IMG/VR virus record: IMGVR_UViG_3300032050_000394
Coordinates: 1-36,404 of that record
DNA from: a virus
DNA length: 36,404 nucleotides
Direction: 5' to 3' (one strand)
Shown here: one piece after another, positions 1-36,404 of the stretch
Position numbering within the stretch: the stretch's first letter is position 1
Layout: the number at the start of each line of letters is the position of its first letter
Made by a program: the position numbers and the translations under genes
Notes under the pieces: generated by a model
Told to the model about the DNA's origin: nothing
The model's input: only the letters and a program-made list of their open reading frames with translations
Database searches by the model: none

Positions 1-723
1 CGATCCAACAGGGAAATTAACCGAACTCTCATTGGGCACAGTAAGCGTGATGGCTGACGCATTACTTAGTGTAAGCATCAACCCGAAATCTGCATCAGAC
101 AACCCCAAAGTATACGACGTGCCGGTTTGAGCATTAAACGCCTGTAAAGCCGTCGTGGACGCTAATTTTGCTTTAGTAACTGAACCGTCGGCAATCTTGG
201 CAGTGGCAACAGCACCGTCGGCAATCTTGGCAGTGGCAACAGCACCGTCGGCAATCTTGGCAGTGGCAACAGCACCGTCGGCAATCTTGGCGGTAGCAAC
301 CGAACCGTCTGTGGGAGTACGATTATTACTTAAACGGGCGTCGCTAGTATAAACAAGGTTAGCGGTGTTGCTGATACCATGCACATTTGTGGTTGCATCT
401 CCGTGAGTGAACTTTCCCAGACGATCACCCTTGTCGTTGTCAGTGCGAATCAAAGCAGTCATGACAATTGTGCCAAGGTAGGTTTCTACCATAAGCACTT
501 CATCACCCGGCTTTAAATTAGCAACTGACACACTTTTAGCAATTCGAAAAGACGTACGCTTTAGTTTTTGCTTTCCGATCTGCACAACAGGCGCGTCCAC
601 ACCCTTTACGCTCACAACCCTGCCAAGCATCGTCTTGGCGACGTGATAATCAGTCTCGGAGCGCATACGCCCCGTCATCGTGTCAGCAAAAGTCTGAGCC
701 AATCTGGAAAGATCGTTACTCAT
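1..723 (-). CDS. Baseplate/fibre-type protein, C-terminus cut by window edge
   Basis: The gene starts at ATG 721-723 and stays open to base 1, so 241 residues are visible and the C-terminus is missing. The N-terminal ~110 residues read like a small beta-rich baseplate domain (motifs [17 protein letters not shown] and [19 protein letters not shown]), a position where XkdR-type or gp5-OB-like proteins sit in contractile tails. Next comes a decapeptide repeat, [10 protein letters not shown], about four copies, typical of phage fibre shafts. After it, a segment containing [15 protein letters not shown] and SSVNFPVGS closely resembles part of the fibre encoded at 22225-23046. The start overlaps the hub gene stop by four bases (ATGA), indicating translational coupling. 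Baseplate-proximal fibre or spike is my inference. Confidence 0.7.
184..303 (-). repeat. 30-bp tandem repeat encoding [10 protein letters not shown]
   Basis: About four head-to-tail copies of a 30-bp unit lie inside the left-edge coding region. The central copies are identical and the outer ones carry a few changes. The period is ten codons, so the reading frame is kept, and it encodes the decapeptide [10 protein letters not shown]. It is a protein-coding fibre repeat, prone to copy-number change by recombination, and not a CRISPR or regulatory array. Confidence 0.9.
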
Positions 724-3299
724 CGGTACCTAATCGTAACTGTAAACTTCTGCATAGGCTTGTCTCGTATGCCCAACAACGTAGCGACGCCTCTACCAAC
801 CAAAATGTCAACACCATTGGCTGGTGCCGACATAGATTTTTTAGTGTAAACGATAGTCTTCCTGTCGCCGTTGTAGATCTCAATAGTTCTATCAGAAGCA
901 ACACGCTGTACGTAGACGTAGGGAGAAATACCGCTCGTGGCTGCTTCGGCTGAATTTGTCATAACAACAGGATGATACATTAATCTAAAAGTCTGCACCG
1001 CATCTCCAGGAGGTGCTGTTGGCGGCAAGGTACCCCCACCGCCGCCCCCACCGCCTGCGCCGCCATCAGAAGCAGGACACAGGTGACTCACACGACGAGC
1101 AAGCACATGGTCGCTTCGGGCGTACTCACGCACGCCGCCACCTCCTCCACCGCCAGCATTTAATATCATGCCGGGGCCTGACCAAAGCGCAGTGTGCCCG
1201 TACCTTGACCCGGCTCCATCGCTCGTGCTGTAAAGCAAGATGTCACCGGGCTGCTCTTGCCCCAACGGAACAGACTGTCCAACAGTTGCGAGAGCGTCCG
1301 TGTGTCTTGGAACGCTTACCCCCGCTTGTGCCCAACAATACTGCACAAAGCCAGAGCAGTCGAAGCCCTTGATGTTCGCCCCGCTTGGCCCATTCGACCT
1401 CGCGATGCCATAAGAAGGACCGGAAGACCCACCACCGCCCCAAGAATATGGCGTGCCAATGTACTTTCGCCCAGCCTCCAGCGCCTTTTCTCCACACGAA
1501 CCACCGGTAGTAGTCGTAGTGGCTTTCTTGATGCCCTTGTCTTCGTCAGTTAGCAAGGCACTTGGAACCATATCCAGCCAATTTAGCCCGATTGTTGTTG
1601 TGCAACCAGACGCAGTAAGCGAGTGTTTAACATCAGAACAATAAAATTTTCCTACGAGTCTGGCCGCTTTATCTCTTACGAAAATCGGAGCGCCCGCCCT
1701 AAGACGTGGCATGAAAAAGCATGTTACCGAACCTTCAACATTCTCGCGCAGATTCGCTCTTAGAACTTCTTGCGCTTTGATCTTGGCGTCTTTTTGGGTG
1801 ATAGCCTTGTCGAGTTTAACCAGTTTGTGAATGTAGCCGTATCGATCAACACGAGATTGATTTTTAACCGTGGCTAAAATACCACTGCTCGCTCCGCCAG
1901 ACCTTCCATCATACAGACGCCACTCAACAACAACCTTACCCAAATCACGATTGATGCCGAAAGCATCCCAAGCGGCAGCAGTAAGGTCCATCACTCGAGG
2001 AATTGCGCCGATACCGGTACCACCGGCACCAACATCTACCTTCGGCAATTGCATCGTCTTGCCGTTGTAACGAACTTCAATTACAGTGCCACAAGGAAGA
2101 GTGCCCATGGCATTGAAGGGTCCACTTGAAGACATGCTCTTGGCAGCCTCACCAAACCCCATAAGAGAAGCGTTCTTTTCAAAACCAGAACAGGCCAGTC
2201 CCCCTTCGTCTTCAACTGTGAAGAAAGAAGCCACTTCCTTTTTCCACTGGCCTCCACCTGTTGCTGGATAAGTGTCCTCTCTTGTGGTTTGAGTAGTAGA
2301 AGTGGTGCGGTCGGTTGATTGCGTAGAACTACTGGTTGAATTACTTTTAGGATCAGAAACAACTGTAACTGCAGTAGCCATACCCTCGAGCGAGTCGGTA
2401 AATGTGCTACTAATTAAGTTTTCGCCTTCTTGGACTGAATGAAGTACCGGCTGTTCACGCTTTTGAATAATCTTTAACTTGTCATTCTCAGCGCGAATTA
2501 CAAATTTAGTACCTGTGGCACGCCGTTCTTCTGTCCACACCTTCAACAGCAACTCGTACACCGACCCACCGCTGATCTTAATCAGCGGATTGCGATGCTT
2601 GCACTCAGGCAGATCTGTCGTTGTAATAAGAAACCGCTTCTTCTTCTTTTTCTTGGATCCCTTAATTTTAACTTTTTTGGTAACCCAAATCCTCTTCTTG
2701 CCAAGAGGAATACCGTACCGCTTGCACACTTCCTCGGTAATCTGCTTAGCCGTCCAACCAGCCTTGTATGCTTTCTTCTTAGGGTCTTTCTGGAAAAGCC
2801 AGTCGTCTTCAGACTTCTGCAAATAAACAAGAATATCACGGAAAGAAATGCTGAGCGAAGCGTCATTGCGAGAATTGCGTGTCTTCTCCCAAATAATAAA
2901 ACGACCGAGTTCAGTTAAGTTGTTTTGATCGTTAATTATCGAAATGCGAATGCGCTGACCCTTTTTGATGTCTAAGAGTCGGCGCTCTCCCGTAATCGGA
3001 GAGACTGGATCGTACAGTTCAAGCGTACCCTCAACCGCAGCCTGCTCTAGACTATCTGACCAATCAATACTAACAACCGCTTCAGTAATATCGATCTTGC
3101 GCATCGCTTTAGCCGAGGGGCGCCCATTGATCTCGGTGCTTCCCTGCGTGTACAACTCGACCTTGAAACCGCCTGGGCCAGTAAAACGCCGATCGTCAAT
3201 TGGGTATCTAGGTCCAACATAGTCCTGATTAAGGACGATGATCTGACCATCACCCGTACGCTTAACCTCTTCGCGCTTTGTTGGACTAATGTAAGCCAT
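720..3299 (-). CDS. Baseplate hub protein with RlpA-like barrel and NlpC/P60 endopeptidase domains
   Basis: 859 residues. Residues ~1-315 and ~475-580 read as one XkdQ/gp27-like hub fold ([16 protein letters not shown], later GLNWLDMVP). Between them, after a Ser/Thr linker (~318-345), lies a double-psi beta-barrel like RlpA or expansins (~355-463): [16 protein letters not shown], candidate catalytic Asp422 in VDVGAGG, then [16 protein letters not shown]. Residues ~601-745 are an NlpC/P60 cysteine peptidase: Cys648 in GFDCSGF, His702 in RYGHTAL, a following polar residue near Asn714. Glycine linkers flank it, and ~760-859 is an unknown tail domain. The protein would sit at the tail tip and cut peptidoglycan during infection. 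The start overlaps the upstream stop as TAATG. The DPBB could be binding-only. Confidence 0.85.
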
Positions 3300-4138
3300 T
3301 AGGCAGAATCGTTATCGGTCTGGTCGTTTTCCTTGCCGATGTCAAAATCGTCAATGGCATCAATGACGCCCGTTTTGGTTCTTAGACGAACGACGGTACC
3401 CCGCTTGATCGTCTGCTTCTGATTAGTGACCTTCTTGGGCTTCTTGCCTTTTTTCTTATCTGCCTTGGTAAGAGGCTGCTTTAGATTCTTGTTTAGTCGT
3501 AGCAAGTTCTGCCAACGTACGTCGAATTGACGATAGCCGTTAGCAATCTGCTCCAGCGTTTTGTACTTGTCAACTTTATACGTTAGTGGCCCGAGTTCAC
3601 GCGCAACCGTAGAGTAAGTTAGCACCCTGTACTCGGTGAATTCGATGGCATACCACAGACAATCACCCTCTTCATCGGTGATTGAAAAGGAACTAATCAT
3701 GGCTTTCATGTCGACAGCCAGCCGATTATCACCGACACCACCCTCTAAGTACCCAGCCCCACCACCAGCAGGCTCAGACACAACAAGCCTAAAAATGTCG
3801 TTGGTAGAACCGAGAGTCCTAAGCAAGGTGGCGTACCAATTGACGTCGCGCCACGGATACTGCCCATTCGGCGTGTGTGCCCATCTCGGAGTGTTTTCGA
3901 TGGGCAAGAGACTGTCATAAGACACGTTCAGAAGGCCAGGACCCCCACCAAACACCACTGAACCAGAAAGGGGCAAGACTTGACTGTTGATGTTGATGTC
4001 TTGGGTAATATTAATCGTGTCCAAGGGCGCAACCGGCAACCGGACACCAGCCAACCCGGCACTTTTGAGTGTCTCATTCTTGGTCAGCCCCTCTAGACAC
4101 AAGAGGAAGACCGCTTTCCCATTTTCGCCGCTAGCCAA
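3299..4138 (-). CDS. LysM-type baseplate protein (XkdP-like)
   Basis: 279 residues, TTG start (4136-4138) overlapping the tape measure stop by eight bases. The N-terminal ~180 residues are beta-rich (PLSGSVVFGGGPGLLNVSYDS). The C-terminal part contains a LysM-like unit, TYKVDKYKTLEQIANGYRQF...WQNLLRLNKNLK...IKRGTVVRL, split by a lysine-rich insertion near residues 224-242. LysM modules bind glycan chains. In PBSX-like and Mu-like tails a LysM protein sits between tape measure and hub, exactly as here, so a role in hub assembly or wall contact is expected. Identification rests on the motif and gene order. Confidence in exact orthology is moderate. Confidence 0.75.
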   Translation of the reverse strand: MASGENGKAVFLLCLEGLTKNETLKSAGLAGVRLPVAPLDTINITQDININSQVLPLSGSVVFGGGPGLLNVSYDSLLPIENTPRWAHTPNGQYPWRDVNWYATLLRTLGSTNDIFRLVVSEPAGGGAGYLEGGVGDNRLAVDMKAMISSFSITDEEGDCLWYAIEFTEYRVLTYSTVARELGPLTYKVDKYKTLEQIANGYRQFDVRWQNLLRLNKNLKQPLTKADKKKGKKPKKVTNQKQTIKRGTVVRLRTKTGVIDAIDDFDIGKENDQTDNDSA

Positions 4139-6515
4139 CGCTCATTCCAGTGCTAGATTCACGCGGAAGGTTGGACACATACTTCTGAACTTCAGTTACG
4201 AACTGATCAAGATTCTGAACGCCGGTAATGTGAATGTCACCTGAGATCTGCACAGGTGCACCCGCTCTGTTGTCCAACGACAACCTGCGAGAACCTCGAG
4301 TTGCCGAAAGCGGGACAACCGCTTCTGGGCCTGATTCGCCAATCAGAGCGCGAGTCGGCCTTGTGACAATTGCACCGGACGCACCATTGCCACTGCCACC
4401 ACCGAAAATCGGATTTGTAGTTGGAGGTGGGGTAAGTGCCGGATTTAGCGGGTCACCAGAAGGTGTGTACCCTCGATTAATAAGATCTTGTCTCTGACGA
4501 TTAACAGCATCTACTCTGTCTTGGGCGTTAGCAGCGGGATCACCTCCACCGAAAAGCCAACCCGCCGCTTCTTTTAACCACTTGATGCCGCCAATAATTT
4601 TATCTACTACTGTTGCTACTTTATCGATAGCACCCTTAATTACTTCAAACACGCTAGCGATTGCTTGACCGACAGCCGAATCTTTAAGCGCGGTAAACAT
4701 TTCTTGGGCCGCGCTAAGCACACGCTTTATAACTTCTAGCACCAAGTTAAACGGGTACAATATAATTTCAAGTGCAATTCTGATAATGTCAATAACGTGA
4801 GAAATTTCTGCAAGTCGCGATCCAGCGCGGAACATTTCAATCACAACTTCAATTATATTTAGACCTATATCAACAATAGGCTCAAAGGCATCATACAACT
4901 TGGTGGCTATATCCCAGACGATGCCAATTGCGTTGCCGACTGCCTTAAAGACACGCGCAAGAAACGGACCATACTTATCGACAGTCTCATTAATCCACTT
5001 TACAAAGACACTGCCAACTTCACCTAGCCACTTAATCATGCTAAGAAGTTCAGGCGCGTTCTGACGACCTACTTCAACAAACCCACCAACGAAGTCTTTA
5101 AGCAGAACAACCAAACCCTTAAATACTGGGTACATCTCAGCGAAGAAATCGCCCAGACCCCTCAGGCCACCGGGCTTAGACAAATTGTCGCTAATCTGGT
5201 TTAACCAACCAACGAAATCTTTAAGCATCGTCTCTGCAATCGGCCCAACAGCAACGCCAATTTGCATAAATATTTTGCCTAACAACCCAAGAGCGTTAGC
5301 CATGGGTTGAATTAATTTGGCTCCTGTTTCAAAGAAACTCATAATAAGAGCCAGATTTTCAGGGTCTTTGGTGAATTGCCTAAAGTTTTCGGCTACTTTA
5401 GCAATTTCTGTAGCAAAGACATTAACCAATTTGGTAAGGATAGGCAACAAAGGCTCCAAAGCCTTCATGCCACTTGCCAGAATGTCTGTAAACAATTGTG
5501 TGTTTTTATCCGTAAACACAGCATTGCTTACTTTATCACCGAATTGCTGCATCTGACGAAACACACCCTCAGCGCCAGACTTATTTAGTTCTTTCTGAAT
5601 CTCATTAAGACGATCCTGCGTCTGTGTGTATTCTTTTGTAGACTTGTCAAGAGTCTTGATTTTCTTATTAAGTTCATCTTTTTCATCCACCAATTTTTTG
5701 GTATCTGAAATCCACTTAATCATTGGCACAGCAACAAAGCCAATAACCCCGACCACAGCACCAATACCCGCTGTCAAAGCAGCCAGCGGAACCAAAAGTG
5801 ACGTTAGAGCAGCGGCGATCAAACCTAGAACAGCGGCTAACGTCGTGCCAATCGCTACAAGCGCAGCCGCTGCAACAGTTAACGTGGTAATAGTACCCGC
5901 AAGTGACGCGGCAAGCGGAACAGCCGCTCGCAACGCCGCCCCCACTTGAGCAGTATTTTTGCCAAACAGTTCAAAAACTTTTAAACCGTTTTCTAGAACT
6001 GTTGAAAACAAAAACCGAAAGCCCTGTGTAACAGGTTCAATAACCGTATTGAGGTTACGCAAGGCACGGTAAGTTACAATAGCGAAGCCTAAGATGCCAT
6101 TGTCCGCCTGCCCAATTCCGACCCTACGCGCCCTGCTGGTATCCACGATCTTGGCCATGGGACTTTCTTCGGCGTCCCCCGTGACCGCTGGCATGGCATA
6201 CCCGCTGGGCACCATTAATCCGCCCGCAGACATCGCATAACCACCAAGACCGCCACCGCCACCAACATCGGCCAGTCCAGCCACCTTCGCTCGAGCCATC
6301 AATGCGGCCAACTGACTGTCGAACGTAGAAGTGTCAAGCGTCACCCGCATGGACACCTTCATGCGGGACAACGCCTGCATCTTAGCCTCAATTTCCGTTA
6401 ACTTATGGTCAACGGCATCGAGTTGCTCTTCAAAGGCTTTGGCAGCGGCAGTCATCCGAACAAACTTGTCGGATGCCCTATCGTGAATGTCAACTACTGC
6501 TTGTAGCGTAGCCAC
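4131..6515 (-). CDS. Tail tape measure protein
   Basis: 794 residues, GTG start at 6513-6515 one base after the frameshifted chaperone stop. Residues ~1-50 are predicted helical. A Gly/Met-rich stretch follows at ~83-110, then a long hydrophobic Ala/Leu/Val stretch at ~190-268 and a charged coiled-coil-like segment at ~272-312 (DEKDELNKKIKTLDKST). The C-terminal region has RALIGESGPEAVVPL near residue 723, a signature common at the end of tape measure proteins. The protein sets tail length and may cross the host membrane through the hydrophobic part during DNA entry. The position between the tail assembly chaperone and the LysM and hub genes is canonical. At 794 residues it implies a rather short tail. 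Confidence 0.92.
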   Translation of the reverse strand: MATLQAVVDIHDRASDKFVRMTAAAKAFEEQLDAVDHKLTEIEAKMQALSRMKVSMRVTLDTSTFDSQLAALMARAKVAGLADVGGGGGLGGYAMSAGGLMVPSGYAMPAVTGDAEESPMAKIVDTSRARRVGIGQADNGILGFAIVTYRALRNLNTVIEPVTQGFRFLFSTVLENGLKVFELFGKNTAQVGAALRAAVPLAASLAGTITTLTVAAAALVAIGTTLAAVLGLIAAALTSLLVPLAALTAGIGAVVGVIGFVAVPMIKWISDTKKLVDEKDELNKKIKTLDKSTKEYTQTQDRLNEIQKELNKSGAEGVFRQMQQFGDKVSNAVFTDKNTQLFTDILASGMKALEPLLPILTKLVNVFATEIAKVAENFRQFTKDPENLALIMSFFETGAKLIQPMANALGLLGKIFMQIGVAVGPIAETMLKDFVGWLNQISDNLSKPGGLRGLGDFFAEMYPVFKGLVVLLKDFVGGFVEVGRQNAPELLSMIKWLGEVGSVFVKWINETVDKYGPFLARVFKAVGNAIGIVWDIATKLYDAFEPIVDIGLNIIEVVIEMFRAGSRLAEISHVIDIIRIALEIILYPFNLVLEVIKRVLSAAQEMFTALKDSAVGQAIASVFEVIKGAIDKVATVVDKIIGGIKWLKEAAGWLFGGGDPAANAQDRVDAVNRQRQDLINRGYTPSGDPLNPALTPPPTTNPIFGGGSGNGASGAIVTRPTRALIGESGPEAVVPLSATRGSRRLSLDNRAGAPVQISGDIHITGVQNLDQFVTEVQKYVSNLPRESSTGMSVG

Positions 6516-6516
6516 G

Positions 6517-7238
6517 CTAGCTTACTCCCGCTTGTGCCTTCAACTCCTCGATATGATCCTCCCTAGCCCTTAACGCGCAAGCGTAAATAAAAGACTTCAC
6601 ACGATCAGGGTAAGGCGGAGGCTGTTGTGCTGCTGGTGTTCCTGAGTGATAGAGCCGGTAGGGATTTTCGCCGCCGTATCTCCAAGCAAGATACAATACG
6701 TAAGCCTCCCCACCGGCTCCTATTAGTTTCCCGCTTCTACAACCGCGTTAGTCTCGTAGCCAGCGAGATCCGTCACGACGTCAGCCAACTGAGTACGCTC
6801 GCCGGGAAGCAACCACTTCATAACTACTTCGTGAGGACGAGGACCCCAACGATCAAGAAGAGCGGTGTCCGTCAACTGCACGGCCTCAGCAAACTCGGGC
6901 TTGCCAGTAGCCTCGGCTTCAGTCTGTGAAAGAAGTCGCTTCTTTACACCCACACAAGCCTCGACAATCACCAGAGACTCCATGAGAGCCGAATCGCGCT
7001 CAGGAGCCATCCCACGCTGCTTCTCCATCTTGGTCTGGCGCTTCTCAGAACGCTTCATGCAGTTCTTTAGCGCCTCGTCCTCAATGGCCTTTACAGTGAA
7101 AACCAAACCTAGGCGCTTCACCTCGATGTCTCGGGTGAAGTCAGCCTCAGGCTCGGAAGTAAGGAAGAAATCGAGGGTGGACTTGCCAGACATGTCCACG
7201 GCCTCACCCTCGTAATCCTCCATCACGTCATCCATCAT
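6517..7238 (-). CDS. Tail assembly chaperone, -1 frameshift fusion product
   Basis: Reading from 7238 to the slippery heptamer GGGAAAC (6732 to 6726) in frame 0 and then in frame -1 from base 6726 gives about 240 residues: the 171-residue chaperone plus 69 more, ending at TAG 6519-6517. The -1 frame is open through the whole gap that otherwise has no gene and stops exactly before the tape measure GTG. The extension contains GGEAYVLYLAWRYGGENPY and a helical end (REDHIEELKAQAGVS). Tail assembly chaperones of the lambda G/GT type are made this way in many siphoviruses and myoviruses, so the arrangement is expected from family knowledge. The site itself is directly visible. Confidence 0.85.
6652..6732 (-). 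promoter_or_regulatory. Programmed -1 ribosomal frameshift signal
   Basis: On the minus strand the codons GCG GGA AAC TAA contain G GGA AAC, an ideal X XXY YYZ slippery heptamer (6732-6726). Six bases downstream an eight-base arm GAGCCGGT (6719-6712) is perfectly complementary to ACCGGCTC (6659-6652). Between the arms a second perfect hairpin, GTATCT/AGATAC with a seven-base loop, lies at 6694-6676. Spacer length and nested stems fit a stimulatory structure. The frame entered after slippage is open for 69 codons. Confidence 0.85.
6723..7238 (-). CDS. Tail assembly chaperone, unshifted product (XkdN-like)
   Basis: 171 residues from ATG 7238 (an alternative ATG follows directly) to TAA 6723. 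It is acidic at the N-terminus and has an XkdN-like core: a beta strand segment KRLGLVFTVKAI, a charged helix, then LMESLVIVEACVG. It sits between the tail tube gene and the tape measure gene, the invariable place for tail assembly chaperones, which wrap the tape measure while the tube polymerises. The last codons before the stop form the slippery heptamer, so most ribosomes should make this short form and a minority the fusion. Family assignment is from position and general pattern. Confidence 0.8.
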   Translation of the reverse strand: MMDDVMEDYEGEAVDMSGKSTLDFFLTSEPEADFTRDIEVKRLGLVFTVKAIEDEALKNCMKRSEKRQTKMEKQRGMAPERDSALMESLVIVEACVGVKKRLLSQTEAEATGKPEFAEAVQLTDTALLDRWGPRPHEVVMKWLLPGERTQLADVVTDLAGYETNAVVEAGN

Positions 7239-7265
7239 AAAAACTCGCCTTTCGTACTATTGTTG

Positions 7266-7796
7266 CTAAGTGGTAGAAACCGGCTCGTCGCCGTCCTGAT
7301 AAATCCACGTAGACTGCTGAACGTCCTCCCACTCCCACGTGAACTGCAACTCAGTCTGACGCATTTCGCCTAGGGAGAATCCGATCGGCAAAGTCCAGAA
7401 CTCGCAGTTCTGAAGGACGATCTCTTCCTTTCCCCACGCATCTGGATCGTCTAGGGTGACGATCATGCGAAAACGAGGAAACCACAACGAATTGTCCGTG
7501 TCACGCGCTACGCGACGAGCCTCTAGAGTCTTGTTAGCATTTGTGAGAAATTCCTTCTCCAAACGAGAATCCACCTTGTCAAACTGAAGTGAACCCTCAC
7601 GGGTAACACGCCCGCGCTTGTTGTAAGTCTGAACAGAACCAGCCGGGTTTACCGGCTTGCGCTCTACCGTAATGGTACCGCTGACGTTTACCACGTCACC
7701 GAACCACTTGATAGTCTCTTTCGAGTCGCCAACCCAGACTTCGCCGTACATTCCGTCAATACGCTTCTCGGCGGAAATGATTGACTTCTCTGCCAT
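7266..7796 (-). CDS. Tail tube protein
   Basis: 176 residues. The pattern fits inner tail tube proteins of the XkdM/DUF2001 type: MYGEVWVGDSKETIKWFGDVVNVSGTITVERKPVN near the start and a strand-rich end with QTELQFTWEWEDV. These proteins stack as hexameric rings inside the contractile sheath. The gene directly follows the sheath gene with a 34-base gap, the usual order in myoviruses. The length is typical for the family. Confidence 0.85.
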   Translation of the reverse strand: MAEKSIISAEKRIDGMYGEVWVGDSKETIKWFGDVVNVSGTITVERKPVNPAGSVQTYNKRGRVTREGSLQFDKVDSRLEKEFLTNANKTLEARRVARDTDNSLWFPRFRMIVTLDDPDAWGKEEIVLQNCEFWTLPIGFSLGEMRQTELQFTWEWEDVQQSTWIYQDGDEPVSTT

Positions 7797-7830
7797 TTAG
7801 ACTATACCACCTTTCCTAGTCGAATCATTC

Positions 7831-9270
7831 CTACGCAAGAACGATCGTGTTGAAGATACGCTCAATGGACTTCACGGTAGAAATACCGTACTTCAAGTGA
7901 AGTGAGTTTCCGGTGTTGTCCTGCTCGGGGTCAAGGACCACCGTCCACCCATCGCGAATCACTCCACCCTCTTCAAGATCGCGCAAGTAACTAGACACGC
8001 CCGAAAGAATGACCGTCTGGACAACTGGAATGTTAACGTTATCGCCACCCAGCCAGCCATTGTTAGCCGCAAGCGAAAGATCGTTCTCGATCTGGTGGTG
8101 CGTGCGCACCGACTTGATCTTGCCGAACTCGGCGCGAGGCTTGGTCGGGGTGTTGGCAACGTACGTGGTCATGTCCTGATGAATGCGAGGACTCACAGAG
8201 TCCGACACAAACATCACAACACCAGCCGCGTAAGCCGTGGCGATGTCGTCGTTGGTCGGCACAACCTTCAGAGTCACATCAGTTACACGCTGCTGTGTGA
8301 TTGAGCGAGTCACACCAGCATCCGCAATGATGCCAGCCAGACGCGGAGCAAAAGCAGCAGTTGAAATCGTGTTTCCATCTGCATCTAGAAGGTCCGTGTA
8401 GCCAAGAGTCACAACGTTCTCGTTGGCTGCACCAGAAGCCCGCGTTACCGCATTGGCAAGAGTCTCACCAGCAGTACCACCGATAACCAGCATAAAACGC
8501 TGACCAAGAGTGTTGCGAGAAACCGTCCACGTAACTAGAGCGCTACGAATGGTTCCGTCGGTAAGGCTAGCAGGAGCCAAGACGTTGAAAGTCTGCGACT
8601 CAGCAGCAGACTGAAACGCTGTCCAGTCAGCCTGAAGCAGAGAAATTCCAGAATCACCAGTAGTGGCCGTGTTGAAAGCCACACTCGAAACGTTGGCAAC
8701 GTCAGTAGCAGCACCAGCAGTAATCGTGAAGTACAGAGACGAAATGCTCGACACCCACGCAGCAGGCGAACTGGCCGAGAGGTTAGAGTGGCGCTCAATC
8801 TCAACACCACTCTCTAGAAGGATAAGATCCTTCTTGGTGTTGTCGACCGGGTTAGCCTGAACCGTAATCGTCCAGTTGTTGGCACGTGCGCCCTTGTACT
8901 TAGCAGTAAGAGTTGCGAACGTGGTCGTCGACGCACCGTTCTGCAACACTCTACTTGCGGCAGCGCCACTTGAACCAACCATGCGGTAGCAAAGCACGCG
9001 AGCCGCGCCGGGACGCGCCCCCAGACCCTTCAACGCACCGATCACAGCAGCACGTCCAGTGCCGTTGGTCGAAGTTGAGAACAGGCTGTCGTACTGGGCA
9101 GCACTAGTTACTGAAACAAAAGTCTTCTCGGGTCCCCAATCAGCAGTGAACGGCACCAAAACGGTTCCGTTGCTACCACCATTGACTACAGCCCTAGCAA
9201 CCGCCTCAAAATTGACGTAAAAGCCGGGGGCCGTGGGGAGAGAGGTCGACGTAAACGAACCGCCAGCCAT
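7831..9270 (-). CDS. Contractile tail sheath protein
   Basis: 479 residues. The N-terminus (PTAPGFYVNFEAVARAVVNGGSNGTVLVPFTADWGPEKTF) and the C-terminal portion (VRTHHQIENDLSLAANNGWLGG...SYLRDLEEGGVIRDGWTVVLDPEQDN) match the tail sheath pattern. A middle stretch of sugar-fold-like variable sequence is probably the surface-exposed domain. Sheath subunits surround the tube and contract to drive it through the envelope. Together with the tube gene this identifies the phage as a myovirus. ATG 9270 directly abuts the stop of the preceding small gene, so the two are coupled. Confidence 0.92.
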   Translation of the reverse strand: MAGGSFTSTSLPTAPGFYVNFEAVARAVVNGGSNGTVLVPFTADWGPEKTFVSVTSAAQYDSLFSTSTNGTGRAAVIGALKGLGARPGAARVLCYRMVGSSGAAASRVLQNGASTTTFATLTAKYKGARANNWTITVQANPVDNTKKDLILLESGVEIERHSNLSASSPAAWVSSISSLYFTITAGAATDVANVSSVAFNTATTGDSGISLLQADWTAFQSAAESQTFNVLAPASLTDGTIRSALVTWTVSRNTLGQRFMLVIGGTAGETLANAVTRASGAANENVVTLGYTDLLDADGNTISTAAFAPRLAGIIADAGVTRSITQQRVTDVTLKVVPTNDDIATAYAAGVVMFVSDSVSPRIHQDMTTYVANTPTKPRAEFGKIKSVRTHHQIENDLSLAANNGWLGGDNVNIPVVQTVILSGVSSYLRDLEEGGVIRDGWTVVLDPEQDNTGNSLHLKYGISTVKSIERIFNTIVLA

Positions 9271-9501
9271 TTAGCCCTCCACTTCCATCTTGTGCTTAGC
9301 AAAAGTGTCGACGAGGCCAGTAACCTGCTCCGTCGATAACTGCTCATCCTCAGGGAAATCCATAAGGACATGCTCGATTAGCCACTGGGGCTGACCGTGC
9401 ATAGCCGCAGCGTGGAGGATATGCTCAGACTTAGGCCAAGTGCCCACGCTCGGCTTAGGCTCTGCTGCCTTCTCAGGCTCTTCTGGGCTAGCCTTAGCCA
9501 T
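9271..9501 (-). CDS. Small protein upstream of the sheath gene, function unknown
   Basis: 76 residues. The N-terminal 20 residues are rich in Lys, Glu and Pro, and a helical domain follows (SEHILHAAAMHGQPQWLIEHVLMDF, then STEQVTGLVDTFAKHKMEVEG). No family is recognised. It lies tightly between the tail terminator-like gene and the sheath gene (stop adjacent to the sheath ATG), so it is very probably translated with them as part of the tail module. Confidence 0.6.
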   Translation of the reverse strand: MAKASPEEPEKAAEPKPSVGTWPKSEHILHAAAMHGQPQWLIEHVLMDFPEDEQLSTEQVTGLVDTFAKHKMEVEG

Positions 9502-9503
9502 AT

Positions 9504-10010
9504 CTAAATTACTCCAATCTCTACAGAGTCAATGACTGTAGCGTTCGTTACATTACCGTAAGAGCGCTTACCTTCAGCGGACAAGTTGCACATCACATTG
9601 TACAAGTCTTGGTCATCCAAATCGGGAATTAACTGACAAGTGGCCTCTTGGATCCTTAAATGATCCTCAGTAGCAACTGGTGATTTAACATCGGAATAAT
9701 CCCAAACAGGAATCCGATTGTATTTCCAAGCCAATGAAGACAACTTGTCCAGAGCATCCTGCGCATCGCTGAAATCGCTGGCGTAGTACGCAATCACGAA
9801 ATCAATGACTGGGTACGCTACATACGTATTATGACGTTGCGTAGAATGACTTACCATAGTAACAAGCATGAACGGACGCGCTTCAAACACACCCTCTACA
9901 AACCTACGCCGAATTTCTGTGTCAGGGAACATCCCTGCAAGAAAACGCTGCAACGAGTAGTGTTCTGAAGAAGCACTAACATCGTCAAAGCCTGACGAGG
10001 AAGTAGTCAT
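9504..10010 (-). CDS. Tail terminator / tail completion-like protein
   Basis: 168 residues. A strand-helix pattern (MLVTMVSHSTQ...YVAYPVIDFVIAYYASDFSDAQDALDKLSSLAWKYNRIPVWDYSDV) resembles small tail terminator proteins, which cap the tube at the end joined to the head. Position supports this: it follows the HK97 gp10-like gene and precedes the sheath. No diagnostic motif is visible, so the name is from context. Alternative: another connector or neck subunit. Confidence 0.5.
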   Translation of the reverse strand: MTTSSSGFDDVSASSEHYSLQRFLAGMFPDTEIRRRFVEGVFEARPFMLVTMVSHSTQRHNTYVAYPVIDFVIAYYASDFSDAQDALDKLSSLAWKYNRIPVWDYSDVKSPVATEDHLRIQEATCQLIPDLDDQDLYNVMCNLSAEGKRSYGNVTNATVIDSVEIGVI

Positions 10011-10043
10011 TGGGTTTTATGATAGCAGAACTACCGGACAATT

Positions 10044-10550
10044 CTACCCGGTTTGCGCCCACTTCTGCATATGAACGGAACCTATGCGCCCGACCTTGGG
10101 ACGAATAGTGGCAACACCTCTTGTGAACATCAAGACAGGCTTGGTGCCGGGGTGTTCTACTTGCTTGGAGCCTTCCTGATCACCCTTTAAGTAGTAGACC
10201 AACGAAGACCCCGGCTTGGCGTTGATAATGTGGGGCGACGTGCCATACTCGACATATGGGGCATACGACTTGTTGGTGCTGACTGTCCACATATAAGAAG
10301 AGCCAGCCCACTTCCCTTTTCGATCTTTGTCGATAGACTTGATCAAATTGCTAGTTCGAACAGGCGCAGCAAACGGGGCACCAAATGGCACCCACTTTAC
10401 ACCATGCGGCGTACGCCTCCGAATTTCATCTTTCAGCGCTTGCGCAATATCGCTTGCAATATCTGGAATGACGTCTTTGTGGAGTTGGTCTTTTTTGTGG
10501 TCTAGAAATTCGTGGGGCTTACGATTACGCTCCCAGCGAACGCCCATCAC
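10044..10550 (-). CDS. HK97 gp10-like head-tail / neck protein
   Basis: 168 residues. The central part has the pattern of the HK97 gp10-like family: YAPYVEYGTSPHIINAKPGSS followed by VEHPGTKPVLMF. Members are found at the head-tail junction or as tail completion proteins. The gene overlaps the one before it by four bases. The gene order head closure, gp10-like, terminator, sheath is the usual one. ATG at 10550, with a second ATG one codon later, so the exact start is not certain. Confidence 0.75.
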   Translation of the reverse strand: MMGVRWERNRKPHEFLDHKKDQLHKDVIPDIASDIAQALKDEIRRRTPHGVKWVPFGAPFAAPVRTSNLIKSIDKDRKGKWAGSSYMWTVSTNKSYAPYVEYGTSPHIINAKPGSSLVYYLKGDQEGSKQVEHPGTKPVLMFTRGVATIRPKVGRIGSVHMQKWAQTG

Positions 10551-10906
10551 ATATCCACAATCTGGACGACCGTAGCCGTCTTCCCAATAATAGAACGCTT
10601 TCGCCTGAGCAACTGCGGCTGGTTTTCAACGATCCACACCGTTGTGCCAAGTTCCTGCGATTCAATCTCGAGTCGATCATTAAGATCGAGATCGAAGTCT
10701 TTAGGCAAGAGAATCTCAGCCGTGATGCGATTCTTGACTGCCTCGCTGGCTGAACGGTTCTCATTTGAATCAGGAGGATTCAACCTGCACTTGCCCCACT
10801 CACCATACTGGACCACCTGCTCCGACTCACCAAGATCCGGATTGCGGTATCCAACCAGTCGGTGGACACGACGAGCGCGATCGACAAGTGCAGACTGAAA
10901 CGACAT
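10547..10906 (-). CDS. Head closure / head-tail connector-like protein
   Basis: 119 residues, strand-rich, with DFDLDLNDRLEIESQELGTTVWIVENQPQL reminiscent of SPP1 gp16-type head closure proteins (short beta-barrel with a loop carrying a DRLEI-like motif). It lies between an unknown connector gene and the gp10-like gene, overlapping the latter by four bases. The role, sealing the portal-adaptor channel, is inferred from fold-like pattern and position only. Confidence 0.55.
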   Translation of the reverse strand: MSFQSALVDRARRVHRLVGYRNPDLGESEQVVQYGEWGKCRLNPPDSNENRSASEAVKNRITAEILLPKDFDLDLNDRLEIESQELGTTVWIVENQPQLLRRKRSIIGKTATVVQIVDM

Positions 10907-11434
10907 CTAGAACCACCAACCCCCGGCGCGAATGTAGATGTTGTCTGTAGGAGCGAACCAATCGGCTTCCTGCACGTACTCCATGGGCACCGGCTCTCCG
11001 GCGAGGGCACGCACTTCGCGCTTACGCTCGTCGGTCATCAAGTACCACAACTTACGCGCAATCTCAGGAGAAGAATTGGCCATGCGAACGAAAAGAGGGT
11101 TGCGATCCTTCAGCGACGGCTTGTTCTCTGAGTAGCCAGACACGCTGAAAGACTGGTACGTGTCGTCGTATTCTGACTCCATCACATCTTCGCGGCGCTT
11201 AACGAAGCGCTGCTCCATGAGCATCTGCCACACTTCTGTGACACAATCAGCGGCAAGAGACTCATCATCCAACTGGTCGAAATACGTCTTTTCACGCCCA
11301 GTCTCGATTGCAATCTCTGCAATGGTGGCCTTGGACCACGCATCGTAGCGCTGGAGTGAAACAGACTGGTTAGACCAGTCGAAATTTGATATTGCTGTAA
11401 GATACGTACGGTTGGGCCAAGTGTATAGCGCCAC
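10907..11434 (-). CDS. Putative head-tail adaptor, function unknown
   Basis: 175 residues, largely helical (KATIAEIAIETGREKTYFDQLDDESLAADCVTEVWQMLMEQRF...SSPEIARKLWYLMTDERKREVRALAG). It ends in Trp-Trp-Phe next to the start of the head closure-like gene. Helical adaptor proteins occupy this place after the capsid gene in many phages, but no family motif is recognisable. It follows a strong hairpin at 11455-11493 and has GTGGATTAGTGGC before its ATG, a weak ribosome site. Confidence 0.5.
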   Translation of the reverse strand: MALYTWPNRTYLTAISNFDWSNQSVSLQRYDAWSKATIAEIAIETGREKTYFDQLDDESLAADCVTEVWQMLMEQRFVKRREDVMESEYDDTYQSFSVSGYSENKPSLKDRNPLFVRMANSSPEIARKLWYLMTDERKREVRALAGEPVPMEYVQEADWFAPTDNIYIRAGGWWF

Positions 11435-11454
11435 TAATCCACCTTAAATAGCAT

Positions 11455-11493
11455 TGGGGCCGATGTCGAATTTAATCATCAACACCGGCCCCA
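11455..11493 (-). terminator. Long GC-rich hairpin between capsid-module genes
   Basis: On the minus strand the 81-base gap holds a 15-base-pair stem, TGGGGCCGGTGTTGA with TCGACATCGGCCCCA, two G-U pairs, and a nine-base AT-rich loop. No uridine run follows. It may be a terminator or attenuator lowering expression after the capsid genes, or an RNA processing or stability hairpin. Confidence 0.55.
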
Positions 11494-11515
11494 TTACTTT
11501 GGTCCTAAAGAAGTG

Positions 11516-12028
11516 CTAAGCCTGAATCTTCTTAGCGTGCTTCTCCGCATCACGGGTAACAATGATAAGGAAAACCTCATCACTGGCCAACTGACCGAAC
11601 TCGTCTGGGACACCGCCACGGACAGAGTACGACAGCACTTCCTTGGGGTCGACATCAAACGCCTTGGCAGCACTCTCGCGAGTGTAATTCTGCATCAGGG
11701 TTACGTTGATCTGGTGCTGCGAAGAAATGTCGGCGGCAGTGAGCGTAGTGCCCATGTCGTCTACAATTTCCTTCGTGTCACCGATCCCCAGAAGATCCTT
11801 GAGCCGACCCACTAGACTCGGGTCCTTCTCGAGCGCGTCCACAATTGCAGCCTCGCTCTCAGAAGGCTCGTCACCCTTGTCGGAAGGAGCCGCAATAGTA
11901 GCGTCCCGCTCCGCCTTTAGTTCCTCGTTGGCAGCGATGGCCTCGGGGGTCGGCTCGTCAGCGACGACCTCGACCTCCTCAACCTCATCAACCTTCTTGG
12001 AACGGCTAGTGCCCTTGGAAGTAGCCAT
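11516..12028 (-). CDS. Unknown head-module protein with acidic N-terminus
   Basis: 170 residues. A lysine/serine start (MATSKGTSRSKK) is followed by a long acidic, likely disordered segment to about residue 70, then a compact domain (DPSLVGRLKDLLGIGDTKEIV...VLSYSVRGGVPDEFGQLASDEVFLIIVTRD). It begins three bases after the capsid stop, so it is made with the capsid. Such proteins may be head accessory or minor capsid proteins, but no family is recognised. Confidence 0.55.
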   Translation of the reverse strand: MATSKGTSRSKKVDEVEEVEVVADEPTPEAIAANEELKAERDATIAAPSDKGDEPSESEAAIVDALEKDPSLVGRLKDLLGIGDTKEIVDDMGTTLTAADISSQHQINVTLMQNYTRESAAKAFDVDPKEVLSYSVRGGVPDEFGQLASDEVFLIIVTRDAEKHAKKIQA

Positions 12029-12031
12029 ATG

Positions 12032-13033
12032 TTACGCCACCACCGACTTAACGCCACCACGCCACTCGCCAGCAGCAGTGGCGAAGTCGTAGCGGGTCTT
12101 GTACTCGATCTTGTCGAAGTGGAACGAGTAGGGGTCGTTACCACCCAACTGAAGCCGCATGCCGGGGTCCTTCAGCATGATGTCCGGCTCCTGCTTCCCG
12201 TTGAGGAAGCCGACCGTCACAAGAGCAGTCTCCTGATTCGGGTCAGTGATCACGTACCAGTCGTTGGCGTCCGTGAGGTACGGGTCCGTCACGGGACGGA
12301 GGGCCGAACGCATCACGTTCAACTCGGTGCGACCGTAGAGCGGAGTAGCCTCGTCAGCCGAACCCGCACGCGGGATCATGGTGCCGTTGAGGATACGCTG
12401 AATGGTGAACTCCAACTCGATGGGACCAAGGAACTTGGTCGCCTTCAGGTCAATACGGAGGCCATTCTGGTCCGTCTGCAGACGCAACTTGTTGATGGCC
12501 GAAGGCAGGTTGCCCTCAGTCAGTGCAACGTTGAGAAGGTTGTTGTGGTTAGCGTGGAACAGCGCCGTGCCGTCGTAGGCAGTGGCGTTGGCAGCAATAA
12601 CCGACGTGACCTTCTTAGCAAGCGTACGACGCGAAGCGCGACCCAGACGGGCCGGAATGTCGTTGATCTGGTTGAGCATGTCATTGATGATGACACGACG
12701 ACCAATTGAGAACGAACGACCGAAGGTCTGCAACTGAATCTTCGGGCCGGTGTACTCCGACATCTTCGCGTCCGTGTACTCGCCGTCCTCAGGGACGAGG
12801 AGTAGGTCGGGGAGTTCACCCAGACCGACGCTGGTCATCTCACGGAAGTCAGGCACGTTCTGGACGTAAGCGTACTCACGCCAAGCCGGGTCCACTTCCT
12901 TGAACGCCATTAGAAAACGGCGACGAATCTTATCCTGCAGGTAAGTTGGGAAGTCAGACGTGGTGCCTGCCTCCTGCAACTCCTCTAGATATCCCTCGTA
13001 GAGGAGGACCTGCTTACCGACGTTACCATACAT
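12032..13033 (-). CDS. Major capsid protein (Mu gpT / HK97-fold)
   Basis: 333 residues. The pattern LQTFGRSFSIGRRVIINDMLNQINDIPARLGRASRRTLAKKVTSVI is typical of the Mu gpT-like branch of HK97-fold capsid proteins. ALFHANHNNLL and the late strand region WYVITDPNQETALVTVGFLNGK also fit. It forms the icosahedral shell. Context agrees: protease-scaffold and decoration genes come directly before it. ATG 13033 is preceded at a distance by AAGGAGA. Confidence 0.9.
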   Translation of the reverse strand: MYGNVGKQVLLYEGYLEELQEAGTTSDFPTYLQDKIRRRFLMAFKEVDPAWREYAYVQNVPDFREMTSVGLGELPDLLLVPEDGEYTDAKMSEYTGPKIQLQTFGRSFSIGRRVIINDMLNQINDIPARLGRASRRTLAKKVTSVIAANATAYDGTALFHANHNNLLNVALTEGNLPSAINKLRLQTDQNGLRIDLKATKFLGPIELEFTIQRILNGTMIPRAGSADEATPLYGRTELNVMRSALRPVTDPYLTDANDWYVITDPNQETALVTVGFLNGKQEPDIMLKDPGMRLQLGGNDPYSFHFDKIEYKTRYDFATAAGEWRGGVKSVVA

Positions 13034-13062
13034 CTTGGTAAATGTCTCCTTGTACGAAGGGA

Positions 13063-13425
13063 CTAAGCGGTGACGCCCTGCGGCTGCAGAGCAATCAGGG
13101 TCTTGCCGGTGGGGGTGCCATAGTTGGAACCACCCTCAGCCTCAACAACCTTGGCAAACAGACGCTTGCCGGTACCACCCGAGAGCGAAAGAGCGCTGGT
13201 GGCAACGGTGACGTAAACATAGTCGCCCTTGGCCTCTGCACCGATCTTGTCGATCTCGTACTTAATGCCGGGACGGCAGTCTAGTGCGTAAACAGCACCA
13301 GAGGCAGCGTCGGTGGTGGCAACGCCAACCCAACCCTCCTCAACGACGACCGAACCGCTAGTGCGGGCAGCGGCGGCGGTAACGTGGACTACCCCCGCTG
13401 AACCCTCACGAAGATTTAGAGCCAT
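13063..13425 (-). CDS. Capsid decoration protein (DUF2190-like)
   Basis: 120 residues, almost all beta strand: SGSVVVEEGWVGVATTDAASG, then YVYVTVATSALSLSGGTGKRLFAKVVEAEGG. This is the pattern of DUF2190 head decoration proteins, which stabilise the capsid surface. It lies between protease-scaffold and major capsid genes, the usual site. Normal length for the family. Confidence 0.75.
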   Translation of the reverse strand: MALNLREGSAGVVHVTAAAARTSGSVVVEEGWVGVATTDAASGAVYALDCRPGIKYEIDKIGAEAKGDYVYVTVATSALSLSGGTGKRLFAKVVEAEGGSNYGTPTGKTLIALQPQGVTA

Positions 13426-13455
13426 GTTGGTTCTATCTCCTAACTATCGGGGTGA

Positions 13456-14592
13456 TTACTCGCCGTCGCTGTCAGTCTCAGACTCAACAAGAGTCTCTAG
13501 ACCTAGGCGACCGTCGATCACGGAGTTGACACCTGAGCGACCCCGCGAGGCCTCCTGCATGTCAACCGGCATTGAGGAACCAAGACCCTCAATGACGCGA
13601 ACGCCACCAAGTGCCTCCTGAATCTCCGAACGACGCTCCTCAATGGCGTCAGTCAGAGCCTCCGTTAGAAGGTCGATCGAGTCGAAGTGACGACCGTCGA
13701 ACTCCTTGCGGATAGCCTCACGCGACTTGGCCGGAAGGTCCGAGGCAGCCTCAGTAAGGCTCTCGATGGTCTTCTGGCTGTCAGCCTCGTGCTTGTACTG
13801 GTCGATGGCGGCGGTGGCGATCTCTCGCGCCCGCTCCTCCACCATGTCCTTGATGGCCGCTTCGGTGAACTGAGCAACCTCAGGGGCGTCAGTCTCATCA
13901 GCATCAACATCTGAGGAGACAGAGGCCTCTTCCATTGTCTCAGTTACAGGCTCCGCGTCGTGCTGAGTGCGGAACTCGTTGAGCGGCCCTTCAAGGATAT
14001 CCTTCACTAAGTCAGGGCGAGCCTCAACCAACTGCTCGACCGTCATCTCCTCTAGCATGTTAATGCGTTCCTCCAAATGAGCCTCGAGAAGGGCATCCAC
14101 TTTACCGCCAGCACCACCAACTACAACCCAATCAACAGAAGTCGCCTTTTCGATAGACTCGACAAAGCGGGCCTGTTTCCCGTCGATCAACTTAGGTGTG
14201 GCGCGGCCAGCGGCATTGATTGACGCCTCGACCAGTTCAGGGTCAGAGGCAACCATTTCATAAAACCACGGGACCAACTTTGCACGACCTTTTAGAGTCT
14301 TAGACTCTTCGTCGTACCAAGTTTCCTTGACACGTCCAACAAGGTCGCGGACCGAACGAGGCAGACCACCCAGCATTCGGCGCTGTGACTCGGACAGGTG
14401 GTCAACGAACATCTTCACATTCGCAAACGTCTGCCGATCAGCCGCTTCGCGCAAAGCGCTAGGCGGATAATAATGGTTGTGGGCTTTGTTGCCCCAACCA
14501 GACTTGATGATTGTAAGAATTACTTCGCGCTTTGGGGAACCCTCTTCCGAGGCCTCCATCAAAACATCGCTAGTTATATCCTGTTTCATCAC
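13456..14592 (-). CDS. Prohead protease fused to scaffold
   Basis: 378 residues. The N-terminal ~165 residues have the prohead serine protease pattern: NHYYPPSALREA, then FVDHLSE with candidate catalytic His65, DLVGRVKETWYDE, and VEASINAAG with candidate Ser124. Residues ~170-378 are acidic and helical, as expected for an internal scaffold (LEERINMLEEMTVEQLVEARPDLVKDIL, then ERAREIATAAIDQYKHEADSQ). Protease and scaffold fused in one chain is common. The product assembles and then matures the procapsid. Start GTG 14592 or ATG 14589 lacks a clear ribosome site, so initiation could be further in. Confidence 0.8.
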   Translation of the reverse strand: MMKQDITSDVLMEASEEGSPKREVILTIIKSGWGNKAHNHYYPPSALREAADRQTFANVKMFVDHLSESQRRMLGGLPRSVRDLVGRVKETWYDEESKTLKGRAKLVPWFYEMVASDPELVEASINAAGRATPKLIDGKQARFVESIEKATSVDWVVVGGAGGKVDALLEAHLEERINMLEEMTVEQLVEARPDLVKDILEGPLNEFRTQHDAEPVTETMEEASVSSDVDADETDAPEVAQFTEAAIKDMVEERAREIATAAIDQYKHEADSQKTIESLTEAASDLPAKSREAIRKEFDGRHFDSIDLLTEALTDAIEERRSEIQEALGGVRVIEGLGSSMPVDMQEASRGRSGVNSVIDGRLGLETLVESETDSDGE

Positions 14593-14647
14593 TTGAAAAG
14601 TAAAGCAACCATGTCGGACATTTCCAAGTCAAATACCGTGATATAAA

Positions 14648-14679
14648 GAAGCCCGGAAGTCTTTCGACGACCGGGCCTC
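14648..14679 (-). terminator. Hairpin terminator after nrdJ
   Basis: On the minus strand GAGGCCCGG and CCGGGCTTC form nine pairs (one G-U). Inside, GTC GAAA GAC extends the helix with a stable GAAA tetraloop. TTTATAT follows. It lies 35 bases after the nrdJ stop and before the protease gene. The U run is short, so efficiency is uncertain. Confidence 0.7.
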
Positions 14680-14714
14680 TGAATTAAATACTATAAAACT
14701 GTCAACTACCAGTC

Positions 14715-16307
14715 TTACATCTCGCAGACACCACCAACACAATCCACCTGCTGCTTGTCCTCGATGGTGGGCAGATCCTCGTCGTTGTCATGCTTGCCGC
14801 TGTGATCCTTGATGACGACCTTCACACGGCTGTTCTTGCGAAGAATAGTAATGCCCTTTGCTCCACCCTCGTAGGCCGTGACAAGAGCCTCCTCAACCTG
14901 CTCCGGCGTGGTGGCCTCCGGAGCGTTGCAAGTCTTGGACACAGCCTGATCGGTGTGAGCCTGAATTGCCGTGAGGATATCGATATGCTGCTGGAGCGAG
15001 ATCTCGTCTGTCGTGACGAAGTACTCACTGTCACGAAGTGGGTGCTTGTCGATAAACGGCTCGGTGCGACCAAGAATATACGACTCCTGCACACCGGCAT
15101 AGATCGGCTCAATACCGAACGAGCACTTAGCAAGTCGCGAAATAGTGCCGGTAGGAGCCACAACCTGCACCACGATGTTGCGGCGCTCAGGAAGACCGGG
15201 CTGCCAGCCGGGATAAAACCCACGCTCCTGCCCCAACTTGGCCGACTCGTCCCACGACACCAACTGAACGAACTCCATCCACTCCTTGGCAAGGCGGATG
15301 GACTCTGGCGAGCCATAAATTACCTTGTTCAGAATAAACGCGTCGGCCAAGCCCATAATCCCGACGCCGATCTTGCGATACTTCTGGTGCTGGGCCTTGA
15401 TCTGCGGAAGCGGGTAATCCTGCTTGTCCACGACATTATCAAGCATGCGAGTGAGGATGCGCACTGTGCGCTCGAGGCTTGCAAAGTCCATCTTGCCTTC
15501 GTACATGTGCTTGGCCAAGTTAACTGAACCAAGGACACACGCCTCGTTCGGAAGAAGCGGCACCTCGCCGCACGGGTTGGTTGCCTCGATCTTCTCGGGG
15601 TGCGGAGCCGCATTGTTGATGGAGTCTAGGAATAGCAGCCCCGGCTCACCATTAAGCCAAGCCCCGTAGACGATCTGCTCCCACAACTCCTTGCCACCAT
15701 TGGTGCGGTCGTACTGCATAAACTTGTCGCTCATACCGACAGAAATATTGAAGTTGTAGATAGGCGACTTGTCGCTGTTGCCCTCAAACTCCTGATTCTT
15801 GCAGGTAATAAACTCCATGATGTCTGGGTGATCCACAGGAAGGACGCCCATGTTGGCACCCCAACGCACACCACCCTGCGACACCTGACCGATAACCTCA
15901 GAGTACAGACGAAGCCATCCGACGGGACCCAGCATAGCCGGACGCCCGTTGGACTGAATCAGCGAACCAGCGGGTCGAATGCGCCCAAACGAGAAGCCCG
16001 TGCCTCCACCAGTGGCATGGACTCGAGTGGCATTGTCGAGCGTGCGCATAATAGCCGCGTCACCCTCGTTGAGCGAATCGTCAACCGGAAGCACGAAACA
16101 AGCCGAACCCTGCTGCCGCGCTCGGCCCGCATTAGCAATCGCCGGGGTATTCGGTAGAGCCTTAAGTTCTGACATCATTTCGAACTGATCTTCGCGCTCT
16201 TTGTCGTTAGAAGACCAAGCACGAGCGGTGCGATCCCACACCTGACTCTCGTCCTGCTCACCATCATGCATGTAGCGCTGTTCTAGAATTGCAGTACGAG
16301 AGTCCAA
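14715..16307 (-). CDS. nrdJ: Class II (B12-dependent) ribonucleotide reductase
   Basis: 530 residues. It reduces ribonucleotides to deoxyribonucleotides for phage DNA synthesis using adenosylcobalamin. Visible catalytic signatures: Cys70 (GSACFVL) and Cys257 (PNEACVLGSVNLA) as the redox pair, Cys246 as radical cysteine with Asn244 and Glu248 in NPCGEVPLLP, PTGTIS at 385-390, and a C-terminal CVGGVC (523, 528) shuttle pair. No N-terminal ATP cone is present, and the chain is shorter than most cellular class II enzymes. TTG start chosen for AAAGGAG five bases before it. A perfect TATAAT lies at 16323-16328 but is very close to the start and lacks a good -35. No cobalamin riboswitch fits in the 82-base leader. 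Confidence 0.93.
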   Translation of the reverse strand: MDSRTAILEQRYMHDGEQDESQVWDRTARAWSSNDKEREDQFEMMSELKALPNTPAIANAGRARQQGSACFVLPVDDSLNEGDAAIMRTLDNATRVHATGGGTGFSFGRIRPAGSLIQSNGRPAMLGPVGWLRLYSEVIGQVSQGGVRWGANMGVLPVDHPDIMEFITCKNQEFEGNSDKSPIYNFNISVGMSDKFMQYDRTNGGKELWEQIVYGAWLNGEPGLLFLDSINNAAPHPEKIEATNPCGEVPLLPNEACVLGSVNLAKHMYEGKMDFASLERTVRILTRMLDNVVDKQDYPLPQIKAQHQKYRKIGVGIMGLADAFILNKVIYGSPESIRLAKEWMEFVQLVSWDESAKLGQERGFYPGWQPGLPERRNIVVQVVAPTGTISRLAKCSFGIEPIYAGVQESYILGRTEPFIDKHPLRDSEYFVTTDEISLQQHIDILTAIQAHTDQAVSKTCNAPEATTPEQVEEALVTAYEGGAKGITILRKNSRVKVVIKDHSGKHDNDEDLPTIEDKQQVDCVGGVCEM

Positions 16308-16347
16308 CTCGGCTCCTTTGTAATTATAAAAGACAGATGTGGTGACA

Positions 16348-16366
16348 GGGGTGCCATTGACACCCC
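16348..16366 (-). other. Hairpin in the nrdJ leader
   Basis: GGGGTG and CACCCC form a perfect six-pair stem with a seven-base loop, 40 bases upstream of the nrdJ start and 17 bases after the terminator-like hairpin of the preceding gene. It could influence nrdJ expression or be the second half of a bipartite terminator. Confidence 0.4.
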
Positions 16367-16383
16367 GAAGATTAATTAACTAA

Positions 16384-16403
16384 AAGACTCTAAGCGGAGT
16401 CTT
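16384..16403 (-). terminator. Terminator overlapping the stop codon before nrdJ
   Basis: On the minus strand AAGACTC and GAGTCTT pair perfectly over seven bases with a six-base loop, directly followed by TTTAGTTAATTAAT, which with the end of the stem gives four U. The stop codon of the preceding gene (TAG 16392-16390) lies at the hairpin. This is a compact intrinsic terminator that would separate nrdJ from the upstream genes. Confidence 0.65.
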
Positions 16404-16836
16404 CAGCGGGGGCTTCTGGCGGCATTTCGCCCGCCCCCATCTCGGCCTGCATTACAGGGTAAAACAACTCGCTCTTGATCACTTCATACTGCTGACCTTG
16501 TTCGTCAACAACATCGTAGCGATCGCCCTGCGGTGGACTAACGATCGAAGCCCGAATCAAAGAGCCATCGTCGTCGTAAAAGTTAACTTCTTCACCGGGC
16601 TGATAGGCATACCGGTGGGTGTTAGGGGTAAACCGGGGGATATTAACAGGTCGTGCCAGCCCCATCTGTGGCTGGGCCTCAGGCGCTTGGTTGGGCTGCA
16701 ACTCCGGCGCATTGGGGGCCTCTTGCATAGATGGGTCTTGCTCAGCCGGTACCTGAGACTGGTCTACAGGTTCGCCCGCTGCTTCAAGCAGCCGCCTGTA
16801 GTGTTCCCTCAGATTATCAGCATTCATACTTGCCAT
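16390..16836 (-). CDS. Unknown Pro/Gln-rich protein with a C-terminal beta domain
   Basis: 148 residues. Residues ~20-60 are rich in Pro, Gln, Ala and Glu and look disordered. Residues ~70-125 are strand-like (YQPGEEVNFYDDDGSLIRASIVSPPQGDRYDVVDEQGQQYEVIKSELFYPV), resembling a small SH3-like barrel. The protein ends acidic. It follows the 432-residue unknown gene and precedes nrdJ. Start ATG 16836 has GGTGAG upstream. A second Met three codons later is possible. Function unknown; probably virion-associated by position. Confidence 0.55.
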   Translation of the reverse strand: MASMNADNLREHYRRLLEAAGEPVDQSQVPAEQDPSMQEAPNAPELQPNQAPEAQPQMGLARPVNIPRFTPNTHRYAYQPGEEVNFYDDDGSLIRASIVSPPQGDRYDVVDEQGQQYEVIKSELFYPVMQAEMGAGEMPPEAPAEDSA

Positions 16837-16854
16837 GCACTCACCATATCGTGA

Positions 16855-18153
16855 CTACTTCTTTTTCGCGTCAGCGCGATCGCGGCGCTCTTCTCGGGCC
16901 TCGTTCGGAGTCTGACCAATCTTGATAAAGACCGGGGTCTTGTCAACCGTACGCCAGACACCCCGACCACCATCCGGACCACGAACAATACTTTCACCAC
17001 GACGCGGCTTTAGCGGCATGTTGTTCTCATCGTCGGCTGCACTTAGTCCGGGACTGTTGACGTTGCCTTCAGGCTTTGGCAACTTACCAGCGGACTGACC
17101 GGCCACCATTGAAGCAGAAGCATCACTCAGGGGGCTGATCGACCCCTGTTGCGCTAAAGGGTCGACGGATAGTTCCCCCATTCCGCCGACCCCGGCCTTC
17201 GAATAAGCCTGCTTGACCACAGAATTGATCAACTCGTCAACACTTGCAAAGTCCTTCAAGGCCAGTCCAGCGGGTCCAGCCTGAAACAGACGTGCGCGGT
17301 CTTCCTTGCTCATAGGCTGCAACACTAAAAGCGACGCCAAAGAGCCGGGTCGAGCCACGGACCCATCATCATACCTGACCGACCCATCCTGATACACATG
17401 GACCGGGTACTTTACAAGCCCCGTGCGAGAGTCCTTAATAGACCCATCATCATAGACGATCGTGCCATTCTCCGGACGGGCGACTTCTCTCGGGTTCTTA
17501 GGACCCTTACCGCCGCTGCTTTTCTTACCGGGAGATCCGGCAGCAGCCTCAGCCTCACCTGCGTCACTGGCCTTCTTGTCTGCGTCGCTGATTCCTTTAA
17601 GCCATTCCTTCTTCTCTTCTTCAGTGGCGTTAGAAGGAAACTTGGGATCCGGCTTTACTTTGGCTTCAGACAACTGTGTCTGCATGAAATGCTTGGCCTT
17701 ATGATTTTCAAGAGCCTCGTGCATCTCGTCACAGTCGCAGTCGCCCCACTCGCCACAGCCGGGGCACGCACTATCATAACCGCTTGAATCGTAATCGATG
17801 CCGAGATTCTCACACATCTGCTCAGCCATTTCACGACTTGGCGGGTATTCGACTTCTTGATCCCAATCCGTGTCGTAAATAATGATTTGAATATCGGCTT
17901 CGGTCATGCCTTCTTCGAGCATCATGCCACGAAGTTCGGCTTCCTTGCCGCGCCAGTAAGTCGTGCCCTTGATTTGGTCCTTGACCCACGCACACACGTT
18001 GTTGACTCGAGGACCAAAGCGCTTACGATTATCTTTTACGCAAGAGCGAAAGATGTGCGGCTTGGTTGAGTAATACTTAAGTAGCGAGCGAATAGGACCG
18101 TACTTTTCGGGGTCCTGTCCACCCATCGAGCCGCCTACATCTGGACCGGCCAA
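16855..18153 (-). CDS. Large unknown protein of the head module
   Basis: 432 residues, TTG start with GGAGG five bases upstream. The N-terminus contains RSCVKDNRKRFGPRVNNVCAWVKDQ and GTTYWRGK, a cysteine-spaced pattern I have an impression of from actinophage proteins but cannot name. A Cys cluster follows (SACPGCGEWGDCDCDE, near residues 129-143), probably metal-binding. A charged low-complexity middle and repeats of YDDGS (IVYDDGSIKDS, SVRYDDGSVARPG) come next. It occupies the place where portal or capsid-associated genes usually sit before the protease, but no portal features are visible. I assign no function. Confidence 0.6.
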   Translation of the reverse strand: MAGPDVGGSMGGQDPEKYGPIRSLLKYYSTKPHIFRSCVKDNRKRFGPRVNNVCAWVKDQIKGTTYWRGKEAELRGMMLEEGMTEADIQIIIYDTDWDQEVEYPPSREMAEQMCENLGIDYDSSGYDSACPGCGEWGDCDCDEMHEALENHKAKHFMQTQLSEAKVKPDPKFPSNATEEEKKEWLKGISDADKKASDAGEAEAAAGSPGKKSSGGKGPKNPREVARPENGTIVYDDGSIKDSRTGLVKYPVHVYQDGSVRYDDGSVARPGSLASLLVLQPMSKEDRARLFQAGPAGLALKDFASVDELINSVVKQAYSKAGVGGMGELSVDPLAQQGSISPLSDASASMVAGQSAGKLPKPEGNVNSPGLSAADDENNMPLKPRRGESIVRGPDGGRGVWRTVDKTPVFIKIGQTPNEAREERRDRADAKKK

Positions 18154-18220
18154 CTATGCCTCCAACGACAATTCTTCGTACATGGCTATTGAACCATCCA
18201 GACCGGACACACGACTTGTA

Positions 18221-19666
18221 CTAATTAAAGGTGATTGACCACGTTCCAACAGAAGTCCATGTGTACACGCGGTCTGTTCCAACTGTAGTGACCGAAGGAC
18301 TTCCGGTAACTGTTGCAGTGGGGAAAATGCTTGGGTACCGAACCACGACGATGCCTGAGCCTCCGTAGCCCCCACGCTGCGCGGCTTCATTTGCGTTCGT
18401 ACAACTTCCACCGCCGCCGCCACCCGTATTTGCAGTGGCGTTGGCACCGGTAGCAGTCCCGGCAGCGCCCGTGCCTCCGCCACCTTCTCCGCCTTTGCCC
18501 CCCACAGCGTTACCACCACCGCCACCACCGCCTGCGTACATAACCCAAGTTCCGGTAATGTCAGATGCGCGTCCGTCGCCGCCCGAACCTCCAACCCCTG
18601 CGGCGTTTGCCTGCACGTCGTAACCCGAACCACTAGCCCCTCCGCCCCCGGCTCCAACGCTTCCTGTGCCAGAGTCATAGGACTGGTCGTTCCCGCCACG
18701 GTAGCCCTGACCTGCTGTGCCAGCACCGCCGTCAAGGCCTTGTCCGTTCTCGCCAGCGCCTCCACCAGAGCCACCGGAACCGGCTTGGTTGCCCCACGTT
18801 CCACCACCACCGCCACCTGTGCAAATGATGGTGTCAAAGCGGCTCTGACCGCCCGCCGTGCCCGTGTAGAAACCAGTAGCAGCGTTTGCGCCGCCGCCAC
18901 CGACAATCACTGTGTATGGAGTTCCGGCAGAAACAGGATGGCGCGTTCCAGTCAGACGGTTTGTCAACATTCCACCTGCGCCGCCGCCACCTGATGCGAT
19001 GGACTGGCCCGCAGAACCGCCCGCCTGACCACCACCAGCAACGACAAGGTACTCAACGCTCAATGCCTGCGGCGCAATGGAGTTCCACCCAAGATTCGAC
19101 ACATACACACGCATCAAGTTCGTATCCGTTTCCCAGATCAACTGACCGGGGAACGGAGCAGAGGGCCGCGTGCTGCTGGTGCAGATGATCGTGCCGGTGG
19201 TGACGGCGGGCCACTGGGTTGCGGTGACGATCTTGCTGACTCGGAGGAAGATCGGTGCATTGTTTGTTCCGGTTGCCTGCATCTGCGGGCTAGAAGGGCC
19301 ATACGCTTTGACGCTAAATGTGTGCGAACCGGCAGGCGGTGTCGTCCTGTATGAAGCGTAAATGGGCGGGTAGGCAGAGCCTGATGACGAGGGGTTATGC
19401 ACGACCGACCACTGGCGGTGGACCTCTGCGCCATCCCTGTAGAGAGAAACAGATATTTGGCCCGAGGCGGGGAGGACTGTCTGCCCGCACCAGAACTCAA
19501 CGAGTACCGGCGACCCGTCACACACGACAGTAAGCGGAGCGATAACTTCGGTGCCTGATCCCGCCGTGTTGCTGCTGATCGTTAGGTTGCTCGTAATCTG
19601 CGAGTACCCCAACTCCACCAGCCCGCCGCTCGCGGTGATGACCTGTGTATCGGTGAGGGTGGTCAT
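18221..19666 (-). CDS. Glycine-rich fibre tip / adhesin-like protein
   Basis: 481 residues. Residues ~1-200 are beta-rich and end in a typical fibre segment (PSAPFPGQLIWETDTNLMRVYVSNLGW). Residues ~208-435 are a glycine-rich domain beginning YLVVAGGGQAGG and closing with GGSGIVVVRYPS, dense in runs of Gly with Asn, Ser and Ala. Such domains form polyglycine helix sandwiches in phage adhesins and are suited to host recognition through variable loops. A strand-rich end follows (VTTVGTDRVYTWTSVGTWSITFN). It overlaps the tail-collar gene by one base. Shares its Gly-rich architecture with 21407-22228. Confidence 0.75.
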   Translation of the reverse strand: MTTLTDTQVITASGGLVELGYSQITSNLTISSNTAGSGTEVIAPLTVVCDGSPVLVEFWCGQTVLPASGQISVSLYRDGAEVHRQWSVVHNPSSSGSAYPPIYASYRTTPPAGSHTFSVKAYGPSSPQMQATGTNNAPIFLRVSKIVTATQWPAVTTGTIICTSSTRPSAPFPGQLIWETDTNLMRVYVSNLGWNSIAPQALSVEYLVVAGGGQAGGSAGQSIASGGGGAGGMLTNRLTGTRHPVSAGTPYTVIVGGGGANAATGFYTGTAGGQSRFDTIICTGGGGGGTWGNQAGSGGSGGGAGENGQGLDGGAGTAGQGYRGGNDQSYDSGTGSVGAGGGGASGSGYDVQANAAGVGGSGGDGRASDITGTWVMYAGGGGGGGNAVGGKGGEGGGGTGAAGTATGANATANTGGGGGGSCTNANEAAQRGGYGGSGIVVVRYPSIFPTATVTGSPSVTTVGTDRVYTWTSVGTWSITFN

Positions 19667-20751
19667 CAGGCGCTCACTCGGATCGGGGTTACACGCATAA
19701 ACCTTTGACCGAAGATCATCCCGGCACCGGCTGGCGACTTGTACCTAGCGACCAGAGCCGTTGATGCGGCTATGCCGGTCTTACGGCTTGGCTTGCTGTT
19801 TGTGTGGTTGTAGCCGGGTCCGCGAGTCTGCATCCAAACAGCGTCGTCGTCTGATGCTGCGGTTGCGCCAACGAGGAACGACATCGCGGCGGGGATATCG
19901 TTTCCCGCCCCGCTGTTGAAGTTGCACCCGATCAGCACGTCGTAGTCACCCGCGACAGGCACGGTGATCTGAGGGCCAGCCGTCGTAAGTGCGACGTAAC
20001 TGGAACTAGCCGTAGACTCCCCGGCAGCGATTGTATTGAGTAACGGCGCACCCCCCACGAACTTCCACGGGTACGTCCCGCTCGCGTCGTACTGAAGGTT
20101 CCAGGCAACGCCGTTCGTCGCATCAGCGATGTACGTCACAACATCACCGAACTGCGGGTTACTCGGCAGCGCCGTGACAATCGGGGGCGTGGAGCCGTAG
20201 GCAAGGCCCGAGCGCGGGGCGTCGGCAACGGCCCTGATGATGTAGTTCGTGACGAGAAACGGGGGCATGTTCTCGCCGGAACCTTTCCCTGTGCGGGAAT
20301 GGTCGGTTGTTGAGTTAGATAGCCCGTCAACACCCGGAGCGTTCCATCCTTGCAGAGGCGATCCGCCCGCGTTATACAACGTCGCTAGGTTCTGCCCCGG
20401 CGAAATGTGGGTATGCGATTGCAACCGCTCGTCGCCGCCGAACGCCCCTCGCGTCCTTGCGGTAAGCGCGGTGCCGCCACTGATCGCACCGCTGCCGCTG
20501 CCGCCATTCTGCGCTCCGGTACCCGCGCCCATCGGCACACGCCCGCGAAGGTCCGGCACGTTGAAGTTCGCGCCCGATCCGCCGTAGGTGTAGCCCAGTA
20601 TCGAATACAACTCGGGGTACACGGAGGTCGAGTACGAGGTTCCGTCACACAGCAGCCAGCCGGTCGGGGCCGACGCCCCGGCATACGCCTGTAGCGAACC
20701 AACCGGGTTCGGGGATACCGCGTTGACGAACTGTGCGCCCAGCAGCGCCAT
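19666..20751 (-). CDS. Tail-collar domain fibre protein
   Basis: 361 residues. The segment GWLLCDGTSYSTSVYPELYSILGYTYGGSG followed by FNVPDLRGRVPMGAG is a textbook phage tail-collar signature (residues ~32-78). A matching PPFLVTNYIIRA lies near residue 175, and HTH in LQSHTHISPG fits the usual metal-binding loop. The C-terminal half (residues ~180-361) is a separate strand-rich domain. Tail-collar proteins occur at fibre ends and in short-tail-fibre receptors. It sits between a small unknown virion protein and a glycine-rich adhesin. Confidence 0.88.
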   Translation of the reverse strand: MALLGAQFVNAVSPNPVGSLQAYAGASAPTGWLLCDGTSYSTSVYPELYSILGYTYGGSGANFNVPDLRGRVPMGAGTGAQNGGSGSGAISGGTALTARTRGAFGGDERLQSHTHISPGQNLATLYNAGGSPLQGWNAPGVDGLSNSTTDHSRTGKGSGENMPPFLVTNYIIRAVADAPRSGLAYGSTPPIVTALPSNPQFGDVVTYIADATNGVAWNLQYDASGTYPWKFVGGAPLLNTIAAGESTASSSYVALTTAGPQITVPVAGDYDVLIGCNFNSGAGNDIPAAMSFLVGATAASDDDAVWMQTRGPGYNHTNSKPSRKTGIAASTALVARYKSPAGAGMIFGQRFMRVTPIRVSA

Positions 20752-21054
20752 CTAGTCGGACTCCGTGAAGATCGCCACGGTCTGCGTGCCGCTCGCGGCC
20801 TTTGCGTGGACCGCAGCGGTGGGGGACTTGTCAATAGTGAGCGCCTGACCGGGGGCAAGGCGGATGCCCTGATTGTCGGTGACGCCGGAAGCGCCAATCC
20901 AGACGTAATCGGAGCCGAGATTCGTCAGCACGATAGTGCGGCGCGTTGCCGACGCAGCCACGATCTGACCAGATGTCGTGGTCACAGAGGCGCTGGTGCT
21001 GCCGATAGTGGTACCGCGCTCAACAGTCTTGACTGTGTTGACAACGACGCCCAT
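20752..21054 (-). CDS. Small beta-rich virion-associated protein
   Basis: 100 residues, almost all beta strand: SGQIVAASATRRTIVLTNLGSDYVWIGASGVTDNQGIRLAPGQALTID. This pattern recurs in small phage accessory or fibre-capping proteins but has no assigned function I can name. ATG overlaps by one base with the stop of the preceding gene, and the tail-collar gene begins right after it, so it belongs to the fibre operon. Confidence 0.6.
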   Translation of the reverse strand: MGVVVNTVKTVERGTTIGSTSASVTTTSGQIVAASATRRTIVLTNLGSDYVWIGASGVTDNQGIRLAPGQALTIDKSPTAAVHAKAASGTQTVAIFTESD

Positions 21055-21407
21055 TATTCAGGAACCTCCGGTGGCTGTGGTGGGATAACCTCAACCCACG
21101 AAAGGCTGCCCTCGTCCCACCTCCAATTGCCCTCGTCGGGCATCGGAACGGGCGGCTGCCAATCGTGGTTCTCGTCCAGTGACCACGACGGGTACGGCTG
21201 CGGCGCAACAAACACATCGGCCTGCTCGTCGTAGGTGAACCCGATGCCCGCGAACTGCTTGCGGAAGTTGTGGTTGTACGAGGTCTGCACCCACCGACCG
21301 CCCAAGTTCTCAACAAGCCAACCGTAGCCCTCGTCAGGCTCGTCGTTGCTTCCGACCGTAACGCGCAGGACGACGTTGTTCTCGTCCAGTTCGGCCCAAT
21401 GCGCCAT
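21054..21407 (-). CDS. Conserved phage protein (MAHWAELDENNVV family)
   Basis: 117 residues. The start MAHWAELDENNVVLRV, the middle WVQTSYNHNFRKQFAGIGFTYDEQ and the end PSWSLDENHDWQPPVPMPD...WDEGSLSW correspond to a family very common in aquatic phages, including cyanophages. Its function is not established; it is usually found among tail fibre genes, as here. Single-base overlaps with both neighbours show tight coupling. Confidence 0.8.
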   Translation of the reverse strand: MAHWAELDENNVVLRVTVGSNDEPDEGYGWLVENLGGRWVQTSYNHNFRKQFAGIGFTYDEQADVFVAPQPYPSWSLDENHDWQPPVPMPDEGNWRWDEGSLSWVEVIPPQPPEVPE

Positions 21408-22228
21408 CAGCCACCCACCTGTGCGCGGGTGTACCTGACGACGACGATGCCAGATCCGCCTGCACCGGCAACGGTAGAAGCATACCCGGCTTTGGCGTTT
21501 CCTCCGTTGCCTCGGTTTGCTGTTCCATTTGTACCCGTGCTATTTCCACCTGCTCCACCTGCGGCGTAAGTGGTCCCGTTTAGCCACGTTGCCCCGGCAC
21601 CTCCACTTATCGCAACAAAGTTGCCGTCAGTAGAAGATGCCCCCACGCCGCCTGCGCCGCCGCCGCCGCCACCCATCCCGGCGGTCCTCCCGGGGCCGGG
21701 TGGATCATCGTAGTAGTTGCCCCCACCCGCGTAACCCTCAACAGGCGAGTAGCCACCAGCGTTTCCAGAACCACCGGTTGCGGCGCTATAATAGTCGTAA
21801 CCTCCACCACCGGAGCCTCCTGACGACCCATTGCCAAATCCCGCCTCAAAACCAGCGCCCTTTCCGCCTCCGCTTGCGCTAGTAGCGCCTATGCTCGTTG
21901 TGCTTCCGTTGGTCTGAAAAGTAGAGGGTGACTGACGAGCAGCCGCCCCCCCGGCACCGACAACAACTGCGAAAGAACCCGGTGCCAGCGTTTGCGATGT
22001 AAGGGATCGGTACCCACCGGCCCCGCCGCCGCCGCCCAGATCAATCGCCCCGCCACCGCCACCAGCGACAACCAGCAAGTCGGCAGTCAGCGGCGCGGCG
22101 CTCACGGTCAGCGTGCCGTTCGCGGTGAACGTGTGGTAGTAGTAGGTGGCGTCGCTGGTGGGCGTGCCGCCAGTGACAATTGGCAGTGCAGCCCCGCTGG
22201 CGGCTACTGAACCAAGAAGTACGCTCAT
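21407..22228 (-). CDS. Glycine-rich fibre protein, second copy type
   Basis: 273 residues from ATG 22228, chosen over an upstream alternative at 22255 because it overlaps the previous stop as ATGA. A short beta N-terminus (TYYYHTFTANGTLTVSAAPLTADLLVVAGGGGG) leads into a long Gly-rich domain ending in GGSGIVVVRYTRA. The beginning (LLVVAGGG) and end (GGSGIVVVRY) of the Gly-rich domain match those of the 481-residue protein, so the two share a module. Likely a fibre tip or receptor-contact protein. Confidence 0.75.
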   Translation of the reverse strand: MSVLLGSVAASGAALPIVTGGTPTSDATYYYHTFTANGTLTVSAAPLTADLLVVAGGGGGAIDLGGGGGAGGYRSLTSQTLAPGSFAVVVGAGGAAARQSPSTFQTNGSTTSIGATSASGGGKGAGFEAGFGNGSSGGSGGGGYDYYSAATGGSGNAGGYSPVEGYAGGGNYYDDPPGPGRTAGMGGGGGGAGGVGASSTDGNFVAISGGAGATWLNGTTYAAGGAGGNSTGTNGTANRGNGGNAKAGYASTVAGAGGSGIVVVRYTRAQVGG

Positions 22229-23046
22229 GCCTTGACGTTCCCGAACATGACCCACTCATCGCTAGCCATTTTCATCACCGTGGCAATCGCATACTGAGCG
22301 TTGGTCTTGAACTTTGACCCATCGCCGCGAAGCGTGACACCAGACCCCGGCGCGACCGTCACAGTCCCAGCGCCCCACTGCATAAGGGTGATAACTGACC
22401 CGATTGGGAAGGCAACTGACGAGTTGGGCGGAATCGTCGCAGTGATAGCCGACCCGTTCGTGAACTGGACGGTCTTGCTGTATGCGTCAGCAAGGACGAA
22501 TGTGTACGACGTTCCAGACTGCGAGTTGAGTTCCTGCTGCGCTGCATTGGCCCACTTGACGCCGGTACTCTCGGCAGAGTCGGCAACGAGCGAGAATCTG
22601 TTTGCCCCAATTGGGAGGCGCGAAACAGTGTTGTCTGCGGTAGCGACAACGATGTCGCCCTTTGCGTCGTAGATGCTTTCCGTGACGCTTGGGGTACTCG
22701 CAGTAATCCGGTTGACATAACCGCCGATGTTCAGGACGTTCGTCGTACCGGCAAAAGCACGGATAACTGCGCCGTCCTGAAGCACCAACTTGGTCACCAC
22801 ATCAACCAGACCAACTTGGCCGGGAATCACGAAGTCAACCTCGTGAGCCGTACCCGTGCTGCCGTACTCAATAGAAAGCAGCACATCGCTAGTGCTGGTG
22901 TTTACGGCGAAGAGGTTGACCTCATCAATGTCCGTGAAACCGGCAACCGCCGTGTGGATCGTTGTTCCCGGCGACGACGTAGCGGAGACAGCAATCAAGC
23001 GCCCTGCCGTGGACCCCGAGAGAATCCTCTTGCTGATTGATGCCAC
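22225..23046 (-). CDS. Tail fibre protein
   Basis: 273 residues. The N-terminal part is beta-rich (AVNTSTSDVLLSIEYGSTGTAHEVDFVIPGQ). The middle has the widespread fibre phrase YDAKGDIVVATADNTVSRLPIGANRFSLVAD followed by STGVKWANA. The C-terminal ~90 residues (NSQSGTSYTFVLADAYSKTVQFTNGSA, then NSSVAFPIGSVI and GSGVTLRGDG) are shared with the left-edge gene at 1-723. One-base contact with the upstream gene and a four-base overlap downstream. Part of a multi-subunit or multi-branch fibre. Confidence 0.78.
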   Translation of the reverse strand: MASISKRILSGSTAGRLIAVSATSSPGTTIHTAVAGFTDIDEVNLFAVNTSTSDVLLSIEYGSTGTAHEVDFVIPGQVGLVDVVTKLVLQDGAVIRAFAGTTNVLNIGGYVNRITASTPSVTESIYDAKGDIVVATADNTVSRLPIGANRFSLVADSAESTGVKWANAAQQELNSQSGTSYTFVLADAYSKTVQFTNGSAITATIPPNSSVAFPIGSVITLMQWGAGTVTVAPGSGVTLRGDGSKFKTNAQYAIATVMKMASDEWVMFGNVKA

Positions 23047-23255
23047 TAGCCGTATACCTCGCTCGTCAACTTGACGTACAGGGCAATCTCATCGTCTGAC
23101 AGTTTGGCAGTCGTTACGCTACCATCAGAAAGCCCACCCACAGAGTCCTGCCATGAAGCCGTACCGTTTGCATCTGACGTCAACACCTTACCCTCACCGG
23201 GAGTACCCCCGGTGATGGTAAGGGCTATCGTGGTGACGCCTTTAAGGAATCGCAT
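23046..23255 (-). CDS. Short fibre-associated protein
   Basis: 69 residues. It begins with a hydrophobic strand (FLKGVTTIALTITGGTPGEGKVLTSDANGTASWQD), the common fibre phrase, and ends with DGSVTTAKLSDDEIALYVKL, related to the decapeptide repeats of the left-edge gene. It could be a small fibre subunit or a module split from a longer fibre. It touches both neighbours with one-base overlaps. Confidence 0.65.
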   Translation of the reverse strand: MRFLKGVTTIALTITGGTPGEGKVLTSDANGTASWQDSVGGLSDGSVTTAKLSDDEIALYVKLTSEVYG

Positions 23256-24484
23256 TAGCCGATGACGACCACGCGGTACTGGTTAGTCGTAGGCGCAACT
23301 GCGAACTGCAAAGTCACGACGCTCGTGCTGGTGTGTTCAACATCCGGCATAACCTGTGAGTAGGGCGATGCAGTTTCGTAAACCTGAACGATCACATCCT
23401 TGGTGTTCAGGCTGTGAGTAACCGCAATGGCTGTGTCAGAGTTGTTCCCGACATTGGCCTCGTACCGGGTCATAAACCCAAGATTGGTCTTTGCCCCGGC
23501 AGCGTTGGACGCGCCGGTTCCTCCGTCGGCCACGGCAATGTCGGTGCCGTTCCACGTTCCCGAGTTGATAATGCCAACAGTCGTGATCGTGTTCTGACCA
23601 GCGTAAGTGCTAGCAATGTCAATCGCATCTGCGCTGACACTGATGCGGTCGGCAGTACCAGCGGCGTTGATTGTATTGCCGGTCTTGGTTAGACCATCGC
23701 CAGCAACAATCTGTCCTGCGCCCGAAAACTGCACGAAGTTCAGGCTTGTGGTGCCTAGAGTGATCGAACCGTTGTTACCAAGCGTCCAACCCGAGTCGGC
23801 ATTTGTCGTGCCTTCCTCGACAAACGTGAAGAGGTTGGGCGTGACCTCAGCGTTGGAGTCCGCGTCAGATGCACGGCTCCATGACGACGCCGACGCAACG
23901 TAGATGCCGTTGTCCTCACCCGCCGTCTGATTCTTGACCAACACGCGATCGCCAGCAACGACACTCACGCCGTCAATCGTCTGTGCGCCTGAGAGAGTGA
24001 TGTTGGCTGTAGTCGCGGCGCGAACCGATGCCTTGACATCAAGGCCAGACGCGATTCCGTCAACATAAGCCTTAGTGGCTACGTCCTGCGGGTCGCTCGG
24101 ATCGCCAGCGCGAAAACGCTTGTTAGAGTCGCGCTTGACCAGCGTGCTCGCTGTATCGTTCGACGTTGCGCCGTCAATAAGCGTCTTGTCGGCAGCGGAC
24201 ATCGAACCAGCAGCAGACGTGGTGGCCGCATCAATACTGATGGTCGGTGTCAGGCCCCCGCTGCTCTGAATCGGAGCGGTTGCACCAACAGACGACACCC
24301 AGTCATCGTCAAGGCGAACCCAGACCGCTGGAGGACCAAGCGCCTGACACACGCGCAGGTACCCCAGAACAGTATCGTAATAGATCTGCCCAACCACGGG
24401 GCTACTCGGAACCGTCGCGAGGTTCTGAATGACCACATTCTGAATCTCGTTCCTAGTAAGATCAAGATCATTAAGAACCTTCAC
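23255..24484 (-). CDS. Tail fibre protein, trimeric shaft type
   Basis: 409 residues, ATG at 24484 with GAGGAGATTTCGTG nearby. The N-terminus MKVLNDLDLTRNEIQNVVIQNLA followed by GQIYYDTVLGYLRVCQ is a very common start of phage fibre proteins. Then repeats typical of shafts (DVATKAYVDGIASGLDVKASVRAAT, LSGAQTIDGVSVVAGDRVLVKNQT, ENGIY-like EDNGIYVASASSWSRA) and GNTINAAGTADRISVSADAIDIAS. The end DVIVQVYETASPYSQVMPDVEHTSTSVVTLQFAVAPTTNQYRVVVIG is a standard C-terminal fibre domain. Good confidence as fibre; which receptor it binds cannot be seen. Confidence 0.88.
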   Translation of the reverse strand: MKVLNDLDLTRNEIQNVVIQNLATVPSSPVVGQIYYDTVLGYLRVCQALGPPAVWVRLDDDWVSSVGATAPIQSSGGLTPTISIDAATTSAAGSMSAADKTLIDGATSNDTASTLVKRDSNKRFRAGDPSDPQDVATKAYVDGIASGLDVKASVRAATTANITLSGAQTIDGVSVVAGDRVLVKNQTAGEDNGIYVASASSWSRASDADSNAEVTPNLFTFVEEGTTNADSGWTLGNNGSITLGTTSLNFVQFSGAGQIVAGDGLTKTGNTINAAGTADRISVSADAIDIASTYAGQNTITTVGIINSGTWNGTDIAVADGGTGASNAAGAKTNLGFMTRYEANVGNNSDTAIAVTHSLNTKDVIVQVYETASPYSQVMPDVEHTSTSVVTLQFAVAPTTNQYRVVVIG

Positions 24485-24497
24485 GAAATCTCCTCAT

Positions 24498-24833
24498 TCA
24501 ATTCAAATAGGCTTTGCCAGCAAATGAACCAGAAAAAGATATCACAATCTGGAATTCAGATGCGTATAAAATATTTCCAATTACAACATTTCCGGCAGAA
24601 TCAACAACTGTCGTCGACGGATGCCGATTAAGATTGTGATTGATCGTCCATACCGCGCTAGCGCTCGCCTGATTGTGAATATAAGTTGCTGGGGAGGGTC
24701 CTGCCGGTCCTTGCTCGGCAACCGATATTACACTAACTACTTCATCCTGAGCAGCAACTTCGACAACCTGAATTTCGTTGTCTGAAACGACAACTGTCTT
24801 CGGGACATCTACAGTTACAATATCAGTACTCAC
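24498..24833 (-). CDS. Small fibre/attachment protein
   Basis: 111 residues. A strand-rich N-terminus (VTVDVPKTVVVSDNEIQVVEVAAQDEVVSVISVAEQGPAGP) with a short collagen-like QGPAGP turn, then SASAVWTINHNLNRHPSTTVVDSAGNVVIGNILYASEFQIVISFSGSFAGKAYLN, a C-terminal domain frequently found at the ends of fibre proteins. ATGA overlap with the upstream gene (24830). Probably attaches to or caps the main fibre. Confidence 0.75.
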   Translation of the reverse strand: MSTDIVTVDVPKTVVVSDNEIQVVEVAAQDEVVSVISVAEQGPAGPSPATYIHNQASASAVWTINHNLNRHPSTTVVDSAGNVVIGNILYASEFQIVISFSGSFAGKAYLN

Positions 24834-25186
24834 CGAGTAACCTCGGGACTAACAACAAATTGGCCTTGCAACAGACGGACCACATCTTGGTTGGCCATGA
24901 CCACTTCCAAGTCATAAACCTTCGGCCCATCACTAAGAGCCGCAGTGGTCGTGGCCGAAATCACAATCGTGATAACGCCTGTAGTTGGAGCGATAGTGAT
25001 CGCCGGACTTGCACCAGTCGACAGCAAACTTAAAACAGTGGACGTGGCTTCGTGCGTGTTCCGCACTTGCATGCGGGCGGTACTACCTGTGAGATTAATA
25101 GCAGTGCCGTTTTCGTCAGTCCAAGTAATAGACCGTCGAAACGTAGCGCCTTTCTCACATGTAAAGTTATGAATTCCGGCAGTCAG
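24830..25186 (-). CDS. Tail/baseplate fibre-operon protein, probable CTG start
   Basis: The in-frame region upstream of the first ATG (25072) encodes TAGIHNFTCEKGATFRRSITWTDENGTAINLTGSTARMQVR, which closely follows a family pattern of small phage tail proteins (EQGATF...W.D..G.PINLTGYTARMQIR). An ATG at 25072 would lose the conserved N-terminus. No ATG, GTG or TTG lies between the previous in-frame stop and this segment, but a CTG at 25186-25184 is preceded six bases away by GGAGG. With it the protein has 118 residues. The second half is strand-rich (SPAITIAPTTGVITIVISATTTAAL). Start assignment is inference. Confidence 0.65.
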   Translation of the reverse strand: MTAGIHNFTCEKGATFRRSITWTDENGTAINLTGSTARMQVRNTHEATSTVLSLLSTGASPAITIAPTTGVITIVISATTTAALSDGPKVYDLEVVMANQDVVRLLQGQFVVSPEVTR

Positions 25187-25255
25187 GCTGGGCCTCCACC
25201 ATCATTGCCAACTAGTAACTAGTGAAATACAGTAAACCACCAAAACCGGACATAC

Positions 25256-25279
25256 GAGAGGGGGCCGAAGCCCCCTCTC
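25256..25279 (-). terminator. GC-rich UUCG hairpin
   Basis: GAGAGGGGGC TTCG GCCCCCTCTC: ten perfect pairs closed by a C(UUCG)G tetraloop, 19 bases after the stop at 25298. No U run follows, so it may be a Rho-independent terminator of weak type or a 3-prime stabilising hairpin. It separates the regulatory block from the fibre block. Confidence 0.7.
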
Positions 25280-25297
25280 AAAACCCACAAGCATATT

Positions 25298-25720
25298 TTA
25301 GACGGTTAGTTCTTGCTGCCGCTGGTCGATGTGGACAGGCTCGCTTCCCATCTTGTACATTACAAAGTCGATAAGTGTCGCCGCGTTGAAAGTTAGGTCT
25401 TTGCGATCAATCTTTGAAATAATCTCTCGCAGAGCATCAACCTCGTGTCCGCGCAAAGTAAGTCTCTCGGCGTACTTTTTTGTTTCGTGATGCTCCGGCA
25501 GATACTCATACATCTCTGTACGTACTTGTGGAAAATCTTCGGTAGTCGTGAGAAGGTCGAAGACATCCTTAGCGTAGTTCGTAGCCAATTGATTTGAATC
25601 AGCGCCCTCAGGAACAAAAGCATCGATCACTTCTACCAGTCCCTCAACGCCCTGCCCACGGAAAGTCAACTTTTCTGCGAATACTCGGTCGGCTTGTCCA
25701 CCGGGTAGGTAAGTTGGCAT
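25298..25720 (-). CDS. Unknown protein made of two related halves
   Basis: 140 residues, ATG with AGGAGCGAA upstream. The protein is an internal duplication: YLPGGQADRVFAEKLTFRGQ-GVEGLVEVIDAF near residues 4-35 aligns with YLPEHHETKKYAERLTLRGH-EVDALREIISKI near 73-104. Each half is followed by a helical segment. No family is recognised. Last gene before the hairpin at 25256. Confidence 0.6.
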   Translation of the reverse strand: MPTYLPGGQADRVFAEKLTFRGQGVEGLVEVIDAFVPEGADSNQLATNYAKDVFDLLTTTEDFPQVRTEMYEYLPEHHETKKYAERLTLRGHEVDALREIISKIDRKDLTFNAATLIDFVMYKMGSEPVHIDQRQQELTV

Positions 25721-25727
25721 TTCGCTC

Positions 25728-25937
25728 CTAGTCGTCGTCGTATTCTTCGAATTCTAATTCTATAGCAATATATCTTCTAATGAAGCACTCATCAAAAGAG
25801 AATTTGCACCAAAAACGTTCACAAGACCAATGAAGATCTTCGTCGTGTTCTGACCTGTCTGCTCTGAGGTTATAAATACCTCTCAAATCAAACGGACGAA
25901 CCGGACGCGGGTTAGGCTGTGACACCGTAACCGTCAC
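25728..25937 (-). CDS. Small unknown protein
   Basis: 69 residues if the GTG at 25937 is used; a second GTG at 25925 is equally possible and would shorten the overlap with the zinc-finger gene. The sequence is rich in Arg, Asp and aromatic residues (HDEDLHWSCERFWCKFSFDECFIRRYIAIELEFEEYDDD). Two or three Cys are present but no clear motif. Kept as a gene because it fills the space between two co-oriented genes. Confidence 0.45.
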   Translation of the reverse strand: MTVTVSQPNPRPVRPFDLRGIYNLRADRSEHDEDLHWSCERFWCKFSFDECFIRRYIAIELEFEEYDDD

Positions 25938-26142
25938 AATTACTACAGATTACCGGCAAGTAACCAACCGTCTTGCCCTCAACCCTGACTGCTTCGTAAA
26001 TTGCTTTTTGACCCCAGCACCAAGCACACAACTCGGTTCTAAGGACCTGACTGGGCTTGACCGGATCGCCCAGATTCTTGTTGTACTTCTCTCTTTTAGA
26101 CGCTCGCCATTCGACCCAGAGCGGTGGTCTGGTCGGTACCAT
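25912..26142 (-). CDS. Small zinc-finger protein (DnaJ-type CxxC pair)
   Basis: 76 residues. Two CxxC pairs, CAWC at ~39-42 and CSNCDGYG at ~66-73, fit a DnaJ-type zinc finger. The spacer carries strands EAVRVEGKTVGYLPVI. A basic N-terminus (SKREKYNKNLGDPVKPSQ) could contact nucleic acid. ATG at 26142 has AGGTG before it. Role unknown; small finger proteins of this sort are common in phage accessory regions. Confidence 0.65.
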   Translation of the reverse strand: MVPTRPPLWVEWRASKREKYNKNLGDPVKPSQVLRTELCAWCWGQKAIYEAVRVEGKTVGYLPVICSNCDGYGVTA

Positions 26143-26179
26143 GACACCTACTTAATTCGAATACAAAGCGGAGGTATAT

Positions 26180-26737
26180 TCAATCATGTAGATCGGGTAC
26201 TTGAACCTTATGTCCAAATTCCTTCTTCCAAGCCTGAAAAGTATTGTGAGCGTCACTTTTTGGAACAAAAGCGTGAGGCTTGAACACCGAACTGTCGTTA
26301 GACAGAACACGATTTGCCCACTTTACCTGCGATTTAGTGTACTTAGACTCGTTGGCCTTAATTACCTTGGCTTCAGCAACGATGTGGTCGCGCCTGATGT
26401 CTGAGTCTATATGCAACTTGATCTTGTTCCATATCTGCTGATGCTCAGGCGAACAAGTATACTTTGCGCGTGGACGGTAAATAGGATCACCACAAATTCG
26501 ACAAACACCCTTGGGCCGTTTGCGCTCGTTCTCGCGCTCTTGTTCCTTAGCAGCACGCTGGAGGATTTTCGCCTCTTCACGCCCAGCAGCAATCTTGGCT
26601 GTAAAGGTTGGGTCCCGATTTTCAAACAACTGCCTGACCCGCTCATGAGATATACCGAACTTCTGGGCTACCTGTCGTAGCGTAGCGCCGTCTGCGTACA
26701 TATCCATCATTTGCTTTACGCGATCTGGGTCAGACAT
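26180..26737 (-). CDS. HTH and zinc-cluster DNA-binding-like protein
   Basis: 185 residues, ATG preceded by GGAGG. Residues ~13-38 are a sigma-region-4-like helix-turn-helix (YADGATLRQVAQKFGISHERVRQLFEN). A charged helix leads to a zinc-type cluster, Cys79 Cys82 ... Cys95 ... His99 (CRICGDPIYRPRAKYTCSPEHQ), similar to zinc clusters next to nuclease-like domains. The C-terminal ~80 residues are basic and helical. Plausible as a phage transcriptional regulator or a DNA-binding accessory factor. No catalytic motif is seen. Confidence 0.65.
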   Translation of the reverse strand: MSDPDRVKQMMDMYADGATLRQVAQKFGISHERVRQLFENRDPTFTAKIAAGREEAKILQRAAKEQERENERKRPKGVCRICGDPIYRPRAKYTCSPEHQQIWNKIKLHIDSDIRRDHIVAEAKVIKANESKYTKSQVKWANRVLSNDSSVFKPHAFVPKSDAHNTFQAWKKEFGHKVQVPDLHD

Positions 26738-26746
26738 CGGCCTCCG

Positions 26747-27277
26747 CTAATTACTATTAGCGATTAGTGTGTGGTAATGGATACTCGCAAAGTCCTTGGC
26801 AGCCATTTCCTTCTTCTCACCCTTAACGGTGTAGGTGGTGTTGCCATACGTACCATGCTTTTCAACAAGACCGGCATTCATAAGATCAGCGACAGCAGAC
26901 GAAATCTGCTCCTTGCGCAGGCCGGTTCTTGAAGAAATTGCGGAAACACCTCCCGGCAAAGCATCATATACAGCCTTCTTGGTCATTCCCGGCGAATTCC
27001 TAGGGGAGTTGCGCGTCGCCTTGGCACCATTAGAGGAGCGATTGATTGTGACCTTCTGAGCAACACGCTCTACAACGCGGTTATCTTCTTGGGAGTTAAG
27101 TCCAAGAATGGCGCTAAGGGGGTCGGGATTCGCTATCCCGGCCTTCTTGTTGGCAGCGATCGCCTCAACAAGACGTGCACGCATTTCAGCGACTAGAAGA
27201 GTGGCTTCGTGGTAATCCGCCACAGAATCCATGTACTCCTGAATTGCATTAAGTTGAAGTTCAGTCTGCTTAGTCAA
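26747..27277 (-). CDS. Winged-helix DNA-binding-like protein
   Basis: 176 residues, TTG start with AAAGGG upstream. The N-terminal ~75 residues are helical (coiled-coil-like, DYHEATLLVAEMRARLVEAIAANKKAG). A basic, flexible linker follows, and residues ~97-150 are a winged helix: KKAVYDALPGGVSAISSRTGLRKEQISSAVADLMNAGLVEKHGTYGNTTYTV, with the wing at the end. It has its own consensus promoter at 27322-27350, so it could be an autoregulated transcription factor. Target unknown. Confidence 0.65.
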   Translation of the reverse strand: MTKQTELQLNAIQEYMDSVADYHEATLLVAEMRARLVEAIAANKKAGIANPDPLSAILGLNSQEDNRVVERVAQKVTINRSSNGAKATRNSPRNSPGMTKKAVYDALPGGVSAISSRTGLRKEQISSAVADLMNAGLVEKHGTYGNTTYTVKGEKKEMAAKDFASIHYHTLIANSN

Positions 27278-27321
27278 TTTGGTCCCTTTATTTTGGGTAG
27301 GGTAGGATCTATCTATACACC

Positions 27322-27350
27322 AGTATAGTACGCCGAGTTTGACATGTCAA
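27322..27350 (-). promoter_or_regulatory. Consensus sigma-70-type promoter with palindromic -35
   Basis: On the minus strand TTGACA (27350-27345), a 17-base spacer and TATACT (27327-27322) stand 45 bases before the winged-helix gene start. It overlaps the end of the upstream gene. The -35 lies within the perfect palindrome TTGACATGTCAA (27339-27350), which could be an operator bound by the downstream winged-helix protein (inference). Confidence 0.8.
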
Positions 27351-27604
27351 GTATCTACGGATACCTGATAATCAATGATTGTGCGTACTGCCTGCGGAGA
27401 TAACTTGCATGCGCCAGAAATGCTTAGCACAGACATGCCACAATTGGCTGCTTCGCGGATGTACTGTCGGCGTAAATCGTCGAGAGAGGTGAGAGTGTCC
27501 AGCGTCCTCCACGGCTCTAGGCCCATCTCAATCAACTCGTCGGCGTAGTTGAAGCACTCATCTATGTCTGTGGTCAGGGTATTAATGAGTGCTAGCAGAC
27601 TCAT
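27347..27604 (-). CDS. Small helix-turn-helix-like protein
   Basis: 85 residues from ATG 27604, chosen because it overlaps the previous stop as ATGA; a longer reading from 27658 would overlap the neighbour heavily. The C-terminal half (YIREAANCGMSVLSISGACKLSPQAVRTIIDYQV) resembles a helix-turn-helix with a recognition helix SPQAVRTII. The N-terminal half is helical and acidic. Possible regulatory role; no family name can be given. Confidence 0.55.
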   Translation of the reverse strand: MSLLALINTLTTDIDECFNYADELIEMGLEPWRTLDTLTSLDDLRRQYIREAANCGMSVLSISGACKLSPQAVRTIIDYQVSVDT

Positions 27605-28233
27605 TTGATACTGCCCCATGCGCGTAATTGCAAAAGAACAGTCCCCATTCGATGACATTCAGGAGTGTCTAGAGACTCACCCTTTGCTGCACCGTTTACG
27701 ACTTCGTTTAGTCTCTGCGCAACATACTGAATGACCTGAACGTTTTTTGCGTCATGCTCAGCCATCCTGTCTTGCCTGTAGACAGCGTTTTGAGCGTTCC
27801 TAAGTTCCTTACGACAAGGCGTGCAATACTTCGCCTTGTATGAGTACGAGTCACTTGTACATCCGGGGTTTTGACATCTTCCCGGATTGGCAATTCTGTG
27901 TTCACGTCTGCGCTGGCGGTACTCGCGCCCGTACTGCACCCTCATTTCGTGAAGGTGCTTCTCGCACCACTTGGTGGCAAGTAGTTCATTGCGCTTGGGC
28001 TGGTCGCAGTCCGGATGTTCGCAAGTGGGGGTGTAATTTTCTCGCGCCTTTTCGGCCCGAATAGCATTCCATCTGCGTGTCTTTTCCTTCAGGTGCTTCT
28101 CGTGGCATTCGACACAGCGCTTAGAGCGAATGCCTCTGGCTGGCACCTTCTGACAGTCAGCACAGATGCGAATTCTGGATTTAGTTTTTGTCTCTGTAGG
28201 CATAAAGGTAGATAAGGTAGATAGCAAGTCCAA
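27601..28233 (-). CDS. Multi-zinc-cluster protein
   Basis: Up to 210 residues. Three cysteine clusters look like separate zinc sites: CADC...CVEC (24-43), CEHPDC...C..H (71-93) and CQNPGC...CTPC (120-140). Between them lie strongly basic helices (KEKTRRWNAIRAEKARENY; RREYRQ-type EYRQRRREHRIANPG). TTG 28233 or ATG 28203 (residue 11) could be the start; neither has a good ribosome site, so the N-terminus is uncertain. Nucleic-acid binding is likely; no HNH or other catalytic motif is complete. Confidence 0.6.
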   Translation of the reverse strand: MDLLSTLSTFMPTETKTKSRIRICADCQKVPARGIRSKRCVECHEKHLKEKTRRWNAIRAEKARENYTPTCEHPDCDQPKRNELLATKWCEKHLHEMRVQYGREYRQRRREHRIANPGRCQNPGCTSDSYSYKAKYCTPCRKELRNAQNAVYRQDRMAEHDAKNVQVIQYVAQRLNEVVNGAAKGESLDTPECHRMGTVLLQLRAWGSIK

Positions 28234-28275
28234 TGAAGGCGAGCGCCGTCACGGCTCCTATCGGGTCCCATCCCT

Positions 28276-29475
28276 TCACAGCACCATCTCCTCCACCCGT
28301 TCCTCGACAGTCCGACCCTCAGTGAAGCGGAAGTACTCGGGCACCATCTTCACGAGAGTGCCGTCATTGCCAATGGTGAGGGTAAGAATGTGGAAGCCAA
28401 CGGCAGGTGAAAGACCTAGCCGGGTAAGAAATGGTGATTGCCACTCAAAACACGCAGGAAATAGGACCTGAACGCCGCGTGCTTCAAAAGCCCCACGGAC
28501 ATGCCAATGTCCGACAGCCAGCAATGCGGGCATACGCTCTGCCCTGTAGCCGTCAGCGAGTTTCTGGGCCTTATAAGAGTAGGAATAAGACATTCCACCC
28601 TTGCCGTGGAGAAGGTGGATCCAGCAAGGATTGTCCTCGTCGGGTCCGTAATTGATCCACGCGCTGTAGTCACCAAGGAACTCAATGTCATCACGCTGGT
28701 TCGCCAATGCCACGACGGGGTTGGCCCCAATCCGGCCAAAACCACCTTCGATGTCGTGGTTGCCGGAGATTCCACGAGTGACGATCCCATCGCGCTGAGG
28801 GTAGTGTTCGACAAGGTATTCCACCTGAGACTCGAAGGTGTGGTTCTTGATCTCGGACACCTGACCACGGAAGATGTCCACGCCACAAGTCCAGTCGCCA
28901 GCGTGCAAGACTTCGGTGATTCCACGGTCCTTGAAGATGTCGTAGGCTAGGTGCAGTTCCGACAGAGCCTCTTCGTTGGAGGAAAGGTGGGTGTCGGAAA
29001 CGATGCCAATTGTGATTTCGTTGCCCTCGAGCAGAGAACGGTGAAGGTTCGTCCGGTTGGGAAGGACCTTCTGGATATGCACCTGCTCGTCGGAGTCCGG
29101 AATGCGGTAGCCCCTGCGCCGGAGATCCTCTAGGGAAGTCCGGACCCTCTTGGGAGACACATCTAGTTCATCCGCAATTTCGGAGATGGTGTGCCTACGG
29201 TCCCCGGTGGTCTTCTGCAGAAGGTCGTGTACCTTCTGGGCTACGTCATCTAGTTCCAAGGCTGGAGCATTCTTCGGAGAGTCGAAGTCGTTTGCGAGTG
29301 AATTCTGGCGCTTGCTCAACTTAATGCCAAACTTCGCACACCACGACGTTAGCGTTGTTGCGTGTACAGGAACGCCAGCGGCGGTTGACGCCTGCGCGGC
29401 CTGCTTGCAGTTGCCGTGGGTACGGATTGCTTCAATTAGGAGGTCCTTATCGGTCCACCAATTCTGGTCTGCCAT
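28276..29475 (-). CDS. Metallophosphoesterase with N-terminal DNA-binding-like region
   Basis: 399 residues, ATG with GCAGGAGTT. The C-terminal ~250 residues are a calcineurin-like phosphoesterase with all metal-binding motifs: D161xH163 (SDTHLSS), GDW with Asp194 (HAGDWT), GNHD 238-241, His290 (LLHGKG), GHWH 322-325 (His323, His325). The N-terminus has two HTH-like segments, ~17-50 (NCKQAAQASTAAGVP...TLTSWCAKFG) and ~95-122 (HTISEIADELDVSPKRVRTSLEDLRRRGY), the latter a winged-helix type. Such enzymes cut phosphodiesters in nucleic acids or nucleotides. The fusion suggests a DNA-directed substrate. First gene of the minus-strand block. Confidence 0.85.
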   Translation of the reverse strand: MADQNWWTDKDLLIEAIRTHGNCKQAAQASTAAGVPVHATTLTSWCAKFGIKLSKRQNSLANDFDSPKNAPALELDDVAQKVHDLLQKTTGDRRHTISEIADELDVSPKRVRTSLEDLRRRGYRIPDSDEQVHIQKVLPNRTNLHRSLLEGNEITIGIVSDTHLSSNEEALSELHLAYDIFKDRGITEVLHAGDWTCGVDIFRGQVSEIKNHTFESQVEYLVEHYPQRDGIVTRGISGNHDIEGGFGRIGANPVVALANQRDDIEFLGDYSAWINYGPDEDNPCWIHLLHGKGGMSYSYSYKAQKLADGYRAERMPALLAVGHWHVRGAFEARGVQVLFPACFEWQSPFLTRLGLSPAVGFHILTLTIGNDGTLVKMVPEYFRFTEGRTVEERVEEMVL

Positions 29476-30071
29476 AACTCCTGCTCGGTTGGACTACAGG
29501 GGTTTTCCTAGAAGACAGAAAAGCATCTGATTCGGTCTTTTAGTACGTCGCGCACACGCGCATAGTTACTAACACCTATCTCTTTTCCTTCTCTTTTCTT
29601 TAGGTAAGGCCCCAGCCAGACCGGCTGCTATATCTGCGCCGAGCGCTTATCGTTATAGATGTCTTCTGTCAGGTGTTGGTTTTTTATATAATATTGACGA
29701 ATGTGAGCCGTGGGTGATAAATCAGGGGTCGCGGCTGGTCCCCCTGTCGGTCCACTAGTTGGTCCATTCGGGTCCGTCTGGTGGTCCACTCAGATAGCCC
29801 ACTTGACGCTCTGTGGTGTGTGTGGTAAAAGTCTCATGTGCATGAGGCGACGCGTCGAGAGAGGCATGTGTCTCCGGTGGCGGGGGGGTGGGGGAGGGGC
29901 GGTCGATATGTATACGTATCGGAGGCAGGGTGCGCATACTGCGTATATCCCAGCAGCGAGTCAGCCAGCATACCTACCCCATCTATACATGCCGCACTCA
30001 GACCAGATGCGACGAGCGAGAGGGAGAGCAACGAGAGAGACGAGAGGGACGAACACAGAGGACACACCAGA

Positions 30072-30310
30072 GGGGATATACCCCATACCCCACACGCTCC
30101 ACCTCGAGGGATACCCCACCCCGACGTCCGGCGACAGGGGGAGGGTATGCCCCGAGACTGGCCCTCGAGGTATATCCCCGAGGAGTCCGGCGAGGGCACC
30201 CCCACGGAGATATACCCCTCGAGACTCGCCTCCGGAGATATACCCCTCCGGAGATATACCCCTCCGGAGACTGGTCCCCGAGACTGGTCCTCGGATACTG
30301 GTCCCAGACC
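30072..30310. repeat. ATATACCCC / GACTGGTCC short repeats
   Basis: GGGGATATACCCC (30072-30084), an inverted copy in GAGGTATATCCCC (~30167-30179), then GGAGATATACCCCTC near 30206, 30234 and 30250, the last two as a 16-base tandem unit CCGGAGATATACCCCT. They are followed by three GACTGGTCC- or ATACTGGTCC-type units. Short AT core in very GC-rich flanks, copies in both orientations. Could be protein-binding iterons or an unwinding element. Confidence 0.6.
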
Positions 30311-30411
30311 CGCCCCCCGGCACCGCCCCCACCCGGCACCGGCACCGCCCCCCGCCACCGTCCCCGGCACCGGCACCGGACAACCCTCCTCGGACTGGCC
30401 CCCCGCCGAGG

Positions 30412-30440
30412 TTGCCGCCCCGTCCCCGGCGTGGTACGAT
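30412..30440 (+). promoter_or_regulatory. Putative promoter for the plus-strand block
   Basis: TTGCCG (30412-30417), 17-base spacer, TACGAT (30435-30440), 43 bases before the first small membrane gene. The -35 matches four of six consensus bases; the -10 has the conserved TA...T. It lies at the end of the repeat region and would drive transcription to the right. Confidence 0.5.
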
Positions 30441-30483
30441 ACCGCCATACTCAACGAACCCGCCCGTCCGATAGGAACACCAC

Positions 30484-30624
30484 ATGCAGACCCTCGCCTA
30501 CCTGCTCCTAGCCGTCGCCCTGCTGGCCATGTCCATGTCATCGTGGACCGCCGCCGCAGTGTCGCTGGTGCTGGGCATCGTGGTCTGGGTCTGGGACGGG
30601 CCGAGCCGGAGGTCCAACCCATGA
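30484..30624 (+). CDS. Small membrane protein
   Basis: 46 residues: a hydrophobic stretch from residue 4 to about 37 with a Ser/Thr/Trp break near 17-22, so one long or two short membrane segments (LAYLLLAVALLAM and AAVSLVLGIVVWVW), ending with a basic tail (GPSRRSNP). ATG 30484 has AGGA upstream. It overlaps the next gene by four bases (ATGA). Tiny paired membrane proteins in phages can be holin-like, but nothing here proves that. Confidence 0.55.
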   Translation: MQTLAYLLLAVALLAMSMSSWTAAAVSLVLGIVVWVWDGPSRRSNP

Positions 30625-30764
30625 TGTGGCTGATACTAGGTGCCGTGCTGCTGGTCTGGCTGATCGCTAAGTGGTCGGTGCTGGCCATCTGGTACATGGG
30701 CGTCGGCATCGTCCTGCTGGGCGTCGCCACGTTCCGTCTGATCACCAACCGCTGGCCGGTCTGA
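30621..30764 (+). CDS. Second small membrane protein, coupled
   Basis: 47 residues, from ATG 30621 or 30624. Two hydrophobic stretches (WLILGAVLLVWLI and VLAIWYMGVGIVLLGVATF) separated by AKWS, ending in a basic turn (RLITNRWPV). Translationally coupled with the preceding membrane gene. Followed after 15 bases by the tRNA. Function unknown; the pair could be holin/anti-holin or another membrane complex, by size and coupling alone. Confidence 0.5.
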   Translation: MMWLILGAVLLVWLIAKWSVLAIWYMGVGIVLLGVATFRLITNRWPV

Positions 30765-30779
30765 CCACCGTGCCCGCCC

Positions 30780-30853
30780 GCCTGTGTAGCCCAACTGGCA
30801 GAGGCAACGGACTCAAAACCCGTTCAGTGTGGGTTCGACTCCCACCACAGGCA
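30780..30853 (+). tRNA. tRNA with anticodon CAA, short variable loop
   Basis: Full cloverleaf of 74 bases: acceptor GCCTGTG/CACAGGC (seven perfect pairs), D arm with GCC/GGC and GG in the loop, anticodon arm ACGGA CTCAAAA CCCGT with anticodon CAA (one A-C mismatch at the loop end), five-base variable region, T arm GTGGG TTCGACT CCCAC, discriminator A. CAA reads UUG (Leu), but a tRNA-Leu would be expected to have a long variable arm. The 3-prime CCA is not encoded. It lies between the small membrane genes and the deaminase. Confidence 0.85.
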
Positions 30854-30858
30854 TAACC

Positions 30859-31233
30859 GTGGCGACTCTCGCCATCCCGCGCCGTCCGACCGTCCTGACC
30901 CACGCCATGCGGGTCGCCGGACGGTCCGAACTCAAGCGGTTCCACACCGGGGCCGCGCTGCTGGACCGTCACGGTCGGCTGGTGTCCACCGGCTGGTCCC
31001 ATCGGTGTGAACCGCGTCTGGTCCGGTACCGGTCCATGCACGCCGAACACCATGCCCTCCGCCGCGCCGGTCGGTCCGTGTCCGGTGGGGTCGCCGCCGT
31101 GGCCACCATATCCGCCCGTGGCAACTGGACCATGAGCCTACCGTGCGACGAGTGCCGGTCGATACTGGAACAGGCAGGCATCGTAACCGTGTACTATACG
31201 ACCCCCGAGGGATGGGATGTCATCGAACTCTGA
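30859..31233 (+). CDS. Cytidine/deoxycytidylate deaminase-like protein
   Basis: 124 residues from GTG 30859, the first plausible start after the tRNA. The zinc-dependent deaminase signature is complete: HAE with His61 and catalytic Glu63 (SMHAEHHAL), and PCDEC with Cys96 and Cys99 (LPCDECRSIL). Family members convert dCMP to dUMP or cytidine to uridine, feeding thymidylate synthesis. This fits nrdJ elsewhere in the window as part of nucleotide supply. Compact length, typical for phage versions. A specific substrate cannot be told from sequence; a tRNA- or nucleic-acid-editing deaminase is an alternative. Confidence 0.8.
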   Translation: MATLAIPRRPTVLTHAMRVAGRSELKRFHTGAALLDRHGRLVSTGWSHRCEPRLVRYRSMHAEHHALRRAGRSVSGGVAAVATISARGNWTMSLPCDECRSILEQAGIVTVYYTTPEGWDVIEL

Positions 31234-31450
31234 GTACGACTACCGCCGCGACTGGCCCGAGGCCGAGCGGCATCAGTGGACCGGCGTGATGGGCGCGATC
31301 TACCATAACCCGACGACCGGCGTGGTCCGTGTCTGCATGAGCGGTGAGTGGCCCGATACCGCCATCGTGACACAGGACGCCTACGTGGTGCAGCGAACCG
31401 TCAGCGGGCGGCTCATGCAGTTCGACGTCCACGGCCTGTACTGGGACTGA
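31217..31450 (+). CDS. Small unknown protein
   Basis: 77 residues, ATG 31217 with GAGGGATGGG upstream, overlapping the deaminase end by 17 bases. Strand-rich middle (GVVRVCMSGEWPDTAIVTQDAYVVQRTVSGRLMQFDVHGLYWD) following a Trp/Arg-rich N-terminus (YDYRRDWPEAERHQWTG). No family recognised. Probably co-translated with the deaminase. Confidence 0.55.
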   Translation: MSSNSEYDYRRDWPEAERHQWTGVMGAIYHNPTTGVVRVCMSGEWPDTAIVTQDAYVVQRTVSGRLMQFDVHGLYWD

Positions 31451-31452
31451 CC

Positions 31453-31641
31453 GTGCGACCCATAGATATCCGCGCCCGTCTGGACCAACTCCACCGTGAG
31501 TGGAACGCTCTCGGCGTCATCGGTCAGGACCGCCACGGTGCCGAGTACGCCCAGCGGTACTCGTCGCTGGCCGAGGAGGCCATACGGGAGGCCGAGCGGT
31601 GGTTCGGCGTGGCGTTCGACCGGTTCGACCAGTCACAGTAG
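31453..31641 (+). CDS. Small helical protein
   Basis: 62 residues from GTG 31453, two bases after the preceding stop. Nearly all helix: IRARLDQLHREWNALGVIGQDRHGAEYAQRYSSLAEEAIREAERWFGVAFDRF. Arg and Glu alternate as in a coiled coil. No recognisable family. The tight spacing favours co-translation with its neighbours. Confidence 0.5.
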   Translation: MRPIDIRARLDQLHREWNALGVIGQDRHGAEYAQRYSSLAEEAIREAERWFGVAFDRFDQSQ

Positions 31642-31691
31642 TCCGACCGGTGTTGTACCATCGGGACCTCGACCGGTCAAGAGGAGGAACC

Positions 31692-31895
31692 ATGAACATA
31701 GACGCTCGCTGCATGAGCGGCGACGCACAGCGGGACGTCCGCTGTGAGTGCATCGACTGCCGTAGGGTCGTCGCTGTGGCCCTGACGCCGGGGCACCCAT
31801 CCGTGCCCGGTGCCGTGTGCCCGATCTGCGACGGCCCCGCCCTGCCACCGTGCCCATGTGGTGGCCAACTCGTAACGGAGGGGACCCTCTGGTGA
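31692..31895 (+). CDS. Small zinc-ribbon-like protein
   Basis: 67 residues, ATG 31692 after a strong AGAGGAGGAACC site. Nine cysteines, several in close pairs: CECIDC near residues 19-24, CPIC near 43-46, CPCGG near 54-58. This is a zinc-ribbon pattern, metal-binding rather than enzymatic. Four-base overlap (GTGA) with the next gene. Function unknown. Confidence 0.6.
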   Translation: MNIDARCMSGDAQRDVRCECIDCRRVVAVALTPGHPSVPGAVCPICDGPALPPCPCGGQLVTEGTLW

Positions 31896-32128
31896 TCCAC
31901 CGCAACGCCATACTGGCCCTCAGGTCCGATCTGGACAGCGGGCACATCGTCGCCATCCAACTGGTCGACGGTTCATCCGTGCAGATCGATAGCATCGTCG
32001 GAGTGCAGGACGAGTCCCATGCCATCGTCATGGGCCACGGGGTCCGCCTGCTGCTCCCCCTCGACCAGATCGTAGCCGTCGCCGTGTCGAACACCGACGG
32101 CGACAGCACGGAGCCACTATACGACTAA
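31892..32128 (+). CDS. Small beta-rich unknown protein
   Basis: 78 residues from GTG 31892, which overlaps the preceding stop as GTGA and has GGAGGGG upstream. Strands (HIVAIQLVDGSSVQIDSIVGVQDESHAIVMGHGVRLLLPLDQIVAVAVSN) suggest a small barrel, similar in outline to single-strand-nucleic-acid or scaffold-type barrels, but no motif supports a name. Confidence 0.55.
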   Translation: MIHRNAILALRSDLDSGHIVAIQLVDGSSVQIDSIVGVQDESHAIVMGHGVRLLLPLDQIVAVAVSNTDGDSTEPLYD

Positions 32129-32451
32129 ACGCCGGGGCGCGATAGTACAGGTGCCGGTGATGCTGCTCTCCGGTGTTGCTGTCAGTGAAGGTGGCAGGGT
32201 CCAGCCGGTCAGCCCGGTGGAGGACCAGACGCCGGATGTGCTGGGTTGGCACGGGCGGGCGTCGAAGCGGCGGGGATAGCGGCCCCGTCCTCCCTGCCCC
32301 GTCCTCCTCAGGTTTCGCTGGCCGTTGGGGGCCACGCGGAGCAGGTGCCGTAAGGTGACCCGGCATAAGCCGGTAGTCGGGCCGGGGCGCTCCCAACAGC
32401 CCCGGCTCACCTGTATCCGACAACGGTTACGTGCGCCACACGCTGTAGAGG
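32129..32451. other. Gene-poor stretch with hairpins
   Basis: About 320 bases with no supported gene. It has two hairpins: CCGGC ATAA GCCGG (32360-32373) and GCCGGGGC...GCCCCGGC (32381-32406, eight perfect pairs, ten-base loop), the second a possible terminator without U run. A 39-codon plus frame near 32160 and two antisense open frames exist but have no ribosome site. A consensus promoter follows. Confidence 0.5.
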
Positions 32452-32480
32452 TTGACGCGTGGCCGGCGCTCTGGTAAAAT
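32452..32480 (+). promoter_or_regulatory. Consensus sigma-70-type promoter
   Basis: TTGACG (32452-32457), 17-base spacer, TAAAAT (32475-32480), 36 bases before the GTG of the following gene. Five of six bases match in each box. Best promoter on the plus strand; it would start transcription into the small-gene array. Confidence 0.78.
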
Positions 32481-32516
32481 CTCCTCTTCAGCGGCAACTA
32501 CCACGAGGAGAACGCC

Positions 32517-32771
32517 GTGAGCGACGAGTACATCGTCGAGGGATCAGTGCCCGCGTATCTATGGACGCATCGCCTAGAGGACGGTGCACGCAGGGAGATG
32601 CATCCTGAGCGTTTCATCATGCTGCTGGCGGTGTCTGCAGCAGAGCGTGAGGCGGTGCAGGCAGAGGCGCTGAGGCTGATGTTCCGTCACGGCGGCAGTT
32701 ATGTGGAGACACTGCGCGGTGTTGTGCACCGACATATCCACCCCGACAACGACAAACATAGGGGAGAGTGA
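32517..32771 (+). CDS. Small unknown protein, first gene after a strong promoter
   Basis: 84 residues from GTG 32517 with GAGGAGAACGCC before it. Helical end (SAAEREAVQAEALRLMFRHGGSYVETLRGVVHRHIHPDNDKHRGE) with several His; N-terminus with EYIVEGSVPAYLWTHRLEDG. No family recognised. Its stop overlaps the next ATG by one base. Confidence 0.6.
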   Translation: MSDEYIVEGSVPAYLWTHRLEDGARREMHPERFIMLLAVSAAEREAVQAEALRLMFRHGGSYVETLRGVVHRHIHPDNDKHRGE

Positions 32772-32884
32772 TGGACCCGTTTACATCGTTCGTGTACTGG
32801 ACGCACACGTGGGACTGGTGGCACTGGTCGCCCGTTTGGGTGGCGGTGGTGGCCGTCATGGTGTGGATCTGGAAGGAGGGATGA
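32771..32884 (+). CDS. Tryptophan-rich mini membrane protein
   Basis: 37 residues, eight of them Trp: MDPFTSFVYWTHTWDWWHW followed by SPVWVAVVAVMVWIWKEG. The second part is a single membrane-spanning stretch; the first is an amphipathic Trp/His segment. Coupled to both neighbours (TGATG and ATGA overlaps), which supports its being real despite its size. Function unknown. Confidence 0.5.
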   Translation: MDPFTSFVYWTHTWDWWHWSPVWVAVVAVMVWIWKEG

Positions 32885-33096
32885 TGGAACGCACACCGGA
32901 GGAAGTTGCAGCGCTGACCGTTGAGGCCAACCGCCGATGGCGGGAGGCGCGGGAGGCAGACAGTCGCAAGTACGGCGGCTGCGAGCAGTGCCTCGATCTG
33001 GCAGGGCCGACTCACGGAGGCTCGAGTTTCTGCCAGTCGGGGTCTATCGCAAGTGGTGGGCACAGGGCACACTGCACTTGCGACTGGTGCTTCTAG
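32881..33096 (+). CDS. Cysteine-rich small protein
   Basis: 71 residues from ATG 32881 or 32884, preceded by GGAAGGAGGG. Helical, charged N-terminus (RTPEEVAALTVEANRRWREAREADSRKYGG) and a metal-site-like C-terminus CEQC...C...H..HCTCDWCF. The end looks like a zinc finger. Thirteen bases after its stop comes a tRNA-like element. Confidence 0.6.
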   Translation: MMERTPEEVAALTVEANRRWREAREADSRKYGGCEQCLDLAGPTHGGSSFCQSGSIASGGHRAHCTCDWCF

Positions 33097-33109
33097 GCAG
33101 GGCAGTACA

Positions 33110-33154
33110 GGGCGGGGTAGGCGCAGGTGACGGGTTCGAATCCCGTCCCGTCCT
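33110..33154 (+). ncRNA. tRNA-like element without anticodon arm (T1)
   Basis: GGGCGGG (33110-33116) pairs with CCCGTCC (33147-33153), one G-U pair. Directly inside is a canonical T arm: ACGGG, loop TTCGAAT, CCCGT (33130-33146). Only 13 bases lie between the 5-prime acceptor strand and the T arm, too few for a D and anticodon arm. No other 5-prime acceptor partner is present within normal tRNA distance upstream. Confidence 0.6.
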
Positions 33155-33185
33155 CTTACACTCTAATCCAAGGAGGGGGTGAGAC

Positions 33186-33353
33186 ATGATGGATGATGAG
33201 TTCGATGACTCCGACGACCCCGACTACTTCGATGCCCTTCTCGAGCAGTTCTACGAGGAGGAAATGGGGGGTTCAGTAAGCGTCTACGACTTGCTGAACG
33301 ATCCCGCGTTCCTTCGCGGTCAGTTGCCTTGGCCGCAGTTCGTTGGTGTCTAG
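33186..33353 (+). CDS. Small acidic protein
   Basis: 55 residues from ATG 33186 with AAGGAGG GGGTGAGAC in front. Extremely acidic start (MMDDEFDDSDDPDYFDALLEQFYEEE) then SVYDLLNDPAFLRGQLPWPQFVGV. No family. Acidic phage mini-proteins can mimic DNA or bind host proteins, but nothing here specifically proves that. Followed by hairpin element A. Confidence 0.6.
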   Translation: MMDDEFDDSDDPDYFDALLEQFYEEEMGGSVSVYDLLNDPAFLRGQLPWPQFVGV

Positions 33354-33363
33354 AATGACCTGA

Positions 33364-33387
33364 CCTGAGCATGTCGTTAAACTGCTC
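33364..33387 (+). repeat. Intergenic hairpin element A, copy 1
   Basis: CCTGAGCATGTCGTTAAAC followed by TGCTC. GAGCA and TGCTC pair across an 11-base loop containing CGTTAAAC. Located 10 bases after a stop codon. Two other copies: 33664-33687 and 36162-36185. No U run. Confidence 0.75.
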
Positions 33388-33421
33388 CTGTGCGTCCCCG
33401 AACCAAGAAAGGGGGTGAGAT

Positions 33422-33652
33422 ATGTTGGATCACATCGAGCGCAACTGGGTTCAGTACCTCGTTGCGTTTATCGTGGTGGTTTGCATCAGCGTTTGGGCGA
33501 TTGCGTTCACGCAGTGGCTCACGCTGCCGCAGTGCACCACGATCGCTGAGTACGGCGGTAGCAACTGGCGGAACCTGAAGGAGGGTGCCGCTACGTATGA
33601 GCGCGTCGGCAACGCGATCGTCGACTGCAAGGTGGGCAGGTACCTGCCGTAG
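33422..33652 (+). CDS. Small single-pass membrane protein
   Basis: 76 residues, ATG 33422 preceded by AAAGGGGGTGAGAT. One membrane segment near residues 11-33 (YLVAFIVVVCISVWAIAFTQW). The C-terminal ~40 residues contain two Cys (PQCTTIAEYGG..., VDCKVGRYLP) and could lie outside the cell. Follows element A copy 1 and is followed by A copy 2. Function unknown; size does not exclude a holin-like or superinfection-related role. Confidence 0.6.
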   Translation: MLDHIERNWVQYLVAFIVVVCISVWAIAFTQWLTLPQCTTIAEYGGSNWRNLKEGAATYERVGNAIVDCKVGRYLP

Positions 33653-33663
33653 CAGTCGCCCGT

Positions 33664-33687
33664 CCTGAGCATGACGTTAAACTGCTC
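33664..33687 (+). repeat. Intergenic hairpin element A, copy 2
   Basis: Same sequence as copy 1 except for one base in the loop (GAC for GTC). Exactly 300 bases after copy 1 and 11 bases after the membrane protein stop. Confidence 0.75.
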
Positions 33688-33698
33688 GCCCATCCCGA

Positions 33699-33712
33699 CT
33701 GTCGTGAGACAG
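33699..33712 (+). repeat. Hairpin element E, copy 1
   Basis: CTGTC GTGA GACAG: five perfect pairs with a GNRA-type GTGA loop, 35 bases before the next gene start. An identical copy is at 34451-34464, and a degenerate one at ~34795-34810. Confidence 0.65.
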
Positions 33713-33747
33713 CCATCCATCCCCAACACCCCGAAAGGAGGTGAAAT

Positions 33748-33948
33748 ATGAAGACCATCCGCGCCATCCTGTGGTTCGTCCGCAGGCTGCCTCGGTACTG
33801 GGCTGACGCCCGGTGCGCCGAGATGGAGGCCCGGTGGGACAGGTTCGCAGAGCGCTGCCTGACCCCCGAGCAGCGGTCTGCGTCGCAGGCTTGGGTCGAC
33901 GAGGAGGAGATCCTCCTCGAGATCCTCGACGGCGACGACATGGACTAG
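33748..33948 (+). CDS. Small basic-to-acidic helical protein
   Basis: 66 residues, ATG 33748 after AAAGGAGGTGAAAT, complementary to the full 16S anti-Shine-Dalgarno. Basic amphipathic N-terminus (MKTIRAILWFVRRLPRYWAD), acidic end (DEEEILLEILDGDDMD). All-helical appearance. No family recognised. Confidence 0.6.
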   Translation: MKTIRAILWFVRRLPRYWADARCAEMEARWDRFAERCLTPEQRSASQAWVDEEEILLEILDGDDMD

Positions 33949-33962
33949 GACCTCCGGAGTCT

Positions 33963-33987
33963 GACCCACTTGGCAACAGAACGGGTC
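33963..33987 (+). repeat. Intergenic hairpin element B, copy 1
   Basis: GACCC (33963-33967) pairs with GGGTC (33983-33987). 15-base loop ACTTGGCAACAGAAC. Preceded by GGAGTCT. Part of a four-copy family with the same loop but a changed stem: compare GCCC/GGGC in copies 2 and 3 and AGCCCC/GGGGCT in copy 4. Confidence 0.78.
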
Positions 33988-33989
33988 GT

Positions 33990-34040
33990 AGGCACGGCTG
34001 CTGGCGCAGGCGGTTGCCGGGTTCAATCCCCGGCGTGCCT
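33990..34040 (+). ncRNA. tRNA-like element without anticodon arm (T2)
   Basis: AGGCACG (33990-33996) pairs perfectly with CGTGCCT (34034-34040); T arm CCGGG, loop TTCAATC, CCCGG (34017-34033) lies directly inside. The 20-base connector contains GGCGCAGG, as does T1, and a tiny CTG/CAG hairpin. T1 and T2 differ in both stems yet stay paired. TTTT follows, so it might also end transcription. Confidence 0.6.
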
Positions 34041-34072
34041 TTTCTGTTCCCTAGTAGGAGAGGAGGTGAAAT

Positions 34073-34357
34073 ATGAGCGACTGGTTTCGTCCTAAGGCGT
34101 CCCCCCTTGGCATTGCCGAGGGTGGCGCCTACATGGGCCAGATCTGGTTCGACAACGGCTACGCCGCGTCGATCCGTCTGGAGCCGACCGACTGGACCAA
34201 GGGCGTGCCTCTTTACGAGGTCGGCCTGATCCTCGGTACGCCGGAGTCGTGGGGCCTGCTCGACGCGAGCGACGCGTTGGACTGCGACCGCGAGGTTATC
34301 CGGTACGCCACGGGCGCTTACCTGCTGGATGTCCTTCAGCAGATCCGCAGCCTGTAG
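34073..34357 (+). CDS. Unknown protein
   Basis: 94 residues, ATG 34073 after GAGGAGGTGAAAT. Mixed strand and helix: YMGQIWFDNGYAASIRLEPTDWTKGVPLYEVGLILGTPESWGLL, then REVIRYATGAYLLDVLQQIRSL. Composition and layout could suggest a small single-domain protein, no family known to me. Followed by B copy 2. Confidence 0.6.
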   Translation: MSDWFRPKASPLGIAEGGAYMGQIWFDNGYAASIRLEPTDWTKGVPLYEVGLILGTPESWGLLDASDALDCDREVIRYATGAYLLDVLQQIRSL

Positions 34358-34373
34358 TCGGACACGGAGTTTG

Positions 34374-34396
34374 GCCCACTTGGCAACAGGACGGGC
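34374..34396 (+). repeat. Intergenic hairpin element B, copy 2
   Basis: GCCC/GGGC stem with loop ACTTGGCAACAGGAC (one base different from copy 1), preceded by GGAGTTT. Follows the stop at 34357. Continues into the F module at 34402-34441. Confidence 0.78.
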
Positions 34397-34401
34397 AAGT
34401 A

Positions 34402-34441
34402 GCCGGTAGGGGTAGCGTCCCTTGCTGTCCGGTTGCGACCG
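34402..34441 (+). other. Element F, two-state RNA module, copy 1
   Basis: Hairpin AGGGG TAGCG TCCCT (34408-34422) lies inside an outer stem GCCGG (34402-34406) / CCGGT (34429-34433). CGGT (34430-34433) can alternatively pair with ACCG (34438-34441) across TGCG. The CGGT segment is shared, so the two forms exclude each other. Compare copy 2. Confidence 0.6.
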
Positions 34442-34450
34442 TGAGTGTGA

Positions 34451-34464
34451 CTGTCGTGAGACAG
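34451..34464 (+). repeat. Hairpin element E, copy 2
   Basis: Identical to copy 1 (33699-33712): CTGTC GTGA GACAG. It lies 33 bases before the ATG of the next gene, in the leader. Confidence 0.65.
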
Positions 34465-34497
34465 CCATCCAACCCCTATCACGGGAGGAGGTGATAT

Positions 34498-34707
34498 ATG
34501 GACGTGTACATCGTGCTGCGGCACGCTGACGACGTTCTCCTTGGGTCTATCTTCAGGTCTTTGGAGGAGGCGATGGCGTGGTGCGCCGATTGCTCCAACG
34601 GGGTTCGCCTCGTCTGGAAGTCGTCCCCCGGTTGCGGTCTGCAGTCTTGGACCAGCAGCGCTGACGGGTTCGGCTGGGTGATTGAGAGCAGGTTTCTCAA
34701 CGCCTAG
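34498..34707 (+). CDS. MDV...AWC family protein 1
   Basis: 69 residues, ATG 34498 after GGAGGAGGTGATAT. Layout: strand MDVYIVLRHADDVLLGSIF, helix SLEEAMAWCADC, strand RLVWKSSPG, then WTSSADGFGWVIESRFL. Two paralogues follow at 34844 and 35551, sharing MDV(Y/W) at the start and (L)xxAxAWC in the middle. Very likely a small alpha/beta fold used repeatedly by this phage. Function unknown. Confidence 0.65.
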   Translation: MDVYIVLRHADDVLLGSIFRSLEEAMAWCADCSNGVRLVWKSSPGCGLQSWTSSADGFGWVIESRFLNA

Positions 34708-34718
34708 AGCGGAGTCTG

Positions 34719-34741
34719 GCCCACTTGGCAACAGAACGGGC
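34719..34741 (+). repeat. Intergenic hairpin element B, copy 3
   Basis: GCCC (34719-34722) / GGGC (34738-34741), loop ACTTGGCAACAGAAC identical to copy 1. Preceded by GGAGTCTG. The stop of the preceding gene (34707) is 11 bases before. Confidence 0.78.
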
Positions 34742-34746
34742 AAGTG

Positions 34747-34785
34747 ACTGGTGGGGGTAGCGCCCCTGCGTTCCAGTTGCGACTG
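34747..34785 (+). other. Element F, two-state RNA module, copy 2
   Basis: Hairpin GGGGG TAGCG CCCCT (34753-34767) inside outer stem ACTGG (34747-34751) / CCAGT (34773-34777). CAGT (34774-34777) can pair instead with ACTG (34782-34785) across TGCG. Bases change in three segments together compared with copy 1 (ACTGG/CCAGT/ACTG versus GCCGG/CCGGT/ACCG), so both pairings are kept. Confidence 0.65.
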
Positions 34786-34843
34786 TGAGTGTGACCGTCG
34801 TGATGACTGGCCACCAAACCCCTAGTAGGAAAGGAGGTGATAT

Positions 34844-35095
34844 ATGGACGTTTGGGTTGTTACGTGTAACACGGAGGATGGCAAGGACCTTGTTTGTGGG
34901 GTCCATGCTGACCTCGATCACGCGAAGGCGTGGTGCCAGATCGCCACGGCAGTGGATATCGACTGGCACAAGGCCCTCACCGACTCGGCGGGTTACACCG
35001 GTGACATGGGTGGTTACGCAATCAGGAGCCAGAACCTCGGTGACGACGGTTACTACTGGTGGACTGTGCATAGCCGCCGTGTTGTTCGCTCTTGA
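34844..35095 (+). CDS. MDV...AWC family protein 2
   Basis: 83 residues, ATG 34844 after AAAGGAGGTGATAT. Start MDVWVVTCNTEDGKDLVCGV, helix DLDHAKAWCQI, then IDWHKALTD and a strand end GDDGYYWWTVHSRR. Paralogue of the 34498 and 35551 products. Followed directly by B copy 4. Function unknown. Confidence 0.65.
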   Translation: MDVWVVTCNTEDGKDLVCGVHADLDHAKAWCQIATAVDIDWHKALTDSAGYTGDMGGYAIRSQNLGDDGYYWWTVHSRRVVRS

Positions 35096-35104
35096 TCGGA
35101 GTCT

Positions 35105-35131
35105 AGCCCCGCTTGGCAACAGAAAGGGGCT
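35105..35131 (+). repeat. Intergenic hairpin element B, copy 4
   Basis: AGCCCC (35105-35110) / GGGGCT (35126-35131), loop GCTTGGCAACAGAAA. The stem is longer than in the other copies and has different bases; the loop keeps CTTGGCAACAG. Preceded by GGAGTCT. Five bases later comes element C copy 1. Confidence 0.75.
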
Positions 35132-35135
35132 TACA

Positions 35136-35178
35136 CCCTCCTCAGTGCGAGGGGAGGGAGGCGTAGAAAGGCTGCGCC
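35136..35178 (+). repeat. Double hairpin element C, copy 1
   Basis: First hairpin CCCTCC / GGAGGG with extra TC-GA pairs and small bulges (35136-35158). Second hairpin GGCGTAG, loop AAAGG, CTGCGCC (35160-35178). Lies before the gene at 35215. Confidence 0.7.
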
Positions 35179-35214
35179 AACACGCAGTTTGTCTAGCAGA
35201 AGAGGAGGTGATTT

Positions 35215-35460
35215 GTGAGGAAGCACCCGATTTGGTCGCTGACGGACGACGACTGGGAGAATTACGACCGGTATGCCTGTCCGTGCTGCTCTTGGTACGA
35301 CGCGGACGATGAGTTCGAGCGTTCCAAGTACGTGCCGGAGGAGTTTCACTGGTGGTCTTTTGTGGCCTTCGGTGACGAGGACGAGTTCCGAGAGGACACT
35401 CCCTCCTTGGACGGGTCGTCCCGTGGCACTACTGCGTTCGCCGTCAGGCGGCGCAAGTAG
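35215..35460 (+). CDS. Small acidic aromatic protein
   Basis: 81 residues from GTG 35215 after GAGGAGGTGATTT. Starts MRKHPIWSLTDDDWENYDRYACPCCSWYDADDEFER, with Cys22, Cys24 and Cys25, perhaps a metal site, and acidic and aromatic stretches (EEFHWWSFVAFGDEDEFRED), ending basic (AVRRRK). No family known. Confidence 0.6.
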   Translation: MRKHPIWSLTDDDWENYDRYACPCCSWYDADDEFERSKYVPEEFHWWSFVAFGDEDEFREDTPSLDGSSRGTTAFAVRRRK

Positions 35461-35470
35461 TGCCGCTGCA

Positions 35471-35510
35471 CCCTCCCCTTCGGGGGAGGGAGGCGTAGAA
35501 AGGCTGCGCC
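35471..35510 (+). repeat. Double hairpin element C, copy 2
   Basis: First hairpin CCCTCCCC TTCG GGGGAGGG (eight perfect pairs, UUCG loop, 35471-35490). Second hairpin identical to copy 1: GGCGTAG AAAGG CTGCGCC (35492-35510). Eleven bases after a stop. Confidence 0.8.
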
Positions 35511-35550
35511 AAATAAGCAAGGCAGCCCTGAATGTGAAAGGGGGTGAAAT

Positions 35551-35808
35551 ATGGACGTGTACACGATTTCCCTCGTTGAGCGGGGGGGTGAGGATCGGGT
35601 GATCCGTATCCAGCCGGACCTGTCTTCCGCGAAGGCGTGGTGCTGCGACCACGGGAGGACTCCTCTCCAGTGGACTGAGCAGATCCGCAACGATGTGTGG
35701 AGGAGTGCGGAGTTCTCGTACTGGAAGTGGTGGATGGCTGGCGAGGGTACTCCCGGACGCACGCTGCAGTACGTCATCTGCCGCTGGACGGTGGGTGAGG
35801 AGGAGTAG
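35551..35808 (+). CDS. MDV...AWC family protein 3
   Basis: 85 residues, ATG 35551 after GAAAGGGGGTGAAAT. Start MDVYTISLVERGGEDRVIRI, helix DLSSAKAWCCD, then PLQWTEQIRND and a Trp-rich end (SYWKWWMAGEG, LQYVICRWTV). Paralogue of 34498 and 34844 by start, AWC and the C-terminal strand with Trp. Function unknown. Confidence 0.65.
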   Translation: MDVYTISLVERGGEDRVIRIQPDLSSAKAWCCDHGRTPLQWTEQIRNDVWRSAEFSYWKWWMAGEGTPGRTLQYVICRWTVGEEE

Positions 35809-35819
35809 TGCCGCCCAAG

Positions 35820-35867
35820 CCCTCCCCCTGCAGGTAGAGGGGGAGGGAGGTGTGGAAAGGCCACACC
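35820..35867 (+). repeat. Double hairpin element C, copy 3
   Basis: First hairpin CCCTCCCCC / GGGGGAGGG (nine pairs). Second hairpin GGTGTGG, loop AAAGG, CCACACC. Relative to copies 1 and 2 two stem pairs change on both sides (C-G to T-A and A-T to G-C) and one T-G becomes T-A, while the loop is unchanged. Confidence 0.8.
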
Positions 35868-35904
35868 GCCTTTCATAACAGGGTAAACAACGAAAGGAAT
35901 CCCT

Positions 35905-36153
35905 GTGTCGAACGCTACCGCCTCGATTGACGAGGCAGAGAACGCTTTCCTTCACGACGGCGAGGAGTCGCTCGTCGCACACTTCTACTGGATCGCCGTG
36001 GTGCAGCCGATTCAGCGGGACGTGGAGGACGCGATGTACTGGTACGAGCAGCCCAAGGAGGCCCGCAAGTCGTGGGTGCTTCTGCAGTCGTGGCTGACGT
36101 ACCTGAAGGTCTTCATGAACTACACCCCGCCTGTGGGTGAGTTCGACCGCTAG
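35905..36153 (+). CDS. Small helical unknown protein
   Basis: 82 residues from GTG 35905, AAAGGA six bases upstream. Mostly helical: SIDEAENAFLHDGEESLVAHFYWIAVVQPIQRDVEDAMYWYEQPKEARKSWVLLQSWLTYLKVFMNY. Ends PPVGEFDR. The high content of Trp, Tyr and charged residues suggests a soluble helical bundle. No family recognised. Last complete gene in the window. Confidence 0.6.
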   Translation: MSNATASIDEAENAFLHDGEESLVAHFYWIAVVQPIQRDVEDAMYWYEQPKEARKSWVLLQSWLTYLKVFMNYTPPVGEFDR

Positions 36154-36161
36154 TAGTTCGA

Positions 36162-36185
36162 CCTGAGCAAGTCGTTAAACTGCTC
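36162..36185 (+). repeat. Intergenic hairpin element A, copy 3
   Basis: CCTGAGCAAGTCGTTAAAC followed by TGCTC; GAGCA and TGCTC pair. Nine bases after the stop at 36153. Differs from copy 1 by a single loop base. Confidence 0.75.
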
Positions 36186-36216
36186 AGATTATAAACCAGC
36201 CGTCAAAGGAGAGTTT

Positions 36217-36404
36217 GTGTTTTACGATCCTTTGCAGGAATTTTGGGACGCGTACATGAGCGACGTGGAACAGATGATTCCGACTGGAATGCCACACACA
36301 GCCGAAGTCAAAGACACGGCGTGGCCTCCGGTAAGTCATCACACACCGCCACCAGCAAACCGTGTCGCGTGTTACTGTCACACATGCTCAATGAACCGCG
36401 GCAA
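36217..36404 (+). CDS. Unknown protein, C-terminus cut by window edge
   Basis: From GTG 36217 with AAAGGAGAGTTT upstream, open to the window end: 62 residues visible. Sequence starts MFYDPLQEFWDAYMSDVEQMIPTGM and reaches VACYCHTCSMNRG, with CYCHTC as a possible metal site. The rest of the gene is outside the window, so no function can be given. Confidence 0.6.
   Translation, partial: MFYDPLQEFWDAYMSDVEQMIPTGMPHTAEVKDTAWPPVSHHTPPPANRVACYCHTCSMNRG

Follow-up and report, generated by a model that had tools for sequence, protein, structure and literature searches.

A 26-nt RNA pseudoknot anchored behind stop codons in phages of diverse hosts, and its companion elements in a viral array of small genes

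Results

The window analyzed here is the whole of IMG/VR virus record IMGVR_UViG_3300032050_000394 (36,404 nucleotides), in which positions 33097-36216 hold an array of small genes alternating with structured intergenic elements, all on the plus strand. The small genes, none of which belongs to a family, lie at 33186..33353 (55 aa), 33422..33652 (76 aa), 33748..33948 (66 aa), 34073..34357 (94 aa), 34498..34707 (69 aa), 34844..35095 (83 aa), 35215..35460 (81 aa), 35551..35808 (85 aa) and 35905..36153 (82 aa). Comparison of the repeat families bears out the earlier statement that the ribosome sites of these genes are nearly identical. Each of the ten gaps behind stop codons (10/10) opens with a structured element, namely A in three gaps, B in four, E in two and a tRNA-like element, T, in one; the remaining array copies are a third E behind B4 and a second T behind B1. 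The first element begins at about 33110, slightly downstream of the start coordinate given in the first-pass annotation, which had described recurring families here; these were recovered as three copies of A, four of B, three of C, three of E and two of T, and its two-copy family F probably corresponds to the longer unit between B and C (D1 and D2, below).

Neither the array DNA nor 24 kb of the window gave a BLAST match among cultured phages, and no Rfam ribozyme model matched within 29500-36404. The closest relatives by a 399-aa protein (L298 and L299, 76% identity) are without A, B or the array in their records, which may be incomplete.

Hairpin C1 (CUGUC-GUGA-GACAG, 33697..33724) recurs as C2 (34449..34476) and as the diverged C3 (34793..34818), and no other copies turned up within the loci collected. 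A structured stretch, D1 (34397..34448), lies between B2 and C2, with D2 (34742..34792) as the second copy of this B-to-C stretch. Element E1 (35133..35180) comprises two hairpins, the second being GGCGUAG-AAAGG-CUGCGCC. E2 (35470..35512) begins about 10 nt past a stop codon, and in E3 (35819..35869) the second hairpin, GGUGUGG-AAAGG-CCACACC, carries compensating changes against E1 and E2; both E2 and E3 have a fold z-score of -3.46. A scan with the E pattern recovered just unrelated terminator-like hairpins, with no copies of E elsewhere.

The T elements have a mascRNA-like shape, that is, an acceptor stem stacked on a T arm with a TTCRA loop and no anticodon arm. T1 (33110..33153), which begins 13 nt past the stop codon TAG at 33094-33096, has a 7-bp acceptor stem, a short D-like loop and a T arm with a TTCGAAT loop, and its single-sequence fold is not significant (z -0.44). 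T2 (33990..34040) is a three-way fold that lies directly 3' of B1, with one nucleotide between them, and matches the mascRNA-menRNA model (RF01684) weakly, at 21.8 bits against a gathering score of 42.5. The two differ in acceptor sequence and share the same fold. Neither was reported as a tRNA by ARAGORN or by the Rfam tRNA model, and there is no room for an anticodon arm. In a structural scan of 5.44 Mb of scanned strand, the strict mini-tRNA shape occurred three times, two of these in the array, which, together with the recurrence of A and B with compensating base changes in many unrelated phages, supports the earlier impression of a pattern beyond chance.

Element A is an RNA pseudoknot of the H type, 26 nt long, with two crossing stems and the consensus G-N-C-CU-GAGCA-N-G-N'-C-GUUAAAC-UGCUC. 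The window copies A1 (GACCTGAGCATGTCGTTAAACTGCTC, 33362..33387), A2 (GTCCTGAGCATGACGTTAAACTGCTC, 33662..33687) and A3 (GACCTGAGCAAGTCGTTAAACTGCTC, 36160..36185) begin 8, 9 and 6 nt past stop codons, respectively, with E-values of 3-4e-8 each, and no further copy is present within the 36 kb window. The fold is established by compensating changes across 44 distinct sequences: 96.6% of cells are paired, as against 79.8% in shuffled controls, and 61 cells are changed on both sides, as against 18.7 in shuffles, none of which reached as high a count. Helix 1 is 98.5% and helix 2 95.5% paired, with controls far lower, and double changes occur in five of the eight pairs, covering both stems. Furthermore, a scan in which the nine non-canonical combinations were left open at one S2 pair returned Watson-Crick pairs alone. 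The GUUAAAC loop is invariant; being conserved beyond the apparent need of a mere mechanical block, it might be held by a bound partner. Folding single copies of A or B is uninformative, as the folding program does not represent pseudoknots. Searched against 4227 Rfam covariance models, A gave no match even at E up to 5, and no description of it was found, by sequence string or by topic, in the open-licence PMC literature, where an unindexed report is possible.

Copies of A are present in at least 119 viral contigs and also in cultured phages of Mycobacterium, Arthrobacter, Synechococcus, Nostoc, Paracoccus, Staphylococcus, Lactobacillus and Moorella, as well as a crAss-like phage; Synechococcus phage S-EIVl alone has six. 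Among bacterial and archaeal genomes, 257 Gb of sequence yielded A in 14 contigs only, and the E. coli genomes were without it. Covariation and copies elsewhere, on which the first-pass annotation had staked its reading beforehand, are thus both present for A and B, whose nature as knots found across phages it had missed, together with the identity of B as a tmRNA element.

The placement of A follows stop codons and the sense strand. Counted against sense ORFs of 60 or more codons, 33.5% of 188 deduplicated copies begin 4-8 nt past a stop, compared with 1.4% for random positions and 4.3% for the other strand. The commonest spacing is exactly 6 nt (37 copies), followed by 7 nt (19), and the distribution is cut off sharply at its lower end and trails out to 50 nt or more. 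With the peak at 6 excluded, the spacings show no reading-frame preference (19, 30 and 16 copies per frame). In S-EIVl, five of the six copies lie 6, 12, 7, 6 and 6 nt past stops annotated by others. The distance to the stop is sharp and that to the downstream start broad, and 74 of the 79 copies for which both neighbors were resolved and the upstream gene is sense stand between two sense genes. Thus A occupies the position expected of a stabilizer of mRNA 3' ends, on the sense strand just behind stops.

Either A or B often stands 0-8 nt upstream of makers of RNA 3' ends, namely the 5' ends of tRNAs or tRNA-like genes, hammerheads, T-runs and terminators. A tRNA or tRNA-like gene begins 3-5 nt past A in Molivia, L083, crAss cr124_1 and Nostoc phage NMeng1; within the locus set, such a gene right past A was observed twice against an expectation of 0.03 (P 4e-4). 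Hammerheads follow A in L162 (RF00008) and L081, their cut sites lying some 5-8 nt past A; in a scan for hammerheads after A, 11 of the 12 contigs returned were chance matches and L081 alone was real. T-runs of five or more within 13 nt past A are enriched (31/186 copies versus 14/337 controls, P 2e-6, 4.6-fold in odds) and are absent from about 83% of copies; a T-run precedes A instead in 10/186, and full intrinsic terminators, as opposed to T-runs alone, show no enrichment (3.8% versus 4.7%). Most copies are followed by nothing but a spacer and the ribosome site of the next gene, without any recognized cutter, and at 55 additional A loci Rfam models detected few other RNAs nearby. At one locus (L052), a DUF2800 RNA lies one base past A. 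Some copies are located after tRNAs, others at the ends of convergent operons (L043, L055, L079 and L165), and in several Firmicutes phages (D6E, phiMR11, Javan383 and phiEF-1.1) A lies just before scaffold or capsid genes.

Element B consists of a CGGRG box (CGGAG in B1) and a hairpin, TGACCC/GGGTCG with a CTTGGCAACAG loop in B1 (33955..33988) and an AGCCCC/GGGGCT stem in B4 (35097..35131); the other copies are B2 (34365..34396) and B3 (34710..34741). B1 to B4 begin 6, 7, 2 and 1 nt past stop codons, so that both A and B start shortly after stops, as had been claimed. B matches the knot behind the tag ORF of permuted tmRNA. In phage permuted tmRNA it stands behind the tag-ORF stop (L015, L018, L178, L183, L185 and L197), where it aligns with the terminal part of the beta_tmRNA model, and often directly upstream of a terminator. 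No copy was found in cultured phages. The window copies are not part of a tmRNA gene, since ordinary ORFs precede them and ARAGORN finds no tmRNA in the window. Known from permuted tmRNA, B is thus extended here to a placement behind ordinary genes.

Discussion

How tightly packed phage genomes obtain stable message ends without a terminator behind every gene is an open question. We consider it slightly better than an even bet that the gap elements are modules that set the 3' ends of phage messages and shield them. In such an arrangement, the first module (A, B and perhaps E) would be a compact RNA knot set as close to the stop codon as the terminating ribosome permits, where it should halt 3'-to-5' exonucleases short of the coding region. 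An optional second module just downstream would make a 3' end, either by cleavage (at an endonuclease site, by a hammerhead ribozyme or by RNase P acting on a tRNA or mini-tRNA) or by termination at a T-run or intrinsic terminator. Either way, the upstream message would then end in the knot, while the gene that follows would start from a strong ribosome site of its own. Cutting by RNase P at T1 and T2, nuclease resistance and an effect on expression are predictions from this layout. Several observations run counter to the 3'-end explanation: the copies ahead of scaffold and capsid genes could suit protection of the downstream message, most A copies are without a recognized cutter, full terminators are not enriched, the T-run sometimes comes first, the hammerhead scan added a single viral case, and the GUUAAAC loop is more strictly conserved than a plain mechanical block would seem to require.

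The sharp spacing of 6-7 nt, which resembles that of frameshift and read-through pseudoknots, and the position of most copies between two sense genes could also mean that A faces the ribosome, sitting at the mRNA entry of the stopped ribosome and altering how it terminates, is recycled, reads through or couples to the gene that follows. We regard this as unlikely given the long tail of spacings and the lack of frame preference outside the peak; moreover, A is also found before tRNAs and hammerheads, after tRNAs and at operon ends, where a downstream gene for coupling is absent, and B ends a non-coding RNA. The target of A might instead be RNA polymerase or Rho: it could be a terminator made of knot plus T-run, keep Rho from loading on untranslated RNA, or work as an antiterminator in the manner of the put sites of phage HK022. 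This would account for the enriched T-runs, and the site right behind stops is where Rho would load; however, the great majority of copies are without a T-run, apparent operons enclose most of them, and B in permuted tmRNA stands upstream of a separate terminator, which makes a transcriptional role distinctly unlikely.

If the RNA were cut upstream of it, A might instead keep RNase J or RNase E away from the 5' end of the message that follows, an idea that fits the highly expressed scaffold and capsid genes behind it in Firmicutes phages. This seems quite improbable, because it is the preceding stop, rather than the start that follows, to which A is anchored, and where a cut site is recognizable it lies 3' of A, so that A stays with the upstream piece. 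Finally, tandem repeats among small unrelated genes, along with tRNA-like pieces that can be integration remnants, might suggest DNA-level recombination or integration sites that move gene cassettes. We find this very improbable: A is strictly sense-oriented, T1 and T2 share a fold and not an acceptor sequence, and the compensating changes keep RNA pairing, not sequence, a covariation that largely refutes the idea. Accordingly, of the first-pass proposal of cassettes carrying RNA signals for end-of-transcript, stability or exchange, RNA modules at gene ends stand, with the first two functions fitting best, and exchange is not supported: no sign of mobile cassettes was found, and the elements follow stops and the sense strand, not gene borders in either orientation.

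Returning to the 3'-end modules, the occurrence of A in phages of very different bacteria and its near absence from bacterial chromosomes suggest a general way for phages to counter RNA decay by the host, or else a universal binding partner. It seems fairly probable that A represents an undescribed, phage-wide RNA class, set at a constant short distance behind stop codons, that engages a universal partner (RNA polymerase, a ribonuclease or the ribosome at termination) to separate or protect neighboring messages, and that cutters, whether tRNA-like or ribozymes, combine with it downstream to give a modular message-end code. The proposal can be tested at once in cultured phages, such as Staphylococcus phiMR11, Mycobacterium Labelle and Synechococcus S-EIVl. 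Recognition of A would aid the annotation of phage genomes, and the element could serve as a small genetic part.

Among the closest known systems, the same logic is seen at the 3' ends of MALAT1 and MEN beta (RF01684), where a compact protective structure, a triple helix, is directly followed by a tRNA-like substrate of RNase P, mascRNA; the sequences differ, however, those RNAs are eukaryotic and nuclear, and T2, which scores below the gathering threshold, is a predicted substrate. Permuted tmRNA (RF01850 beta_tmRNA, RF04321 tmRNA_permuted) shares with B a knot behind a stop codon, an upstream CGGRG box, a variable stem and a CUUG..AAC loop, whereas the four window copies of B and those in L008, L017, L020 and L025 stand behind ordinary genes, without tmRNA. 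The 3' stabilizers of bacteria (REP/BIME and terminator hairpins) and the hairpins between phage cistrons are likewise intergenic, sense and behind stops; in contrast, A is no plain hairpin but a pseudoknot of constant length, 26 nt, whose loop is invariant and which is common to phages of unrelated hosts. The frameshift and read-through pseudoknots of BWYV and MuLV are of the H type, with a 2-nt loop 1, an A-containing loop 3 and a spacer of 6-8 nt. A is like them in its fold, both loops and its short spacer; unlike them, it has no slippery site and no conserved read-through frame, and occurs before tRNAs and at operon ends. The start-associated sequences of cluster K mycobacteriophages are also repeats in phage intergenic gaps, but, as the first-pass annotation had judged, the array families are of another kind: those sequences are tied to starts, and the array elements to stops.

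Organization of the array

The window, a 36,404-base IMG/VR virus record, encodes tail sheath, tape measure, head protease and ribonucleotide reductase on the minus strand, and at the right end of the window lies an array of small plus-strand genes whose proteins show no convincing Pfam or PHROGs match. A tRNA-Leu (CAA) gene (30780-30853, +) lies where the minus-strand structural genes turn to plus-strand small genes. The protein encoded at 28276-29475 (-) is without a PHROG match, and its only match in a cultured phage is from a haloarchaeal virus, Halorubrum tailed virus BLv36 (29% identity). Three array genes (34498-34707, 34844-35095 and 35551-35808, all +) have an MDVY start and an AMAWC/AKAWC motif in common and look paralogous, which suggests local duplication inside the array.

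Throughout 33097-36216, each gap has an element of one of four kinds (T, A, B or E) at its beginning, just 3′ of the stop codon, in agreement with the stop-proximal placement proposed for A and B in the first-pass annotation. Along the plus strand, these elements are, as numbered copies of each family, T1, A1, A2, B1, B2, B3, B4, E2, E3 and A3; an optional second element (C1, T2, D1-C2, D2-C3 or E1, also +) lies 3′ of the first, after which come a strong AAGGAGGTGAT-type ribosome site and the start of the next gene.

A phage-wide pseudoknot

Element A (33362-33387, 33662-33687 and 36160-36185) is a phage-wide pseudoknot. GNCCTGAGCANGNCGTTAAACTGCTC is common to all three window copies, and an outer GNC pairs with a GN′C located in the loop that the GAGCA/UGCUC stem closes, which makes the two stems cross. 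Since the scans held the loop and some stem bases fixed, only the free positions serve as a covariation test, and these are the positions that covary; the first-pass annotation had named a lack of covariation as refuting its reading. Among 44 distinct sequences, 96.6% of cells are paired, compared with 79.8% in shuffles, and both sides have changed in 61 cells (18.7 in shuffles); neither value was reached by any of 500 shuffles, and slid versions of the pairing fell to 21-62% paired. The free N pair is T-A in 84, A-T in 43, C-G in 18 and G-C in 1 of 147 distinct copies. When the canonical second-stem pair was excluded and nine combinations were allowed, only GGGCA/TGCCC and GTGCA/TGCAC were returned; a third scan yielded, among others, GAACA/TGTTC, GATCA/TGATC, CACCA/TGGTG and AAACG/CGTTT.

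With a core pattern of 20 fixed bases, at least 119 stretches of viral contigs match, which answers the question raised at first pass of whether copies exist elsewhere. Cultured carriers include the phages Labelle (Mycobacterium) and Molivia (Arthrobacter), Synechococcus phage S-EIVl, Nostoc phage NMeng1, Microcystis phage Mwe-JY13, Paracoccus phages, Moorella phage MTATph1, thermophilic phage D6E, many Staphylococcus phages, and lactobacillus and streptococcus phages; crAss-like cr124_1 also has A. Bacterial and archaeal genomes totalling 257 Gb contain the full pattern in only 14 stretches, mostly metagenome bins, and none of the E. coli genomes searched has it. A search of Rfam 15 gave no match even at E 5, and no description was found in the open-licence literature, although large computational lists may already include it without a name. 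A appears to be a new family with an unusually wide phage range. Some viral loci (L159, L136, L094, L227, L229, L083) carry A-like knots in tandem or several per phage, and cr124_1 has a diverged copy (GAG...CTC / TAGCA...TGCTA) in which both stems are kept with different bases.

Of 188 copies that differ in their flanks, 33.5% start 4-8 nt past the stop of a sense ORF 60 or more codons long, and 70% lie within 50 nt after a stop. The same 4-8 nt spacing holds for 1.4% of random positions and, on the antisense strand, for 4.3%. Spacing peaks at exactly 6 nt (37 copies), followed by 7 (19), and spacings below 5 nt are rare; in S-EIVl, whose stops were annotated by others, five of six copies begin 6, 12, 7, 6 and 6 nt after them. 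A ribosome halted at a stop codon holds roughly the next 6 nt in its entry channel. Given the hard lower bound of the spacing and its long tail, A looks placed as near the stop as possible without being unwound.

Contexts of the elements

On its 3′ side, A adjoins a tRNA or tRNA-like gene in Molivia (3 nt), L083 (4 nt) and crAss (5 nt), and an annotated pseudo-tRNA in NMeng1 (3-4 nt); within the locus set, two such close arrangements were observed against 0.03 expected. A type III hammerhead, matching Rfam RF00008 in L162 and recognised from its core motif in L081, follows A in both loci with the cut site about 5-8 nt past A. Moreover, a T-run lies within 13 nt downstream of 31 of 186 copies, compared with 14 of 337 post-stop controls, and some convergent operons end with A. 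In every recognisable cut or stop context, the upstream RNA would be left with A at its 3′ end. In L052 (3672-3829, -), the DUF2800 RNA (Rfam RF02960, function unknown) begins one base past A, a hint that this RNA may be a further device set behind the knot.

Away from the A copies of their phages, a pistol ribozyme (L083, 7233-7306, +) and a type II hammerhead (L134, 8813-8877, -) occupy intergenic gaps. Phages D6E (L154) and Javan383 (L158) have a second conserved stretch in common, GGGGCTTATGCAA or a close variant, which lies between A and the start of the scaffold gene; their flanks are otherwise unlike.

Element B comprises CGGAG, a fully variable stem (GACCC/GGGTC, TCACCC/GGGTGA, GTATCC/GGATAC, CCAGCC/GGCTGG, GTCCC/GGGAC) and the loop CTTG(G/T)CAACAG. 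A loose scan returned 53 contigs, most of them true B. Many copies lie directly 3′ of the tag ORF (...ALAA stop) in phage permuted tmRNA genes (ARAGORN; Rfam RF04321, RF01850), where B aligns to the last hairpin of the beta_tmRNA model, upstream of the terminator. Ordinary genes precede B instead in the window and in L008, L017, L020 and L025. Thus, B is a re-used tmRNA knot: what closes off the coding piece in a split tmRNA also serves ordinary messages at their ends. By comparison with the beta model, in which CGGGG pairs with CCUUG, CGGAG may plausibly pair with the B loop, although this pairing would not be fully Watson-Crick. Uncultured phages L015, L018, L023, L024, L178, L183, L185, L194, L197, L198, L200 and L206 carry permuted (two-piece) tmRNA genes of their own, whose tag peptides vary and in several cases end in ALAA; L023 has an additional B between the acceptor and coding pieces.

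Element E is a pair of hairpins, the second with an AAAGG loop and compensating changes between copies (GGCGUAG/CUGCGCC versus GGUGUGG/CCACACC); single-sequence folding of E2 and E3 is strong (z -3.46). No homologues of E were found by pattern scan. Because its slot is stop-proximal, like that of A and B, E may be a local substitute for them. C and D, which stand behind the first module in some gaps, could be processing elements.

T1 and T2 are mini-tRNAs, each built from a 7-bp acceptor stem, a D-like segment of 13-20 nt and a T arm, which leaves no space for an anticodon arm. When 5.44 Mb of strand were scanned strictly for this shape, three matches emerged: T1, T2 and one in L217, which lies 3′ of a stop codon and 5′ of a ribosome site in a phage that also has A.

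A possible two-part message end

The simplest account of all contexts is a two-part message end, in which a knot beside the stop codon would resist 3′-to-5′ exonucleases and an interchangeable device behind it would generate the 3′ end. The elements' structure, spread, position and contexts are observed; exonuclease resistance, cleavage of T by RNase P and an influence on expression are inferred. The main rival holds that the element acts on the terminating ribosome, as the 6-nt spacing between stop and A suggests; as the whole story, it is at odds with the A copies that precede tRNAs and hammerheads or stand at operon ends, and with the tmRNA use of B. The invariant loop of A leaves room for a bound partner. 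Cassette exchange, also envisaged in the first-pass annotation, found no support.

Among known systems, A is closest, as a kind, to 3′ stabilising structures. T2 folds as a three-way junction with a sub-threshold match to mascRNA, and a single nucleotide separates it from B1. Were T2 cleaved by RNase P in the manner of mascRNA, B1 would form the end of the upstream message, a layout that resembles, by analogy only, the 3′ end of MALAT1.

Follow-up and report, generated by a model that had tools for sequence, protein, structure and literature searches.

tRNA-top-half elements in the spacers of phage gene arrays: a recurrent architecture and a candidate role in mRNA processing

Two short elements in the gene gaps of a viral genome piece, here called T1 and T2, combine a T loop, a 12-bp acceptor/T helix and a D-loop-like GG, which are the parts that form the elbow and the upper arm of a tRNA. 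The same design of T loop, 12 bp and GG occurs behind stop codons in many phages, so that tRNA mimicry, as proposed in an initial annotation of this DNA, has strong support as far as architecture goes. That this tRNA-top-half class is real, with T1 and T2 included by their architecture, seems to us highly probable. As for its role, the best explanation is that these mimics serve as processing sites in polycistronic mRNA, to which we would give about an even chance, because the natural element keeps the features that RNase P reads and is placed a few nt past the stop codon.

Architecture and setting of T1 and T2

The window, that is, the whole 36.4-kb stretch of DNA analysed here (36,404 nt), is a piece of a myophage genome encoding the sheath, tape measure, head protease and ribonucleotide reductase. 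Contigs with an identical sheath indicate that the genome continues for at least 27 kb leftward, and none of them covers the right arm. The right end of the window is a rightward array of small genes, where T1 and T2 lie on the coding strand, each in a gap between small co-directional ORFs (Table 1).

Table 1. Positions of the elements, neighbouring ORFs and recurring spacer structures in the window
Feature	Position	Strand	Description
Stop codon TAG of small ORF upstream of T1	33094..33096	+	From sequence and ORF list; 13 nt before T1
T1	33110..33153	+	tRNA-top-half element, 12 bp (7+5 or 6+6), bulge 13 nt, T loop TTCGAAT
T1 connector gtaggcgcaggtg	33117..33129	+	Contains AGGT, with D-loop-like GG; without anticodon arm
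T1 T loop TTCGAAT	33135..33141	+	T-loop and 12-bp scan
Small ORF downstream of T1	33186..33353	+	Start 32 nt past T1 end
Small ORF upstream of T2	33748..33948	+	Ends in TAG 33946-33948; T2 follows 41 nt later
T2	33990..34040	+	tRNA-top-half element, 12 bp (7+5 or 6+6), bulge 20 nt, T loop TTCAATC; then TTTTC
T2 connector gctgctggcgcaggcggttg	33997..34016	+	Contains CGGTT, with D-loop-like GG
T2 T loop TTCAATC	34022..34028	+	T-loop and 12-bp scan
Small ORF downstream of T2	34073..34357	+	Start 32 nt past T2 end
D3 CGGAGYYTGRCCCACTTGGCAACAGAACGGGYC	33955-33985, 34365-34395, 34710-34740, 35098-35128	+ (first copy)	Post-stop hairpin, GCAA loop
D4 CG[T/A/C]CCTGAGCANG[A/T/G]CGTTAAACTGCTC	33354-33387, 33654-33687, 36152-36185		
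D5 GGGGAGGGAGGCGTAGAAAGGCTGCGCC	35151-35180, 35483-35512, 35840-35869		Third copy GGTGTGGAAAGGCCACACC, with compensating stem changes

T1 reads GGGCGGG-gtaggcgcaggtg-ACGGG ttcgaat CCCGT-CCCGTCC and T2 reads AGGCACG-gctgctggcgcaggcggttg-CCGGG ttcaatc CCCGG-CGTGCCT. In a scan for T loops carried by a 12-bp helix, both pair at 12 of 12 positions, with 11 Watson-Crick pairs and one G-U in T1 and Watson-Crick pairs throughout in T2. The seven outer pairs lie flush with the five-pair T stem and a single bulge breaks each helix; the pair at the junction may count with the outer stem (7+5) or with the T stem (6+6), the sum staying at 12. The initial annotation had described a seven-pair acceptor-like helix joined to a five-pair T arm with TTCRANY loops, full pairing in spite of the differing helix sequences and connectors of 13 and 20 nt with GGCGCAGG common to both, and all of this holds at the positions of Table 1, where each of the 24 pairs forms. 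The missing anticodon arm stands as well, since connectors of only 13 and 20 nt cannot house D and anticodon arms. Moreover, the minimum-energy folds given by ViennaRNA hold the two helices in both elements, the paired form of T1 lying at most 0.4 kcal/mol above its minimum-energy fold and that of T2 being contained in the minimum. The 3′ tails are TCTT in T1 and TTTC in T2, with RCCA absent from both; bases 73-75 begin with T in either element (U at position 73), and CA precedes G1 in T1. Of the functions suggested at the outset, binding to the elongation factor EF-Tu and charging are unlikely, because there is no CCA and position 73 is a U.

In the whole window, ARAGORN and Rfam (gathering thresholds) call a single tRNA-Leu (30780-30853) and neither T1 nor T2. 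The rejection by ARAGORN was the anticipated outcome, and no complete cloverleaf had been overlooked, as judged from ARAGORN, Rfam RF00005 and the connectors, which are too short for one. With relaxed Rfam thresholds T1 was unmatched, and the best near-match of T2 was mascRNA (RF01684), at 21.8 bits and thus below the gathering cut-off of 42.5. Under a strict definition (T loop, 12/12 pairs, at least 11 of them Watson-Crick, bulge of 6-24 nt) the window contains two elements, and 1500 dinucleotide-preserving shuffles of the window contained six single ones and no pair; with a narrower 7+5 definition, shuffled windows held 0.015 elements on average, and two together in 0 of 200. That T1 and T2 are intrinsic terminators or chance hairpins is therefore hard to maintain and we consider it very improbable: TTTTCT stands behind T2, which is listed as terminator-like, but the T run is absent at T1, shuffled sequence yields about as many sites in the terminator scan, and chance hairpins are excluded by the statistics of the class given below.

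Every gap between 33.1 and 36.2 kb is filled by at least one recurring structured element, namely T1, D4 (three times), D3 (four times), D5 (three times) and T2 together with D3, the first copy of which shares the gap with T2 and lies directly upstream of it. D3 was seen in 13 other viral contigs, mostly right behind stop codons, and D4 in at least 120 other IMG/VR contigs, mostly intergenic and right behind a stop codon; phage Labelle carries D4 with one small change, 7 nt past a stop. The free positions 3 and 14 of D4 covary (TA 14, AT 12 and CG 2 among 30 distinct sequences), and with this covariation D4 looks like an H-type pseudoknot, in which CGNC/GNCG would combine with GAGCA/TGCTC; the copies in the window have no Rfam match at E up to 10. 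Two stretches behind D3 (34365-34480 and 34710-34830) form a longer paralogous spacer structure, CCGGTAGGGGTAGCGTCCC...CCGG and CTGGTGGGGGTAGCGCCCC...CCAG, with compensating changes.

Such an array could also be read as a series of roadblocks, in which a compact fold behind the stop codon halts 3′-5′ exonucleases, or shields ends left by another nuclease, and so stabilises the cistrons. The post-stop position of the elements agrees with this proposal, as do the other structured post-stop elements in the remaining gaps of the window and the post-stop D4 of many phages. However, a plain hairpin would suffice for such a purpose, and the T loop, the D-loop-like GG and the sharp 12-bp limit would be left unexplained, for which reason we regard it as rather unlikely.

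No orthologue of the T1/T2 gene region was found, nor, in IMG/VR, any relative of the 94-aa protein encoded behind T2. Relatives of the metallophosphoesterase (L070 and L071) were considered as the orthologous region and rejected, their gene order being different. A match of T2 to D29 (E 9) was dismissed as chance: no such structure exists there, and the match lies opposite to gene 1.

Recurrence and shared features of the class

Starting from three marine examples (L316, L331 and L241), similarity searches reached named phages with the same architecture, in which the elements are unannotated. A scan for a T loop followed by 12 contiguous paired 3′ bases, with one bulge on the 5′ side, was applied to a biased sample of loci picked for their T-arm or D3/D4 content, and it counted 15 elements in VanLee (in 20 kb), six in Cafasso, four in Konstantine, three each in MakoManhole, Trine and Endor1, two each in Journey13 and cyanophage NATL2A-133 and one in Dagobah; the shuffle means, computed for six of these loci, were 0-0.11. 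In Gordonia phage VanLee, where 18 co-directional gaps reach 60 nt, 15 of them hold the element on the coding strand, with a shuffle expectation of 0.04, and it mostly sits 5-13 nt past the stop and 46-51 nt ahead of the next start. Such elements also mislead tRNA finders, with doubtful tRNA-Val and tRNA-??? calls falling on them in VanLee and Trine.

The tight spacing from the stop and the regular distance to the following start would be expected of a translation signal, a tRNA-like fold behind the stop codon that acts in ribosome recycling, re-initiation or gene coupling. This is improbable in our opinion, however, as two of the copies in MakoManhole are as far as 99 and 217 nt past the stop and there is no other pointer to ribosome binding. 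The regular series of VanLee also bears on integration or recombination sites of the attP type carrying a tRNA 3′ half, a further suggestion of the initial annotation. Although there is a precedent in the tRNA-like gene of halovirus HF2, which was described as attP (PMC8707807), a paired 5′ strand is unnecessary in such a site, yet T1 and T2 have fully paired acceptor strands, and each of the 15 different VanLee copies has its own fully paired 5′ strand. Two different sites in one phage, let alone 15 in VanLee, and the lack of an integrase among the ten large proteins that were compared with PHROGs further disfavour the proposal, which we find barely credible.

A covariance model of the actinophage GATGGTCG elements (R2) extended these observations. 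In Predator it matches in most of the consecutive gaps gp42-gp48, with 11 pairs and not 12; further matches come from two Streptomyces genomes and several metagenomic phages, and halovirus HSTV-2 gives a marginal one only. Another Predator match (39207-39246) lies at the annotated 5′ end of gp49 (39168-39626; L357), which suggests that the real start codon of this gene is further downstream. An alternative model with a blank connector, R1, picked up ordinary tRNAs too and was set aside. The copies in genome G001 are weak evidence, because their outer stem may derive from a genome-wide GAGACGC repeat; GAGACGC and GCGTCTC motifs are dense there within and between genes (L238, 9600-12400). As a separate observation, Synechococcus phage S-RIP1 (L343, 997-1049) contains a match to the Glutamine-II riboswitch; it scores 50 bits, the cut-off being 33, and separates the major head gene from a hypothetical gene.

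The members of the class share more than their helix. The bulge contains GG, reminiscent of the tRNA D loop, in 52 of 53 distinct elements and GGT in 46 of them, when shuffling of the bulge letters gives a mean of 15.4 and a maximum of 25 for GGT. A 13th position is paired in only 10 of the 53, and among 57 T arms of actinophage loci the helix most often measures 12 bp (27 cases), followed by 11 bp (14) and 13 bp (6). In 35 actinophage elements, the helix is preceded by A at N-1 in 22 cases and by a pyrimidine at N-2 in 31, a bias that suggests a defined 5′ boundary; past the helix, 24 have ACG as the next three bases and none has ACC. Across the class, none of the 53 members has ACC at 73-75 and no RCCA is encoded. 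Both stems covary with many two-sided changes in 15 distinct elements of the same length, which were found partly by pairing. A first covariation count with 10 elements was discarded as biased, the elements having been selected by pairing, and given this bias our case builds on the shuffles, the positions and the content of the bulges.

The octamer GGCGCAGG shared by T1 and T2 was also followed through IMG/VR, where it occurs near a T arm in 66 places. Forty-seven of these are inside ARAGORN tRNAs, ordinary ones in which GGCGC is the 3′ strand of the anticodon stem and AGG the variable loop, and a few others are armless and T1-like (L054, L008, L022). The permuted control GCGGCAGG behaved likewise (47 places, 31 in tRNAs, and again a few armless ones, L281 and L283), and since it yields armless elements about as often, GGCGCAGG was rejected as a signature, but armless elements do recur. 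In 2.5 Mb of phage DNA, 14 of 121 T arms outside ARAGORN genes have a flush outer helix with at least six Watson-Crick pairs, compared to 2-7 in a control with displaced 3′ strands. Two phage contigs hold another kind of tRNA-like gene, composed of acceptor, D arm and T arm and lacking an anticodon arm (GAGC-GGCGCAGGTT-T arm; L011 1385-1445 and L031 2579-2640), and ARAGORN calls neither.

These last genes, which resemble tRNAs minus the anticodon arm only, and the likeness of GGCGC-AGG in T1 and T2 to an anticodon-stem 3′ strand with its variable loop, would fit an origin of the elements as deletion remnants of tRNA genes, with the D and anticodon arms lost and the acceptor and T arm undecayed. 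Nevertheless, T1 and T2 keep 24 of 24 pairs with different sequences, and VanLee keeps 15 different paired copies at regular post-stop positions, which makes remnants an unlikely source.

As to the place of T1 and T2 in the class, both have the 12-bp helix with one 5′-side bulge and the T loop, both carry GGT in the bulge (caGGTg in T1 and gcGGTtg in T2), and both are on the coding strand of a co-directional gap, behind a stop codon. A custom model had been advised as a check, and here the outcome was divided: T1 is the top match of the window for R2 (16.7 bits), but with E-values of 0.11 for T1 and 0.72 for T2, the latter in a different register, neither match to this sequence-structure model is significant. 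The GGT is also further from the outer stem than in actinophage elements. Because architecture and position fit and the sequence model does not, we file T1 and T2 as divergent members of the architectural class and do not regard them as homologous to the actinophage family.

A putative processing site in polycistronic messages

In the proposed mechanism, T1 and T2 would be tRNA-top-half mimics situated between the genes of a polycistronic phage message. The RNA would adopt a tRNA elbow, with the D-loop GG against the T loop, and the host RNase P would count off 12 bp, starting at the T loop, and cut just 5′ of the outer stem, that is, a few nt past the stop codon. RNase Z may then cut 3′ of the element in hosts whose tRNA genes lack CCA. 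In this way the long transcript would yield mRNAs of gene size whose ends are defined, presumably to the benefit of the phage. Cleavage of the elements by RNase P/Z has in our view a chance just short of even.

RNase P is described as recognising the T loop and gauging the 12 bp up to the site where it cuts, G19, G53 and A58 being among the important bases, and its known substrates include the T4 gene 32 mRNA and the phage M3 and C4 RNAs (PMC11143913). T1 and T2 offer the T loop and the 12-bp helix up to the putative cleavage site, and they lack the 3′ RCCA, which a pseudoknot model substrate of RNase P reportedly required (PMC12710915). This lack counts against RNase P, though the tRNA-Leu of the window is also without an encoded CCA. 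The weak match of T1 and T2 to the actinophage model and the 11-bp helices of Predator count against a reading by RNase P as well, and the presence of different elements (D3, D4 and D5) in other gaps suggests a shared role without RNase P, such as 3′-end protection.

A broader proposal is that the elements belong to an unrecognised and widespread class of phage RNA, a modular punctuation behind stop codons that would be cut by the host RNase P/Z and be interchangeable with modules like the pseudoknot-like D4; we hold this as a tentative view, somewhat less probable than cleavage itself. tRNA mimics are known at the ends of RNA viruses and in a few long RNAs. In the literature searched, whose coverage left most subscription journals outside, we found no account of tRNA-like elements in phage spacers as a class and no description of a DNA phage with a tRNA mimic in nearly every gene gap; the accessible part of a mycobacteriophage comparison that covers Konstantine and Predator makes no mention of the elements. 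If the processing role is true, essential tRNA-maturation enzymes of the host would serve the processing of phage mRNA, with no need for a phage nuclease. The unannotated elements of VanLee, Konstantine and Predator, phages that can be grown on laboratory strains, make the idea directly testable.

Comparison with known systems

The closest likeness in form is offered by the bacterial RNase P model substrates AT1 and pATSer, which have the same reduced tRNA, with a 12-bp helix and T loop and no anticodon or D arm. These are synthetic and end in RCCA, whereas the elements described here are found in nature, in the spacers of mRNAs; they have a GG bulge and encode no CCA. The mascRNA/MEN beta RNA family is tRNA-like without an anticodon arm, lies at the junction of a long transcript and is a substrate of RNase P and Z; it is eukaryotic, however, and has a small D-arm hairpin, and its Rfam model neither accepts T2 nor matches T1 (see above). 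The tRNA-like domain of tmRNA consists of an acceptor and a T arm with a D loop devoid of a stem, but at the position of the bulge tmRNA bears a long coding and pseudoknot insert that the T1/T2 class lacks.

As for the arrangement along the genome, tRNAs punctuate mitochondrial transcripts and RNase III sites punctuate the early mRNA of T7, which are likewise processing signals in many gaps between polycistronic genes; in contrast to the T1/T2 class, the former are complete tRNAs and the latter RNase III hairpins. Oriented intergenic elements in many gaps are also described for the L5-like mycobacteriophages (PMC3029335), but these stoperators are 13-bp DNA sites for a repressor, whereas the members of the T1/T2 class are RNA structures.

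Follow-up and report, generated by a model that had tools for sequence, protein, structure and literature searches.

RESULTS

The window analyzed here is the whole of IMG/VR virus record IMGVR_UViG_3300032050_000394, a stretch of 36,404 bases. The proteins encoded on its minus strand, among them a tail sheath, a tape measure protein, a head protease, and a ribonucleotide reductase, are those of a contractile-tailed phage; the tail sheath shares 22 to 26% identity with the listed sheaths of Bacillus, Brevibacillus, and Clostridioides phages, and no DNA match to the window was found among named phages. The plus strand carries, from about position 33186 to 36153, an array of small genes, most of which are preceded by a strong ribosome binding site. 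Since neither DNA nor protein relatives of this array were found, a close comparative set is absent. Four of its open reading frames (ORFs), at positions 33748 to 33948 (66 amino acids, stop codon UAG), 34073 to 34357 (94 amino acids, UAG), 34498 to 34707 (69 amino acids, UAG), and 34844 to 35095 (83 amino acids, UGA), are each followed by one copy of an element here referred to as type B, and the copies start 6, 7, 2, and 1 nucleotides (nt), respectively, after these stops. All four copies are free-standing and lie on the coding strand directly after the stop codon. Relatives of the ORF at 34073 to 34357 were sought in viral contigs and none was found; the same holds for three paralogous small proteins with an MDV start and a common A.AWC motif, encoded at positions 34498 to 34707, 34844 to 35095, and 35551 to 35808.

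The initial annotation had described type B as a hairpin with a conserved 15-base loop on covarying stems. The 11-mer CTTGGCAACAG occurs exactly four times in the record, always on the plus strand (positions 33969, 34379, 34724, and 35112), and is absent from a reversed control sequence. All four loops are indeed 15 nt long (1 + 11 + 3), and the stems switch as described, from GACCC/GGGTC to GCCC/GGGC (twice) and AGCCCC/GGGGCT. While this stem is real, the object to which it belongs is larger: a CGGAG directly upstream of the hairpin, present in all four copies and conserved equally (CGGAGTCTGACCCACTTGGCAACAGAACGGGTC in copy 1), pairs into the loop. By comparative base pairing, the copies are H-type RNA pseudoknots of 32 to 35 nt, in which the hairpin stem is stem S2, stem S1 (GGAGN...N'CUU) lies partly within the former loop and partly in the CGGAG 5' of the hairpin, and the third loop, L3, is (U)GGCAACAGAA. 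What had been called the loop is thus half of helix S1 plus L3.

Copy 1 (33955 to 33987) has S1 at 33957 to 33960 (GAGU) and 33968 to 33971 (ACUU), S2 at 33963 to 33967 (GACCC) and 33983 to 33987 (GGGUC), and L3 at 33972 to 33982. S1 of copy 2 (34365 to 34396) is formed by 34367 to 34370 and 34378 to 34381 and its S2 by 34374 to 34377 (GCCC) and 34393 to 34396 (GGGC); the corresponding segments of copy 3 (34710 to 34741) are 34712 to 34715 with 34723 to 34726 and 34719 to 34722 (GCCC) with 34738 to 34741 (GGGC). In copy 4 (35097 to 35131), S1 pairs 35099 to 35102 with 35111 to 35114, the variable pair being U-G, and S2 pairs 35105 to 35110 (AGCCCC) with 35126 to 35131 (GGGGCU). Copies 2 and 3 lie within longer intergenic sequence that is itself duplicated (88% over 58 nt) and are recent duplicates, so that the four copies amount to about three independent witnesses. 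A 25-element covariance model, of which the four window copies are themselves members, matched exactly these copies in the window (E values of 7e-10 to 3e-9; next match, 0.45), and a second model built without them recovered all four (1e-5 to 7e-4).

Homologues were sought with several patterns. The loop plus two G/C pairs matched 18 viral contigs, and CGGAG plus the 11-mer only gave at least 120 viral matches and 103 matches in bacterial genomes. After deduplication, the viral matches listed included 95 elements with a right-register stem score of at least 5 and 17 that scored 3.5 or less; because only 16 bacterial matches reached a score of at least 5 and 74 scored 3.5 or less, most of the bacterial matches are due to chance. 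Most other phages scanned have one type B copy each, and the stems are wholly different among contigs of 34 to 61% G+C. Short BLAST queries of type B against named phages returned weak or chance matches only, as varying stems leave little common sequence, and absence from isolates is not thereby implied.

Stem S1 was assessed in a scan in which one S1 pair was left free on both sides (CGGRG...CYUGGCAACAGAA). Among 85 stemmed elements, this pair was A-U in 23 and G-C in 62, with no mismatched combination (16.8 expected for each). The loop is kept but not fully invariant, since CUUGG becomes CCUGG exactly when CGGAG becomes CGGGG. The next S1 pair was Watson-Crick in 75 of the 85 (54.8 expected); the base after CGGAG was complementary to the base before CUUGG in 80 of 95 viral elements (53 expected) and, within the free-standing set, in 31 of 43 (18.0 expected). 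Pairing was not a selection criterion in these tests, and because related contigs are non-independent, the counts are not to be read as a probability. S2 is paired in 99 to 100% of cells across diverse contigs, with two-sided changes at every pair; the rows had been preselected for a stem, and support for S2 therefore rests on how varied the stems are and on controls with slid registers and shuffling. When the GACCC stem was held fixed and the loop left free in a search for homologues with unconstrained loops, 8 of 18 matches carried CUUGGCAACAG(A/G)A, and the remaining 10 had unrelated loops, with zero intermediates. The annotated notion of a conserved loop on a covarying helix is borne out. 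The same data bear on the idea that type B is a seam for gene shuffling, that is, a conserved block for the exchange or duplication of small genes with no RNA function. While copies 2 and 3 do lie in duplicated blocks beside paralogous genes, we consider this very unlikely: in many contigs both stems carry compensatory changes, which call for selection acting on the RNA fold, and the stems are the least conserved part, although constant stems would aid homologous recombination.

Comparison of sequence and predicted fold gives good support to the assignment of type B as the post-tag pseudoknot of permuted two-piece tmRNA (Rfam alpha_tmRNA, RF01849). In the RF01849 alignment, a phage tmRNA has CGGAG-UUC-GGGGGG-A-ACUUGGCAACAGAA-UCCCCCC directly after the tag stop, at the 3' end of the model, and positions 317 to 355 of the model align to CGGAGUUCGGGGGGAACUUGGCAACAGAAUCCCCCCACC in viral contig L080, directly after the tag (...AA-stop). 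The window copies have the same order and topology as the RF01849 pseudoknot (positions ~320 to 355), namely, CGGRGN, a short L1, a variable stem, N'CYU, GGCAACAGAA, and the stem again, the same covariation, and the same location a few nucleotides past a stop codon (1 to 7 nt in the window); the module CGGRG...CYUGGCAACAGAA with two interleaved covarying stems is found in type B. ARAGORN predicted a permuted tmRNA around many viral copies, and 51 viral loci were classed as tmRNA by ARAGORN or by a tag-like ending (..AA-stop). Two-piece tmRNA was already known to be carried by phages (PMC9004378). Unlike in a two-piece tmRNA, the frame upstream of each window copy is a gene of 66 to 94 codons with its own start region and not a tag, four copies stand in a row, and an acceptor piece, a resume signal, and a tmRNA match are lacking; neither ARAGORN nor Rfam found a tmRNA in the window, and no tRNA-like domain, resume codon, or tag frame was seen there. 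In one other viral contig, type B copies at L014:499 and L014:2357 lie near a tmRNA, one of them within the span that ARAGORN assigns to a permuted tmRNA, before the 5' piece.

The initial annotation had also suggested that the element is a tRNA-derived hairpin descended from a D arm, as its loop and 5' arm resemble the D-arm region of the tRNA at 30780; copies 2 and 3 do have a short similarity to GCCCAACTGGCA of this tRNA-Leu. This now seems scarcely credible. The likeness rests largely on GCCC, which belongs to the freely varying stem; neither ARAGORN nor Rfam sees a tRNA, by cloverleaf or covariance match, at any of the four copies; the origin is already contradicted by the covariation of S1 and S2; and the close match of the element is the tmRNA post-tag pseudoknot, which lies outside the tRNA-like domain.

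Free-standing type B elements occur in about 40 other viral contigs among the matches listed. An ORF of at least 50 codons ends no more than 10 nt upstream of 21 of 43 free-standing viral elements, window included, versus 2.9% of random positions in the same contigs, and the other 22 have no clear standard-code ORF just upstream. No Rfam tmRNA was found in 17 contigs with free-standing copies; in a second set of 13 contigs, L060, which belongs to the 22 elements without a clear upstream ORF, has a real tmRNA at the element, and L005 has one elsewhere in the contig, 1.7 kb away. The free-standing class is imperfect, as half of the set is without a clear ORF and L096, first called free-standing, is preceded by a tag-like frame. 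In five related marine contigs (L026, L075, L086, L130, and L063), a free-standing type B lies 2 to 4 nt after a DUF2828/DUF7788 gene (Ro60-like, von Willebrand-type). A general association with this gene was considered and dismissed: the element is absent beside four distant homologues, in phages Ci1, KVP40, and DLP6 and a 735-kb uncultured phage, so the association is a lineage trait.

Stop codons in at least two frames lie within 20 nt upstream of type B at 41 of 51 tmRNA loci and 29 of 48 others, versus 17% by chance. A UGANURRG match precedes 23 of 48 free copies versus 4 of 51 tmRNA copies; its UGA ends some ORFs and its UAA ends different ones. tRNA genes lie just downstream at 3 of the 51 and none of the 48. 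A role as a transcription terminator was rejected, as no U run follows copies 1 to 4. An H-type pseudoknot a few nucleotides past a stop codon has the geometry of known viral readthrough signals, and type B could by its position be a recoding signal that stimulates readthrough or frameshifting of the upstream ORF. We regard this as highly improbable, since the spacer phase is not fixed (phase 1, 10 cases; phase 2, 7; phase 0, 4), stops in two or more frames are commoner than chance, and in tmRNA the pseudoknot follows the true tag stop. The element could also be a binding platform for a phage protein or for a factor with affinity for tmRNA pseudoknots, such as ribosomal protein S1, whose capture would control translation or dampen trans-translation. 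In line with this, the unpaired L3, (U)GGCAACAGAA, matches the paired positions in conservation, most of it being fixed by the search patterns, and contacts of ribosomal protein S1 with tmRNA pseudoknots, strongest with PK2, have been reported (PMC3968760). However, conservation of L3 is equally expected from its packing on stem S1 for folding, and placement tracks the upstream stop and not the downstream start; a binding platform therefore appears distinctly unlikely.

A second, coremin-like type of post-stop pseudoknot, also H-type (CGNC-CU-GAGCA-N-GNCG-UUAAAC-UGCUC), is present on the plus strand of the window at 33361 to 33387 (after an ORF ending at 33350), 33661 to 33687 (CGUCCUGAGCAUGACGUUAAACUGCUC; after the ORF at 33422 to 33652), and 36159 to 36185 (after the ORF at 35905 to 36153). 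It was found in at least 120 viral-contig stretches (L277 to L396) of 27 to 66% G+C, mostly a few nucleotides past a stop codon, and has no Rfam match. Of 101 elements, 99 have a Watson-Crick combination at the variable S1 pair (43 expected): 58 carry GUC/GAC, and nearly all the rest have another such pair there; where an upstream ORF of at least 40 codons exists, its stop most often lies 5 nt before the element. Intergenic matches were seen in named phages, including Nostoc NMeng1, Mycobacterium Labelle, Arthrobacter Molivia, and Moorella MTATph1, and many Staphylococcus (S. aureus) phages gave weak matches (E of about 0.9). No type B was found by a model, R1, in 838 kb of phage DNA that had been selected for the second type; the two types are therefore rarely neighbors, which makes the window unusual.

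This second type has 15 bases in common with coremin (GUCCGAAGACGUUAAACUAC), a motif resistant to Xrn1 that halts both this nuclease and scanning ribosomes in vitro (PMC10520033). It contains GUCC...GACGUUAAACU with the hp1 pairing but has neither an lp1 loop of the form YGAD or YGNNAD nor a separate hp2 further on; in its loop, CUGAGCAN, GAGCA pairs with a downstream UGCUC. As the loop differs, the second type resembles coremin but is not a member. Type B itself has no sequence in common with the coremin hairpin GUC-YGAD-GAC-GUUAAACUAC and its spacer. Coremin, or xrRNA-C, was described in plant and fungal viruses in a search that covered RNA viruses only (PMC10520033). The window array is similar in that small structured RNAs lie near stop codons in intergenic regions of viruses and differs in that it belongs to a DNA phage and its nuclease resistance is putative. 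The likeness invites the reading that type B stops 5'-to-3' decay, by RNase J where present, and shields the downstream cistron in the way of coremin and other xrRNAs. The neighboring second type with its 15 key coremin bases speaks for this, as does the location of the elements between a stop and the next ribosome binding site, whereby the next gene would stay whole. Nevertheless, such a polarity seems rather unlikely, as type B is without a coremin match, the pseudoknot in tmRNA lies at the 3' end, with nothing downstream to protect, and RNase J may be absent from the host.

Other structures occupy the array. A tRNA-like element at 33990 to 34040 (plus strand), which starts 2 nt past type B copy 1, scored 21.8 bits with the mascRNA model, below its cutoff of 42.5 (-28 kcal/mol; z, -1.9), and is a possible RNase P processing signal. 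Like a second one at 33109 to 33154, which lies 12 nt past the stop of the ORF at 32881 to 33096 and has a G3-U70 pair (alanine identity), it has an acceptor stem and a T arm and no anticodon arm. tmRNA forms that lack a CDS and are of similar size have been described, and a comparable one comes from phage DS6A (PMC11915505). The arrangement at copy 1, a compact tertiary fold with a tRNA-like element 2 nt on, resembles the MALAT1 3' end, where mascRNA follows a stability element; unlike there, the mascRNA match is subthreshold, only one of the four copies has such an element, and the virus is bacterial. A third intergenic structure type, a double hairpin, lies after type B copy 4 at 35136 to 35178 (plus strand) and recurs after the next two ORFs at about 35471 to 35510 and about 35820 to 35867 (z, -3.2, -4.9, and -4.1). 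Its second hairpin is GGCGUAG-AAAGG-CUGCGCC or GGUGUGG-AAAGG-CCACACC, that is, the stem covaries and the AAAGG loop is constant. Related 70-nt structured stretches at 34397 to 34466 and 34742 to 34813, 3' of type B copies 2 and 3, show a paired change from GCCGG/CCGGU to ACUGG/CCAGU and contain GGGGUAGCGYCCC. Among the viral contigs, L034:1158-1346 has a RAGATH-1 hammerhead ribozyme (58.1 bits) beside a type-P1 twister match (57.5 bits, below the cutoff).

DISCUSSION

As far as we found, the 3' pseudoknot of two-piece tmRNA has so far been described solely within tmRNA, and neither Rfam 15 nor the open-access literature searched yielded a description of a free-standing form. Its occurrence by itself behind ordinary stop codons in several unrelated phages suggests a portable module with its own function.

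By analogy with tmRNA, we favor, at slightly less than even confidence, the view that type B is a nuclease-resistant cap that protects mRNA 3' ends. Type B would work as a compact roadblock that marks and protects the mRNA end, which is presumably also its role where it closes the mRNA-like piece of two-piece tmRNA on the 3' side. The ribosome would terminate just upstream, after which the pseudoknot would refold; the polycistronic transcript would be cut downstream, perhaps, in the case of copy 1, by RNase P acting on the tRNA-like element 2 nt on; and exonucleases that work 3' to 5', RNase R and PNPase among them, would halt at the pseudoknot, leaving the 3' end of each small cistron intact. 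The tightly placed upstream stop codons would prevent ribosomes from melting the fold. We infer this roadblock function, which would protect or insulate mRNA ends, and its polarity because the compact, stop-guarded fold on the coding strand is like the element that ends a stable RNA piece at its 3' side and because other stable folds, one of them with the coremin GUCC...GACGUUAAACU, occupy the same post-stop place in the array. In this regard, the tmRNA of S. meliloti was mapped as a 214-nt mRNA-like piece and an 82-nt tRNA-like piece, both pieces being highly stable, in contrast to the precursor (PMC2873474).

Several points count against a 3' cap. That the pseudoknot stabilizes two-piece tmRNA is itself a supposition. 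PK2 to PK4 of one-piece tmRNA were assigned in a review to folding and maturation (PMC3968760), and coremin blocks decay in the opposite direction, 5' to 3'. In addition, the 22 of 43 free-standing elements without a clear upstream ORF include a tmRNA (L060), and the mostly single copies in other phages make a general cap fit less well. Since a tRNA gene is seldom found downstream, the RNase P idea is limited at best to copy 1.

A broader proposal is that DNA phages use interchangeable post-stop pseudoknots, of the tmRNA type and the coremin type, as exoribonuclease roadblocks at cistron borders, which we regard as possible but doubtful. A match to the pseudoknot by itself is no proof of a tmRNA gene, and the free-standing copies make the function of the tmRNA pseudoknot directly testable. 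If type B acts as a 3' cap, the array points to a phage strategy in which individual cistrons would be capped with nuclease-resistant RNA. Should the broader proposal be true, the terminal pseudoknot of tmRNA and the xrRNAs of eukaryotic viruses would be one functional class, and two-piece tmRNA may have taken its 3' cap from the same pool.
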